Virus record (IMG/VR): IMGVR_UViG_3300042340_000188
Span: 1 to 36,263 of that record
Direction: 5' to 3' (one strand)
DNA: 36,263 nucleotides
From: a virus
Shown here: piece after piece, positions 1 through 36,263 of the stretch
Numbering within the stretch: position 1 is the stretch's first letter
Layout of the letters: the number at the start of each line of letters is the position of its first letter
The notes under the pieces: generated by a model
What the model was told of the DNA's origin: nothing
Databases searched by the model: none
What the model saw: the letters and a program-made list of their open reading frames with translations, nothing else
Made by a program: the position numbers and the translations under genes

Positions 1-127
1 TCGCCGTCAGCCCGCAGGTCGCCATCTACCAGTCCGCCACGGCGGGCCGGGTGATGCCGACGGTGGCGACGGGCAAGCAGCTGCTCGGCGCGCGCGCCGC
101 CAATCTGGCGACGGTCGCGTCCGGTGT
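1..127. repeat. Terminal direct repeat, copy 1 (assembly overlap)
   Basis: Bases 1-127 are identical to 36137-36263. A 127-base end identity is the typical signature of a circular or circularly permuted molecule assembled with k=127. It is probably not a biological repeat inside the genome. The non-redundant unit is 36,136 bp. Confidence 0.95.
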
Positions 128-182
128 CTCGACGGTGATCGTTTCGATCAACCGTCCGCACAAGCAGGGCCAGATCATCTGA
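1..182 (+). CDS. Capsid decoration-like protein, C-terminal part (continues from 35782)
   Basis: This is the 3' part of a gene that begins at 35782 and is cut by the window ends. After circularisation through the 127-bp overlap the frame is continuous and the protein is 178 aa, ending at TGA 180-182. The visible part ends with a basic tail, RPHKQGQII. It follows the coat gene directly, the usual place for a head decoration or stabilisation protein. A strong hairpin terminator follows it. No known family was recognised from residues alone; the decoration role is inferred from position, size and Ala/Val/Thr-rich beta-type composition. Confidence 0.75.
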   Translation, partial: AVSPQVAIYQSATAGRVMPTVATGKQLLGARAANLATVASGVSTVIVSINRPHKQGQII

Positions 183-188
183 CGACTA

Positions 189-222
189 GGGGCGGCGGGT
201 TCGCCCGTCGCCCCTTCCTTTC
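189..222 (+). terminator. Intrinsic terminator with UUCG tetraloop
   Basis: An 11-bp GC-rich stem (189-199 paired with 204-214, one G-U wobble) is closed by a TTCG loop at 200-203 and followed by the pyrimidine tract TTCCTTTC. It starts seven bases after the stop of the decoration-like gene and ends before the GAGG ribosome site of the next gene. It probably reduces transcription after coat and decoration, so that the downstream tail genes are made in smaller amounts. Confidence 0.85.
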
Positions 223-231
223 GAGGTACGC

Positions 232-1050
232 ATGGCGCTGCCGTCGCGCGTTCTCAACTCCGGCGTCACCAGCCTCTCGACCGTGGCGATCTGCGGCGAG
301 GGCGCGAGCGACGTCTCGGCAGCAGGCAGCACCTCCAGCGACGCGACGTCGCTCTCCAGCATCTACAACCGGATCTCCACGGTCGCCGCAGGCGCTGGCG
401 TGAAGCTGCCGCCGACCGAAATGGGCGCGACGGTCTTCGTCGCAAACGCGGGCGCAAACCCGTTGACGGTCTATCCCTACGACGCCGGCTCGACCATCGG
501 CGGCTCCGCATCCAACGCTCTGGTCCCTGGCGCGTCTGCCATCTACTCGGCGGTCTCCAACACGCGCTGGGAGCCCCTGCAGGGCTATGGCGTGGCAGTA
601 CCCGCCGCCTACGGGTCGTTCTCGTCTACCGCCACGCAGACCGCCGCGCTCGTCAACACGGCTTATCCGATGACGTTCAACACGACCGCCGATAGCTACC
701 TTGTGAGCATCGGCTCGCCCGCATCGCGGATCGTGTGCGCGCAGGCCGGCGTCTACAATTTCGAGTTCTCCGCGCAGTTCGACAAGACCGCTGCTTCGAC
801 CGCTGCCGTTTACATCTGGTATAGGGTGAACGGCTCCGACATCGCGAACTCGGGAGGCAAGGTTGCCGTGAATGGTTCGGATGCGGAGATTATCGCGGCA
901 TGGAACTACGTGCAGACGATGGCCGCTGGCGATCGCTTCGAGCTGGTCTGGTCAACGGACGACACCAACTGCTTCCTCGCTGGCTTTCCGGCCTCTGCGC
1001 CCGTGCCTGCGATCCCCTCCATCATCCTGACCGCAACGCAGATCCGATGA
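232..1050 (+). CDS. Head-fibre/decoration-like protein with C-terminal C1q/TNF-like jelly roll
   Basis: The protein has 272 aa. Residues 1 to about 118 are clearly paralogous to the whole product of the gene at 1841: both start M-x-x-PSRV, share the KLPPTE motif and then an NAGA-x-x-LTVYP strand. The second half (about 127-272) is a beta-sandwich of the C1q/TNF-like type seen on phage surface fibres, with SIGSPASRIV, AGVYNFEFSAQ and FELVWSTDDTN as recognisable strands. GAGG at 223-226 sits five bases before the ATG. It is probably a virion surface protein attached through the N-terminal module, with the jelly roll projecting outward. The module assignment is from memory of phage families; the paralogy is seen directly. 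Confidence 0.7.
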   Translation: MALPSRVLNSGVTSLSTVAICGEGASDVSAAGSTSSDATSLSSIYNRISTVAAGAGVKLPPTEMGATVFVANAGANPLTVYPYDAGSTIGGSASNALVPGASAIYSAVSNTRWEPLQGYGVAVPAAYGSFSSTATQTAALVNTAYPMTFNTTADSYLVSIGSPASRIVCAQAGVYNFEFSAQFDKTAASTAAVYIWYRVNGSDIANSGGKVAVNGSDAEIIAAWNYVQTMAAGDRFELVWSTDDTNCFLAGFPASAPVPAIPSIILTATQIR

Positions 1051-1829
1051 TCCTCGCCGCAAACCTCGACCAGACCCTGCCGATCGTCTGCAACGTGGAC
1101 GACGACGTCGTGCGCGCGCACGTGCAGGCGGCCTGCAAGCTGAAGCTGCCGTGGCTCGAGATGGTCGAGGCGCACGACCGGCCCGCCATCGTGGTTGGCG
1201 GCGGCCCGTCGATGCGCGCCCTGCGCCCGATGATCCTGGCGCTGCGGAATGGCGGGGCCGAGGTCTTCGCCACCAACGGCACCGTGCCGGTCCTGTACGC
1301 AGCGGGCATCTCGTCGGATCACCATGTCCTGCTCGACGCCCGGCCCGAGAACGTCGCCTTCGTGGAGGGGCCGAAGCCCCAGCACTACCTCGTCGCCTCC
1401 CAGTGCCACCCGGACCTGTTCCGGGCCATCGCGGGCCACCCGGCGACCCTCTGGCACCCGGCTTACCCCGAGATCGACGAGTGGATCGGCCACCGCGAGG
1501 CCGTGCTGATCGGCGGCGGCACGACGGTCGGGCTGCAGGCCCTGTCGATCGCCTACGCGCTGGGCCACCGCAAAATCCACCTGTTTGGCTTCGACAGCAG
1601 CTACTCCGAAGCCGGCGAAGGCCATGCCTACCCGCAGCCGCTCAACGCCGACGAGGAGCGCCAGGAGTTCCGCGTGGGCGACCAGGCCTTCATCTGCGCG
1701 CCGTGGATGGCCCGTCAGGCGATGGAGTTCCAGATCGCTTCCCGTCAATTGTGCGATGGGGATGCGGAATTGTATGTTCACGGCACGGGACTTCTCCCGG
1801 CCATAGCCGCCCAGATGGGCAGAAACTGA
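1047..1829 (+). CDS. DUF115 / MptE-like (Maf-type) enzyme
   Basis: The product has 260 aa and starts at ATG 1047, overlapping the previous stop by four bases (ATGA). The Rossmann-type segment AIVVGGGPSMRALRP (about residues 50-64), the later VLIGGGTTVGLQAL and the HLFGFDSSY motif are characteristic of the DUF115/6-hydroxymethylpterin pyrophosphokinase-like superfamily. That superfamily also contains Maf flagellin glycosyltransferases. In phages its role is not established; nucleotide-sugar or glycan transfer onto virion or host glycans is an inference. It lies between two paralogous surface-protein genes, suggesting a linked function or insertion of the gene between copies. Confidence 0.75.
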   Translation: MILAANLDQTLPIVCNVDDDVVRAHVQAACKLKLPWLEMVEAHDRPAIVVGGGPSMRALRPMILALRNGGAEVFATNGTVPVLYAAGISSDHHVLLDARPENVAFVEGPKPQHYLVASQCHPDLFRAIAGHPATLWHPAYPEIDEWIGHREAVLIGGGTTVGLQALSIAYALGHRKIHLFGFDSSYSEAGEGHAYPQPLNADEERQEFRVGDQAFICAPWMARQAMEFQIASRQLCDGDAELYVHGTGLLPAIAAQMGRN

Positions 1830-1840
1830 AAGGACGTCGA

Positions 1841-2200
1841 ATGCCGATCCCCTCTCGCGTGCAGGCCTCGGGCAACTCGGGCCTCGCCACCACCTCCATC
1901 TGCGGCGACGGCGCGACCGGCCTGACCGCGACCGGCTCGACCTCGGCGGACGCGCTGCAGCTGTCGGCGGTCTGGAACACCGTCGGGACCACGGCGGCCA
2001 GCACGGGCGTCAAGCTCCCGCCGACCGAGGCCGGGGCGATGGTGTGCGTCTACAACGCGGGCGCCAGCACGCTGACGGTCTACCCGGCGACGGGCTCGAC
2101 CATCAACGCCGGCGCCTCCTCGCTGAGCGTGACCGCGACCACGCGCGTCCTGTTCGTCGCGACGAGCGCGACGACCTGGATCTCGATCGCGGGCGCCTGA
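1841..2200 (+). CDS. Small head-fibre/decoration-like protein, paralogue of the N-terminal half of 232-1050
   Basis: The protein has 119 aa and starts at ATG 1841 after an AGGA site. It aligns end to end with residues 1 to about 118 of the 272-aa protein upstream: SIN-terminal PSRVQASG versus PSRVLNSG, the TSICGDGA versus VAICGEGA segment, KLPPTEAGA versus KLPPTEMGA, and NAGAS-x-LTVYP. It lacks the jelly-roll half. It probably occupies the same kind of capsid site without the projecting domain. It is separated from its paralogue only by the DUF115 gene. Confidence 0.65.
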   Translation: MPIPSRVQASGNSGLATTSICGDGATGLTATGSTSADALQLSAVWNTVGTTAASTGVKLPPTEAGAMVCVYNAGASTLTVYPATGSTINAGASSLSVTATTRVLFVATSATTWISIAGA

Positions 2201-2202
2201 TC

Positions 2203-2742
2203 ATGCCGCTGGACAGCGACATCGCCAACGCCGACGCCAAGCTCCATGTGGAGTTCTACGACCACAAGGAGCTTGGCCGCCCGTTCGTCCGCATCATGGT
2301 GCCGGGCGACACGACCAACATCATCGACCAGCCGGTGCGCGACGACCACAAGGAGCGGTTCCCGCGCCAGTGGCTGCACTTCCAGATGCAGTCGGAGAAC
2401 GGCGACATCCCCGGCACGAAGCTGGAGGAGTGGCACCGCACCTCGCCCGCGGACATCTCCGACGCGCAGGTGGCCGAGCTTCAGATCCTGAAGTTCCGCA
2501 CCGTCGAGCAGGTCGCCACCGCGTCCGACGCGCAGATGATGCGCGTTGGCATGGGCGGCGTCGGGCTGCGGCTCAAGGCGCAGGCGTTCCTGCGGCTGAA
2601 GTCGGACGCCACCTCGAGCAGCGAACTGGCCGAGGCCAAGGCCAAGCTGGCGGCGCTGGAGGCACAGGTCGCGGCGCTGGTGGCCGCCAAGGACGAGGCC
2701 CCGCGTCGGGGTCGCCCGCCGATGAACGACAGGAGCGCCTGA
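2203..2742 (+). CDS. Conserved phage structural-region protein of unknown function
   Basis: This 179-aa protein starts at ATG 2203, two bases after the previous stop. The N-terminal part (1-100) is acidic-aromatic and mixed alpha/beta, including KELGRPFVRIMVPGDT. Residues about 140-165 form a heptad-rich helix (SSELAEAKAKLAALEAQ) likely to be a coiled coil, followed by a basic Arg/Pro tail (RRGRPPM). It lies between the surface proteins and the head-tail adaptor, so a virion or assembly role is likely. I do not recognise a named family. Confidence 0.6.
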   Translation: MPLDSDIANADAKLHVEFYDHKELGRPFVRIMVPGDTTNIIDQPVRDDHKERFPRQWLHFQMQSENGDIPGTKLEEWHRTSPADISDAQVAELQILKFRTVEQVATASDAQMMRVGMGGVGLRLKAQAFLRLKSDATSSSELAEAKAKLAALEAQVAALVAAKDEAPRRGRPPMNDRSA

Positions 2743-2743
2743 C

Positions 2744-3652
2744 ATGGGCTCGACGATGGTCCAGCTTGTCCAGCAAGTCTCGAACGAGTTGGGCCTCGTC
2801 GCGCCGTCCACCGTGGCGGGCAACAACGCGCAGGACGTCATCCAGACCCTCGCGCTGATGAACGCGTCGGGCTACGAGCTGCTCAAGCGCCACGATTGGC
2901 GAGAACTGACGCGGCCCTACCGCTTCACGGTCCAGTACCTCGCCACGACCGGCACATGGACGACCTCGTCGGCGGTGATCACGGGCATCCCCGACACAAC
3001 CGGCCTCGACGCGACGTACATGGCGGTCGGCACGGGCATCAACCAGGACACGTTCATCCAATCGGTGGACAGCGGCACGCAGGTGACGCTGAACCAGACG
3101 CCGGCATCCGCCGGGACCGGCGCGGCGATCACCTTCGCCAAGACCAAGTACGCGCTGCCCAGCGACTACGACAGCCTCGTCCCGCGCACGCAGTGGGACA
3201 AGTCCAAGCGATGGGAGATGCTCGGCCCCGAGAGCCCGCAGCAGTGGGAATGGCTGCTCTCGGGCTACATCTCGACCGGCCCGCGCATCCGCTGGCGGCT
3301 CTACGGCGGCTACTTCCAGATCTGGCCGCCCACCACGACCGCCGAATATCTCGGCTTCGAGTACCGCTCCAAGGGCTGGGCGCTGTCGTCTGCCGGCGCG
3401 GTGAAGAACAGCTTCACCGCCGACGACGACACCTGCGTCTATCCCGACCGCGTCATGGTCCTCATGACGAAGCTCAAGTACTTCGAGGCGAAGGGCTTCG
3501 ACACGACCGCGCTCTACCGCGACTTCCTGCGCGAGCTGGAGACCGCGATGGGGCAGGACATGTCGGCGGCGAACCTGTCCTTCGCGCCGCGCCCCGGCAC
3601 GGTGCTGATCGGCTACGACAACATCCCCGACAGCGGCTACGGGTCCACCTGA
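2744..3652 (+). CDS. Head-to-tail adaptor (SU10/P22 gp4-like)
   Basis: The protein has 302 aa. The helical N-terminus (VQLVQQVSNELG, then ALMNASGYELLKRHDWREL) is typical of podovirus adaptor proteins that dock under the portal. Residues about 65-140 are a Thr/Gly-rich beta insertion (GTWTTSSAVITG to TPASAGTGAAITF). The chain then returns to the adaptor fold with YALPSDYDSLV and a tyrosine/tryptophan-rich segment. A C-terminal helix follows (KLKYFEAKGFDT). It is followed after one base by the tail hub gene, the usual gene order. The exact subfamily assignment is from memory. Confidence 0.8.
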   Translation: MGSTMVQLVQQVSNELGLVAPSTVAGNNAQDVIQTLALMNASGYELLKRHDWRELTRPYRFTVQYLATTGTWTTSSAVITGIPDTTGLDATYMAVGTGINQDTFIQSVDSGTQVTLNQTPASAGTGAAITFAKTKYALPSDYDSLVPRTQWDKSKRWEMLGPESPQQWEWLLSGYISTGPRIRWRLYGGYFQIWPPTTTAEYLGFEYRSKGWALSSAGAVKNSFTADDDTCVYPDRVMVLMTKLKYFEAKGFDTTALYRDFLRELETAMGQDMSAANLSFAPRPGTVLIGYDNIPDSGYGST

Positions 3653-3653
3653 C

Positions 3654-5219
3654 ATGGTCAGGCCGTCCCCGATCATGCGCGCGGCCAAGCAGGCGACGGC
3701 GCGCGTCGCGTCCGTGCCGGCGCCCATCGGCGGCTGGAACGCGCGCGACAGCCTCGCGAACATGAAGCCGACCGACGCGGTGTCGCTGACCAACTACTTC
3801 CCGACCGCAACCAACGTCGTGCTGCGCGGCGGCTACCAAAAACACGCCACGGGCCTGCCCGGTCAGGTCGAGACGCTGATGGCGTACAATGGCGCCACGA
3901 CGCAGTCGCTGTTCGCGATCTCGGGCAACAACATCTACAACGTGACGAGCGCGGGCGCGGTCGGCGCGGCGGCGGTGTCGGGCCTGACCAACAGCCGATG
4001 GGAAAGCACGAACGTCGCCACCGCAGGCGGCAACTTCCTCTACGCGGTCTCGGGCGGCAACAGCCCGCTGCTCTATGACGGCTCGACTTGGACCTCGATT
4101 ACGGGCGCCTCGACGCCAGCCATCACGGGCGTGACGACGAGCGAACTCGACAACGTCGCGCTGTTCAAGAACCGCCTATGGTTCATCCAGCGCAACACGC
4201 TCAAGGCTTGGTATCTGCCCACGCAGTCGGTCGGCGGCGCCGCACAGGTGTTGGACCTCTCGACGGTCGCGCGCAAGGGCGGCTATCTGCTCGCGATGGG
4301 CGTCTGGACGATCGACGCGGGCTTCGGCCTCGACGACAACCTCGTTTTCGTCACGACGCAGGGCGAGATCATCATCTACCGCGGCACCGACCCGGCCAAC
4401 GTCTCGACGTGGTCGCTGGTCGGCGTCTGGGCGATGGGCGCGCCGATGGGCAAGCGGTGCCTCGCCAAGTTCGCGGGCGACCTCGCCTACATCGCCTTCG
4501 ACGGCCTGTTCCCGCTCTCGCAGGCGCTCCAGAGCGCGCGCGTCGCGCCGCAGAGCGTGGCGCTGACCGACAAGATCCAGGGCGCCTTCGCGACCGCCAC
4601 GACGTCCTATCAGGGCTTGTTCGGCTGGGAGATCTGCGTCGCGCCGAAGTTCAACGCCATCGTAGTGAACATCCCCGTCGGCACCGGCTCGCAGCAGCAG
4701 TACGTCATGAACACCATCGTGCAGTCGTGGTGCAACTTCACGGGCTGGCCCGCCAACTGCTTCACGCTCCACAAGCAGGATCTGTGGTTTGGCGGCACCG
4801 ATTACGTCGCCAAGGCGTGGACGGACGATCACGCGGACGACAACGTCGCCATCTCCGCTGGCGCGCTGCAGGCCTTCAACTACTTCGGCTCACGCGGCCA
4901 AAAGAAGATCTTCACCCGGGCGAGGCCTAACCTGTTCGCGGACGGGCAGCCCTCGGTCTTCGTGGGCATCAACGTCGATTTCCAGACCAACGACACCTCG
5001 GCCCCGCTGGCCTATCTGCCGCCGACCGGCGCGGTCTGGGACACGGCGATCTGGGATAGTTCGTCATGGGGCGCGGGCCAGAACATCTCGCTGAACTGGC
5101 AGGGCGTCACGGGCGTGGGGTACTGCGGGTCGATCAACTTCCGCTCGGCCAGCAAGGGCCTGTCGCTGGAATGGGCCGCGACGGACGTCGTGTTCATGCC
5201 GGGCTGGGTCGGCATATGA
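3654..5219 (+). CDS. Tail hub / P22 gp10-like tail accessory protein
   Basis: This 521-aa protein is beta-rich. A conserved N-terminal signature (PIGGWNARDSLANMKPTDAVSL, then NYFPTATNVVLRGG) is shared by many podovirus tail proteins located after the adaptor. Repeated short segments such as LFAISGNNIYNVTSAG and FLYAVSGGNSPLLYDG suggest a propeller-like fold. Near the C-terminus is a WDTAIWDSSSWG motif (around 5036-5074) resembling the start of the protein at 32984. It probably forms the tail tube below the adaptor. The final ATGA is shared with the next gene. Confidence 0.8.
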   Translation: MVRPSPIMRAAKQATARVASVPAPIGGWNARDSLANMKPTDAVSLTNYFPTATNVVLRGGYQKHATGLPGQVETLMAYNGATTQSLFAISGNNIYNVTSAGAVGAAAVSGLTNSRWESTNVATAGGNFLYAVSGGNSPLLYDGSTWTSITGASTPAITGVTTSELDNVALFKNRLWFIQRNTLKAWYLPTQSVGGAAQVLDLSTVARKGGYLLAMGVWTIDAGFGLDDNLVFVTTQGEIIIYRGTDPANVSTWSLVGVWAMGAPMGKRCLAKFAGDLAYIAFDGLFPLSQALQSARVAPQSVALTDKIQGAFATATTSYQGLFGWEICVAPKFNAIVVNIPVGTGSQQQYVMNTIVQSWCNFTGWPANCFTLHKQDLWFGGTDYVAKAWTDDHADDNVAISAGALQAFNYFGSRGQKKIFTRARPNLFADGQPSVFVGINVDFQTNDTSAPLAYLPPTGAVWDTAIWDSSSWGAGQNISLNWQGVTGVGYCGSINFRSASKGLSLEWAATDVVFMPGWVGI

Positions 5220-5647
5220 TCGTTGCTGGGCCAGATGTCGGACACTGGGTGCTGGGCCGCATCGGCGGCTTCTTCGACCCGGTCTGCATGTCCGCCATCG
5301 GCTGGGAGAGCAACGGCAAGCTGACGGCGGGTGCTGCCTTCCGCGATTGGAATGGCGTCTCCATCGAAGGCCAGATTGCCGCTGACAGGCCGTTGACGCG
5401 CGGCTTCATCTCCGCGATCTTCGACTATCCGTTTCGCCAGCTCGGCGCGCGCAAGATCATCGCGACGACCAGCGCGGACCACATCCGCAGCATCCGGCTC
5501 TTGCGCCGCCTCGGTTTCGTCGAGGAGGCCTGCCTGCGCGATGCCTCGCCGGGCGGCGACCTGATCATCTGCACCATGCGGCGCGAGGACTGCCGCTTCC
5601 TAGGAGAGCGTCATGGGCAAGAAGGCATCCGCACCGCCAGCACCTGA
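5216..5647 (+). CDS. GNAT-like acetyltransferase family protein
   Basis: The 143-aa protein starts at ATG 5216, overlapping the tail hub stop. The order of elements resembles GNAT proteins: a beta strand GAAFRDWNGVSIEGQIA, an RGFISAIFDYPFRQLGARKIIATT segment, then DHIRSIRLLRRLGFVEEACLRD, which matches the C-terminal NxxSxxLxxRLGF-type helix and strand. The classic R/Q-x-x-G-x-G/A loop is not obvious. Such proteins are common in podovirus tail regions. The substrate is unknown; acetylation of a virion or host protein is possible. Its 3' end overlaps the next gene by 35 bases. Confidence 0.65.
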   Translation: MIVAGPDVGHWVLGRIGGFFDPVCMSAIGWESNGKLTAGAAFRDWNGVSIEGQIAADRPLTRGFISAIFDYPFRQLGARKIIATTSADHIRSIRLLRRLGFVEEACLRDASPGGDLIICTMRREDCRFLGERHGQEGIRTAST

Positions 5648-6524
5648 CTACGCCGGCGCCGCGAAAGCGCAGGGTGCCGCCAACGTCGAGGCTGCGCGCG
5701 CCTCGGCCATGCTTTCCAACCCGAACGTCTACGGCCCGCTCGGCACGCAGACGGTGACCTACGATGGCGACATCCCGACCGTGCGGCAGACGCTGACGCC
5801 GCAGGCGCAGGCGACGCTGGATGCCCAGCAGCAGGTCGAGCGCAGGCTGGCCCAGCTTGGCCTGCAGGGCATCGGAACCGCCGAGACCACCCTCGGGACG
5901 CCATTCCAGACGCAGACGGGCGATCTGAACACCGTCTTCGACCTGTCGGGTCTCCCGCGCGCGCCGGTCAACGCCGGGACGACCGCGCAGGAAGCGATCA
6001 TGGCGAGGCTGGAGCCGCAGATCCAGCGCAGCCGGGCGCAGCTTGAGACGCAGCTTGCCAACCAAGGGCTGGCGCGCGGCGGCGAGGCCTACAACGCCGC
6101 GATCCGCGAGCAGCAGCAGCAGGAGAACGACCTCCGCTCGCAGGCGGCGCTGCAGGGCATCGGCCTCGACACGCAGGCACGCCAGCAGGCGGCAGCGGAG
6201 CAGCAGGCGGCGATGGGGTTTGAGAACCAGGCGCGCGCGCAGGCCTTGCAGCGTGAACTGTCGCTGCGCTCGCAGCCGCTCAACGAGATCATCGGCCTGA
6301 TGGGTGGCTCGCAAATCCAGATGCCGCAGTTCGGGGCCTATCAGGGCCAGCAGGTCGCGCCCGCCCCGATTTTCGGCGCGGCGCAGGCGGCGGGGCAGAA
6401 CGCGATGCAGCAATATGGCATCCAGCAGGCCGGTCTCAACGCGCAGTCTTCGGCGCTCGGAGGACTGTTCGGCACCGCTCTCGGAGGCTGGGGCTACGGC
6501 GGGTTCAAGAACCCGTTCCGCTGA
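5613..6524 (+). CDS. Internal virion / DNA ejection-type protein
   Basis: The protein has 303 aa and starts at ATG 5613 after AGGAGAG. It is rich in Gln and Ala, with a long helical stretch (about 140-220: RSRAQLETQLANQGLARGG, then the EQQQQENDLRSQ region) and a Gly-rich C-terminus (ALGGLFGTALGGWGYGG) that could associate with membrane. The motif NVYGPLGTQTVTYDGD near residue 40 and the N-terminal KKASAPPAPDY segment are typical of phage structural proteins located just before the ejection genes. It is likely packaged in the head and delivered with DNA. Function is inferred from position and composition. Confidence 0.65.
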   Translation: MGKKASAPPAPDYAGAAKAQGAANVEAARASAMLSNPNVYGPLGTQTVTYDGDIPTVRQTLTPQAQATLDAQQQVERRLAQLGLQGIGTAETTLGTPFQTQTGDLNTVFDLSGLPRAPVNAGTTAQEAIMARLEPQIQRSRAQLETQLANQGLARGGEAYNAAIREQQQQENDLRSQAALQGIGLDTQARQQAAAEQQAAMGFENQARAQALQRELSLRSQPLNEIIGLMGGSQIQMPQFGAYQGQQVAPAPIFGAAQAAGQNAMQQYGIQQAGLNAQSSALGGLFGTALGGWGYGGFKNPFR

Positions 6525-6539
6525 TTTCTGGAGGCATAG

Positions 6540-7739
6540 ATGGCCGTTTCGTTCAACCTGCCCGACCCATACGAGGCCCAGAAGGCCGACATCGCTCGGC
6601 GGCAGAAATACGCCGAGGCGCTCCAGCAGCAGGCGTTCCAGCCCGTCGAGATCCAGAGCTATCAGGGCATCCAAGCGCCGATCCCGGTCGCCGCTGGCCT
6701 CGCGAAAGCGTTGCAGGGGCTCATGGGCGGCTACTTCGCCGGGCAGGCTCGCGACGAAGCCCGCGAACTCCGCGAAGGCGACATCAAAAAGGGCCAGGAG
6801 TTCGCCGTCGCCCTGCAGGGCGCGAAGACGCCAGAGGAGCGCGAGAAGCTGACGCTGGAGGCGCTTGGCGGCACGATGGGCCAGCGCGCGCAGGCGATTG
6901 CCGGGCCGATGCTGGGTGTGACCGAGAGGCGGGCCGAAGCCGAAAGGCGTCGCGCGGCTACTGCGGAGCAGAGGGAGGCGGATCGCGCCCTGCGTGAAAG
7001 CATCGCGCTCGGTCAGCAGGAGAATGCAAGGCTGCTTGCCGGCGTATCCGCCGCTGGGCGTGCTGATACGTTGGCTCTCAATCGCGAACTGGGTCTGGCC
7101 CGGCTTGACCAGCAACGAATTGAGAATGAACGCAGGGCGCAGGCTGATCGGGATCGCCGCGAGCAGCTGACGTTGCCCGAGCAGCGGCAGCTGTTCCAGC
7201 TAAGGGAACAAGCAGAGGCGGGCGAGTCGTCGCTCTCGGCGCTTCGCGAGGCGCGCGAGCTTAGCAACAAGTTCCAAGGCGGAACGGCAGGCGCTGCGCT
7301 TTCGTGGGCAGAGAGGCAGGCGGCCGCCATAGCCAACGTCGATCCTTCGGAAAGCGCGCGGGCGACGGCGAGCTTCAACAACATCATGGGCGTCGAGATG
7401 TTGGGCAAACTGCGCGCGACTTTCGGCAGCAACCCGACCAATGCCGAGCGCGAAGTGCTGCAGAAGCTGCAAGCTTCCGCTTCCGAGCCTAAGGCGGTGC
7501 GAAACGAGCTTCTGGATCGCGCCATCAAGCTGGCAGAGGAGCGCCAGAAAAAGGCCGAAGCGGATGCCGAGTCCATCCGCACCCGCAGCTACCGCCAGCC
7601 CGGCGGCCAGCCCACCGCGCCGACGCCTCCCGCAGCCCCGCAGCGCCCCGCCGCGCCGCAGGCTCCTGGGGCCGCGCCGGGGCAGCAGCCGGCGGCTCCC
7701 AACATGAACGACCTGCTCAACCGTTACGCGCCCCGGTGA
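6540..7739 (+). CDS. Internal virion / ejection-type protein, Q/A-rich coiled coil
   Basis: The protein has 399 aa with GGAGG at 6529-6533 before the ATG. It is dominated by charged helices (for example DEARELREGDIKKGQEF and TERRAEAERRRAA), probably coiled coil from about residue 65 to 350. The C-terminal tail (about 350-399) is Pro/Ala/Gln low complexity (TPPAAPQRPAAPQAPG). It is the second of three consecutive large helical proteins before the fibre, the position and character of podovirus ejection proteins that form a channel across the cell envelope. No enzymatic motif is seen. Confidence 0.6.
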   Translation: MAVSFNLPDPYEAQKADIARRQKYAEALQQQAFQPVEIQSYQGIQAPIPVAAGLAKALQGLMGGYFAGQARDEARELREGDIKKGQEFAVALQGAKTPEEREKLTLEALGGTMGQRAQAIAGPMLGVTERRAEAERRRAATAEQREADRALRESIALGQQENARLLAGVSAAGRADTLALNRELGLARLDQQRIENERRAQADRDRREQLTLPEQRQLFQLREQAEAGESSLSALREARELSNKFQGGTAGAALSWAERQAAAIANVDPSESARATASFNNIMGVEMLGKLRATFGSNPTNAEREVLQKLQASASEPKAVRNELLDRAIKLAEERQKKAEADAESIRTRSYRQPGGQPTAPTPPAAPQRPAAPQAPGAAPGQQPAAPNMNDLLNRYAPR

Positions 7740-7742
7740 TCC

Positions 7743-9395
7743 ATGTCTGATCTCGCTCGCCTGCAGGAAGCGTTGGTGGCCGCAGACAGGGCCGGCGACA
7801 CCAATGCCGCGACGCTGTTCGCCAACGAAATTCGTCGCCTGCAGTCGCCGGCACCCGCGCCCGCCGCCTCCCAGCCTCCCGCCACCCCGCAGGCGGCCCC
7901 GCAGGCCCCGCAGGCGCCCGCTCCGCGCACGAACATGGAGCAGCTGGGCCTCGGCACCCGGGCGACCGCTCAGGGGCTCCTAGGGCTTCCTGGGCTCGTC
8001 TACGACGTCGCGGCGATCCCGCAGAACCTCCTGTCGAACGTGCCGGGGCTAGAGTGGATGCGCGCCAAGCCCGCCGCCCAACAGGTCTCCGAAGCCGCGA
8101 CCGCAGTCGGCCTGCCCGAGCCACGCGACGCGGGCGAACGCATCATGGGTGCGGCGATCCAAGGCGCGGCTGGCGTGCCGACCGGATATGGCCTCGGCGG
8201 CGTCGTGCGGCAGCAGGCCGGGGCCGCCGGGCAGAGGCTGGCTGATGTCCTGCAAGCCGCGCCCGTGCAGCAGGCGGTCATGGGTGCCACGGGTGGCGCG
8301 GGATCGCAGGCGGCGCAGGAGGCCGTGGGGCCAGAAGCGAGCCCCACCGCCAAGGCCGTCGCGGGCGTTGCTGGCGGCCTTGTCGGCGCCGCCATCCCAG
8401 CAACCGTGGACGCGGTGGCTCGCCGCACGTTCGGAACTGTCGCGCCCGCGCCGGGTGTTCCGACCGTAGGGGAGACGAGGCTGGCGGCGAAGCGCGCCTA
8501 TAGGGCCGCGGACGAGGCTGGCGTCATCTTCACGCCCGGTGCCGCCAAGCGCCTTCGCGAGGACATCGCGGAGCAGCTGTCGGACTTCGGCTACAACCCC
8601 GGCAACCAACCCGGCACCGCGAACGTCCTGAAGGAAATCGACCGCATCCAGGACAACGTCTTCGCGTTCAAGGAGCTGGAGAACATCCGCAAGCAGGCGC
8701 TGAAGGTCGGCGGCCCGATGAACGAGTCCGATCGTGTCGCGGCCCGCAAGATCGTCAACTCCATCGATGATCTGGTGAAATCCCCGCGCGTCGGGACGTC
8801 GATCTTCGACAACGATGTGATCGCAGGCCCGGTTGCGCAGGCGGCAGGCATCAAGACTGACGTCGCGACTGCGTCGAAGATGATCTCCGAAGCCAGGGCG
8901 GCGTGGTCGCGCCTGATGAAGCACGGCGAGATCGCCGATGCCATTGAGCGCGCGCAAGCCAACGCCGCTACGGCGGGATCTGGCGCGAACCTCGAAAACA
9001 CCATGCGCCAGGCCCTCAAGTCGGTGATGTTGAACAAGGAAGCTACGCGCGGCTTCACGCCCGATGAAATGAAGGCGCTGAAGAGTGCGGTCGAAGGCGA
9101 CCTCATCCAGAACACCCTGCGCTTGTTTGGAAAGGCCGCGCCGACCGGCGTCGTCAGCGGCATTCTCAGCGGCGGCGGCGGCGCTGCAGTTCTTGGCCCA
9201 GCTGGCGCGGTTGCAGTTCCCGCTGTCGGCTACCTCTCCAAGCGCGCCGCTGATCAGATGGAGCGCGAGAAGGCGCAGCGTCTGATGGACATCATCCTTT
9301 CCGGCGGTCGCGCGGCCACCACGCCTTCCGCGTCTCAGCCTCGGGGCAACATCCCGGCGCTGATCAACATCCTGCAGCAAGGGGTTTCCCCATGA
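7743..9395 (+). CDS. Internal virion / ejection-type protein
   Basis: The protein has 550 aa. Its N-terminal motif (LARLQEALVAADRAGDTNAA, then FANEIRRLQ) is a short helical signature often found at the start of phage ejection proteins, followed by a Pro/Ala linker (35-60). A glycine-rich region (about 125-215: GAAIQGAAGVPTGYGLGG, then VAGVAGGLVGAAIPATVDAV) has potential membrane-inserting segments. A helical C-terminal half ends with another Gly/Ala-rich segment (SGILSGGGGAAVLGPAGAVA). It shares an ATGA with the fibre gene. It is a probable third ejection protein; no lytic-transglycosylase motif was recognised. Confidence 0.65.
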   Translation: MSDLARLQEALVAADRAGDTNAATLFANEIRRLQSPAPAPAASQPPATPQAAPQAPQAPAPRTNMEQLGLGTRATAQGLLGLPGLVYDVAAIPQNLLSNVPGLEWMRAKPAAQQVSEAATAVGLPEPRDAGERIMGAAIQGAAGVPTGYGLGGVVRQQAGAAGQRLADVLQAAPVQQAVMGATGGAGSQAAQEAVGPEASPTAKAVAGVAGGLVGAAIPATVDAVARRTFGTVAPAPGVPTVGETRLAAKRAYRAADEAGVIFTPGAAKRLREDIAEQLSDFGYNPGNQPGTANVLKEIDRIQDNVFAFKELENIRKQALKVGGPMNESDRVAARKIVNSIDDLVKSPRVGTSIFDNDVIAGPVAQAAGIKTDVATASKMISEARAAWSRLMKHGEIADAIERAQANAATAGSGANLENTMRQALKSVMLNKEATRGFTPDEMKALKSAVEGDLIQNTLRLFGKAAPTGVVSGILSGGGGAAVLGPAGAVAVPAVGYLSKRAADQMEREKAQRLMDIILSGGRAATTPSASQPRGNIPALINILQQGVSP

Positions 9396-10654
9396 GCTTC
9401 AACGGCTCCGGCACCTTCCAGATCAACACCGCAGGCCAGCCGGTCGTCGCGGGAACGGTCATCACGGCCACCGCCTTCAACGCGCTGACCGCCGACCTCG
9501 CGACCGGGCTCTCGACCTGCGTCACGAAGGACGGCCAGACGACGGTAACGGCTAACCTTCCGATGGGCGGAAACAAGCTCACGGGCCTCGGCGCTGGCAC
9601 CCTCGGGACCGACAGCGCGCGCCTGTCTCAGGTGCAGGGCGGCATCTCCAGCCTGCTGGGCGTCTCGGGCATCGACACGATCACCGGCTCGGGCTCTCCG
9701 CAGGTGACCACGTACGCCACCGGCCAGATGTTCTGGTTCGTCGCCAGTGGCACCAACACGGGCGCGGCGACGCTGAACATCGACAGCCTCGGGGCCAAGT
9801 CGATCACGCGCGGCACGGCGGCGCTGGCGGCGGGTGACATCATCAGCGGCAGCGTGGCGCTTGTGGTCTACGACGGGACGCAGTTCCAGCTCCTGTCGAT
9901 CAACAGGTCGATCCAGGTCAACGGCACCATCGCCTCGGCCACCACGACCAACATCGGCGCGGCCAATGCCGAGTACCTCGCTGTCAGCGGCACGACGACG
10001 ATCACCGCGTTCGACACGGTCGTTGCGGGCATCTACCGGGTGCTGAAGTTCGACGGCATCCTGACCCTCACGCACAACGGCACCTCGCTGATCCTGCCGG
10101 GCTCGGCGTCGATCACGACGGCGGCAAACGATGTCGCGGGCTTCCGGTCGCTGGGCAGCGGCTACTGGCGCTGCGAGTGGTATCAGCGCGCGAGCGGCGC
10201 TGCGGTGGTCAATCCATCCGCCACGACGAGCGTGGCTGGCGTGGTCACGCTCGCCACCGAGGCCGAGGCGCTGACCGGCACCGACACCTCGAAGGTCATC
10301 ACGCCAGAGACCGGCAAGGCGGTGAACACGCGGCTCCAGCAGAACAGCCAGAGCGCCGACTACGGGCTCGTCATCGGCGACGCCGGCAAGCAAATCTTTC
10401 ACCCCAGCGCCGACACCTCCGCGCGCACGTTCACGATCCCGGCCAACGGTTCCGTGCCATTCGCGGTCGGCACCGCCGTGACGTTCATCAACCAGAACGG
10501 CGCCGGCACGATCACCATCGCGATCACCACCGACACGATGCGCCTCGCGGGCGACGGCTCGACGGGCTCGCGCACCCTGGCCGCCAATGGCATCGCGACG
10601 GCGGTGAAGGTGACATCGACCGAGTGGCTGATCAGCGGCACGGGGCTGACCTGA
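9392..10654 (+). CDS. Tail fibre / spike-like protein with virion-binding N-terminus
   Basis: This 420-aa beta-rich protein is full of Gly, Thr, Ser and Asn. The N-terminus (SFNGSGTFQINTAGQPVVAG, then ITATAFNALTADLATGLST) and the PMGGNKLTGLGAGT motif near residue 57 are typical of phage tail fibre anchoring regions. Residues about 255-300 contain the fibre-type segment TTSVAGVVTLATEAEALTGTDTSKVITPE. The C-terminal 90 residues (ADYGLVIGDAGKQIFHPSAD onward) resemble a repeated phage surface beta domain. It probably binds the tail and carries or neighbours the receptor-binding protein encoded next. Confidence 0.75.
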   Translation: MSFNGSGTFQINTAGQPVVAGTVITATAFNALTADLATGLSTCVTKDGQTTVTANLPMGGNKLTGLGAGTLGTDSARLSQVQGGISSLLGVSGIDTITGSGSPQVTTYATGQMFWFVASGTNTGAATLNIDSLGAKSITRGTAALAAGDIISGSVALVVYDGTQFQLLSINRSIQVNGTIASATTTNIGAANAEYLAVSGTTTITAFDTVVAGIYRVLKFDGILTLTHNGTSLILPGSASITTAANDVAGFRSLGSGYWRCEWYQRASGAAVVNPSATTSVAGVVTLATEAEALTGTDTSKVITPETGKAVNTRLQQNSQSADYGLVIGDAGKQIFHPSADTSARTFTIPANGSVPFAVGTAVTFINQNGAGTITIAITTDTMRLAGDGSTGSRTLAANGIATAVKVTSTEWLISGTGLT

Positions 10655-12303
10655 TGTCCGCCATCCACCAGGTCCTGCTGGCCGGCAGCGGCGCTGGCTA
10701 CCAGATCGCCAACTCGCTGCGCTTCCGCGCGAGCAATAGCGCCTATCTCAGCCGCACCGGCTCCGGCTCTCCGACCTCGACAACGACGTTCACTTACTCT
10801 GTGTGGGTAAAGCTCGGCGCTACCGTTGCGGCGGCCACCGACTTCGGTGAGCTTTTGAGTGGCTACACGGCGTCGAATGATTCTGGCTACTGCGCGTTTG
10901 AGTTCAACACGGCATCCGGTGCTGGAACCCTGCGGCTCTCCGGGTGGGGAACGGTTTGGCGCGTCACGACCGCCGTGTACCGCGACCCGAGTGCTTGGTA
11001 TCACGTTGTGTTGGCCGTAGACACAACTCAAGCGACCGCCGCGAACCGTATAAAAATCTACATCAACGGCAGCGAAGTCACTTCGTTTTCTACATCCAAC
11101 AACCCCGGACTAAACGCGACTATTGGCATCAACAACGCATCGACTGCATTGCGTATCGGCTCCGACAACCCGGCATCGTCTTCTCGGTTGTTCGACGGGC
11201 TTATGGCTAATCCGACGTTCGTGGACGGCCAAGCCCTGACGCCCTCCAGCTTCGGCCAGACCGATGCCACCACAGGCGTGTGGGTGCCGAAGTCGTACTC
11301 TGGCACCTATGGCACCAACGGCTTCTTCCTTCAGTTCAAGGACGCCACCTCGACTACGACCATCGGCTACGACACCAGCGGCAACGCCAACAACTTCACG
11401 ACCAGCGGCATCTCGGTGACGAGCGGCGTGACGTTCGACCAGATGCTCGACACGCCGACGCTGAACTATGCGGTGCTCAATGCCGTTGATTTGTCTTCTG
11501 GATCTCTTTCTGCTGCCAACATGCAATGGGCGCTCAACGCTGGATCTGCTCGGCGTGGCACCTTTGGAATGAAATCTGGGAAATGGTATTTTGAGTGCGC
11601 GATTACTTCTGGCACCAATCCAGAGTACTTTGCTCCGGGAATACAGCTTCTATCGGGAGCTGTAACTGGATACGGAGGAACTTCTCAAGTTCCTAGTGGC
11701 TATGGCTACTTGGGAGTCAACGGCAATAAATTGACTGGATCAACAGGCAGTGCCTATGGAAGTGCATTTACTACAAACGATGTGATTAGCGTGGCGTTTG
11801 ACGCTGATGCGGGAAAAATCTGGTTTGCAAAAAACGGAACATGGCAAGCCTCCGGTGATCCGGCTGCTGGAACAAATGCAGCATTTTCCAGCATTACCTC
11901 CGGCGATTACTTCCCATATATATCCAATCAAACAACCGCGAATAATGATCATGCTGGGTATGTGAACTTCGGCCAGCGTCCGTTCTCCTACACGCCGCCC
12001 ACCGGCTTCAAGGCCCTGAACACCGCGAACCTCGCCAGCACCGCAGTCTCCACCAGCGGAACCTTCACCGGCAACGCATCGGCGGATGGGCCTTTCGTGT
12101 GGACGAACGGCAACCCCGCGACGCTCACGATCAACGGCAATGCGGTGACGTTCGGCACCCATGCGGACAAGACCGCTGGCGGGTTCAAGCTGCGCTCGTC
12201 GAGCTCCAGCTACAACGCGAGCGGCTCCAACACCTGGACGGCGACTGCTGGTAAGCGGTTCGTGCAAGTCAAAAAGCCCAACAACGCGCAGGTGAACCCA
12301 TGA
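10654..12303 (+). CDS. Receptor-binding fibre with LamG-like and SPRY-like lectin domains
   Basis: The product has 549 aa and starts at ATG 10654 inside the previous stop. Residues about 20-195 are a LamG/concanavalin-like domain (NSLRFRASNSAYLSRTGSG, TYSVWVKLGA, WYHVVLAVDTTQATAANRIK, VDGQALTPSSFGQTDATTG). Residues about 295-435 look like a SPRY domain (SGKWYFECAITSG, YGYLGVNGNK, NDVISVAFDADAGKIWFAKN-G-W). This is a common phage surface protein architecture for binding cell-surface sugars. The SPRY-coding stretch (about 11470-11960) is far richer in A and T than its surroundings, which suggests module exchange. It shares an ATGA with the next gene. Confidence 0.8.
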   Translation: MSAIHQVLLAGSGAGYQIANSLRFRASNSAYLSRTGSGSPTSTTTFTYSVWVKLGATVAAATDFGELLSGYTASNDSGYCAFEFNTASGAGTLRLSGWGTVWRVTTAVYRDPSAWYHVVLAVDTTQATAANRIKIYINGSEVTSFSTSNNPGLNATIGINNASTALRIGSDNPASSSRLFDGLMANPTFVDGQALTPSSFGQTDATTGVWVPKSYSGTYGTNGFFLQFKDATSTTTIGYDTSGNANNFTTSGISVTSGVTFDQMLDTPTLNYAVLNAVDLSSGSLSAANMQWALNAGSARRGTFGMKSGKWYFECAITSGTNPEYFAPGIQLLSGAVTGYGGTSQVPSGYGYLGVNGNKLTGSTGSAYGSAFTTNDVISVAFDADAGKIWFAKNGTWQASGDPAAGTNAAFSSITSGDYFPYISNQTTANNDHAGYVNFGQRPFSYTPPTGFKALNTANLASTAVSTSGTFTGNASADGPFVWTNGNPATLTINGNAVTFGTHADKTAGGFKLRSSSSSYNASGSNTWTATAGKRFVQVKKPNNAQVNP

Positions 12304-12779
12304 TCGGTTGGCTCCTTTATGCGGCATGGTGCGCGTTCTGCTGGCGGCTGCGAGGGGGAATGATCAGCCAGATCACGCTTCAGCGTTTCGGCTTCTCGCT
12401 CTCGACGGGCGAGACAAGGATGGTTTGCGCGTTCCTCATGGCGCTGCCGCTTGCCATCTTCAATCCGTGGCTGCTGTCGGTCGCTCCTGCGGCTTTCGCC
12501 GCCATGACCCTCGGTTACTTCGACAAGTCGATGGGGCTCGAGGAACCGGGCCGCGACCATGCATTCCTCGCGCTCTGGGGCGTTGTGGTGGTGGCGATCA
12601 TGCTGGTGCCGGTGGCGATCCTGCATCGCTCTCCGTTGATGCTGGCCTTCTCGGCTCCCGGCCTGCTGGTCGCCGCGGCCTACGACATCAACAAGCGGTT
12701 CGGTGGTCGCTGGACCGAGCGCGCCGAGTGGATGACGGGCGCGATCTTCGGAGGCATCCTGTGGGCAGCGGCGTCATGA
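12300..12779 (+). CDS. Integral membrane protein, unknown
   Basis: The protein has 159 aa and starts at ATG 12300, overlapping the fibre stop. Hydrophobic segments at about residues 45-70 (LMALPLAIFNPWLLSVAPAA), 90-110 (LALWGVVVVAIMLVPVAIL) and 115-125 suggest three or more membrane spans, with a final hydrophobic end (TGAIFGGILWAAAS). It opens a block of small membrane proteins that ends with the muramidase, so a role in lysis or in envelope modification is possible. No family is recognised. Confidence 0.65.
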   Translation: MIGWLLYAAWCAFCWRLRGGMISQITLQRFGFSLSTGETRMVCAFLMALPLAIFNPWLLSVAPAAFAAMTLGYFDKSMGLEEPGRDHAFLALWGVVVVAIMLVPVAILHRSPLMLAFSAPGLLVAAAYDINKRFGGRWTERAEWMTGAIFGGILWAAAS

Positions 12780-12782
12780 ACG

Positions 12783-13142
12783 ATGTCGGACCTGGAAGAC
12801 GAGAAGTGGCGGGTCGGAGCGACATGGCCCAGCCCCGAGGCGCGGCGGCCCGCCGTCTCCTCGCATACCCTGCCTGACCCGATCGCGCCGCCGAGGAGGA
12901 CTGCTGTGCAAGAGCAAGCCCTGTTGGATCACGCGCAGCAGATCGGCGCGCTGAAGTCCGATGTCGCGCACATGACCGAACGGATCGAGGACATGGACAA
13001 GAAGCTCGACCAGATCATCGCGGCGGCGAATATGGGCAAGGGCGCGTGGCTCGCGGCGGTGAAGGCCGGCGGCATCATCGCGACGCTCGGGGCTGGCGCC
13101 GCGTGGCTCTGGGGCCACCTTCAGACCTTCATGCATCGTTGA
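12783..13142 (+). CDS. Small membrane protein of the lysis cassette; possible dual start
   Basis: The frame from ATG 12783 gives 119 aa: a Pro/Arg-rich N-terminus, a heptad helix (about 44-78, ALLDHAQQIGALKSDVAHM) and one C-terminal membrane span (about 92-112, AGGIIATLGAGAAWLWGHL). An excellent ribosome site, GAGGAGGA at 12893-12900, precedes an in-frame GTG at 12906 that would give 78 aa without the Pro/Arg region. The upstream segment keeps coding-like third-position GC, so both starts may be used. The shape (coiled coil plus tail anchor) resembles small holin-associated proteins. Confidence 0.65.
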   Translation: MSDLEDEKWRVGATWPSPEARRPAVSSHTLPDPIAPPRRTAVQEQALLDHAQQIGALKSDVAHMTERIEDMDKKLDQIIAAANMGKGAWLAAVKAGGIIATLGAGAAWLWGHLQTFMHR

Positions 13143-13152
13143 GGAGACCGAC

Positions 13153-13248
13153 GTGGCACCCCTGCTCGCCGCCCTGCTGCCGATCTTCGGGTCGGTGATC
13201 GACAAGGTCATCTTTGGCAAGGCCGCCGCCGAGAAGGCGAAGCGATGA
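13153..13248 (+). CDS. 31-aa amphipathic/hydrophobic microprotein
   Basis: A GTG start at 13153 lies six bases after GAGGAG (13141-13146), and the frame ends at TGA 13246-13248, overlapping the next ATG. The peptide has a hydrophobic first half (APLLAALLPIFGSVIDKVIF) and a basic tail (GKAAAEKAKR). It resembles the isolated N-terminal amphipathic segment of larger phage 3TM holin-type proteins such as the one at 13765. Its placement between two lysis-cassette genes and the strong ribosome site support translation. Confidence 0.6.
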   Translation: MAPLLAALLPIFGSVIDKVIFGKAAAEKAKR

Positions 13249-13532
13249 TGGAAGCAGAGGCGGCGTTTCGGCTGATCGGCGACGTCGGCTTCCCGATCGC
13301 TTCTGCGATGGGCGCCGGAGCGTTCGTATTCCTCACGCTCAAGTTCATCCTCGCCGGCGTGGACAGCAGCATCCGCAACCTGACTGCCATCATCTCCGCG
13401 CTCGATAGCCGCGTGAAGACGATGAACCACGACATCGTGCGGATCGATCTTCTGATCTCGTCCGCGCTGAACGTGCAGCCGGACACCGAGCGCGTGGCGA
13501 GATCCGACAGAGACGACGCAAGGAAGGACTGA
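13245..13532 (+). CDS. TM plus coiled-coil small membrane protein (copy A)
   Basis: The 95-aa protein starts at ATG 13245, sharing bases with the previous stop. A single N-terminal membrane span (about 13-38, VGFPIASAMGAGAFVFLTLK) is followed by a charged helix (SSIRNLTAIISALDSRVKTM, then NHDIVRIDLLISSAL). It is paralogous to the next protein: both have GFPI before the span and a D-I/L-(V/I)-R-(I/L) segment near the end of the helix. The topology resembles BhlA/UviB-type holin-like proteins, but this is an inference. It shares ATGA with the next gene. Confidence 0.65.
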   Translation: MMEAEAAFRLIGDVGFPIASAMGAGAFVFLTLKFILAGVDSSIRNLTAIISALDSRVKTMNHDIVRIDLLISSALNVQPDTERVARSDRDDARKD

Positions 13533-13765
13533 TGCAGCAGCTCTCGACATTCGTGACGCAATACGGCTTCCCCATCGTGGCGGCCGTCGGCATGGCGTAC
13601 CTCGTCTTCTATGTCTGGCAATGGGCCACGACGATCGTGAAGCCGGTGCTGAGCGAGGCGAGCGCCACGCTCATCGCGCTGATCGATCGCATCCGGATGC
13701 TTGATAACGACCTCATCCGGCTGCGCCAGAAGATCTCGGTCATCCTGCAAATGAGGAAGCTCTGA
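13532..13765 (+). CDS. TM plus coiled-coil small membrane protein (copy B)
   Basis: The 77-aa protein starts at ATG 13532 within the previous stop codon region (TGATG). It has an N-terminal span (YGFPIVAAVGMAYLVFYVWQ) and a C-terminal helix (LIALIDRIRMLDNDLIRLRQ) matching the layout of copy A. The tandem pair probably arose by duplication. It may form hetero-oligomers with copy A or act as a holin and modulator. The stop overlaps the next ATG. Confidence 0.65.
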   Translation: MQQLSTFVTQYGFPIVAAVGMAYLVFYVWQWATTIVKPVLSEASATLIALIDRIRMLDNDLIRLRQKISVILQMRKL

Positions 13766-14286
13766 TGGACCTGCTCAAGATCGTTGGCGCGGTGGCGCCG
13801 AGCATCGCCACTGCCATCGGCGGGCCGCTCGGCGGCATGGCGATGAAGGTCGTCGCCGAGGTGCTCGGGCTGCCGGGCGACAGCAGCGAGAAGGATGTCG
13901 CCAAGGCGATGGCGTCGGCGACGCCGGACCAGCTGCTCGCGCTGAAGCAGGCGGACCAGGACTTCGCCGTGCGCATGCGCGAGCTCGACATCGACCTCGA
14001 GAAGATCGCAGCCGGCGACCGTGATAGCGCCCGCCGCCGCGAGGCGCAGGTCCGCGACTGGATGCCGCGGGTGCTGGCGTTCGTGGTGGTGGCCGGCTTC
14101 ATGGCGACGGTGTTCCTCGTTCTGCTCGGCCTCGTGGACGGCATGAAAGACCCGCTCATGGCGACCACCGTCGGCACGCTGATCGGGTTCGTCAGCGCCA
14201 AGGCCGAGCAGGTGATCGCCTACTACTTCGGCTCCTCCTCGAGCAGCCAGCAGAAGACGCAGCTGCTGGCCGGCGGGCAGAAATGA
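13765..14286 (+). CDS. Holin, 3TM / gene-transfer-agent type
   Basis: The protein has 173 aa. It has a Gly/Ala-rich N-terminal amphipathic segment (IVGAVAPSIATAIGGPLGGM), a charged helical middle (QLLALKQADQDFAVRMRELD, then the KIAAGDRDSARRREAQVRDW segment), and membrane spans at about 95-115 (LAFVVVAGFMATVFLVLLGL) and 125-145 (TTVGTLIGFVSAKAEQVIAY), ending in a Ser-rich tail. The RDSARxRE...W(M/I)P pattern before the first span is characteristic of the holin 3TM superfamily found in alphaproteobacterial phages and GTAs. It immediately precedes and overlaps the muramidase gene. Confidence 0.8.
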   Translation: MDLLKIVGAVAPSIATAIGGPLGGMAMKVVAEVLGLPGDSSEKDVAKAMASATPDQLLALKQADQDFAVRMRELDIDLEKIAAGDRDSARRREAQVRDWMPRVLAFVVVAGFMATVFLVLLGLVDGMKDPLMATTVGTLIGFVSAKAEQVIAYYFGSSSSSQQKTQLLAGGQK

Positions 14287-14798
14287 GCGCGGCGACCTGG
14301 CCGACGGCGCTGGCCGCTGTCCTCAAGCACGAGGGCGGCTACGTCAACCATCCGGCAGATCCTGGTGGCCGCACCAACCTCGGCGTCACCCAGCGCGTCT
14401 GGGAGAGCTGGACGAACCAGCCGGCCGACGAGGCGGCGATGCGGGCGCTGACGCCCGAGCTCGTGGCGCCGCTCTATCGCGAGCGTTACTGGCGCAAGGT
14501 TCGCGGCGATGAGCTCCCAGCGGGCGTCGATCTCGCGGTCTTCGACTGCGCGGTCAACAGCGGTCCGGGGCGCGCGGCGATGCTGCTGCAGCAGGCGATC
14601 GGCGTCTGGCCGGATGGCGTGATCGGGCCGAAGACGATGGCGGCGATCAAGGCGGCGGACGCGAAGGCGACCGTGGATCGATTCTGCGACCTGCGGCTGG
14701 CGTTCCTGCGCGGCCTGCCGACATGGCCGACGTTCGGGAAGGGCTGGGAGCGGCGCGTCGAGGATGTGCGGCGGCAGGCGAAGGGGATGGTGGGCTGA
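14283..14798 (+). CDS. Endolysin: GH108 N-acetylmuramidase
   Basis: This 171-aa protein cleaves the peptidoglycan glycan strand. The family signature is near the N-terminus: HEGGYVNHPADPGGRTNLGV, with the likely catalytic Glu at residue 17. The conserved FDCAVNSGPGRA segment follows (about 88-99). The C-terminal half (WPDGVIGPKTMAAIKAAD) matches the predicted peptidoglycan-binding part usual in this family. The length is normal. There is no signal peptide, so release depends on the holin-like genes upstream. The start ATG 14283 overlaps the holin stop. It is the last gene of the rightward virion/lysis unit. Confidence 0.92.
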   Translation: MSAATWPTALAAVLKHEGGYVNHPADPGGRTNLGVTQRVWESWTNQPADEAAMRALTPELVAPLYRERYWRKVRGDELPAGVDLAVFDCAVNSGPGRAAMLLQQAIGVWPDGVIGPKTMAAIKAADAKATVDRFCDLRLAFLRGLPTWPTFGKGWERRVEDVRRQAKGMVG

Positions 14799-14808
14799 CG
14801 CGCGATCG

Positions 14809-15354
14809 CTACTCGCACGAGTAGACGCTCTCCGACCGCCGCAGCGGCAGCCATCGCGGCACGGTCGTGAATGACTTGTCGCGGAACAGGACGCGGTTGG
14901 TTGGCTGGATGGTCAGGCGACCGCCATCGGTTCGCAAGAACATGAACTCCTTCGCCTGAGCCGGCGCGTGTGTGTAGGCGTCACCGACCGGTATGGCCGT
15001 GAACAGGTACTCCGCGCCCAGCTCGGCGTCTGCCGCGCGCACGATCGCGGTCAGCCCGTCGAGGTAGTCGTAGGTGTGGAGCGAGAACTGCGAACTGTAG
15101 CAATCCCATTGCTGCGCGTCCTTGATCGTCCACGGATCGGGGTCGCTGCAGAACGCCAGCGCGTGGGGCGGAAGGTCTCGGTAGACCGCGCCGGACTCAA
15201 GCAGCACCGTGCAGCCCCACGCTCGACCAGGATGGCTGTGCAAGCCGAACCAGACCGCAGGGAACCACTCGTCGGCACCGAAGCCGATGAAGGCACCGCA
15301 GACCGAAACGTACTGATGGCGTGGCAGGCTGCCGCTGGCGGTGAAGAGCGTCAT
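14809..15354 (-). CDS. Hypothetical phage protein, 181 aa
   Basis: The start is taken as the ATG at 15354 because it overlaps the stop of the small upstream gene (ATGA), like most junctions in this operon. The protein is rich in aromatic residues and appears globular (FIGFGADEWFPAVWFGLHSH, then the PGRAWGCTVLLESGAVYRDL segment, and a later DAQQWDCYSSQF). It ends with a Cys (SVYSCE). I do not recognise a family. It is the last gene of the leftward operon and ends only 10 bases from the stop of the convergent endolysin, with no terminator visible between them. Confidence 0.6.
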   Translation of the reverse strand: MTLFTASGSLPRHQYVSVCGAFIGFGADEWFPAVWFGLHSHPGRAWGCTVLLESGAVYRDLPPHALAFCSDPDPWTIKDAQQWDCYSSQFSLHTYDYLDGLTAIVRAADAELGAEYLFTAIPVGDAYTHAPAQAKEFMFLRTDGGRLTIQPTNRVLFRDKSFTTVPRWLPLRRSESVYSCE

Positions 15355-15437
15355 GGCAGCGCCATCGTGATCGTGATGGCCCAGAGGGCGACGTAGCTCG
15401 TGACCGCGACGACGGCGGCGATGGTGTGGAGCGTCAT
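15351..15437 (-). CDS. 28-aa single-span membrane microprotein
   Basis: ATG at 15437 is preceded by AAGGAGG (complement of CCTCCTT near 15446-15452), and the stop overlaps the next ATG. The peptide is almost entirely hydrophobic (HTIAAVVAVTSYVALWAITI), enough for one membrane span. Both ends join neighbours by ATGA overlaps, which argues for a real, translationally coupled gene. Function is unknown. Confidence 0.55.
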   Translation of the reverse strand: MTLHTIAAVVAVTSYVALWAITITMALP

Positions 15438-15634
15438 GGCTTGGCCTCCTTAAGTGCGGCGCGGGCTGTGTTTGCGACCGCGAGAAACGTGCGGCGATCA
15501 CCCTCGTCACAATATTCTGCAATTCCGCGCATAGCCCTTTCCAGCACCTCGACGCGGGCGCGGAGGCGTTCGATCTCGGCGCGCATCCACGCGACTGTCG
15601 TCGCGATATCATGTGCCTTCTGATTGTCGCTCAT
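15434..15634 (-). CDS. Small helical protein, unknown
   Basis: The 66-aa protein starts at ATG 15634, which overlaps the stop of the preceding gene. It contains a heptad-type helix (WMRAEIERLRARVEVLERAM) likely to be a coiled coil, then a short second helix (FLAVANTARAALKEA). No family is recognised. It is one of several small accessory genes downstream of the pentamer repeat array. Confidence 0.55.
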   Translation of the reverse strand: MSDNQKAHDIATTVAWMRAEIERLRARVEVLERAMRGIAEYCDEGDRRTFLAVANTARAALKEAKP

Positions 15635-15795
15635 CGTCCATCCTCCCCTTCCACGACCGCCATCCCGGCGGCCTCGATTGCGTTGACAACGCGGACTAGG
15701 AACGCCAGCCGATGCTGATCGACCGGGCAGTCCTCGTCGGGCGCGTACTGGTAGAGAGCGCGGAACGCTCGGCGGGCGATTTCGTCGGGGGTCAT
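15631..15795 (-). CDS. Small protein, unknown
   Basis: The 54-aa protein starts at ATG 15795, overlapping the previous stop as ATGA. It is acidic and helical (MTPDEIARRAFRALYQYAPD, then HRLAFLVRVVNAIEAAG). The open frame extends upstream into the repeat array, but that extension is only low-complexity repeat. No family is recognised. Confidence 0.55.
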   Translation of the reverse strand: MTPDEIARRAFRALYQYAPDEDCPVDQHRLAFLVRVVNAIEAAGMAVVEGEDGR

Positions 15796-15953
15796 CGCAA
15801 CCCCGCCAGCGCAATCACCACCGCGCCCGTCACGACGCCGAGCAAGGCGAAGGCGAACCAGTAGACCGCCGTTCCCTGCCACCGCCGGTCCTCGTCCATC
15901 CAAGCCAGCGCATCCCTGCTGGATTGGACGCGGCGCTCCTGTTCCTCGGTCAT
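15792..15953 (-). CDS. Small tail-anchored membrane protein
   Basis: The start at ATG 15953 gives 53 aa and lies eight bases after AGGAGG; an ATG two codons upstream is too close to that site. A charged N-terminal helix (TEEQERRVQSSRDALAWMDE) is followed by a C-terminal membrane span (TAVYWFAFALLGVVTGAVVI). It is the first gene after the pentamer array, and its ribosome site abuts the last repeat units. Confidence 0.6.
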   Translation of the reverse strand: MTEEQERRVQSSRDALAWMDEDRRWQGTAVYWFAFALLGVVTGAVVIALAGLR

Positions 15954-15968
15954 TTCCATTTCCTCCTT

Positions 15969-16290
15969 TGCCTGCCTCACCGGGCCTCACCGGGCCGTGC
16001 CGCGCCATGCCCTGCCTGCCTCGCCTCGCCATGCCATGCCCCGCCCCGCCCCGCCTCGCCTGCCTTGCGCCGCCGCGCCGTGCCAGACCGTGCCTTGCCT
16101 GCTTTGCTTCGCCCTGCCGCGCCACGCCGCGCCATGCCGCGCCATGCCTGCCATGCCTTGCCCTGCAAAGCCGCTCCTTGCCTCGCCCCGCCCTGCCTCG
16201 CCTGCCTTGCCGTGCCCTGACGTGCCGAGCCGTGCCTCGCCGCGCCCTGCCTGCCATGCCCCACCACACCAAGCCCAACCACGCCTTGCC
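15969..16290 (-). repeat. Degenerate GGCNN pentanucleotide array
   Basis: On the minus strand, the stop codon TAA of the gene at 16291 is followed at once by back-to-back units of the form GGCNN (GGCAT, GGCGC, GGCAA, GGCGA, GGCAG and others), with occasional 4-base GGCA and diverged units. More than fifty GGC cores occur in about 320 bases. The array ends exactly at the AAGGAGG ribosome site of the next gene. All reading frames are open because the units lack stops, so the apparent ORFs (Ala/Arg/Gly/Gln-rich) are not credible genes. This is the only stretch above 300 bases without a gene. Confidence 0.9.
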
Positions 16291-16746
16291 TTACCCGGCG
16301 CGCTTCTTGCGCTCGTTGCGCGCAAGAAACTTGTTGATGCTCGCGCGCAGTTCGTCGCTGGCGTCAAGCGCGTCGGCGTAGCGCAACAGCCGCGCTTGGA
16401 CGCTTCGCAGGTCGGTCAGCAGATGCGCGATGACCGCCCGCGTCGCTTCCGGCGACGACTGCACCACCGAGACCGCGACGTACTCGCGCGATCCCCGATC
16501 CACGTTGAGATAGGCGCGCACAGGCGGCTCGTTCGGCTTGTGCGGCTCCAGATGAACGACCACGCGGCGGATCAGCCCGCGTGCTTGGAGCAGCCGATAC
16601 TTCTCGGCAGCCTCGGCGTCGTTCCAATCGAACATCGAGTGCAGCGACGAATTGGGGCTGCGCGCCCGATCCACGACGGCTTCCGGCGTGAGCTTGTCGC
16701 CAAGTTCTCGCGCCATTTCCTCCAGTTCGCGCTCCCAGCGGGACAT
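16291..16746 (-). CDS. Conserved phage protein, 151 aa, partner of the 209-aa protein
   Basis: The start ATG 16746 overlaps the stop of the 209-aa gene. The protein has a helical N-terminus (WERELEEMARELGDKLTPEA) with a VVDRARSPNSSLHSMFDWND segment, then EAAEKYRLLQARGLIRRVVV, a beta strand region (VRAYLNVDRG), and a helical basic C-terminus (LRASINKFLARNERKKRAG). From memory the pairing with a 209-aa-type neighbour recurs in other phages, but no function is known to me. It lies immediately upstream of the pentamer array. Confidence 0.65.
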   Translation of the reverse strand: MSRWERELEEMARELGDKLTPEAVVDRARSPNSSLHSMFDWNDAEAAEKYRLLQARGLIRRVVVHLEPHKPNEPPVRAYLNVDRGSREYVAVSVVQSSPEATRAVIAHLLTDLRSVQARLLRYADALDASDELRASINKFLARNERKKRAG

Positions 16747-17375
16747 CACGACACCACCTCGAACGTGCCCCAACCGAGCCCGTAGCTCTCGCGGCTGAAC
16801 GGACGCCCCTCTCCGACGCCGATCTGCATTCCGGCGCGGGCCAGCAGGTTGGACACATCTCCGACCCTGAACTGGTCGCCGTCCCAGCGCACTCGAAGCG
16901 TGGCGCTCCAGCGCCGGAACATCGGCCTGGAGCGCAAATCGGTCACGCCCGTCTGGTTTCGCGTCGCAGCGACGTGCTGCTCGTAGTCGCCGATGATCCG
17001 CACCAGCGGCTGTCCGCTGACGAGGTCGAGTCCGTCCGCCTCGACGAAGACGGACATCTTCGCCATCGTCATCTTGAAGCCGACCAGGCGGCAGGCATCG
17101 ATCATCGCCGCGCGCCATGCCGACGCCGGAAAGCCGATGGTGCCATCCTCCAGGCGGTGCAGCGCCGCCTCGCAGTCAGCCGCGAAGTCGCGCGCCTCGC
17201 GCTCTTTCTTCGATTTCGCCGTCGATCCGGCCTCGTGCTTCTCGCGCATCTTCTGGCGCGCCTTCTCGGAGAAGGCGGCCATGACCAGCGGCGCTGTGCC
17301 GACGATCTCGAACTGCGCGCGCTCGAACTTCGGCGCGGCGATGGTGACGATCTCTTGCTTCGTGAACGCGTTCAT
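16746..17375 (-). CDS. Conserved phage protein, possibly RAMP/Cas7-like fold
   Basis: The 209-aa protein starts at ATG 17375 after GGGAGG; a TTG six codons earlier lies in that ribosome site and is rejected. Visible features: FEIVGTAPLVMAAFSEKAR (22-40), a Lys-rich segment (50-62), GFPASAWRAAMIDACR (81-96), and a glycine-rich C-terminus with GVGEGRPFSRESYGLGWGTF (186-205). The small-residue-led helix in the middle and the terminal Gly-rich loop resemble RAMP-superfamily proteins, but sequence alone does not establish homology. It sits between RecT and the 151-aa protein, so a nucleic-acid role is likely. I recall this family as widespread in phages without assigned function. Confidence 0.6.
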   Translation of the reverse strand: MNAFTKQEIVTIAAPKFERAQFEIVGTAPLVMAAFSEKARQKMREKHEAGSTAKSKKEREARDFAADCEAALHRLEDGTIGFPASAWRAAMIDACRLVGFKMTMAKMSVFVEADGLDLVSGQPLVRIIGDYEQHVAATRNQTGVTDLRSRPMFRRWSATLRVRWDGDQFRVGDVSNLLARAGMQIGVGEGRPFSRESYGLGWGTFEVVS

Positions 17376-17389
17376 CTGAACCTCCCTTT

Positions 17390-18334
17390 TCAACCAGCCA
17401 GATCCGCCACCCGGCGGCGGCTCTCCTCCATGATGCGCTCATGCGCCTCGGGCGACGCGGCACTGATGTCGTCGAGGTTGCCGCGCTGGGCCAGCATGAT
17501 CTTGTCGATGTCCTTGACGCTCGCCGCCTTGCGGATCGCCGCGACGATGGCGCGGGCGCGCTCGGCCAGCTCGGGCGTGAGGGTTGCGCCGGTCGGGGAG
17601 GCTGGTGAGGCCTCTGCGGAGGGGGAAGGCTCCGCATCCGACGCGGCCGGCGCGATGTTGTCGGCCTCTTGTTCCACGTTGTCGAGCAGGGCGTCCATCG
17701 CGGCGCTGACGGCTGCGAGGGGGGTGGAGGGCGGGGGCGTGATGTCGCGCATGGTCACGCTCGACGGCGCGGCGAGGTCGTCGTCGGCGTGGATGCCCAG
17801 CACGGCCTCGGGCATGTAGCGCCGCGCCCACTCGCGCGCGCCACGATAGGCCAGCATCTGGTCGGTGTTCTTCTTCCACTGCTCGTTGCTGGTCTTCCAG
17901 CCGCCGACCGTGCCGACGACCGCGCGCGGCGCGACGTCACCGATCAGCTTGCCCAGTACCGTGACCTGGCGCTGGTCACCAGCGCCGCTGTACTGGTAGT
18001 CGAGGCTGCCCTGCAGCTTGCCCGAGGCGTTCACGACGGCGGCGATCAGCTTGCCCTCGTAGCCAAGCTTGCCGCTCAGCACATACGTGTGCTGAGCGAC
18101 TGCGAACGGGTCCATGCGCCAGCGGAAGGCCTGCGCCGCGACGAGGAAACAATCGCCCAGCTTGCCCTCGCCGCGCAGATGCGCGGGCGCGAGCGAGGCG
18201 CTCGACATCAGTTTCGCGACGCGCTGGAGCTGGCCGAAGATGTCGCTGTCGAGGTAGACGGCGACGGGGTCCGAGAAGTCCACGGCGACGGCGCGCGGCG
18301 CGGTGGCGGTCGGAAGGTTCGTGACGTTGGTCAT
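17390..18334 (-). CDS. recT: RecT-family single-strand annealing recombinase
   Basis: The 314-aa protein starts at ATG 18334, overlapping the exonuclease stop (ATGA). The core RecT signature is at about 59-102: GDCFLVAAQAFRWRMDPFAV, then QHTYVLSGKLGYEGK and LIAAVVN. A second conserved segment, WARRYMPEAVLGIH, comes later. After about residue 205 there is a Pro/Ser/Ala-rich linker and a helical C-terminus (ELAERARAIVAAIRKAASVK). RecT proteins bind single-stranded DNA and anneal complementary strands, acting with an exonuclease in phage recombination. It is encoded in the order exonuclease then RecT. Confidence 0.9.
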   Translation of the reverse strand: MTNVTNLPTATAPRAVAVDFSDPVAVYLDSDIFGQLQRVAKLMSSASLAPAHLRGEGKLGDCFLVAAQAFRWRMDPFAVAQHTYVLSGKLGYEGKLIAAVVNASGKLQGSLDYQYSGAGDQRQVTVLGKLIGDVAPRAVVGTVGGWKTSNEQWKKNTDQMLAYRGAREWARRYMPEAVLGIHADDDLAAPSSVTMRDITPPPSTPLAAVSAAMDALLDNVEQEADNIAPAASDAEPSPSAEASPASPTGATLTPELAERARAIVAAIRKAASVKDIDKIMLAQRGNLDDISAASPEAHERIMEESRRRVADLAG

Positions 18335-19200
18335 TTCGTGTACTCCCTCTGGATGGATGCGTTGATCTCGTTGGCCGCCCACTGCGGCAGGCCGATTTCA
18401 ACAACACCATCGGTGTAGCCCGGCCAGTTGTTCTGCGCAACGCTTTTCGCGAAGCGACGCAGGATCTGGCGCAGCTGCTGGTCGGCGGCGCTCGCGGCGT
18501 CGGCGGACAAGGCGGCGACGTAGCCGAGGTGGGGCTCGTCGTTGCCGACCACCATGAACGCATGGGTCGGGCGCTGGATGCCGAGCGTCGAGGCGACCAG
18601 CCGAACCATCGCGTCCCCGAGGTCGTACCTGAGATTGGCGGCGGTCTTGCGCCAGGAGTTCGGCGCGGGCGATGCAGTGGTCTTGAGGTTCACCGCCAGC
18701 CCGGCGCGCGAGATGTAGAGGTCGGGGCGGCACAGCAGCGTCAGGCCGGTCTCCTCGTCCTTCGCGACCATCGTCACCTCGGCGCGACCGCCAGCCTCGA
18801 GGAGGCGGCGAGCGTCGGCGTTGCGCATGAGGCCCTCGCGCATCCCGACGATCCGCATGTGGTCGGTGAAGGAGACGATCTGTCGATCGCCCTGCGCCTC
18901 GCGCCACGCCTTGCCCTCGCGCGTCGCGAAGGACAGGCCATCGGGCTTGACCGAGAACCGCTGGTGAAAGGCCTCGGCGCCCTCCAAGATATACGCGTGC
19001 GCGGCGGTGCCAAGCTCCATCGACGCGCTCGGATCGCGGTGAAAGCGGGCCGGGTTGCCGCGCCAGAAGGCGTGGGCGTGGGCTGGGCATTCGGTCTCGT
19101 ACGATACGAGGTCCGATCCGCTGACCGCCGGGGCCGCGAAAGCCTCGGCGCTCAGGTACGCCTCGAACGAGACGTCGTTGTGGATGCCCTCAGCGATCAT
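18331..19200 (-). CDS. RecE-like (exonuclease VIII C-terminal) PD-(D/E)XK nuclease
   Basis: The 289-aa protein partners RecT by resecting double-stranded DNA ends. Family features: VSGSDLVSYETECPAHAHAF (26-45), GTAAHAYILEG (64-74) with the conserved His, and CRPDLYISRAGLAVNLKTT (157-175). In that last motif D160 is the first acid and K173 the lysine, but the residue two before the lysine is N171 (codon 18688-18690, AAC), where family members usually have Asp or Glu. The length fits the nuclease domain alone. The activity could be reduced or altered. The stop overlaps the RecT start. Confidence 0.85.
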   Translation of the reverse strand: MIAEGIHNDVSFEAYLSAEAFAAPAVSGSDLVSYETECPAHAHAFWRGNPARFHRDPSASMELGTAAHAYILEGAEAFHQRFSVKPDGLSFATREGKAWREAQGDRQIVSFTDHMRIVGMREGLMRNADARRLLEAGGRAEVTMVAKDEETGLTLLCRPDLYISRAGLAVNLKTTASPAPNSWRKTAANLRYDLGDAMVRLVASTLGIQRPTHAFMVVGNDEPHLGYVAALSADAASAADQQLRQILRRFAKSVAQNNWPGYTDGVVEIGLPQWAANEINASIQREYTK

Positions 19201-19342
19201 TGGTCACCTCCCTCTTCATCTGCCTGTGGACCCAGCCGCGCAGGGCGGCGAGGCGGGACTGCTTCTTGCCGCGCGGGGCGTGGGCCGCGCGCTTGATCAT
19301 GCTGCGGTAGACGCGCAACAGCCTGCGCTTCTCGGTGGTCAT
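19190..19342 (-). CDS. 50-aa highly basic protein
   Basis: ATG 19342 follows GGAGGGCAACCG and overlaps the preceding stop (ATGA). The peptide is strongly basic (EKRRLLRVYRSMIKRAAHAP, then RGKKQSRLAALRGWVHRQMK) and probably binds nucleic acid. It ends 11 bases inside the exonuclease gene, whose ribosome site GGGAGG lies within it. No family is recognised. Confidence 0.6.
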   Translation of the reverse strand: MTTEKRRLLRVYRSMIKRAAHAPRGKKQSRLAALRGWVHRQMKREVTNDR

Positions 19343-19518
19343 CGGTTGCCCTCCAGTTTGGCAAGCTCGCGCTCCAGCTCCGCGATGCGCTGGTGCGCCA
19401 GCAGGTAGTCAAGCGTCTTGGGGTTGAGGTCGCGGGCCAGCTCGACCCGCAACTGGATGCGAGCGCGCAGCACGCCGGGCGTCTGCGGGATCGCGTGGGC
19501 GGCGGGGAGGTGCTTCAT
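19339..19518 (-). CDS. Small protein with C-terminal coiled coil
   Basis: The 59-aa protein starts at ATG 19518, overlapping the stop of the 21-aa gene; an open extension upstream in frame is rejected because it would run through that gene and its neighbour. It has an Arg-rich middle (VLRARIQLRVELARDLNPKT) and a leucine/glutamate helix at the end (RIAELERELAKLEGN). Function is unknown. Confidence 0.55.
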   Translation of the reverse strand: MKHLPAAHAIPQTPGVLRARIQLRVELARDLNPKTLDYLLAHQRIAELERELAKLEGNR

Positions 19519-19580
19519 GCCAGCACCATGATCGCGGCCAGGACGAAGCCCATGAGGGCCTGCAGCCAGAGGGGGCTCAT
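19515..19580 (-). CDS. 21-aa single-span membrane microprotein
   Basis: ATG 19580 overlaps the stop of the 99-aa gene, and the TGA overlaps the next ATG, so it is linked at both ends by ATGA junctions. A ribosome site (GAGGTG) lies six bases upstream. The peptide is a short hydrophobic span (SPLWLQALMGFVLAAIMVLA). It is one of several such microproteins in this genome. Confidence 0.5.
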   Translation of the reverse strand: MSPLWLQALMGFVLAAIMVLA

Positions 19581-19876
19581 CGGTCACCTCGCAGCCAATC
19601 GGGATAGTCGCCGTCGAAGGGCTCGGCGGGCGTCGCGTCGTCGCGGATGAACCGCTCGGTCGGGATCGTCAGGCGCTCGACGAGGATCTCGGCGGTGTAG
19701 AGGATGTCGCGCAACTCGCTCTCGGAGATGGCGTGGCAGTTGTAGTGCTGCGCGTTGATCTCCTCGACCTCCTTGGCGACCGCGTTCAGGATCTCCCAGA
19801 CCTGATCGCAGGTGCGGCGGCGAAGCAGCGCGAGGTCGGCGAGGCTGCGCTCGGCGTTTTCGACGTCGGTCATCAT
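19577..19876 (-). CDS. Early operon protein, unknown (99 aa)
   Basis: The product starts with two adjacent ATGs at 19876 and 19873; the first is about eight bases from GGAG. It is acidic and helical, with LADLALLRRRTCDQVWEILN, then AVAKEVEEINAQHYNCHAIS and RDILYTAEILVERLTIPTER. It has a possible Cys/His pair but no recognisable metal-binding motif. It lies five bases after the first gene of the leftward operon. Function is unknown. Confidence 0.6.
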   Translation of the reverse strand: MMTDVENAERSLADLALLRRRTCDQVWEILNAVAKEVEEINAQHYNCHAISESELRDILYTAEILVERLTIPTERFIRDDATPAEPFDGDYPDWLRGDR

Positions 19877-19881
19877 GGTTC

Positions 19882-20187
19882 TCACTCCTCCAGCGCGGCC
19901 TGAAGCGCGTCGCGCGCCTCGAAGGTGAGCTCGCCGATCAGCGTGTCGGCGTTGAGCAGGGCGTCGCGCCAGTTGCGCTTGGCCTGCGCGTCCTGCGCGT
20001 CGGTGAAGCCCGAGGGCTCCTGCCACTCGCGCTCGGTGACCTCGCGCAGCTCCTCCAGCGCGGCGACGATCTTGTTCATCGCCTGCGTCTCGGCGCGCTT
20101 GAGGCGGCGCAGGCTCGCCTCGATGAAGTCGTAGTAGTCGCGCGTGTGCGCGTACTTTTCGCCGTGATCGTTTTCGTCGCGAAGCAT
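19882..20187 (-). CDS. First gene of leftward early operon, helical protein of unknown function
   Basis: ATG 20187 is chosen because AGGAGG lies nine bases upstream; the open frame continues back across the promoter and is rejected there. The 101-aa product is mainly helical and charged (YDFIEASLRRLKRAETQAMN, EELREVTEREW, RDALLNADTLIGELTFEARD). It is the promoter-proximal gene, a common position for early takeover or regulatory proteins. No family is recognised. Confidence 0.6.
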   Translation of the reverse strand: MLRDENDHGEKYAHTRDYYDFIEASLRRLKRAETQAMNKIVAALEELREVTEREWQEPSGFTDAQDAQAKRNWRDALLNADTLIGELTFEARDALQAALEE

Positions 20188-20231
20188 CTTTTGTCCCTCC
20201 TGGTTGCTGCCCGGCACCACCCGGACCAGAG

Positions 20232-20261
20232 GGAACATACACCATCGCTTTACCCGCGCAA
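20232..20261 (-). promoter_or_regulatory. Candidate leftward early promoter
   Basis: Reading leftward, TTGCGC (20261-20256) and TATGTT (20239-20234) are separated by 16 bases, about 50 bases upstream of the first leftward gene. The -10 lies within GGTGTATGTTCC, a 12-mer found exactly once more, at 24768-24779, again upstream of leftward genes. The -35 match is weak (three of six). Confidence 0.55.
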
Positions 20262-20284
20262 GCGCTTTCCGCGAAATTGTGTGC

Positions 20285-20311
20285 TTGACCTCTACACCGC
20301 GCGTGTAGTAG
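20285..20311 (+). promoter_or_regulatory. Candidate rightward early promoter with palindromic operator
   Basis: TTGACC (20285-20290) is a good -35. TAGTAG (20306-20311) is a possible -10 with a short 15-base spacer. Between and overlapping them is a 17-bp inverted repeat (20292-20308) with arms CTACAC and GTGTAG. The Cro-like gene starts at 20321, only about 10 bases after the -10, so the transcript may be leaderless. The palindrome is a natural binding site for that protein. Confidence 0.55.
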
Positions 20312-20320
20312 CCGTCGCGG

Positions 20321-20524
20321 ATGACCCTGACCGACTTCATCGCTGCCCTCGGCGGCACCTACGCCACCGCCCGCGCGTTCTCGACGACGCCGCAGGCCAT
20401 CTCCAACTGGAAGCGCCGCCAGCGGCTGCCTGCGGCCCGGCAGCTCGAAGCCTTCCGCATCGCGCGCGCCAAGCGCCTCGCGTTCGACCCGGTCGCCGCG
20501 ACGCGCCGCGAGGCCAGGCGATGA
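20321..20524 (+). CDS. Cro/YdaS-like helix-turn-helix regulator
   Basis: The protein has 67 aa. The helix-turn-helix reads LTDFIAALGGTYATARAFST, then TPQAISNWKRRQRLPAARQL, with QAISNWK as the recognition-helix signature of Cro/YdaS-type proteins. It is followed by a basic tail. The gene lies first in the rightward early operon, directly after a palindromic operator-like site, and is divergent from the leftward operon, as cro is in lambdoid phages. No clear ribosome site precedes the ATG. It probably represses the divergent promoters. Confidence 0.8.
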   Translation: MTLTDFIAALGGTYATARAFSTTPQAISNWKRRQRLPAARQLEAFRIARAKRLAFDPVAATRREARR

Positions 20525-21258
20525 AGCGCGACACCGCAATCGAGCGCGTGTCGAACGCGTTGCGGGCCGAGGGCGGGCGCGCTTCGACGCAGCGGCTGTG
20601 CGAAGTTCTGCCCGGCATGGGCCGGGGGTTGGTGTTGATGGCCCTCGCGCACTTGAAGCGCCGCGAGCTGGTAGACAGCGACTACGCTCCGCGCAAGCAG
20701 CCCGAGTGCGGCTGGACCTACTGGTTCACGCCCGCGAAGAAGATGCATCGCGGCAGCCGTTTCAAGGCGGCGGTGTCGAACGGCTACACCCGGCTCGTCG
20801 TCGAGTACCTCGACGCGGCTGGCGGCGAGGCGCCGATCGACGCATGGCTCGCGTGGAGCGCGCAGATCACGCATCGGGTGCGGCTGCACTCGGGCGTCCA
20901 CAGCCTGCGGCGGCGCGGGCTGATCGAGGTCGGCAAGGCGCGCGTTCGGCTGACCGACAAGGGCAGGCAAGCGCTCGCGCTTGGTCGCACCGTCGCTCCC
21001 ATCGCGCCGACCATCGCGGACTTCGAGGACATCGCCGAGCCCGAGACGCGCTCGACCGATCCCGAGGCCTGCGTCGCGCGCGCCGAGAAGCTCTGGCCGA
21101 AGCTGATGCGCGGCCGCAGGTACGAGGACATCCCGGCGCACCTCATTCGCCCGCAGCGCCTGCTGCGATGGACGCCGCCGCTGCAAGAGCGGTCGATGAC
21201 CGGGTCGAGCGGGGCGATGCTGGCCGAGAGCCGCGATGCGACGGGAGGGACGCCATGA
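20521..21258 (+). CDS. Protein with two winged-helix-like domains, unknown
   Basis: The 245-aa protein starts at ATG 20521, overlapping the regulator stop. Residues about 5-65 (AIERVSNALRAEGGRASTQR, ALAHLKRRELVDSDY) and about 87-152 (RLVVEYLDAAGGEAPIDAWL, GVHSLRRRGLIEVGKARVRL) each show the helix-helix-recognition helix-wing pattern, with the second ending LTDKGRQAL. The C-terminal third is helical and ends in a disordered tail. It is probably a DNA-binding early regulator. No named family is recognised. Confidence 0.6.
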   Translation: MKRDTAIERVSNALRAEGGRASTQRLCEVLPGMGRGLVLMALAHLKRRELVDSDYAPRKQPECGWTYWFTPAKKMHRGSRFKAAVSNGYTRLVVEYLDAAGGEAPIDAWLAWSAQITHRVRLHSGVHSLRRRGLIEVGKARVRLTDKGRQALALGRTVAPIAPTIADFEDIAEPETRSTDPEACVARAEKLWPKLMRGRRYEDIPAHLIRPQRLLRWTPPLQERSMTGSSGAMLAESRDATGGTP

Positions 21259-22091
21259 GGAACAATCCGTTCTTTTTGAAGGGTCCGGCAGTTGTCTCGT
21301 TCAGCGGCGGCAGGACGTCCGCCTACATGCTCTGTCGTATCGTCCAAGCGCATGGCGGCGAGCTGCCGAGCGACGTCCTGGTCATCTTCGCCAACACCGG
21401 CAAGGAGATGCCGCAGACGCTCGATTTCGTGCGCGATTGCGGCGAGCGATGGGGCGTGCCGATCATGTGGGTCGAGTACGCCGACCACGACGAGGTCGCG
21501 CAGCGGTGGCGCATCACCAGCTACGCCGACGCCAGCCGCGCGGGCGAGCCGTTCGCGGCGCTGATCCGGCGCAAGAAGATGCTGCCCAACGTCGTCGCCA
21601 GGTTCTGCACGGCCGACCTCAAGATCCGCGCCATGCACCGCATGTTGAAGGCGACGCTGGGTTGGGACGAGTGGACCGAGGCCGTTGGCCTGCGCGCGGA
21701 CGAGATGCACAGGGTCTCGCGCATCAAGGCGTCCAACGAAGGCAATCGGTACGTTGTCTGTCCGTTAGCAGATGCTGGCATCACGAAGCGCGACGTAGCG
21801 GCGTTCTGGGAGCGGCAGAACTTCGATTTGCAGCTACCCAACATCAACGGCCGCACACCGCACGGGAACTGCGACCTGTGCTTCCTGAAACCCATTGCCA
21901 CCGTGCGCGCTATCATGCGTGACATTCCGGGCTCGGCGGACTGGTGGGTGCAACAGGAGAAAGTGTACGGTGATCAATGGCGCAAGGATTGGCCGTCATA
22001 CGCCCAGATAGCCGCCAATGTGGAGGCAAGCGCAGACCTGTTCGCAGAAGAGGGCAGGGCCACTGAATGCTTCTGCAATGGTGATACATGA
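21255..22091 (+). CDS. PAPS-reductase-like PP-loop family protein
   Basis: The 278-aa protein starts at ATG 21255 with GGGAGGGA at 21243-21250. The PP-loop SGGRTSAYM is at residues 17-25, followed by VLVIFANTGKEMPQTLDFV, the second family motif. Cysteines in ARFCTADLK, then CDLCFLKP and finally CFC could hold a metal or Fe-S cluster. Family members activate substrates by adenylation or carry out sulfur chemistry; phage versions are common but their substrate is unknown. It is expressed with replication and recombination genes (RusA follows, overlapping by ATGA), so a role in nucleotide or DNA modification is possible. Confidence 0.8.
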   Translation: MRNNPFFLKGPAVVSFSGGRTSAYMLCRIVQAHGGELPSDVLVIFANTGKEMPQTLDFVRDCGERWGVPIMWVEYADHDEVAQRWRITSYADASRAGEPFAALIRRKKMLPNVVARFCTADLKIRAMHRMLKATLGWDEWTEAVGLRADEMHRVSRIKASNEGNRYVVCPLADAGITKRDVAAFWERQNFDLQLPNINGRTPHGNCDLCFLKPIATVRAIMRDIPGSADWWVQQEKVYGDQWRKDWPSYAQIAANVEASADLFAEEGRATECFCNGDT

Positions 22092-22459
22092 AGCGGACAT
22101 GGAGCGGCGTCATCTTGGGCGAGCCCGCCAGCAAGGCCAACAGCCGCCGCATCGTGCGGTTCGGGTCGAAGTTGCGGGTCATCAAGAGCGAGAAGGGCCT
22201 CGCGTATATCGAGGCCGTTTCGAGGCAAGTTCCCGAGCTGCCAGCGCAGGACCAGCTGCTCGCGCCGATTTGCATGACCGCTCACATCTACTACGCCTCG
22301 CGGCGACCGGACCTCGATCCGTCGCTGATCCTCGACGCGCTGCAGGGCCGCGTCTACCGCAACGACCGCGCGGTGAGAGAAATGCACCTGTATCACCACC
22401 TCGACCGGGACAATCCCCGCGCCGAGATCCTTCTGGAGGAGATGACCAATGACGAATGA
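22088..22459 (+). CDS. rusA: RusA-like Holliday junction resolvase
   Basis: The 123-aa protein has the RusA layout: GEPASKANSRRIVRFG (11-26), IKSEKGLAYIEAV, then a strand leading to RRPDLDPSLILDALQGRVYR (72-91) and NDRAV. D75, D77 and D93 are placed like the catalytic acids of RusA. It cleaves branched recombination intermediates, fitting its presence with RecT, the exonuclease and replication genes. The length is normal for the family. The start overlaps the previous stop. Confidence 0.88.
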   Translation: MKRTWSGVILGEPASKANSRRIVRFGSKLRVIKSEKGLAYIEAVSRQVPELPAQDQLLAPICMTAHIYYASRRPDLDPSLILDALQGRVYRNDRAVREMHLYHHLDRDNPRAEILLEEMTNDE

Positions 22460-22697
22460 CGACCTGACCCGCTACGCCGAGCGCCTGACGCGCCTGCTCG
22501 ACGCCGCCGACGAGGTGCGCGACGACCTCAAGGAGTTGAAGGTCGAGATCAAGAGCGCGGGCTACGACCCGGCGGCGCTGGTTCGCGTCGTGCAGTTGCG
22601 CCGCGACGAGCGCAAGCGGGCGCGCGAGCAGGAGCGGCTGCAGGCGGTGACGCTCTACGCCGACCGGCTGGGCGTCCAGCTCGACCTCGGGATCTAG
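22449..22697 (+). CDS. GapR-like (DUF2312-type) DNA-binding protein
   Basis: The 82-aa protein resembles GapR, a nucleoid-associated protein of Alphaproteobacteria that binds overtwisted AT-rich DNA ahead of replication forks. Recognisable are a first helix (LTRYAERLTRLLDAADEVRD), the DLKELKVEIKSAGYDPAALV segment matching the xxKxEAKxxGFDxxxLR block, and RVVQLRRDERKRAREQERLQ. The gene overlaps rusA by 11 bases. It may support phage DNA replication or compete with the host protein. The assignment rests on motif order and length. Confidence 0.75.
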   Translation: MTNDDLTRYAERLTRLLDAADEVRDDLKELKVEIKSAGYDPAALVRVVQLRRDERKRAREQERLQAVTLYADRLGVQLDLGI

Positions 22698-22747
22698 GAA
22701 CAGGCCAGGCCCTCCCTTGCTGTGGCCGGCGGGCTGCGGAACCTAAA

Positions 22748-22811
22748 AGCGATCCAGCGGGCTTTGCCCGTCAACCGGTCCCTGGCCGGTGCGTTTACCG
22801 GATGGATCGCT
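22748..22811 (+). other. Structured intergenic element (three-way-junction-like)
   Basis: A 9-bp perfect outer stem (AGCGATCCA 22748-22756 with TGGATCGCT 22803-22811) encloses two hairpins: CGGGC-TTT-GCCCG (22758-22770) and ACCGG with CCGGT (22774-22778, 22786-22790). No T tract follows, so it is a poor terminator. It lies between the GapR-like gene and the small gene before the initiator. It could be a small RNA, an mRNA control element or a DNA structure of the replication region. Confidence 0.6.
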
Positions 22812-22840
22812 CCCGCCACCTAACCCAAACGGAGGAAGCA

Positions 22841-22912
22841 ATGGTTCTCGGATGGCAGGATTTCGTCGTGATCGGCATCATCGTCTGGGCGCTGCTGGAC
22901 GGCAGGAGGTGA
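22841..22912 (+). CDS. 23-aa single-span membrane microprotein
   Basis: ATG 22841 follows GGAGGAAGCA (22831-22840), a good ribosome site, and the TGA overlaps the ATG of the initiator gene. The peptide is a short hydrophobic span (VLGWQDFVVIGIIVWALLDG) with two terminal Arg. Its reading also supplies the ribosome site (AGGAGG) for the next gene, so it may serve mainly for translational coupling. Confidence 0.5.
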   Translation: MVLGWQDFVVIGIIVWALLDGRR

Positions 22913-23748
22913 TGATGGCAGGACGACCAGATAGCTGGATGCCGCTGTACGTCGCGGACTACCTCGCGGACACGGCGCATCTGACCGCCGCCCAGAGCGG
23001 CGCCTACCTCCACCTCATCATGGCCTACTGGCGAGCCGGCGGGCCGCTGCGCCTGAGCGACGACGCGCTTGCTCGAGCGGCCAGGATGACGCCTGACGAG
23101 TGGATCGAGAACCGTGACGCGGTGCTTGCGTTCTTCGCGGTCTCGTCCGGTCAGATCCGTCATGGCCGGATCGACCACGAACTGGCCGAGGCCGCCCGCC
23201 TCTACGACGCCCGCAAGAGGCGCACCGAGGCCGCGACCGCCGCGAGGGCCGCGCGCAACGTAACGGACAACGTAACGATGAACGTAACGTCCGACGTAAC
23301 GGACAACGTAACGTGCATACAACCACAACCACAACCACAACCACCCTTTCCTTCGGAAAGAACAAGTTCTGAGAAACCGGTTCTGGGGGGTGCAGGGGGG
23401 AAGCGCGCAGAGCGCGCCGACCGAGGAGCCCGCCTGCCCGACGATTGGTCGCCTTCGGAGGATGACCGCGCCTTCGCCTGCAGCCTCGGCGTCGCGGTCG
23501 ATCGCGAGGCGGCGTCGTTCCGCGACTACTGGCACAGCAAGCCCGGCGCGGACGGGCGGAAGGTCAACTGGAGCGCGACCTGGAGGAACTGGGTGCGCCG
23601 CAGCAGCGAACGGAGGACGACGAATGGCACAGGATCTCGCACGGGCAACGGCTTTCTCGCAGTCGCTCGCGAACTGGCTGCAGAGGGCCGAGACCGAGAC
23701 GCCGGGTTCGCAGCTTTCGATCCCCCCGAGCGTCCGGACCGAGGCTGA
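22912..23748 (+). CDS. DUF1376-type replication initiation-like protein
   Basis: The 278-aa protein has a clear DUF1376 N-terminus (WMPLYVADYLADTAHLTAAQ, then SGAYLHLIMAYWRAGGPL and a DDALARAARMTPDEW segment). A repeat-encoded middle (about 116-145: five NVTx-type tetrapeptides, then Gln-Pro dipeptides) follows, then a C-terminal DWSPSEDDRAFA and FRDYWHSKPGADGRKVNWSA block seen in phage replication proteins. It probably recognises the origin formed by the iterons inside its own gene, as lambda O does. The last 125 bases overlap the next gene in another frame. Confidence 0.75.
   Translation: MMAGRPDSWMPLYVADYLADTAHLTAAQSGAYLHLIMAYWRAGGPLRLSDDALARAARMTPDEWIENRDAVLAFFAVSSGQIRHGRIDHELAEAARLYDARKRRTEAATAARAARNVTDNVTMNVTSDVTDNVTCIQPQPQPQPPFPSERTSSEKPVLGGAGGKRAERADRGARLPDDWSPSEDDRAFACSLGVAVDREAASFRDYWHSKPGADGRKVNWSATWRNWVRRSSERRTTNGTGSRTGNGFLAVARELAAEGRDRDAGFAAFDPPERPDRG
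23257..23316 (+). repeat. Five 12-bp iterons, candidate replication origin
   Basis: Five contiguous 12-bp direct repeats share the core ACGTAACG: units begin at 23257, 23269, 23281, 23293 and 23305, with only the last three bases and one first base varying. They lie inside the initiator-like gene. The number, spacing and position match lambdoid origins inside gene O. Confidence 0.75.
23319..23342 (+). repeat. Four ACAACC hexamer repeats beside the iterons
   Basis: Four exact ACAACC units follow the iterons after two bases, giving a strand-biased, purine-poor tract followed by CACCCTTTCC. The block encodes alternating Gln-Pro. It is less GC-rich than its surroundings and could be the unwinding or single-strand-exposed part of the origin. 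Confidence 0.65.
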
Positions 23749-24208
23749 GCGCGCCCTGCAGGCCGTCGAGGACGCGTTGCAGCCCGCGCCGCAGGCGACG
23801 GTCGAGCGGTGGCTCGGCGCGCTTGGGACGCTCGTCGCGGGCCAGATCAGCGCCGAGGACGCCAGGACGCGGATCGCGGCTTACGCGGCGATGCTGAACT
23901 ATCCGCGCCATGCATATACCCGCTCGAGCCTTGATGCGGCGGCGCGGTCCTGCAAGTGGTTCCCGAGCTACGCCGAGGTCTGCCAGCTGCTCGACGCCGA
24001 GGTCGCGGCCGCGCACCGCCAGCGGCACCTCCTGCGGCGAGCGATCGCGGCGCCGGTCGAGGGCGACAGGCCGGTGGGGCGGTACTCGGCCATGACCGAC
24101 GCCCAGAGGGCGGAATTCGACGCCGCGATGGCGAAGTTCCGGTCGAGGTTCGCCTCGGATGCCGCTAGAAACGCCGAGGATGGCTCAGGAACGCCGGAAG
24201 CCCGCTGA
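23624..24208 (+). CDS. Probable replication accessory protein (helicase-loader-like)
   Basis: ATG 23624 follows CGGAGG at 23611-23616 and gives 194 aa. The protein is helical: SIPPSVRTEAERALQAVEDA, TVERWLGALGTLVAGQISAE, then the motif MLNYPRHAYTRSSLDAAARS and CKWFPSYAEVCQLLDAE. The last two segments resemble phage proteins encoded after the initiator, the position of lambda P. There is no Walker motif, so it is not the helicase. It overlaps the initiator gene by 125 bases and ends the rightward early operon at a hairpin. Confidence 0.6.
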   Translation: MAQDLARATAFSQSLANWLQRAETETPGSQLSIPPSVRTEAERALQAVEDALQPAPQATVERWLGALGTLVAGQISAEDARTRIAAYAAMLNYPRHAYTRSSLDAAARSCKWFPSYAEVCQLLDAEVAAAHRQRHLLRRAIAAPVEGDRPVGRYSAMTDAQRAEFDAAMAKFRSRFASDAARNAEDGSGTPEAR

Positions 24209-24228
24209 CCCTACGCGGGGTAGCGGGC
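24200..24228. terminator. Hairpin between convergent genes
   Basis: A 7-bp stem (GCCCGCT 24200-24206 with AGCGGGC 24222-24228) is extended inside by CCC/GGG pairing, and GAAGCCCG/CGGGCTTC (24197-24204, 24232-24239) offers an alternative outer pairing. It lies at the junction of the rightward early operon and the converging two-gene unit. There is no strong T tract next to it, so termination is only probable. Confidence 0.5.
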
Positions 24229-24257
24229 GACCGGGCTTCGGCGCTCCTAGGGCCGTT

Positions 24258-24461
24258 TTAGAGCGTTTCGGGTCGGAGGTGGGGTGGGAGGCGCTGGTAG
24301 GCCTCGCGGAGGGCTTGGCGCCATTCGGGCGCCGCGAGGAGGTCGGTGTCGGCGACGCCCCGGCGCAGGAGGACGTCCCGCAGGGCCTCGGCGTCGAGGA
24401 GGGAGGCCTCGCCCATCGCGTGGCGGAGGCGGGCAAGGCTCATGGCGGGGTGGACGCGCAT
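24258..24461 (-). CDS. Small protein, unknown (67 aa)
   Basis: The start ATG 24461 shares a base with the preceding stop (TGATG). The protein is helical with SLARLRHAMGEASLLDAEAL, then RDVLLRRGVADTDLLAAPEW and RQALREAYQRLPPHLRPE. It is the second gene of a two-gene leftward unit. No family is recognised. Confidence 0.55.
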   Translation of the reverse strand: MRVHPAMSLARLRHAMGEASLLDAEALRDVLLRRGVADTDLLAAPEWRQALREAYQRLPPHLRPETL

Positions 24462-24724
24462 CACGCGCGGCTCCGGTCGGCCTCGGCGTCGATGCCGGCG
24501 TCGATGGCGATCTCCTCGGCGGTGAGGTCGGTGTCCTGCCTCAGCGTGCGTTCCTGCGCCATCGCGAGGAGCATCGGCAGGCGCGCCGTGAGCTCGGCGA
24601 CGTGCTCGTCGTTGCGCCCCTCCAAGGCGAGGGCGTTGCGGATGTACCGCAGGCCCATCTGCTTTTCCGCGCAGGAGATTGTGCGGGAGAAGGCGGCGCG
24701 GTACTGGTGGAGCGTCTTGGCCAT
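24461..24724 (-). CDS. Small protein, unknown (87 aa)
   Basis: ATG 24724 follows GGGAGG by about six bases; the frame is open further upstream across the promoter region and that part is rejected. The protein is helical and acidic at the end (LHQYRAAFSRTISCAEKQMG, then the LALEGRNDEHVAELTARLPM segment and LTAEEIAIDAGIDAEADRS). The leader contains a GGCGCC-TC-GGCGCC hairpin (24742-24755). It is probably early or independently controlled, since it has its own promoter-like site. Confidence 0.55.
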   Translation of the reverse strand: MAKTLHQYRAAFSRTISCAEKQMGLRYIRNALALEGRNDEHVAELTARLPMLLAMAQERTLRQDTDLTAEEIAIDAGIDAEADRSRA

Positions 24725-24767
24725 CGTGGCCTCCCTTGGTTGGCGCCTCGGCGCCGTTGCGATGCGA

Positions 24768-24791
24768 GGAACATACACCGCCGGTTTCGCA
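24768..24791 (-). promoter_or_regulatory. Candidate leftward promoter, shared motif copy 2
   Basis: The minus strand carries GGTGTATGTTCC (24779-24768), identical to the motif at 20243-20232. Upstream both copies have AAA and CG at matching spacing (AAA-N-CG-NN before the 12-mer). The likely -10 is TATGTT; no good -35 is seen here. It probably drives the two-gene unit at 24724-24258. Confidence 0.5.
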
Positions 24792-24883
24792 GCACCATTG
24801 CAAAGAACGCAGGGCGATATGCGGTTGACGCATGGCGTGGGGCGGGGCAATCTTCTGAACCTTGGCTTAACAAAAGGCAGCTC

Positions 24884-26149
24884 GTGATCCAGATCGAGCG
24901 CGTCGCGATCGCGGCGCTTATCCCATATGTGCGGAACTCACGCACTCACTCGGACGCTCAGGTTGCGCAGATCGCCGCTAGCATCCGCGAGTTCGGCTTC
25001 ACGAATCCCGTGTTGCTGGACGAGGCGAACGGCATCATCGCCGGCCACGGCCGCGTGCTGGCCGCGCGTAAGCTCGGGATGCAGGACGTTCCGGCAATTC
25101 GGCTGGCGCACCTGACCGAGGCGCAGAAGCGGGCCTATGTGATCGCCGACAATAAGCTGGCGCTCAACGCGGGCTGGGACGAAGAGCTGCTGCGCCTGGA
25201 GTTGAAGGATCTGCAGGATCTCAATTTCGACGTGGCGCTGACCGGCTTCAGCACCGAAGAGCTTGACGCGCTTATGGCGCCGCCGGGAACCGAGGGCCTG
25301 ACCGATCCTGACGCGGTGCCAGAAGCGCCAGAGCATCCTGTCTCGGTGCCGGGCGACGTCTGGCTGCTTGGTCGGCACCGGCTGGCTTGCGGCGACTGCA
25401 CCGATCCGCTCGTCGTGGAGAAAGCGCTGGCCGGCGTGAAGCCGCACCTGATGGTGACGGACCCGCCGTATGGGGTGAACTACGACCCGAATTGGCGCAA
25501 TGAGCCCGAAAAGCTGAACCTCAAGTCTGGGTCCGCAATGAAGCCACGGACAGCGGCGGTCGGGCGCGTGCTCAACGATGATAGGTCAGACTGGACCGAA
25601 ACTTGGGCGCTCTTCCCCGGAGACGTTGTCTACATTTGGCACGGTGAACGACAAAGCCCGGAACTGGTGGCGCACTTGCGAAACTGTGGCTTCGAGCCGC
25701 GCAATCTGATCGTTTGGGCAAAATCAAGCCTTGTGATCAGCCGAGGCCACTACCACCCGCAGCACGAGACATGCTGGTATGCGGTGCGGAAATCAGCTAC
25801 CGCGCATTGGGCCGGCGACAGGAAGCAGTCAACGCTTTGGCAAATTGACAAGCCCCGGAAGTCCGAGACCGGCCACGGCACCCAAAAGCCGGTCGAGTGC
25901 ATGCGCCGGCCGATCGAGAACAACTCGTCGCCTGGCCAAGCCGTCTACGAGCCGTTCTCCGGCTCCGGCACAACGATCATCGCCGCCGAAATGACTGGCC
26001 GCGCTTGCCACGCCATCGAGCTGAATGCGGCCTATGTCGATGTGGCGATCAAGCGCTGGCAGGAATTCACCGGGCAGGCCGCCACGCTTGAGGGCGATGG
26101 ACGCAGCTTCACCGATGTAGCGACCGAGCGATGCAAAGCCGCCGCATGA
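24884..26149 (+). CDS. ParB-like domain fused to DNA N4/N6 methyltransferase
   Basis: A GTG at 24884, a few bases after AAGG, starts the conserved protein (421 aa); the open frame upstream has no homology-like features. Residues 1 to about 105 are a ParB/sulfiredoxin-type domain (LIPYVRNSRTHSDAQVAQIA, then GIIAGHGRVLAARKLG). The methyltransferase follows: DPPY at 193-196, then EPFSGSGTT from 356, the motif IV before motif I order of beta-class enzymes. Such fusions methylate adenine or cytosine amino groups in phage DNA and can protect it from host restriction. It is first in the rightward late unit, overlapping the next gene. Confidence 0.9.
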   Translation: MIQIERVAIAALIPYVRNSRTHSDAQVAQIAASIREFGFTNPVLLDEANGIIAGHGRVLAARKLGMQDVPAIRLAHLTEAQKRAYVIADNKLALNAGWDEELLRLELKDLQDLNFDVALTGFSTEELDALMAPPGTEGLTDPDAVPEAPEHPVSVPGDVWLLGRHRLACGDCTDPLVVEKALAGVKPHLMVTDPPYGVNYDPNWRNEPEKLNLKSGSAMKPRTAAVGRVLNDDRSDWTETWALFPGDVVYIWHGERQSPELVAHLRNCGFEPRNLIVWAKSSLVISRGHYHPQHETCWYAVRKSATAHWAGDRKQSTLWQIDKPRKSETGHGTQKPVECMRRPIENNSSPGQAVYEPFSGSGTTIIAAEMTGRACHAIELNAAYVDVAIKRWQEFTGQAATLEGDGRSFTDVATERCKAAA

Positions 26150-26343
26150 GCGCCGTCGAGGCCATCGCCAACGTGGCGATCGGCTATCTCGTGGCGGTGG
26201 CCGCGAACGTGGTCATCCTGCCGCTTTTCGGCCTGCATCCGAGTGCGTTCGACAGCTTCGCCATTGGCGCGCTGTTCACGGCCGTTTCGCTGGTTCGATC
26301 TTACGCGCTGCGCCGTCTTTTCAACGGCTTTCGTTCGGCTTAG
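26146..26343 (+). CDS. Small membrane protein, DUF7220-like
   Basis: The 65-aa protein starts at ATG 26146 inside the preceding stop (ATGA); an ATG five codons earlier is less likely. It has two hydrophobic spans (SAVEAIANVAIGYLVAVAAN and FDSFAIGALFTAVSLVRSYA) and ends with ALRRLFNGFR. The pattern VEAxANVxxGYxVA...GAxFTxVSxxRSxxLRRLF matches a small phage membrane family I recall as DUF7220. Function is unknown. Confidence 0.7.
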   Translation: MSAVEAIANVAIGYLVAVAANVVILPLFGLHPSAFDSFAIGALFTAVSLVRSYALRRLFNGFRSA

Positions 26344-26352
26344 GTTGCGCGC

Positions 26353-26691
26353 ATGGTCATGCCAGCGCACAAGCCAACTGAAGAGCGCCGCCGCCAGGTT
26401 GAGCAGGCCTCAGGCCTTGGCCTCCCGCACGACCAGATAGCGGCGCTGATCGGCATCAGCGACGAGACGCTCCGCAAATACTACAAGACCGAGCTAGCGG
26501 TCGGGAAGGCGAAGGCCTCGGCGCAAGTCGCCAAGACGCTGTTCAACAAGGCGGTCGTGCAGGGCGATACCACGGCGATGATCTGGTGGACCAAAGCGCA
26601 GATGCGCTGGGCCGAGACGCAGCGCCACGAGAATTCTGGTCCTGACGGCGGTCCCCAGGTCATCCGCTACGAGTGGAGCGAGCCCGAGTGA
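26353..26691 (+). CDS. terS: Terminase small subunit-like protein
   Basis: The 112-aa protein has an N-terminal helix-turn-helix (RRRQVEQASGLGLPHDQIAA, then LIGISDETLRKYYKTEL), then the AQVAKTLFNKAVVQGDTTAM segment and WWTKAQMRW, features shared by phage small terminase or packaging HTH proteins. It directly precedes the large terminase, with a GTGA overlap. It should bind the packaging site on phage DNA. Confidence 0.82.
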   Translation: MVMPAHKPTEERRRQVEQASGLGLPHDQIAALIGISDETLRKYYKTELAVGKAKASAQVAKTLFNKAVVQGDTTAMIWWTKAQMRWAETQRHENSGPDGGPQVIRYEWSEPE

Positions 26692-28037
26692 GCGCGCCGC
26701 GCGTTCAGACGGTCAAGTTGCCCTACGCGCCTCGACGGGCGTTCCTGCCATTCCATAAGCGCACCCAGCGCTGGGCCTGCCTCGTCGCGCATCGGCGCGC
26801 CGGCAAGACGGTCGCGGCGGTCAACGATTTGATCCGCGCCGCGATCACCGCGCAGCGGCCGCACGCGCACTACGCTTACGTTGCGCCATATCGCTCGCAG
26901 GCCAAGTCCGTCGCCTGGGACTACCTGAAACGCTATGCCGAGCCCGCGACCGCTGGCGTCAACGAGGCCGAGCTGCTGCTCACGACGCACACGGGCGCGA
27001 AGATCCAGCTGTTCGGCGCGGACAACGCCGACGCCATGCGCGGCCTCGGCTTCGACGGCGTCTACTTGGACGAGTACGGCGACTTTCGCCCGAGTGTCTG
27101 GGGCAACGTCATCCGCCCGACGCTCTCGGACAGAGCTGGCTGGGCGGTGATCGGCGGGACGCCAAAGGGCAGGAACCAGTTCTACGAGGCCTTCGACGCC
27201 GCGCAGCGCAGCCCAGACTGGTTCTGCCTGCGCCTGCCGGCCAGCGCCTCGGGCATCCTGCCGCCGACCGAGCTTCACGCCCTGCGCGCGCAGTTGACGC
27301 AGGACCAGTACGACCAGGAATACGAGTGCAGCTTCGAGGCCGCGATCCTCGGGGCGTTCTACGGCGTCGAGATGCGCGAGGCCTCGGACGCCGGGCGCAT
27401 CGGGCGCGTCCCACACGATCCCGACCGCCCGGTCTACACCGCGTGGGACATCGGCTACCGCGACGATACCGCCATCTGGTTCTATCAGGTCGCTGGCGGC
27501 GAGATCCACGTGCTGGACTACCACGCCAGCAGCGGCTCGACCGTCGCGGACCTAGCCGAGGTCGTCGCAGGCAAGCCGTTCCGCTACGCCCGCCATCACC
27601 TCCCGCACGACGCGCGCGCCAAGACGTTGGCGAGCGGAGGCCGCAGCGTGGTCGAGCAGCTCGCGGCGCTGCTCGGCGGCATCGGCAAGTTTCAGATCGT
27701 GGCCGACCTCGGCGTGCAGGACGGCATCCAAGCCGCGCGCCTGGTCCTGCCACGCTGTTGGTTCGATGCCGACCTCTGCCGCGAGGGTATCGAGGCCCTG
27801 CGCCAGTACCAGCGCGAGTACGACGAGGACAAGCGCGCCTTCCGCGCGACGCCTAGGCACGATTGGACCTCGCATCCTGCCGACGCTTTTCGTATGCTGG
27901 CGGTCGCGTGGCGCGAGGAAGCGCCCGTCGAGCCGCCTCGGGCCGACCGCCCGCTGCTCGTCGGTGCCGCAAACGCAGCCACGCTGAACGACATGTGGGC
28001 CGCGCACGACGCGCGCAGCAGGAGCGCCAGGATATGA
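26688..28037 (+). CDS. terL: Terminase large subunit
   Basis: GTG 26688 overlaps the small subunit stop and gives 449 aa. The ATPase has Walker A at about 34-41 (AHRRAGKT) and Walker B VYLDEYGDF at about 124-132. The nuclease domain begins with AWDIGYRDDTAIWFYQ near 250 and has the conserved late HPADAFRML near 395. It pumps DNA into the prohead and cuts the concatemer. The arrangement is normal and complete. Next gene overlaps by ATGA. Confidence 0.95.
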   Translation: MSAPRVQTVKLPYAPRRAFLPFHKRTQRWACLVAHRRAGKTVAAVNDLIRAAITAQRPHAHYAYVAPYRSQAKSVAWDYLKRYAEPATAGVNEAELLLTTHTGAKIQLFGADNADAMRGLGFDGVYLDEYGDFRPSVWGNVIRPTLSDRAGWAVIGGTPKGRNQFYEAFDAAQRSPDWFCLRLPASASGILPPTELHALRAQLTQDQYDQEYECSFEAAILGAFYGVEMREASDAGRIGRVPHDPDRPVYTAWDIGYRDDTAIWFYQVAGGEIHVLDYHASSGSTVADLAEVVAGKPFRYARHHLPHDARAKTLASGGRSVVEQLAALLGGIGKFQIVADLGVQDGIQAARLVLPRCWFDADLCREGIEALRQYQREYDEDKRAFRATPRHDWTSHPADAFRMLAVAWREEAPVEPPRADRPLLVGAANAATLNDMWAAHDARSRSARI

Positions 28038-28150
28038 GCGAGTCGAGCGAGTACCACGCCGCGATGGGCGAGTTCGCCGGGCATATGCTCTGCACCGCCA
28101 TCGCCTCGCTGATCGACGCGACGATCTACAAACTCCGATTTCTTTCGTGA
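28034..28150 (+). CDS. 38-aa small protein
   Basis: ATG 28034 overlaps the terminase stop. The peptide has an acidic start (SESSEYHAAMGEFAGHMLCT) and a hydrophobic helix (AIASLIDATIYKLRFLS). Its tight junction with terL and the ribosome site GGAGG for the next gene right after its stop support it. Function is unknown. Confidence 0.5.
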   Translation: MSESSEYHAAMGEFAGHMLCTAIASLIDATIYKLRFLS

Positions 28151-28160
28151 GGAGGCCCAG

Positions 28161-28466
28161 ATGGCCGGCGTCAGCTACCCCTACCGCTACCAGTACGAGA
28201 CCGTCGCGGTCTCGCAATCGAACCAGGCTCTCGGCGGCACGGGCGCTGCGGGAGACTACCTGCACCGCCTCGTCGTCGCCGTCGCGACCGCCGCGACCTC
28301 GACGGTCTCGGTTATTGACGGTTCGACGACGATCCTGTCGATACCCGCAAACACGCCCATCGGCGTCTACGACGTGGACATCGAAGCGGCGGCGGTGACC
28401 GGCCCGTGGAAGATCACGACCGGCGCGGGCGTCACCGTCCTCGCGGTCGGCATCTTCTCGGCGTGA
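28161..28466 (+). CDS. Small beta-rich virion-type protein
   Basis: The 101-aa protein with a GAGG site upstream is rich in Val, Ala and Thr. It has predicted strands throughout (YETVAVSQSNQALGG, LVVAVATAATSTVSVIDGST, then PWKITTGAGVTVLAVGIFSA), typical of small phage jelly-roll or head proteins. Exact function is unknown; a virion role is inferred from composition and neighbours. Confidence 0.6.
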   Translation: MAGVSYPYRYQYETVAVSQSNQALGGTGAAGDYLHRLVVAVATAATSTVSVIDGSTTILSIPANTPIGVYDVDIEAAAVTGPWKITTGAGVTVLAVGIFSA

Positions 28467-28470
28467 TGCC

Positions 28471-28629
28471 ATGAACAAGGCTGGCCTCTACGCCAACATC
28501 CTTGCCAAGCAGGAGCGGATCAAGGCCGGCTCCGGCGAGAAGATGAAGCGCCCCGGCGAGAAGGGCAGGCCGAGCGAGGCCGACTTCAAGCAGGCCGCGA
28601 AGACCGCGAAGCCGGAGAACAAGCGATGA
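28471..28629 (+). CDS. Conserved small basic phage protein (52 aa)
   Basis: ATG 28471 to TGA 28627-28629 encodes 52 aa: GLYANILAKQERIKAGSGEK, then MKRPGEKGRPSEADFKQAAK and TAKPENKR. The LYANI-x-K...R-I-x-AGSGE-x-M pattern recurs from memory in podovirus genomes before the next gene type. It overlaps the following ATG. It probably acts in head assembly or is a virion component. Confidence 0.7.
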   Translation: MNKAGLYANILAKQERIKAGSGEKMKRPGEKGRPSEADFKQAAKTAKPENKR

Positions 28630-28919
28630 GCAGCCCGGCTTGGCAGCGCAAGGAAGGCCAGAACCCCAAGGGCGGGCTCAACGAGAAGGGCCGCGCCTCG
28701 TACAAGGCCGAGACCGGCGGCACGCTTAAGGCTCCCGTGAAGAGCGGCGACAACCCGCGCCGCGCCTCGTTCCTCGCTCGCATGGGCAACATGCCCGGCC
28801 CGATGGAGAAGAACGGCAAGCCGACCCGCCTCGCCCTGGCGCTGCGCGCGTGGGGCGCGTCGAGCAAGGAAGACGCCAAGTCCAAGGCCCGCGCCATCAG
28901 CGCGCGCAACAAGGAGTGA
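28626..28919 (+). CDS. DUF6321-like conserved phage protein
   Basis: The 97-aa protein overlaps the previous gene by ATGA. It contains WQRKEGQNPKGGLNEKGRAS, then TGGTLKAPVKSGDNPRRASF, LARMGNMPGP and a late LALALRAWGASSKEDAKSKA, the full-length signature of the DUF6321 family of phage proteins. It is basic and probably partly disordered. Its role is unknown; it keeps company with portal and terminase genes. Confidence 0.75.
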   Translation: MSSPAWQRKEGQNPKGGLNEKGRASYKAETGGTLKAPVKSGDNPRRASFLARMGNMPGPMEKNGKPTRLALALRAWGASSKEDAKSKARAISARNKE

Positions 28920-28923
28920 TGCC

Positions 28924-29532
28924 ATGGCGATGAGCCGCGAAGAGCAGGACGCATTTGACCGCCGCATGGCGGGCATCATGGACCCGATGCTGCGCCCCGA
29001 AGGCACCGCCGGAGGCCCGGTGCGGTCCTACTCGCTCGACGACATCCGCCGCTTCCTCGGCTTCGGTAACCGCCCCGCGATGTCGCCCGCCGAGGTCGCG
29101 GACGCCGCGCAGATGTACGAGCGACTGCCCAACCCCGCGCTGCCCCCGACGCCCCCCGGCGGCTACGACGCCCCGTCGCCGTCGATCCCGTACATGCCCT
29201 CGACCGACCCGCGCGGCGCTGCGGCCTTGATCCCGCCGCCGCCGGCCCCGCGCGCTGCCCGGCCTCGTCCGCGCCTTCCGGTCATGCAAGGCGTCCCGAG
29301 CGAGGCAGACCTGCAGTTCCAGCCCGCACGCATCGACACGTTCGGTGGCCTGTCGCCTGCGGACATGGCGGCGATGGCCGCGCCCGCGCCCGTGCCGTCC
29401 CCTGTGATGGACCCAATTGGCCCGCCGCCGGCCCGGCCGATCGCCGCGCGCGGCCGCCCGTCGCCTGCCGATCTCGCTCGGGCGTTGCGCGAGTCCGACG
29501 AGCGGTTCGCGCGTAGCACCGCGCAGCGATGA
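28924..29532 (+). CDS. Proline-rich protein, unknown
   Basis: The 202-aa protein starts at ATG 28924, about eight bases after AAGGAG. Residues 1-75 are a short structured part (YSLDDIRRFLGFGNRPAMSP), and most of the rest is Pro/Ala/Arg low complexity (AALIPPPPAPRAARPRPRLP), with a conserved-looking end (GRPSPADLARALRESDERFA). Likely disordered scaffold-like or virion protein. No family recognised. Confidence 0.55.
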   Translation: MAMSREEQDAFDRRMAGIMDPMLRPEGTAGGPVRSYSLDDIRRFLGFGNRPAMSPAEVADAAQMYERLPNPALPPTPPGGYDAPSPSIPYMPSTDPRGAAALIPPPPAPRAARPRPRLPVMQGVPSEADLQFQPARIDTFGGLSPADMAAMAAPAPVPSPVMDPIGPPPARPIAARGRPSPADLARALRESDERFARSTAQR

Positions 29533-30128
29533 TCACCATCGCCACAGTCCTGCGCTCCGGCGGCGAGTACGAGCCCCGGCACGTCGTCGCGCTTCGCGAC
29601 ATGTGTCGGCGGTTCGTTCCCATGCACCGCTTCATCTGCCTGACAGACAAGCCCAACGCGCTGCCGCTGGAGACGATCGAGCTTCTCCACGATTGGCCGG
29701 GCTGGTGGTCGAAGATGGAGATCTTCCGGCTGCGCGGGCCGGTGCTGTACCTCGACCTCGACACCGTGATCGTGCGGGACATCTCGCCGGTCATCGAGCT
29801 GGCGGGCGACGACGAGTTCGTCATTCTGCGCGACTTCTACCGGGGCCGGATGAACAAGGCCGCGATGCAGTCGAGCATGATGCTGTGGTCGGGCGACATG
29901 TCGCGCCTCTACCGCGCCTTTCGCGAGGACCCGCGCTTCTACCTCGGCGGCGACCAGGAGTGGCTCGAGCAGCACCTCGACATCGCGCCCGCCTACTGGC
30001 AGGACATCTGCCCGCGTTCGATCAGCAGCTTCAAGGCCAACCCGCGCTCGGCCTCAGAGCGCATCATCATCTTCCACGGCCACCCGCGCCCGTGGGAACA
30101 GGACGAGGTCAAGTATGCAGCGGCGTGA
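29529..30128 (+). CDS. Glycosyltransferase (DxD-type)
   Basis: The 199-aa protein has an N-terminal strand and helix (ITIATVLRSGGEYEPRHVVA, then LRDMCRRFVPMHRFICLTD), a WWSKMEIFRL segment, and a LYLDLDTVIV strand at about 76-85 carrying a DxD-like metal and sugar-nucleotide site. GGDQEW and a C-terminal IIIFHGHPRPWE complete a pattern seen in phage glycosyltransferases. It could decorate virion proteins or cell glycans. It overlaps the FkbM-type gene, suggesting joint action. Confidence 0.78.
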   Translation: MITIATVLRSGGEYEPRHVVALRDMCRRFVPMHRFICLTDKPNALPLETIELLHDWPGWWSKMEIFRLRGPVLYLDLDTVIVRDISPVIELAGDDEFVILRDFYRGRMNKAAMQSSMMLWSGDMSRLYRAFREDPRFYLGGDQEWLEQHLDIAPAYWQDICPRSISSFKANPRSASERIIIFHGHPRPWEQDEVKYAAA

Positions 30129-30750
30129 AGGCTGGCACGTTCCAGACGCCGATCAGGTGGCGCTGGAGATCATCCTCGCGGAGGTCAACGACCTCTGGAC
30201 CGACATCCTGCCGCTGACCTCGGGCCGTCGCACGGTCGTGCAGGCGGGCGGCAACATCGGCATCTGGCCGGTCGCGCTGGCCGGGCATTTCGAGAAGGTG
30301 CTGACGGTCGAGCCCGACGAGGAGAACCACGCGGCGCTGCTGCTGAACCTCGACGAGCGGCTCAAGGGCGCCGACCGGGCGAAGGTCTCGGCCTATCGCG
30401 GCGCGTTCGGCGCGTCTGCCGGCACGGGCGCAATGGACAGGTTCGATCGCCACAACATCGGCGCGCATCGCGTGAAGAACGGCGCCGAGTTCTCGATCAT
30501 GCGGATCGACAGCTTCGACATCGACGACTGCGACCTCCTGTGCCTCGACGTCGAGGGCTACGAACATTTCGCGGTGCAGGGCGCGAAGGAGACGATCTTC
30601 CGCTCCTGGCCGACCATCGTGCTGGAGTTGAAGGGCCTGGGCGAGCGGTACGGCGCGACCGACGTTGACACCATCACCATGCTGGCCGATTGGGGCTACA
30701 TGATCGCGGGCCATGTGCATCGCGACGTCATCTTCCGAAGGAGGCCGTGA
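30115..30750 (+). CDS. FkbM-family methyltransferase
   Basis: The 211-aa protein has a Rossmann motif I (VVQAGGNIGIWPVALAGHF), the acidic end of strand 2 (VLTVEPDEENHAALLLNL), and LLCLDVEGYEHFAVQGAKET, the LDVEGxE signature of FkbM enzymes, then a WPTIVLELKG strand. FkbM members O-methylate sugars or small molecules. With the preceding glycosyltransferase it may build a methylated sugar. It overlaps both neighbours by 14 bases and one base. Confidence 0.85.
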   Translation: MQRREGWHVPDADQVALEIILAEVNDLWTDILPLTSGRRTVVQAGGNIGIWPVALAGHFEKVLTVEPDEENHAALLLNLDERLKGADRAKVSAYRGAFGASAGTGAMDRFDRHNIGAHRVKNGAEFSIMRIDSFDIDDCDLLCLDVEGYEHFAVQGAKETIFRSWPTIVLELKGLGERYGATDVDTITMLADWGYMIAGHVHRDVIFRRRP

Positions 30751-32987
30751 TGGCCGACGTCCAGCCGACCGGCGTGCAGAAGTTCCTGCAGGTGATCTCG
30801 ACCTACGAGACCGAATTCACCCGCTGGGAGAAGCGCTGCACCAAGATCATCAAGCGCTACCGCGACGACACGCGCACGCAGTCGGGCAACGAGACGGTCA
30901 AGTTCAACATCTTCTGGTCGAACGTCCAGACGCTGATCCCGGCGGTGTACGCCAAGCTGCCGAAGGCCTCAGCCAAGCGGCGCTTCGGCGACCGCGACCA
31001 GATCGGGCGCGTGGCGGCGCAGCTGATCGAGCGCGCGCTGGACTACGAGATCGAGCACTACCCCGACTTCCGCGCCACGATGAAGTACGCCGTAGAGGAC
31101 CGCTTCCTCGGCGGGCGCGGCGTCGCGTGGGTCCGGTACGAGCCGCATGTCCGCGCGCAGGAACTGGCGCTGCCCGAGGATGGCGCGCAGGTCACCGAGG
31201 ACGTTGACGAGGACGGCAACCTCCCCGAGGGCGCGGAGATGCCCGAGGAGATCGAGTACGAGTGCGCGCCGGTGGACTACGTCCATTGGAAGGACTTCGG
31301 CCACTCCTCGGCCAGGACATGGGAAGAGGTCACGCAGGTGTGGCGCTGGGTCTACATGACCCGCGAGGCGCTGGTGGAGCGCTTCGGCGAGGACATGGGC
31401 CGCAAGATCCCGCTCGACAGCGGCCCCGACAACCTCGACGGCCCCAACCGCAAGCGCGAAGGCACCCGAGCGAAGATCTGCGAACTCTGGTGCAAGGAGA
31501 CCCAGAAGGTCTACTGGCTGCACAAGGGAATGGCGCAGTTCGTGGACGAGCGCGACGACCCGCTCGGGCTGGAAGGGTTCTATCCCTGCCCGAAGCCGCT
31601 CTACGCGACGACGACCTCGGACAACCTCGTCCCGGTGCCCGACTTCCTGCTGTATCAGGATCAGGCCAACGAGTTGGACATCCTCTCCGACCGCATCGAC
31701 GGGCTGGTCAAGGCGCTGCGGATGCGCGGCGTCTACGATGCCTCGCAGCCCGCGCTCCAGCGCCTGCTGACCGAGGGCGACAACAACACGCTGATCCCGG
31801 TCGATAAGTGGATGGCGTTCGGGGAGAAGGGCGGCCTGAAGGGGTCGATCGACCTCCTGCCGCTCGACACCCTCGCGCAGGCGCTGATCCAGTGCTACGG
31901 CGCGCGCGAGCAGATCAAGTCGCAGATCTACGAGATCACCGGCATCTCGGACATCATCCGAGGCCAGACCGCCGCGAGCGAGACGGCCACGGCGCAGCAG
32001 ATCAAGGGCCAGTACGCCGGACTGCGGCTGCGGTCGATGCAAGAGGAGGTGGCGCTGTTCGCCTCCGAACTGATCCGCCTCAAGGCGCAGATCATCGCGA
32101 CCAAGTTCCAGCCGCAGACGATCCTCGCCTACGCCGCCGCGCAGCAGATGTCGCCCGAGGACCAGCAGCTGATCCCCCAGGCGCTGCAGGTGCTGGCCGA
32201 CAAGCCGCTGCGGAACTTCCGCATCGAGGTCGCGTCGGACAGCCTCGTCCAGATCGACGAGCAGCAGAACAAGCAGGACCGGCTGGAGTTCGTGCAGGCC
32301 TACGGAGGTTTCCTTGAGCGCGCGCTGCCGGTCGTGCAGCAGGCTCCGCAGGCCGCCGGCATCGTCATCGAGCTGATGAAGTACGGGATCGGCGCGTTCA
32401 AGCAGGCCGAACCGCTGGAAGGCACCCTCGATCGGATGCTGGAAGAGATCACCGCCCAGCAGCAGGCGCAGGCCGCCGCGCCGCCGCAGCCCGATTCCGA
32501 GCAGATGAAGATGCAGGCCGACACCGCCATCGCGCAGCAGAAGGCGCAGTTCGACGCCCAGATGCAGCAGGCCAAGCTGCAGGCCGACATGCAGATCGAG
32601 CAGATGAAGGCGCAGGCTGCGGCTGCGCTGGAAGAGCAGCGCCAGCGCTTCGAGGCCGCGCTTAAGAGCGAGGAGCTGGCCCAGAAGGTCGCGCTGGAGC
32701 AGGAGAAGGCCCGTCTCGACGCCGAAACCAAGATCATGGTCGCGCGCATCGGCGTCAGCGGCGTGGACACGCCCGGCCTCGACATCGTCAGCCAAGCCAC
32801 CGACCGCTTCGCCACCGGCATGTCCGAGGACGTCCGCTCCATGATCCAGCAGATGGTGCAGGACAGCATGGCGCGCGACGAGCGCGTGATCGCAATGATG
32901 CAGGCGCTCATGCAATCGATGGGCGCGCCCAAACGAATTGTCCGTGGGCCAGACGGCCGGGCAATCGGGATTGAGATCAATGCATGA
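30750..32987 (+). CDS. Portal protein (P22-type)
   Basis: ATG 30750 follows GAAGGAGG and gives 745 aa. The start FLQVISTYETEFTRWEKRCT leads to KIIKRYRDDTRTQSGNETVK and FNIFWSNVQTLIPAVYAKLP, typical of podovirus portals. The middle carries the clip/stem region (QIKSQIYEITGISDIIRGQT, ASETATAQQIKGQYAGLRLR). Residues about 570-665 are a Gln/Ala/Lys coiled coil, likely the barrel. It forms the dodecameric ring through which DNA enters. Its ATGA end overlaps the next gene. Confidence 0.93.
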   Translation: MADVQPTGVQKFLQVISTYETEFTRWEKRCTKIIKRYRDDTRTQSGNETVKFNIFWSNVQTLIPAVYAKLPKASAKRRFGDRDQIGRVAAQLIERALDYEIEHYPDFRATMKYAVEDRFLGGRGVAWVRYEPHVRAQELALPEDGAQVTEDVDEDGNLPEGAEMPEEIEYECAPVDYVHWKDFGHSSARTWEEVTQVWRWVYMTREALVERFGEDMGRKIPLDSGPDNLDGPNRKREGTRAKICELWCKETQKVYWLHKGMAQFVDERDDPLGLEGFYPCPKPLYATTTSDNLVPVPDFLLYQDQANELDILSDRIDGLVKALRMRGVYDASQPALQRLLTEGDNNTLIPVDKWMAFGEKGGLKGSIDLLPLDTLAQALIQCYGAREQIKSQIYEITGISDIIRGQTAASETATAQQIKGQYAGLRLRSMQEEVALFASELIRLKAQIIATKFQPQTILAYAAAQQMSPEDQQLIPQALQVLADKPLRNFRIEVASDSLVQIDEQQNKQDRLEFVQAYGGFLERALPVVQQAPQAAGIVIELMKYGIGAFKQAEPLEGTLDRMLEEITAQQQAQAAAPPQPDSEQMKMQADTAIAQQKAQFDAQMQQAKLQADMQIEQMKAQAAAALEEQRQRFEAALKSEELAQKVALEQEKARLDAETKIMVARIGVSGVDTPGLDIVSQATDRFATGMSEDVRSMIQQMVQDSMARDERVIAMMQALMQSMGAPKRIVRGPDGRAIGIEINA

Positions 32988-33361
32988 TCGGAATCTGGGA
33001 TTCTGGTCTCTGGGATAGTGCGACTTGGAGCGACGGCTCCGTCATTGTCGTCGATGACACGCACGACGGCGACTACCTCGGCAAGAAGCTCAAGCGCGAG
33101 CGCGAGGAGGTCGAGGCGCGTCGGCGCCGGGTGCTGGAACTCTACGAGCGGATCGTGGAGGGGCTGGAGCCTGCGCCCGAGGAAGTCGAGCAGGCTGTCT
33201 CGGCAGCCATCGAAGCAGTCGGCGTGGAGACGCGCGCCGACATCATCGAGGCCCCGTCGATCGATCTGGGGCGCATTCTGGCAGGCCTAGAGCGTGCGCT
33301 GGACCTCCAGCGGCGTCTCGCGCTTGAGGCCGACGACGAGGAGGTGATGTTGCTGCTATGA
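32984..33361 (+). CDS. Small protein with WDSxxWDSxxW N-terminus, unknown
   Basis: The 125-aa protein begins with IWDSGLWDSATWSDG, a tryptophan-aspartate repeat similar to one near the C-terminus of the tail hub. A long helix follows (LGKKLKREREEVEARRRRVL, then ELYERIVEGLEPAPEEVEQA) and an acidic helical end (ILAGLERALDLQRRLALEAD). It lies between portal and scaffold. It may attach to a virion partner through the tryptophan motif. No family recognised. Confidence 0.55.
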   Translation: MIGIWDSGLWDSATWSDGSVIVVDDTHDGDYLGKKLKREREEVEARRRRVLELYERIVEGLEPAPEEVEQAVSAAIEAVGVETRADIIEAPSIDLGRILAGLERALDLQRRLALEADDEEVMLLL

Positions 33362-33687
33362 GGACGCGATATGTCTGGCGCGACGGGGAGATGGTCGAGA
33401 TCGCCATCGCGCACCCCGGCGCCGAAGCCAAGATCCAGATCGTCCCCGACATCGGCGGCTACAAGTCGATGGCGGACGGGTCGTGGATCAGCAGCCGCTC
33501 GCAACATCGCGAGCATCTGCGCCGGCACAACTGTTTCGAGGTCGGCAACGAGATGCCGAAGCCTCGCGAAATCACAGCCCCGAGCCGCGAGCAGCGCATC
33601 AAGCGCCTGCGCGAGCAGCTGTGGAACATGACCGACAAGCAGGCGGACAAGATCCTGGCCGAGCTGCGGTCGCAACCCCGGAGATGA
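33358..33687 (+). CDS. Conserved phage head-region protein (109 aa)
   Basis: The protein overlaps the previous gene (ATGA). Its signature is YVWRDGEMVE, then a GGYKSMADGSWISSRSQHRE segment and HLRRHNCFEVGNEMPKP, which I recall from many podoviruses between portal and scaffold. The C-terminal helix is basic (REQRIKRLREQLWNMTDKQA). Function is unknown. Confidence 0.7.
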   Translation: MRTRYVWRDGEMVEIAIAHPGAEAKIQIVPDIGGYKSMADGSWISSRSQHREHLRRHNCFEVGNEMPKPREITAPSREQRIKRLREQLWNMTDKQADKILAELRSQPRR

Positions 33688-33688
33688 G

Positions 33689-34738
33689 ATGAGCGAGATC
33701 CAGAAGGTCGATAGCGACAGCCGCAAGGAACTGCTGGCCGAGCAGTTCAGCAAGATCGAGGCCGAGGTCGCCGCCGCGCCGCCCGAGCCGGCGCCCGAGG
33801 CCGAGCCCGAGCCTGCCGCCGGCGACCGCGCCCGCGATGCCTCTGGCCGCTTCGCCCGAGCCGATGGCGCGCCCGCCCCGAAGGCGGCGCCCGCCGGGCC
33901 GCAGGGGACCGCCGCCGAGGCCCCAGAGGCCGCCGAGGAGCCCGTCTGGAAGCGCCCGCCGCAGTCGTGGAAGAAGGAGTTTCATGACGCGTGGCTGAAG
34001 GCCGACCCGCGCCTGCAGGAATACGCCTACCAGCGCGAGGAGCAGATGCGCGCGGGCATCGAGCCGATCCGCGCCAAGGCCGAGTTCGCGGACCGCATGA
34101 ACGAGGCCATCGCGCCATACATGGACACGATCCGTGGCCTCGGGATCGAGGCGCCGCAGGCCGTGCGCGCGCTCATGGAGGCCGACAACATCCTCCGCAA
34201 CTCGTCCCTGCAGGACAAGTTGAGCTATTTCCATTCCCTCGCCCGGTCCTACGGCATAGACTTGGCAGGGCAGGGATCGCCCGCCCCACAGGCCTCCGTC
34301 GATCCCAACTTCGTGGCGCTCCAGAACGAGTTGATCAAGATCCGGGGCGAAGTCACGGGCTGGAAGCAGGCGCAGGAGGAGCAGGCCAACTCCGTCCTCC
34401 TAAGCGAAGTGTCCCAGTTCGCCACCAAGGTCGAACACTTCGAGGCCGCAAGGCCGACGATGATCCAGCTTCTACAGAGCGGCGTCGCGACCACCCTCGA
34501 AGATGCGTATCAGAAGGCCCTTCGTCTCGACGAGGAGCTTTTCGCGCAGCAGCAGCAGGCCACACAGGCCAAGGCGCTCGCGGAGCGGAAAGCCTCGGCA
34601 GACAGGGCGGCGAAAGCCGCCAGGGCCGCTGCGGTATCGGTGCGCGGCTCCACACCCGGAGCGCCGACCGGAACCAAGGCATCCGACCGCCGCTCCCTCC
34701 TGGCCGAGCAGCTCGACGGGCTCTCGGAGCGGCTCTAA
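33689..34738 (+). CDS. Scaffolding / capsid assembly protein
   Basis: The 349-aa protein lies directly before the coat gene, the standard scaffold position. Residues 25-85 are acidic Pro/Ala/Glu low complexity. Then comes WKRPPQSWKKEFHDAWLKAD (about 91-110), followed by long helices (EYAYQREEQMRAGIEPIRAK) and a C-terminal basic helix region (ALAERKASADRAAKAARAAA). The PPxSW...FW-like segment is common in phage scaffold-type proteins. It would guide coat assembly and leave before packaging. Confidence 0.78.
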   Translation: MSEIQKVDSDSRKELLAEQFSKIEAEVAAAPPEPAPEAEPEPAAGDRARDASGRFARADGAPAPKAAPAGPQGTAAEAPEAAEEPVWKRPPQSWKKEFHDAWLKADPRLQEYAYQREEQMRAGIEPIRAKAEFADRMNEAIAPYMDTIRGLGIEAPQAVRALMEADNILRNSSLQDKLSYFHSLARSYGIDLAGQGSPAPQASVDPNFVALQNELIKIRGEVTGWKQAQEEQANSVLLSEVSQFATKVEHFEAARPTMIQLLQSGVATTLEDAYQKALRLDEELFAQQQQATQAKALAERKASADRAAKAARAAAVSVRGSTPGAPTGTKASDRRSLLAEQLDGLSERL

Positions 34739-34764
34739 CCAACCCTCTGTAAGGAGTGCCTTCA

Positions 34765-35766
34765 ATGGCGTTCGCGAACAGTTCGATCAGCGATATCATC
34801 GCGACGAACATCCAGTCGCGTTCCGGCGAACTCGCCGACAACGTGACCAACAACAACGCGCTGCTGCGTCGCCTCAAGGAACGCGGCAACGTGAAGACGT
34901 TCTCGGGCGGTAACGTGATCTTGCAGGAGATCATGTACAACGACTCGACGACGAACAACACCAACTCCTACTCGGGCTACGAGGTCCTGAACGTCTCGCA
35001 GAACTCGCCAATCAGCGCGGCGCAGTTCTCGATCACGCAGTACGCCTCGGCGGTCTCGATCTCGGGTCTGGAGATGATCCAGAACTCGGGCAAGGAGGCG
35101 ATCATCGACCTGCTCGACGGGCGCATGTCCGTCGCGGAGGCGCAGCTCGCCAACCGCATCGGCGGCGACATCTACCTCGACGGCACCGGCAACTCGGGCA
35201 AGAACGTCACCGGCCTCGCGGCGGCGGTGCCTGACAGCCCGTCCACCGGCACCTACGGTGGCATCAGCCGCGTGACGTTCTCGTTCTGGCGCTCGGTGGC
35301 CTTCTCGGGCCTCACGAACGGCGGCGCGGCGGTCACGGCGTCCAACATCCAGCAGTACATGGACTCGGTCGCGGTGCAGCTGATCCGTGGCACCGACAAG
35401 CCGGACCTGATCGTGGCGGACAACAACTACTACCGCCTCTATCTGCAGTCCCTGCAGTCGATCCAGCGCATCTCGGACAGCGGCTCGAGCATGGCTGGCG
35501 CTGGCTTCGCCTCGCTCAAGTACTACGGCGCGGGCATGGCCTCCGATGTCGTCCTCGACGGCGGTATCGGCGCGGCGGCGACGGCGAACCACATGTGGTT
35601 CCTCAACACGAAGTACCTGCACTTCCGTCCGCACGCGGATCGGAACTTCGTGCCGATCGGCGGCGAGCGTCAGGCCGTCAACCAGGACGCCATCGTCAAG
35701 CTCATCGGCTGGGCCGGCAACCTCACCAGCAGCGGGCCGCAGTTCAGCGGCGTGCTGATCGCCTGA
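34765..35766 (+). CDS. Major capsid protein
   Basis: ATG 34765 lies eight bases after AAGGAG (34751-34756) and gives 333 aa. The N-terminal helix (SSISDIIATNIQSRSGELAD), the AALL-type NALLRRLKERG, then the GGNVILQEIMYNDSTTNNTN segment and the EMIQNSGKEAIIDLLDGRMS helix suit an HK97-fold coat. Later segments include KPDLIVADNNYYRLYLQSLQ and the C-terminal HFRPHADRNFVPIGGERQAV. It is between scaffold and decoration genes. Confidence comes from context and family resemblance. Confidence 0.9.
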   Translation: MAFANSSISDIIATNIQSRSGELADNVTNNNALLRRLKERGNVKTFSGGNVILQEIMYNDSTTNNTNSYSGYEVLNVSQNSPISAAQFSITQYASAVSISGLEMIQNSGKEAIIDLLDGRMSVAEAQLANRIGGDIYLDGTGNSGKNVTGLAAAVPDSPSTGTYGGISRVTFSFWRSVAFSGLTNGGAAVTASNIQQYMDSVAVQLIRGTDKPDLIVADNNYYRLYLQSLQSIQRISDSGSSMAGAGFASLKYYGAGMASDVVLDGGIGAAATANHMWFLNTKYLHFRPHADRNFVPIGGERQAVNQDAIVKLIGWAGNLTSSGPQFSGVLIA

Positions 35767-35781
35767 GAAGGAGACCAGATC

Positions 35782-36263
35782 ATGGCGTATTCCTTCGTGG
35801 AAAATCGGGTCGGCCTCCCCGCCGTCACCGACATCGACTCGGGCGTCACGATGCCCAACGGGACGTCCGCGATCCCGACCTCGCCGGCAACGCTCGGCAT
35901 GGTCGCGCGCGCGTTCGACCCGGTCTACGGCGAGGGTGAATTTATCCTCCTCGTGGGCGTCGCCTCGACCGAGGTCGGCTCGCTGGTGTCCTACAACGCC
36001 TCGACCTACCAGACCGCGCTGGCCGCCAACACGGCGAACCTCGCGGGTCCGGTGGCCGTGGCGATGTCGGCCAACCTCGCTGGCACCTTCGGCTGGTACC
36101 AGATCGGCGGCCTCGCGGTCATGAAGAAGACCGCCGTCGCCGTCAGCCCGCAGGTCGCCATCTACCAGTCCGCCACGGCGGGCCGGGTGATGCCGACGGT
36201 GGCGACGGGCAAGCAGCTGCTCGGCGCGCGCGCCGCCAATCTGGCGACGGTCGCGTCCGGTGT
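35782..36263 (+). CDS. Capsid decoration-like protein, N-terminal part (continues at 1)
   Basis: ATG 35782 follows AAGGAG by about eight bases. The frame runs through the window end and continues at base 3, giving 178 aa in total and ending at 182. The N-terminus is AYSFVENRVGLPAVTDIDSG, then a hydrophobic beta-rich body (GEFILLVGVASTEVGSLVSY, NLAGPVAVAMSANLAGTFGW). Position after the coat gene supports a head decoration protein; the fold is not recognised. Confidence 0.75.
   Translation, partial: MAYSFVENRVGLPAVTDIDSGVTMPNGTSAIPTSPATLGMVARAFDPVYGEGEFILLVGVASTEVGSLVSYNASTYQTALAANTANLAGPVAVAMSANLAGTFGWYQIGGLAVMKKTAVAVSPQVAIYQSATAGRVMPTVATGKQLLGARAANLATVASG
36137..36263. repeat. Terminal direct repeat, copy 2 (assembly overlap)
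   Basis: These 127 bases repeat bases 1-127 exactly, within the decoration-like gene, whose frame is preserved across the join. This supports circular closure. Confidence 0.95.

What the first reader, a model, noticed from the sequence alone, without database searches (positions are those of the whole stretch)
15969..16290. Edge-to-edge degenerate GGCNN pentamer array inside the recombination operon
About 320 bp consist almost wholly of GGCNN units (plus some GGCA). It starts directly at the TAA of one gene and ends at the AAGGAGG of the next. The rest of the operon is packed with ATGA overlaps, so this gap is exceptional. The fixed GGC with variable last two bases and open frames in every register suggest selection on nucleic-acid structure or on a binding period of five, not on protein. 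Roles could include an annealing substrate for RecT, a multivalent binding site for the adjacent 209-aa or 151-aa protein, a structured RNA with two-layer G-quadruplexes (GGGGCGGGGCGGGG occurs near 16036-16050), or an operon attenuator.
Basis: partly seen in the sequence, partly recalled or inferred. Interest (0 to 1): 0.85.

Follow-up and report, generated by a model that had tools for sequence, protein, structure and literature searches.

The report
Phage-encoded RNA-guide array (VIPR locus)
The odd stretch of GGC-plus-two-letters repeats in this phage is almost certainly a set of RNA guides read by the neighbouring CRISPR-Cas7-like protein, a recently described kind of phage weapon called VIPR that recognises DNA of rival phages by skipping every third base.

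Summary
In detail: window 15973-16295 (minus strand) is 66 consecutive units, 60 of them starting GGC/GGT (period-5 z=11; GGCNNGGC 37 vs 3.1 in shuffles). It parses into seven blocks of 7-10 pentamers, each closed by a 4-base GGCA (AGCA once). It matches the GGY/NN guide RNAs (vrRNAs) of VIPR systems (preprint PMC13142463). The upstream 215-aa protein is the Vipr: homologous to SUSP1 Vipr (BLASTP 8e-9; PDB 36pp, 4.9e-5), predicted fold like Cas7/Csm3 (Z about 10). All 22 relatives with downstream sequence carry the array, as do 22 of 23 cellular-genome loci (one as GTCNN) and six named phages. The 151-aa neighbour is its partner: each protein occurs in 33 phage records, same organisms. Blocks turn over between phages with identical Vipr. 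The 1-nt-skip code holds in this array type: a Quico guide matches Che8's tape-measure gene 18/18, skips fall on wobble bases, and target variants in three other phages differ only at skipped bases; another guide decodes to a foreign Vipr motif. No target was found for this window's own guides; expression is untested. Known kind, new member, tail-less array.

The parts
15973..16295 (-). vrRNA-type array: 66 units (59 pentamers, 7 four-base slips), GGY + NN
16252..16295 (-). block 1 (NN: AA AA GT TG TT GT GG AT), overlaps the vap stop codon
   Evidence: widely shared among relatives
16203..16251 (-). block 2 (AG GC GA AC TC AC AG AC AA)
   Evidence: shared with 5 relatives
16149..16202 (-). block 3 (GA AG GG GA AA GC TT AG AA AT)
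   Evidence: shared with 5 relatives
16100..16148 (-). block 4 (AT GC AT GC GT GC AG GA AA), closed by AGCA
16061..16099 (-). block 5 (AA AC CT AC GC GG AA)
16017..16060 (-). block 6 (GA GG GG GG AT AT GA GA), found only in this window among the relatives held
15973..16016 (-). block 7 (AG AT GC AC CC GA CC GA)
16746..17393 (-). vipr: 215 aa (209 aa from the internal ATG), Cas7-like RAMP, phrog_4652
16291..16746 (-). candidate vap (Vipr accessory protein), 151 aa, phrog_15946
17390..18382 (-). RecT-like annealing protein, upstream in the same operon (neighbour, not part of the system)
18331..19200 (-). exonuclease VIII-like protein, upstream in the same operon (neighbour)
15792..15959 (-). small downstream ORF whose ribosome-binding site follows the array (neighbour)

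Best explanation
It is the guide-RNA array of a phage-borne VIPR system. The operon RNA would carry the array; the Cas7-like Vipr protein would coat it, probably one subunit per GGYNN pentamer, hold each GGY out of pairing and present each NN. Successive NN pairs then read double-stranded DNA as NNxNNx, and a bound site in a rival phage is repressed. The seven blocks of 7-10 pentamers, separated by GGCA register slips, are most likely separate guides. Shown here: the array, its blocks, the Vipr homology and predicted fold, the linkage, block turnover, and the 1-nt-skip code in relatives with the same array type. Inferred: transcription, binding, repression, and that GGCA marks guide borders in this phage.
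For: GGY/NN architecture as published and present here. The 215-aa protein is homologous to SUSP1 Vipr (E=8e-9; both in phrog_4652; PDB chain 36pp 'SUSP1 Vipr protein' is the only significant profile hit). AlphaFold model pLDDT 85; all Foldseek PDB hits with E<=0.001 are CRISPR type III/VII effector chains, VIA Z up to 10.1. Linkage: 22 of 22 viral relatives with downstream sequence, 22 of 23 cellular-genome loci (GTCNN in one; the 23rd has only a weak period-5 stretch), six named phages. Reverse test: 75 of 93 strong arrays found by DNA pattern alone lie with a Vipr, 0 of 80 control loci. Code: Quico guide to Che8 18/18 with wobble-phased skips, 0 of 400 shuffles reach 2 mismatches of 20 (observed 1), and homologous target sites in Wachhund, Squirty and Minnie vary only at skipped bases. 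HR16 guide decodes to a foreign Vipr motif: mean best match over 27 vipr genes 15.1/20 against at most 12.0 in 40 shuffles, own gene 14/20. GGY differs at 3.9% and NN at 16.3% of sites between related blocks.
Against: No target was found for the window's own blocks in exact scans of IMG/VR for blocks 3 and 4 (the few hits look like chance) or in 2.7 Mb (both strands) of related phages. Across all guides there is no clear bulk excess of skip-1 matches and only a slight one of wobble-phased matches, 720 against 672. There is no 3' tail of the kind described for type II, and the 151-aa protein shows no similarity to SUSP1 vap1. No transcript data.
Confidence: 0.9

Rival explanations
1. The array is a DNA-level multivalent binding site (operator or partition-like site) for the 215-aa or 151-aa protein, not a guide RNA.
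For: Tight linkage to both proteins.
Against: An operator does not need hypervariable NN letters that spell sites in rival phages; the array is on the coding strand of vipr in 55 of 55 loci found by DNA pattern; the protein is predicted to have a Cas7 fold, known from RNA-coating filaments.
Confidence: 0.05
2. It is a structured RNA, G-quadruplex element or attenuator acting on the operon.
For: Very G-rich, lies between two genes of one operon, contains GGGGCGGGGCGGGG.
Against: Folding is no better than shuffles (z=-1.0); no Rfam family; length and content change freely between close relatives.
Confidence: 0.02
3. It is an annealing or recombination substrate for the neighbouring RecT/exonuclease.
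For: Adjacent recT and exonuclease genes.
Against: In Saal, ODay, UmaThurman and SUSP1 the array sits beside vipr with no annotated recT next to it.
Confidence: 0.02
4. It is a functionless degenerate microsatellite grown by replication slippage.
For: Short period; blocks are gained and lost.
Against: Slippage would copy NN together with GGC; here GGC stays and NN varies, across many phyla and next to one protein family.
Confidence: 0.01

Closest known systems
VIPR systems, SUSP1 / P. fulva clade (type II), PMC13142463
   Same: Phage-borne; Vipr RAMP protein; GGY/NN tandem repeats beside it; accessory gene; 1-nt-skip code (here shown only in relatives).
   Different: Vipr 23% identical; accessory protein without similarity to vap1; no 3' tail between guides, instead contiguous blocks separated by a 4-base GGCA slip; GGC rather than GGT dominates.
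VIPR types with 'staggered arrays with overlapping vrRNAs' (named in PMC13142463; figure not available here)
   Same: Possibly the same array style: a long run without tails.
Class 1 CRISPR-Cas Cas7/Csm3 effectors
   Same: Predicted fold (Foldseek E 5.6e-5, VIA Z 10.1) and a glycine-rich loop.
   Different: About 10% sequence identity; no CRISPR repeats beside it; pentamer array instead of spacers and repeats.
Mycobacterium phages Saal, Donkeykong, Quico and relatives; Gordonia phages ODay, UmaThurman; Cyanophage Cy-LDV1
   Same: Homologous Vipr and 151-aa protein (hypothetical in the records) and GGCA-slipped GGCNN arrays.
   Different: Array upstream of vipr in the mycobacteriophages, followed there by a TTGGCTGG-GCAA-CCAGCCA hairpin.

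Membership tests
VIPR system | Vipr protein: small RAMP homologue | tested here: met
   BLASTP to SUSP1 Vipr E=8e-9; same PHROG; PDB SUSP1 Vipr E=4.9e-5; Cas7-like predicted fold
VIPR system | Glycine-rich loop | tested here: met
   Conserved QxGxGEGRPxSxxSxGxGWG near the C-terminus
VIPR system | Thumb domain that breaks pairing | not tested
   Residues 41-70 of the model have low confidence; no structure-based check was made
VIPR system | Tandem repeats with conserved GGY alternating with variable NN | tested here: met
VIPR system | Accessory (vap) gene beside vipr | tested here: met
   151-aa gene overlaps the vipr stop; same 33-record tally as Vipr in 50,697 phage records
VIPR system | 1-nt-skip target code | tested here: inconclusive
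   Supported for relatives with this array type; no target found for the window's own blocks
VIPR system | vrRNA transcribed and bound by Vipr | not testable with these tools
   needs RNA sequencing and pull-down
VIPR type II (SUSP1/P. fulva) | Conserved structured 3' tail on each vrRNA | tested here: not met
   Blocks abut with only GGCA between them; SUSP1 tails visible for comparison
VIPR type II (SUSP1/P. fulva) | vap1 homologue | tested here: not met
   151-aa protein shows no similarity to SUSP1 vap1; different PHROGs
CRISPR-Cas | Array of long near-identical repeats with unique spacers | tested here: not met
   Only short-period repeats and a degenerate period-49 repeat at 72% match

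The most novel reading that the evidence does not exclude
Arrays of this type behave like a CRISPR-style library: whole guides bounded by GGCA slips are gained, lost, reordered and edited at their NN letters among phages that share an identical Vipr, which implies an unknown mechanism that writes or exchanges guides.
Probability: 0.35. Interest if true: 0.85.

Novelty: new member of a known kind. Interest (0 to 1): 0.68.

Why it matters
VIPR was described only in 2026 as a candidate ancestor of CRISPR. This locus belongs to a large tail-less clade found with phages and genomes from cyanobacteria and mycobacteria to Planctomycetes, and the same clade is present in laboratory mycobacteriophages with a readable predicted target. 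That makes two open questions directly testable in a standard host: whether tail-less arrays work as separate guides, and how guides are acquired, since blocks turn over between phages with the same Vipr protein.

Tried and rejected
RecT substrate, attenuator, structured RNA and G-quadruplex readings: rejected for the reasons given under rivals. Target searches that led nowhere: window blocks 3 and 4 across IMG/VR (remaining hits are in sequence of 37-54% GC and at chance level); two Saal blocks in IMG/VR; one Saal block with up to 3 mismatches in 16 phage records; two Bradyrhizobium guides in 243 congeneric genomes (1 hit against 0 in the reversed control, and 3 against 2); all guides against all loci held. 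The L138 guide to a helicase Walker A codon run (18/20, wobble-phased) is only suggestive: 8 of 250 shuffles do as well. Several loci were fetched because they matched a skip-1 pattern; they were set aside when hits were judged. The 151-aa protein gave a weak model (pTM 0.44) and no fold match, so its role is open.

Full report
OBSERVATION. The array is real and precisely bounded. On the minus strand it spans window 16295-15973, starts within the last bases of the 151-aa gene (its TAA is 16291-16293) and runs into the GGCAAAGGAGGAAATG of the next gene. Against 1000 dinucleotide shuffles GGCNNGGC is 37 versus 3.1 (maximum 11), and the period-5 autocorrelation has z=11. Parsed in register it is 66 units: 53 GGC, 7 GGT and 6 one-base deviants. 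Seven units are four bases long (GGCA, once AGCA); they close seven blocks of 7-10 pentamers.

WHAT IT RESEMBLES. A literature search for pentanucleotide repeats in prophages returned PMC13142463, which describes VIPR: a RAMP protein (Vipr), an accessory protein, and RNAs of alternating GGY and NN that read DNA with one skipped base. In SUSP1 the locus that I identified by its two long gaps (28031-29061 of KT454805.2) shows GGYNN runs with tails.

THE PROTEIN. The 215-aa product of 16746-17393(-) is homologous to the 195-aa SUSP1 protein (E=8e-9, 23%); both fall in phrog_4652. A profile of 30 relatives hits one PDB sequence significantly, 36pp 'SUSP1 Vipr protein' (4.9e-5). The AlphaFold model (pLDDT 85) matches Cas7-type subunits of CRISPR effectors, and nothing else among the best 50 rows. 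The glycine-rich loop is conserved.

LINKAGE. Loci were fetched with the protein alone. All 22 viral relatives with sequence downstream carry the array; the other two end at the gene. Of 23 loci from cellular genomes (Proteobacteria, Planctomycetes, Verrucomicrobia, Acidobacteria, Bacteroidetes, Synergistetes and others) 21 have GGCNN arrays; a Gemmatales locus has a GTCNN array with GTCA slips, and one low-GC Bacteroidetes locus has only a weak period-5 stretch. Cyanophage Cy-LDV1, Mycobacterium phages Saal and Gorge, and Gordonia phages ODay and UmaThurman have it too, as does SUSP1. In reverse, of 93 strong arrays found by DNA pattern alone 75 lie with a Vipr, and none of 80 control phage loci does. 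In 50,697 phage records the Vipr and the 151-aa protein each occur in 33, with the same tally of organisms, and every row shown for the second is in the first list.

VARIATION. Among relatives whose Vipr protein is 99-100% identical and whose vipr gene is 97-99% identical in DNA, the arrays differ in the number, order and identity of blocks; borders fall at GGCA. Between related blocks GGY positions differ at 23/588 and NN at 64/392 (pairs were chosen by NN similarity, which works against this result). Over 2689 units all 16 NN dinucleotides occur.

THE CODE. Guides from seven named-phage arrays were compared with 12 mycobacterial and Gordonia phage genomes at skips 0-4. Only skip 1 gave exact matches: the Quico guide AA TT AT TT TT AT GC CC TC matches Che8 10432-10460 (minus strand), inside gp14, which follows the tail assembly chaperones and whose homologues are annotated tape measure proteins. 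Every skipped base is a codon third position. Wachhund, Squirty and Minnie carry the site with one change each, always at a skipped base. None of 400 unit shuffles came within 2 mismatches of 20 (observed 1). Independently, the first guide of Bacterium HR16 (L156) decodes to D-[IM]-V-N-L-[FL]-S-R-V-G; in all 27 vipr genes tested the best site is in codon phase, and in nearly all it is visibly that homologous motif, 18/20 in L158 and 14/20 in its own gene. [quoted passage not shown]

LIMITS. The window's own guides found no target, bulk tests show no clear general excess, and nothing here shows transcription. Type assignment is open: type II features (tail, vap1) are not met, and the preprint's supplement could not be read.

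VERDICT. A VIPR guide array in a phage with portal, major head protein and terminase genes, filed as a new member of a known kind, belonging to a tail-less, GGCA-slipped clade.

Noticed in passing
L156:6675-6730: First guide of the Bacterium HR16 array decodes by the 1-nt skip to a conserved motif of foreign vipr genes and matches its own less well: VIPR against VIPR.
   Followed up: yes
L190:240-470 and Che8 NC_004680.2:10432-10460: Quico guide (also in Florinda) matches the tape-measure gene of Che8, Wachhund, Squirty and Minnie; target variants differ only at skipped bases.
   Followed up: yes
L177:5600-6400: Gemmatales locus whose array uses GTCNN with GTCA slips instead of GGCNN, about 1.2 kb after its Vipr.
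   Followed up: partly
L153:3845-5062: In phage Gorge the vipr and 151-aa-type genes are annotated as one 405-aa CDS, apparently joined by a frameshift relative to Saal.
   Followed up: no
L187:200-560, L190:240-490: Mycobacteriophage arrays end in a conserved hairpin TTGGCTGG-GCAA-CCAGCCA, a possible 3' tail.
   Followed up: no
window 16304-16328: Inverted repeat TTCTTGCGC-n7-GCGCAAGAA at the end of the vap gene, just upstream of the array on the minus strand.
   Followed up: no
window 20688-22091: Phosphoadenosine phosphosulfate reductase-like gene carried by the phage.
   Followed up: no
window 23256-23313: In-frame 12-base tandem repeat CAACGTAACGGA (DNVT-type repeats) inside the primosomal-protein-like gene.
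   Followed up: no

Follow-up and report, generated by a model that had tools for sequence, protein, structure and literature searches.

A phage RAMP gene, its partner gene and a tail-less array of GGY-NN pentamers as a very probable VIPR system

A three-part locus on the minus strand of a phage DNA very probably is a phage-encoded VIPR system. VIPR is a phage-encoded, RNA-guided DNA-binding system that comprises vrRNAs, the RAMP protein Vipr and the accessory gene vap; it is reported from experiments to repress the genes of competing phages (PMC13142463, a 2026 preprint). The vrRNAs are built of YNNGG repeats, 9-16 per vrRNA by definition, and their NN pairs bind dsDNA with one base skipped per step; the accessory genes are grouped as vap1-6 (PMC13142463). 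The DNA analysed here is the IMG/VR record IMGVR_UViG_3300042340_000188, taken over its whole length of 36,263 nt and called the window. The direct evidence consists of the homology to Vipr, the RAMP fold, the GGY/NN code, the linkage of vipr, vap and array, the cassette structure of the array and the swapping of its cassettes. The genes and the array are located as follows.

18331..19200, minus strand: exonuclease VIII-like (PDDEXK) protein, a neighbour outside the conserved module (homology and survey)
17390..18334, minus strand: RecT-like annealing protein, a neighbour outside the conserved module (homology and survey)
16746..17375, minus strand: vipr, 209-aa single-RRM RAMP protein, Cas7/Csm3-like (phrog_4652, E 1.6e-22; homology and fold)
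16291..16746, minus strand: putative vap, 151-aa accessory protein (family phrog_15946)
15973..16295, minus strand: vrRNA-type array of 323 nt, seven cassettes of GGY-NN pentamers (parsed at GCA/GGC joints)

Along the minus strand the order is exonuclease, recT, vipr, vap and array, and the initial annotation had correctly located the 209-aa gene, the 151-aa gene and the array directly behind the latter. The recT gene lies 14 nt upstream of vipr. The TGA stop codon of vipr and the ATG start codon of vap share one A (TGATG), so that translational coupling of the two genes is plausible. The array starts inside the stop codon of vap (GGTAA), and 3' of its last cassette follow a GGCA, a Shine-Dalgarno-like AAGGAGG and then a small open reading frame. 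When the minus strand was inspected for promoter-like sites between 15700 and 19300, a single one was found at about 19000, within the exonuclease gene. An operon transcript would carry vipr, vap and the array. Since the window also encodes a portal, a head protein and an amidase, the locus is phage-borne, as VIPR systems mainly are. An Rfam scan of the window and ten related loci gave no match.

Elsewhere in the window, the plus strand encodes a phosphoadenosine phosphosulfate reductase-like gene at 20598-22091, possibly a moron of sulfur metabolism, and at 24284-26149 a 621-aa protein that matches ParB-like and DNA methyltransferase families. At 23256-23344, a short tandem repeat with a 12-base unit (CAACGTAACGGA) adjoins one with a 6-base unit (ACAACC).

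The 209-aa protein contains GFPASAWRAAMIDACR and GVGEGRPFSRESYGLGWGTF, and a G-rich loop near its C terminus reads GVGEGRP...GLGWG. Searched with phmmer, it matched chain D of the PDB entry 36pp, the 'SUSP1 Vipr protein', with an E value of 1.5e-4. When its family profile was compared with the sequences of the solved structures, SUSP1 Vipr (PDB 36pp) was the sole match (E 6.2e-8), and blastp aligned the 209-aa protein to the product of vipr from phage phiSUSP1 with 22.9% identity over 179 aligned positions. An AF2 model computed from an alignment of 53 sequences reached a pLDDT of 84.7 and a pTM of 0.79; the prediction from the single sequence was unusable (pLDDT 40.6). With this model, all 50 PDB matches listed by Foldseek were chains of CRISPR effectors with Csm3/Cas7 at the top, and the best match in VIA-align was Csm3 with a Z score of 11.6, an rmsd of 3.5 and 148 residues. 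In a library of viral structures, the third match was named a Cas-associated RAMP superfamily protein. By sequence homology and by its predicted structure, the 209-aa protein is thus assigned as a Vipr homologue with a single-domain RAMP fold. The initial annotation had inferred a resemblance to Cas7-type RAMP proteins from the sequence and had proposed structure prediction with a structural search as the check; the predicted fold, together with the homology to the solved Vipr, bears this out.

The matches to Csm3/Cas7 would also fit an effector of class 1 CRISPR-Cas that a phage took up and that is now decayed or minimal. We consider this extremely unlikely, since the nearest solved sequence, and the sole profile match, is Vipr, long direct repeats with unique spacers were not seen, the array is pentameric only, and PADLOC has no family that matches either the 209-aa or the 151-aa protein. 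Searches with both proteins in Pfam and NCBIfam likewise returned no usable match.

A fragment of the SUSP1-type Vipr matches 129 phage records, 117 of them at 95% identity or more, and among the 30 matches listed the gene is called 'hypothetical protein' in 28 and is unannotated in 2. A stretch identical to this enterobacterial SUSP1 Vipr lies in the record of Staphylococcus phage SA1 (GU169904.1, 91721-91882), and the host label of this record may be wrong.

The repeat unit of the array is a pentamer of GGC or GGT followed by two variable bases (NN). On the minus strand of the window, 28 start positions were found from which at least seven of nine five-base steps land on GGY. When the whole window was dinucleotide-shuffled 30 times, no such position arose. 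When the array region alone was shuffled, the mean was 0.0 over 200 shuffles compared to 25 in the real sequence. The pentamer array is not due to chance. A second pentamer array was not found when both strands of the window were searched. The array was parsed into seven cassettes, all on the minus strand, whose NN pairs are given in their order.

16252..16295, minus strand: cassette 1, NN: AA AA GT TG TT GT GG AT (common to most sister phages)
16203..16251, minus strand: cassette 2, NN: AG GC GA AC TC AC AG AC AA
16149..16202, minus strand: cassette 3, NN: GA AG GG GA AA GC TT AG AA AT
16100..16148, minus strand: cassette 4, NN: AT GC AT GC GT GC AG GA AA
16061..16099, minus strand: cassette 5, NN: AA AC CT AC GC GG AA
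16017..16060, minus strand: cassette 6, NN: GA GG GG GG AT AT GA GA
15973..16016, minus strand: cassette 7, NN: AG AT GC AC CC GA CC GA

Across the related loci described below, 375 cassettes were read, of which 281 are distinct by their NN pairs. They are mostly 39-59 nt long, hold mostly 7-11 full pentamers plus a GGCA and abut directly, with no tail between them. The intervals between the GGCA/GGC joints have a length of 5n+4 in 280 of 298 cases, and each joint therefore sets the five-base phase back by one base. Among the distinct cassettes, the entropy per position was 0.48, 0.43 and 0.83 bits for GGY and 1.86 and 1.96 bits for NN; GGY is conserved and NN is nearly random. Of the 281, 128 have AA as their final NN pair, so that a joint often reads GGCAAGGCA/GGC. 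A coding function of the array was considered and rejected because cassettes of 5n+4 bases (39, 44, 49, 54 and so on) are mostly not multiples of three, and swapping them would therefore shift the reading frame.

A GG at every five bases should be compatible with two-layer quadruplexes, and the array lies within the operon ahead of the next gene. It could accordingly be a G-quadruplex or a regulatory leader, folded as RNA or DNA, that controls the downstream small gene, with NN as neutral filler. For such an element, however, the one-base slip that closes the cassettes is needless, the array length varies among the sister phages from 161 to 367 nt (arrays with both ends), and the arrays track vipr in unrelated neighbourhoods, either before or after it. 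This explanation is therefore most improbable.

The linkage of the three parts was surveyed among relatives. From IMG/VR, 21 loci were taken first and then 80 of 356 found; 33 records of named phages, 3 plasmids and 1 genome (Bradyrhizobium lablabi) were added. Of the first 21, L010, L013 and L015 were surveyed under their own names and most others as longer versions, and L026-L029 were excluded from the counts. The searches for vap and recT used stop-to-stop open reading frames of at least 60 codons. Both proteins match 33 phage records each with the same tally, 27 of Mycobacterium phages, 5 of Gordonia phages and 1 of a cyanophage. The adjacency survey that the initial annotation had proposed found the conserved partner gene, a vap homologue, in 84 of 87 loci, and an array on the vipr strand, within 900 bases before to 2500 bases after vipr, in 79 of 89, these loci not being independent as many are near-identical (the sister phages of the window). 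In the same 89 loci, arrays of equal strength were found neither elsewhere nor on the opposite strand (0 each). Four of the ten loci without a detected array end 540 bases or less after vipr. Homologues of recT were present in just 16 and of the exonuclease in 19 of the 87 loci. The conserved module is vipr, vap and array; RecT, next to which the initial annotation had placed the module, is not supported as a part of it and adjoins it chiefly in the group to which the window belongs.

These counts also bear on the possibility that the array is a DNA element, such as a recombination hot spot, a packaging signal or a signal for ssDNA annealing, that serves RecT and the exonuclease, with the RAMP protein as a DNA-binding helper. 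RecT and the exonuclease are encoded directly upstream in the window and the sister phages, and an exchange of cassettes is what recombination would yield. We regard this possibility as very unlikely, since both genes are rare next to vipr compared with vap and the arrays, the arrays without exception share the strand of vipr, and a variable NN within a conserved GGY is unlike a fixed recognition site.

In two of the named phages the array largely coincides with an annotated 'hypothetical protein'. These are gp48 of Mycobacterium phage Donkeykong (3492-3878 of locus L031, array at 3533-3842) and gp43 of Gordonia phage Pipp (4608-4877 of locus L033, array at 4609-4834), and both are probably guide RNA arrays and not genes. 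One of the plasmids, the 'plasmid 1' of Rhodoplanes serenus (NZ_LR026982.1, L151), is a 53.8-kb circle that carries head and tail genes of a phage. It also has a vipr homologue of 58% identity that is followed by a GGY-NN array. It looks like a phage-plasmid.

Near-identical phages among the 80-odd relatives allowed us to read the turnover of guides directly. When 14 loci of the window's group were compared with the window, the DNA was 95.9-100% identical in vipr and 93.2-100% in vap. The same loci differ in the content and order of the array cassettes (the array end was found in 11 of the 14). With letters for the distinct cassettes, the order is A-B-C-D-E-F-G in the window, H-C-D-E-I-G in L036, A-J-L-M-N-E-O-P in L037, A-B-L-V-W-G in L015 and A-B-e-f-g-G in L045; two pairs of loci, L038/L041 and L040/L042, have an identical order. 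Among 30 pairs of related cassettes, the GGY sites had changed in 26 of 756 cases, the NN sites in 52 of 504 and the joint sites in 1 of 120. The near-identity of vipr and vap with differing arrays, taken together with these changes, shows that guides are exchanged en bloc and the scaffold is retained.

Natural targets were searched for in IMG/VR with exact one-skip patterns (NNxNNx), following the rule of PMC13142463. Cassette 3 of the window gave 2 matches and cassette 2 gave 5, a cassette of the phages Donkeykong and ByChance gave 1, and a cassette common to four sister loci gave none. The eight matches fall in unrelated phages with a G+C content of 0.35-0.69, in mixed codon phases and with no DNA similarity to the window. 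They were therefore treated as chance, and a convincing natural target was not found for cassettes 2 and 3 in these scans. A one-skip search of the related loci (1.8 Mb, both strands) gave a mean best match of 0.825 compared to 0.828 for shuffled cassettes, hence no excess. A Bradyrhizobium cassette had 3 matches in 265 genomes and the control had 2, likewise no excess. A Toprim-like reading of one cassette of L046 was dropped with 0 exact one-skip matches in IMG/VR.

A cassette family of the sister phages, absent from the window, decodes to [YF]GAP[KN]A[G][KN], which we take to be the Walker A motif of ATPases. It had 26 exact matches in IMG/VR, 24 of them wobble-aligned, and about 16 of the 26 are Walker A motifs of ATPases when the peptides were read by eye. 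Because such motifs are common, these matches alone are no proof of targeting. The pattern GxxxxGK is decoded by 6 of the 281 cassettes (5 independent families) compared to a mean of 0.92 in shuffles that keep the last NN of each cassette, and none of 2000 shuffles reached 6. The motif was picked after the data had been seen, and Walker A motifs as targets are therefore a suggestive lead only. When the NN pairs were read at a three-base step, they fitted coding sequence about 3.7 standard deviations over permuted arrays, and at two-base and four-base steps 1.6 and 0.4, respectively. In a companion test of the codon phase, 4.9% of random vectors were as extreme, which weakens the three-base-step result. 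Taken together, the three-base step and the Walker A cassettes lend weak support to the one-skip rule.

By analogy to the results with SUSP1 and from the shared RAMP fold, Vipr would bind the RNA of the GGY-NN array, probably with one subunit per pentamer that grips the GGY and presents the NN. The NN pairs of one cassette would then read the dsDNA of a competing phage or mobile element, skipping one base per step, and by the same analogy this binding would repress the targeted gene; vap would assist the predicted Vipr complex. The initial annotation had suggested repeat-guided binding or host interference, which comes close to the experiments on the homologous system (PMC13142463) and for this locus would hold by analogy.

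A more specific reading is put forward tentatively. The locus could belong to a tail-less VIPR clade in which one RNA chains several guides, the GGCA/GGC slip marks the ends of the guides and the RAMP filament thereby begins and ends in register. Whole cassettes would be gained, lost and swapped by recombination at the near-identical joints without a Cas1-like adaptation. The preferred targets would be the conserved Walker A motifs of ATPases in the replication or recombination proteins of rival phages, with the skipped base on the wobble position, so that a synonymous change would give no escape.

VIPR is a recent RNA-guided system and a proposed ancestor of the CRISPR RAMPs; among the top matches for VIPR or vrRNA in the literature from 2025 on, there was no second paper. 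The kind of system is already described, and the informative feature of the locus is the tail-less cassette array, whose joints raise the question of how a guide is delimited without a tail. The cultured relatives, phages of M. smegmatis and Gordonia, open this kind of locus to testing.

With Csm3/Cas7 of type III CRISPR-Cas the 209-aa protein shares the RAMP/RRM fold and the G-rich loop, but it has only about 13% identity to them, is encoded by a stand-alone gene and has no crRNA-type repeat beside it; further cas genes were not noted. Among the closest known systems is the phrog_4652/phrog_15946 pair, which occurs in phages of Mycobacterium (Donkeykong and others) and of Gordonia and in the cyanophage Cy-LDV1; there, cassettes of GGY-NN pentamers are joined by GGCA/GGC as in the window, at a protein identity of 32-58%. 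For the two Mycobacterium phages that were read, the array lies upstream of vipr. In ODay and Pipp it separates vipr from vap, and in Cy-LDV1 it is found in this place as well as behind the two genes; a RecT relative of the window's kind was not found in the phages surveyed with this pair. The VIPR system of Escherichia phage phiSUSP1 resembles the locus in its homologous, phage-encoded single-domain RAMP of about 200 aa, in the accessory gene directly downstream and in the pentamers, whose NN varies and which share the strand of the adjacent genes. The 151-aa protein and its family profile, however, showed no similarity to that accessory gene (vap1). The phiSUSP1 repeats are mostly GGT and form separate units, each followed by a long non-repeat sequence, whereas the cassettes of the window are GGC-rich, have mostly 7-11 pentamers and are joined by GGCA/GGC without a 3' tail. 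The phiSUSP1 system is of type II, whose vrRNAs all finish with a structured 3' tail that is invariant, and other VIPR types have staggered arrays with overlapping vrRNAs (PMC13142463). The array of the window may be one of the latter.
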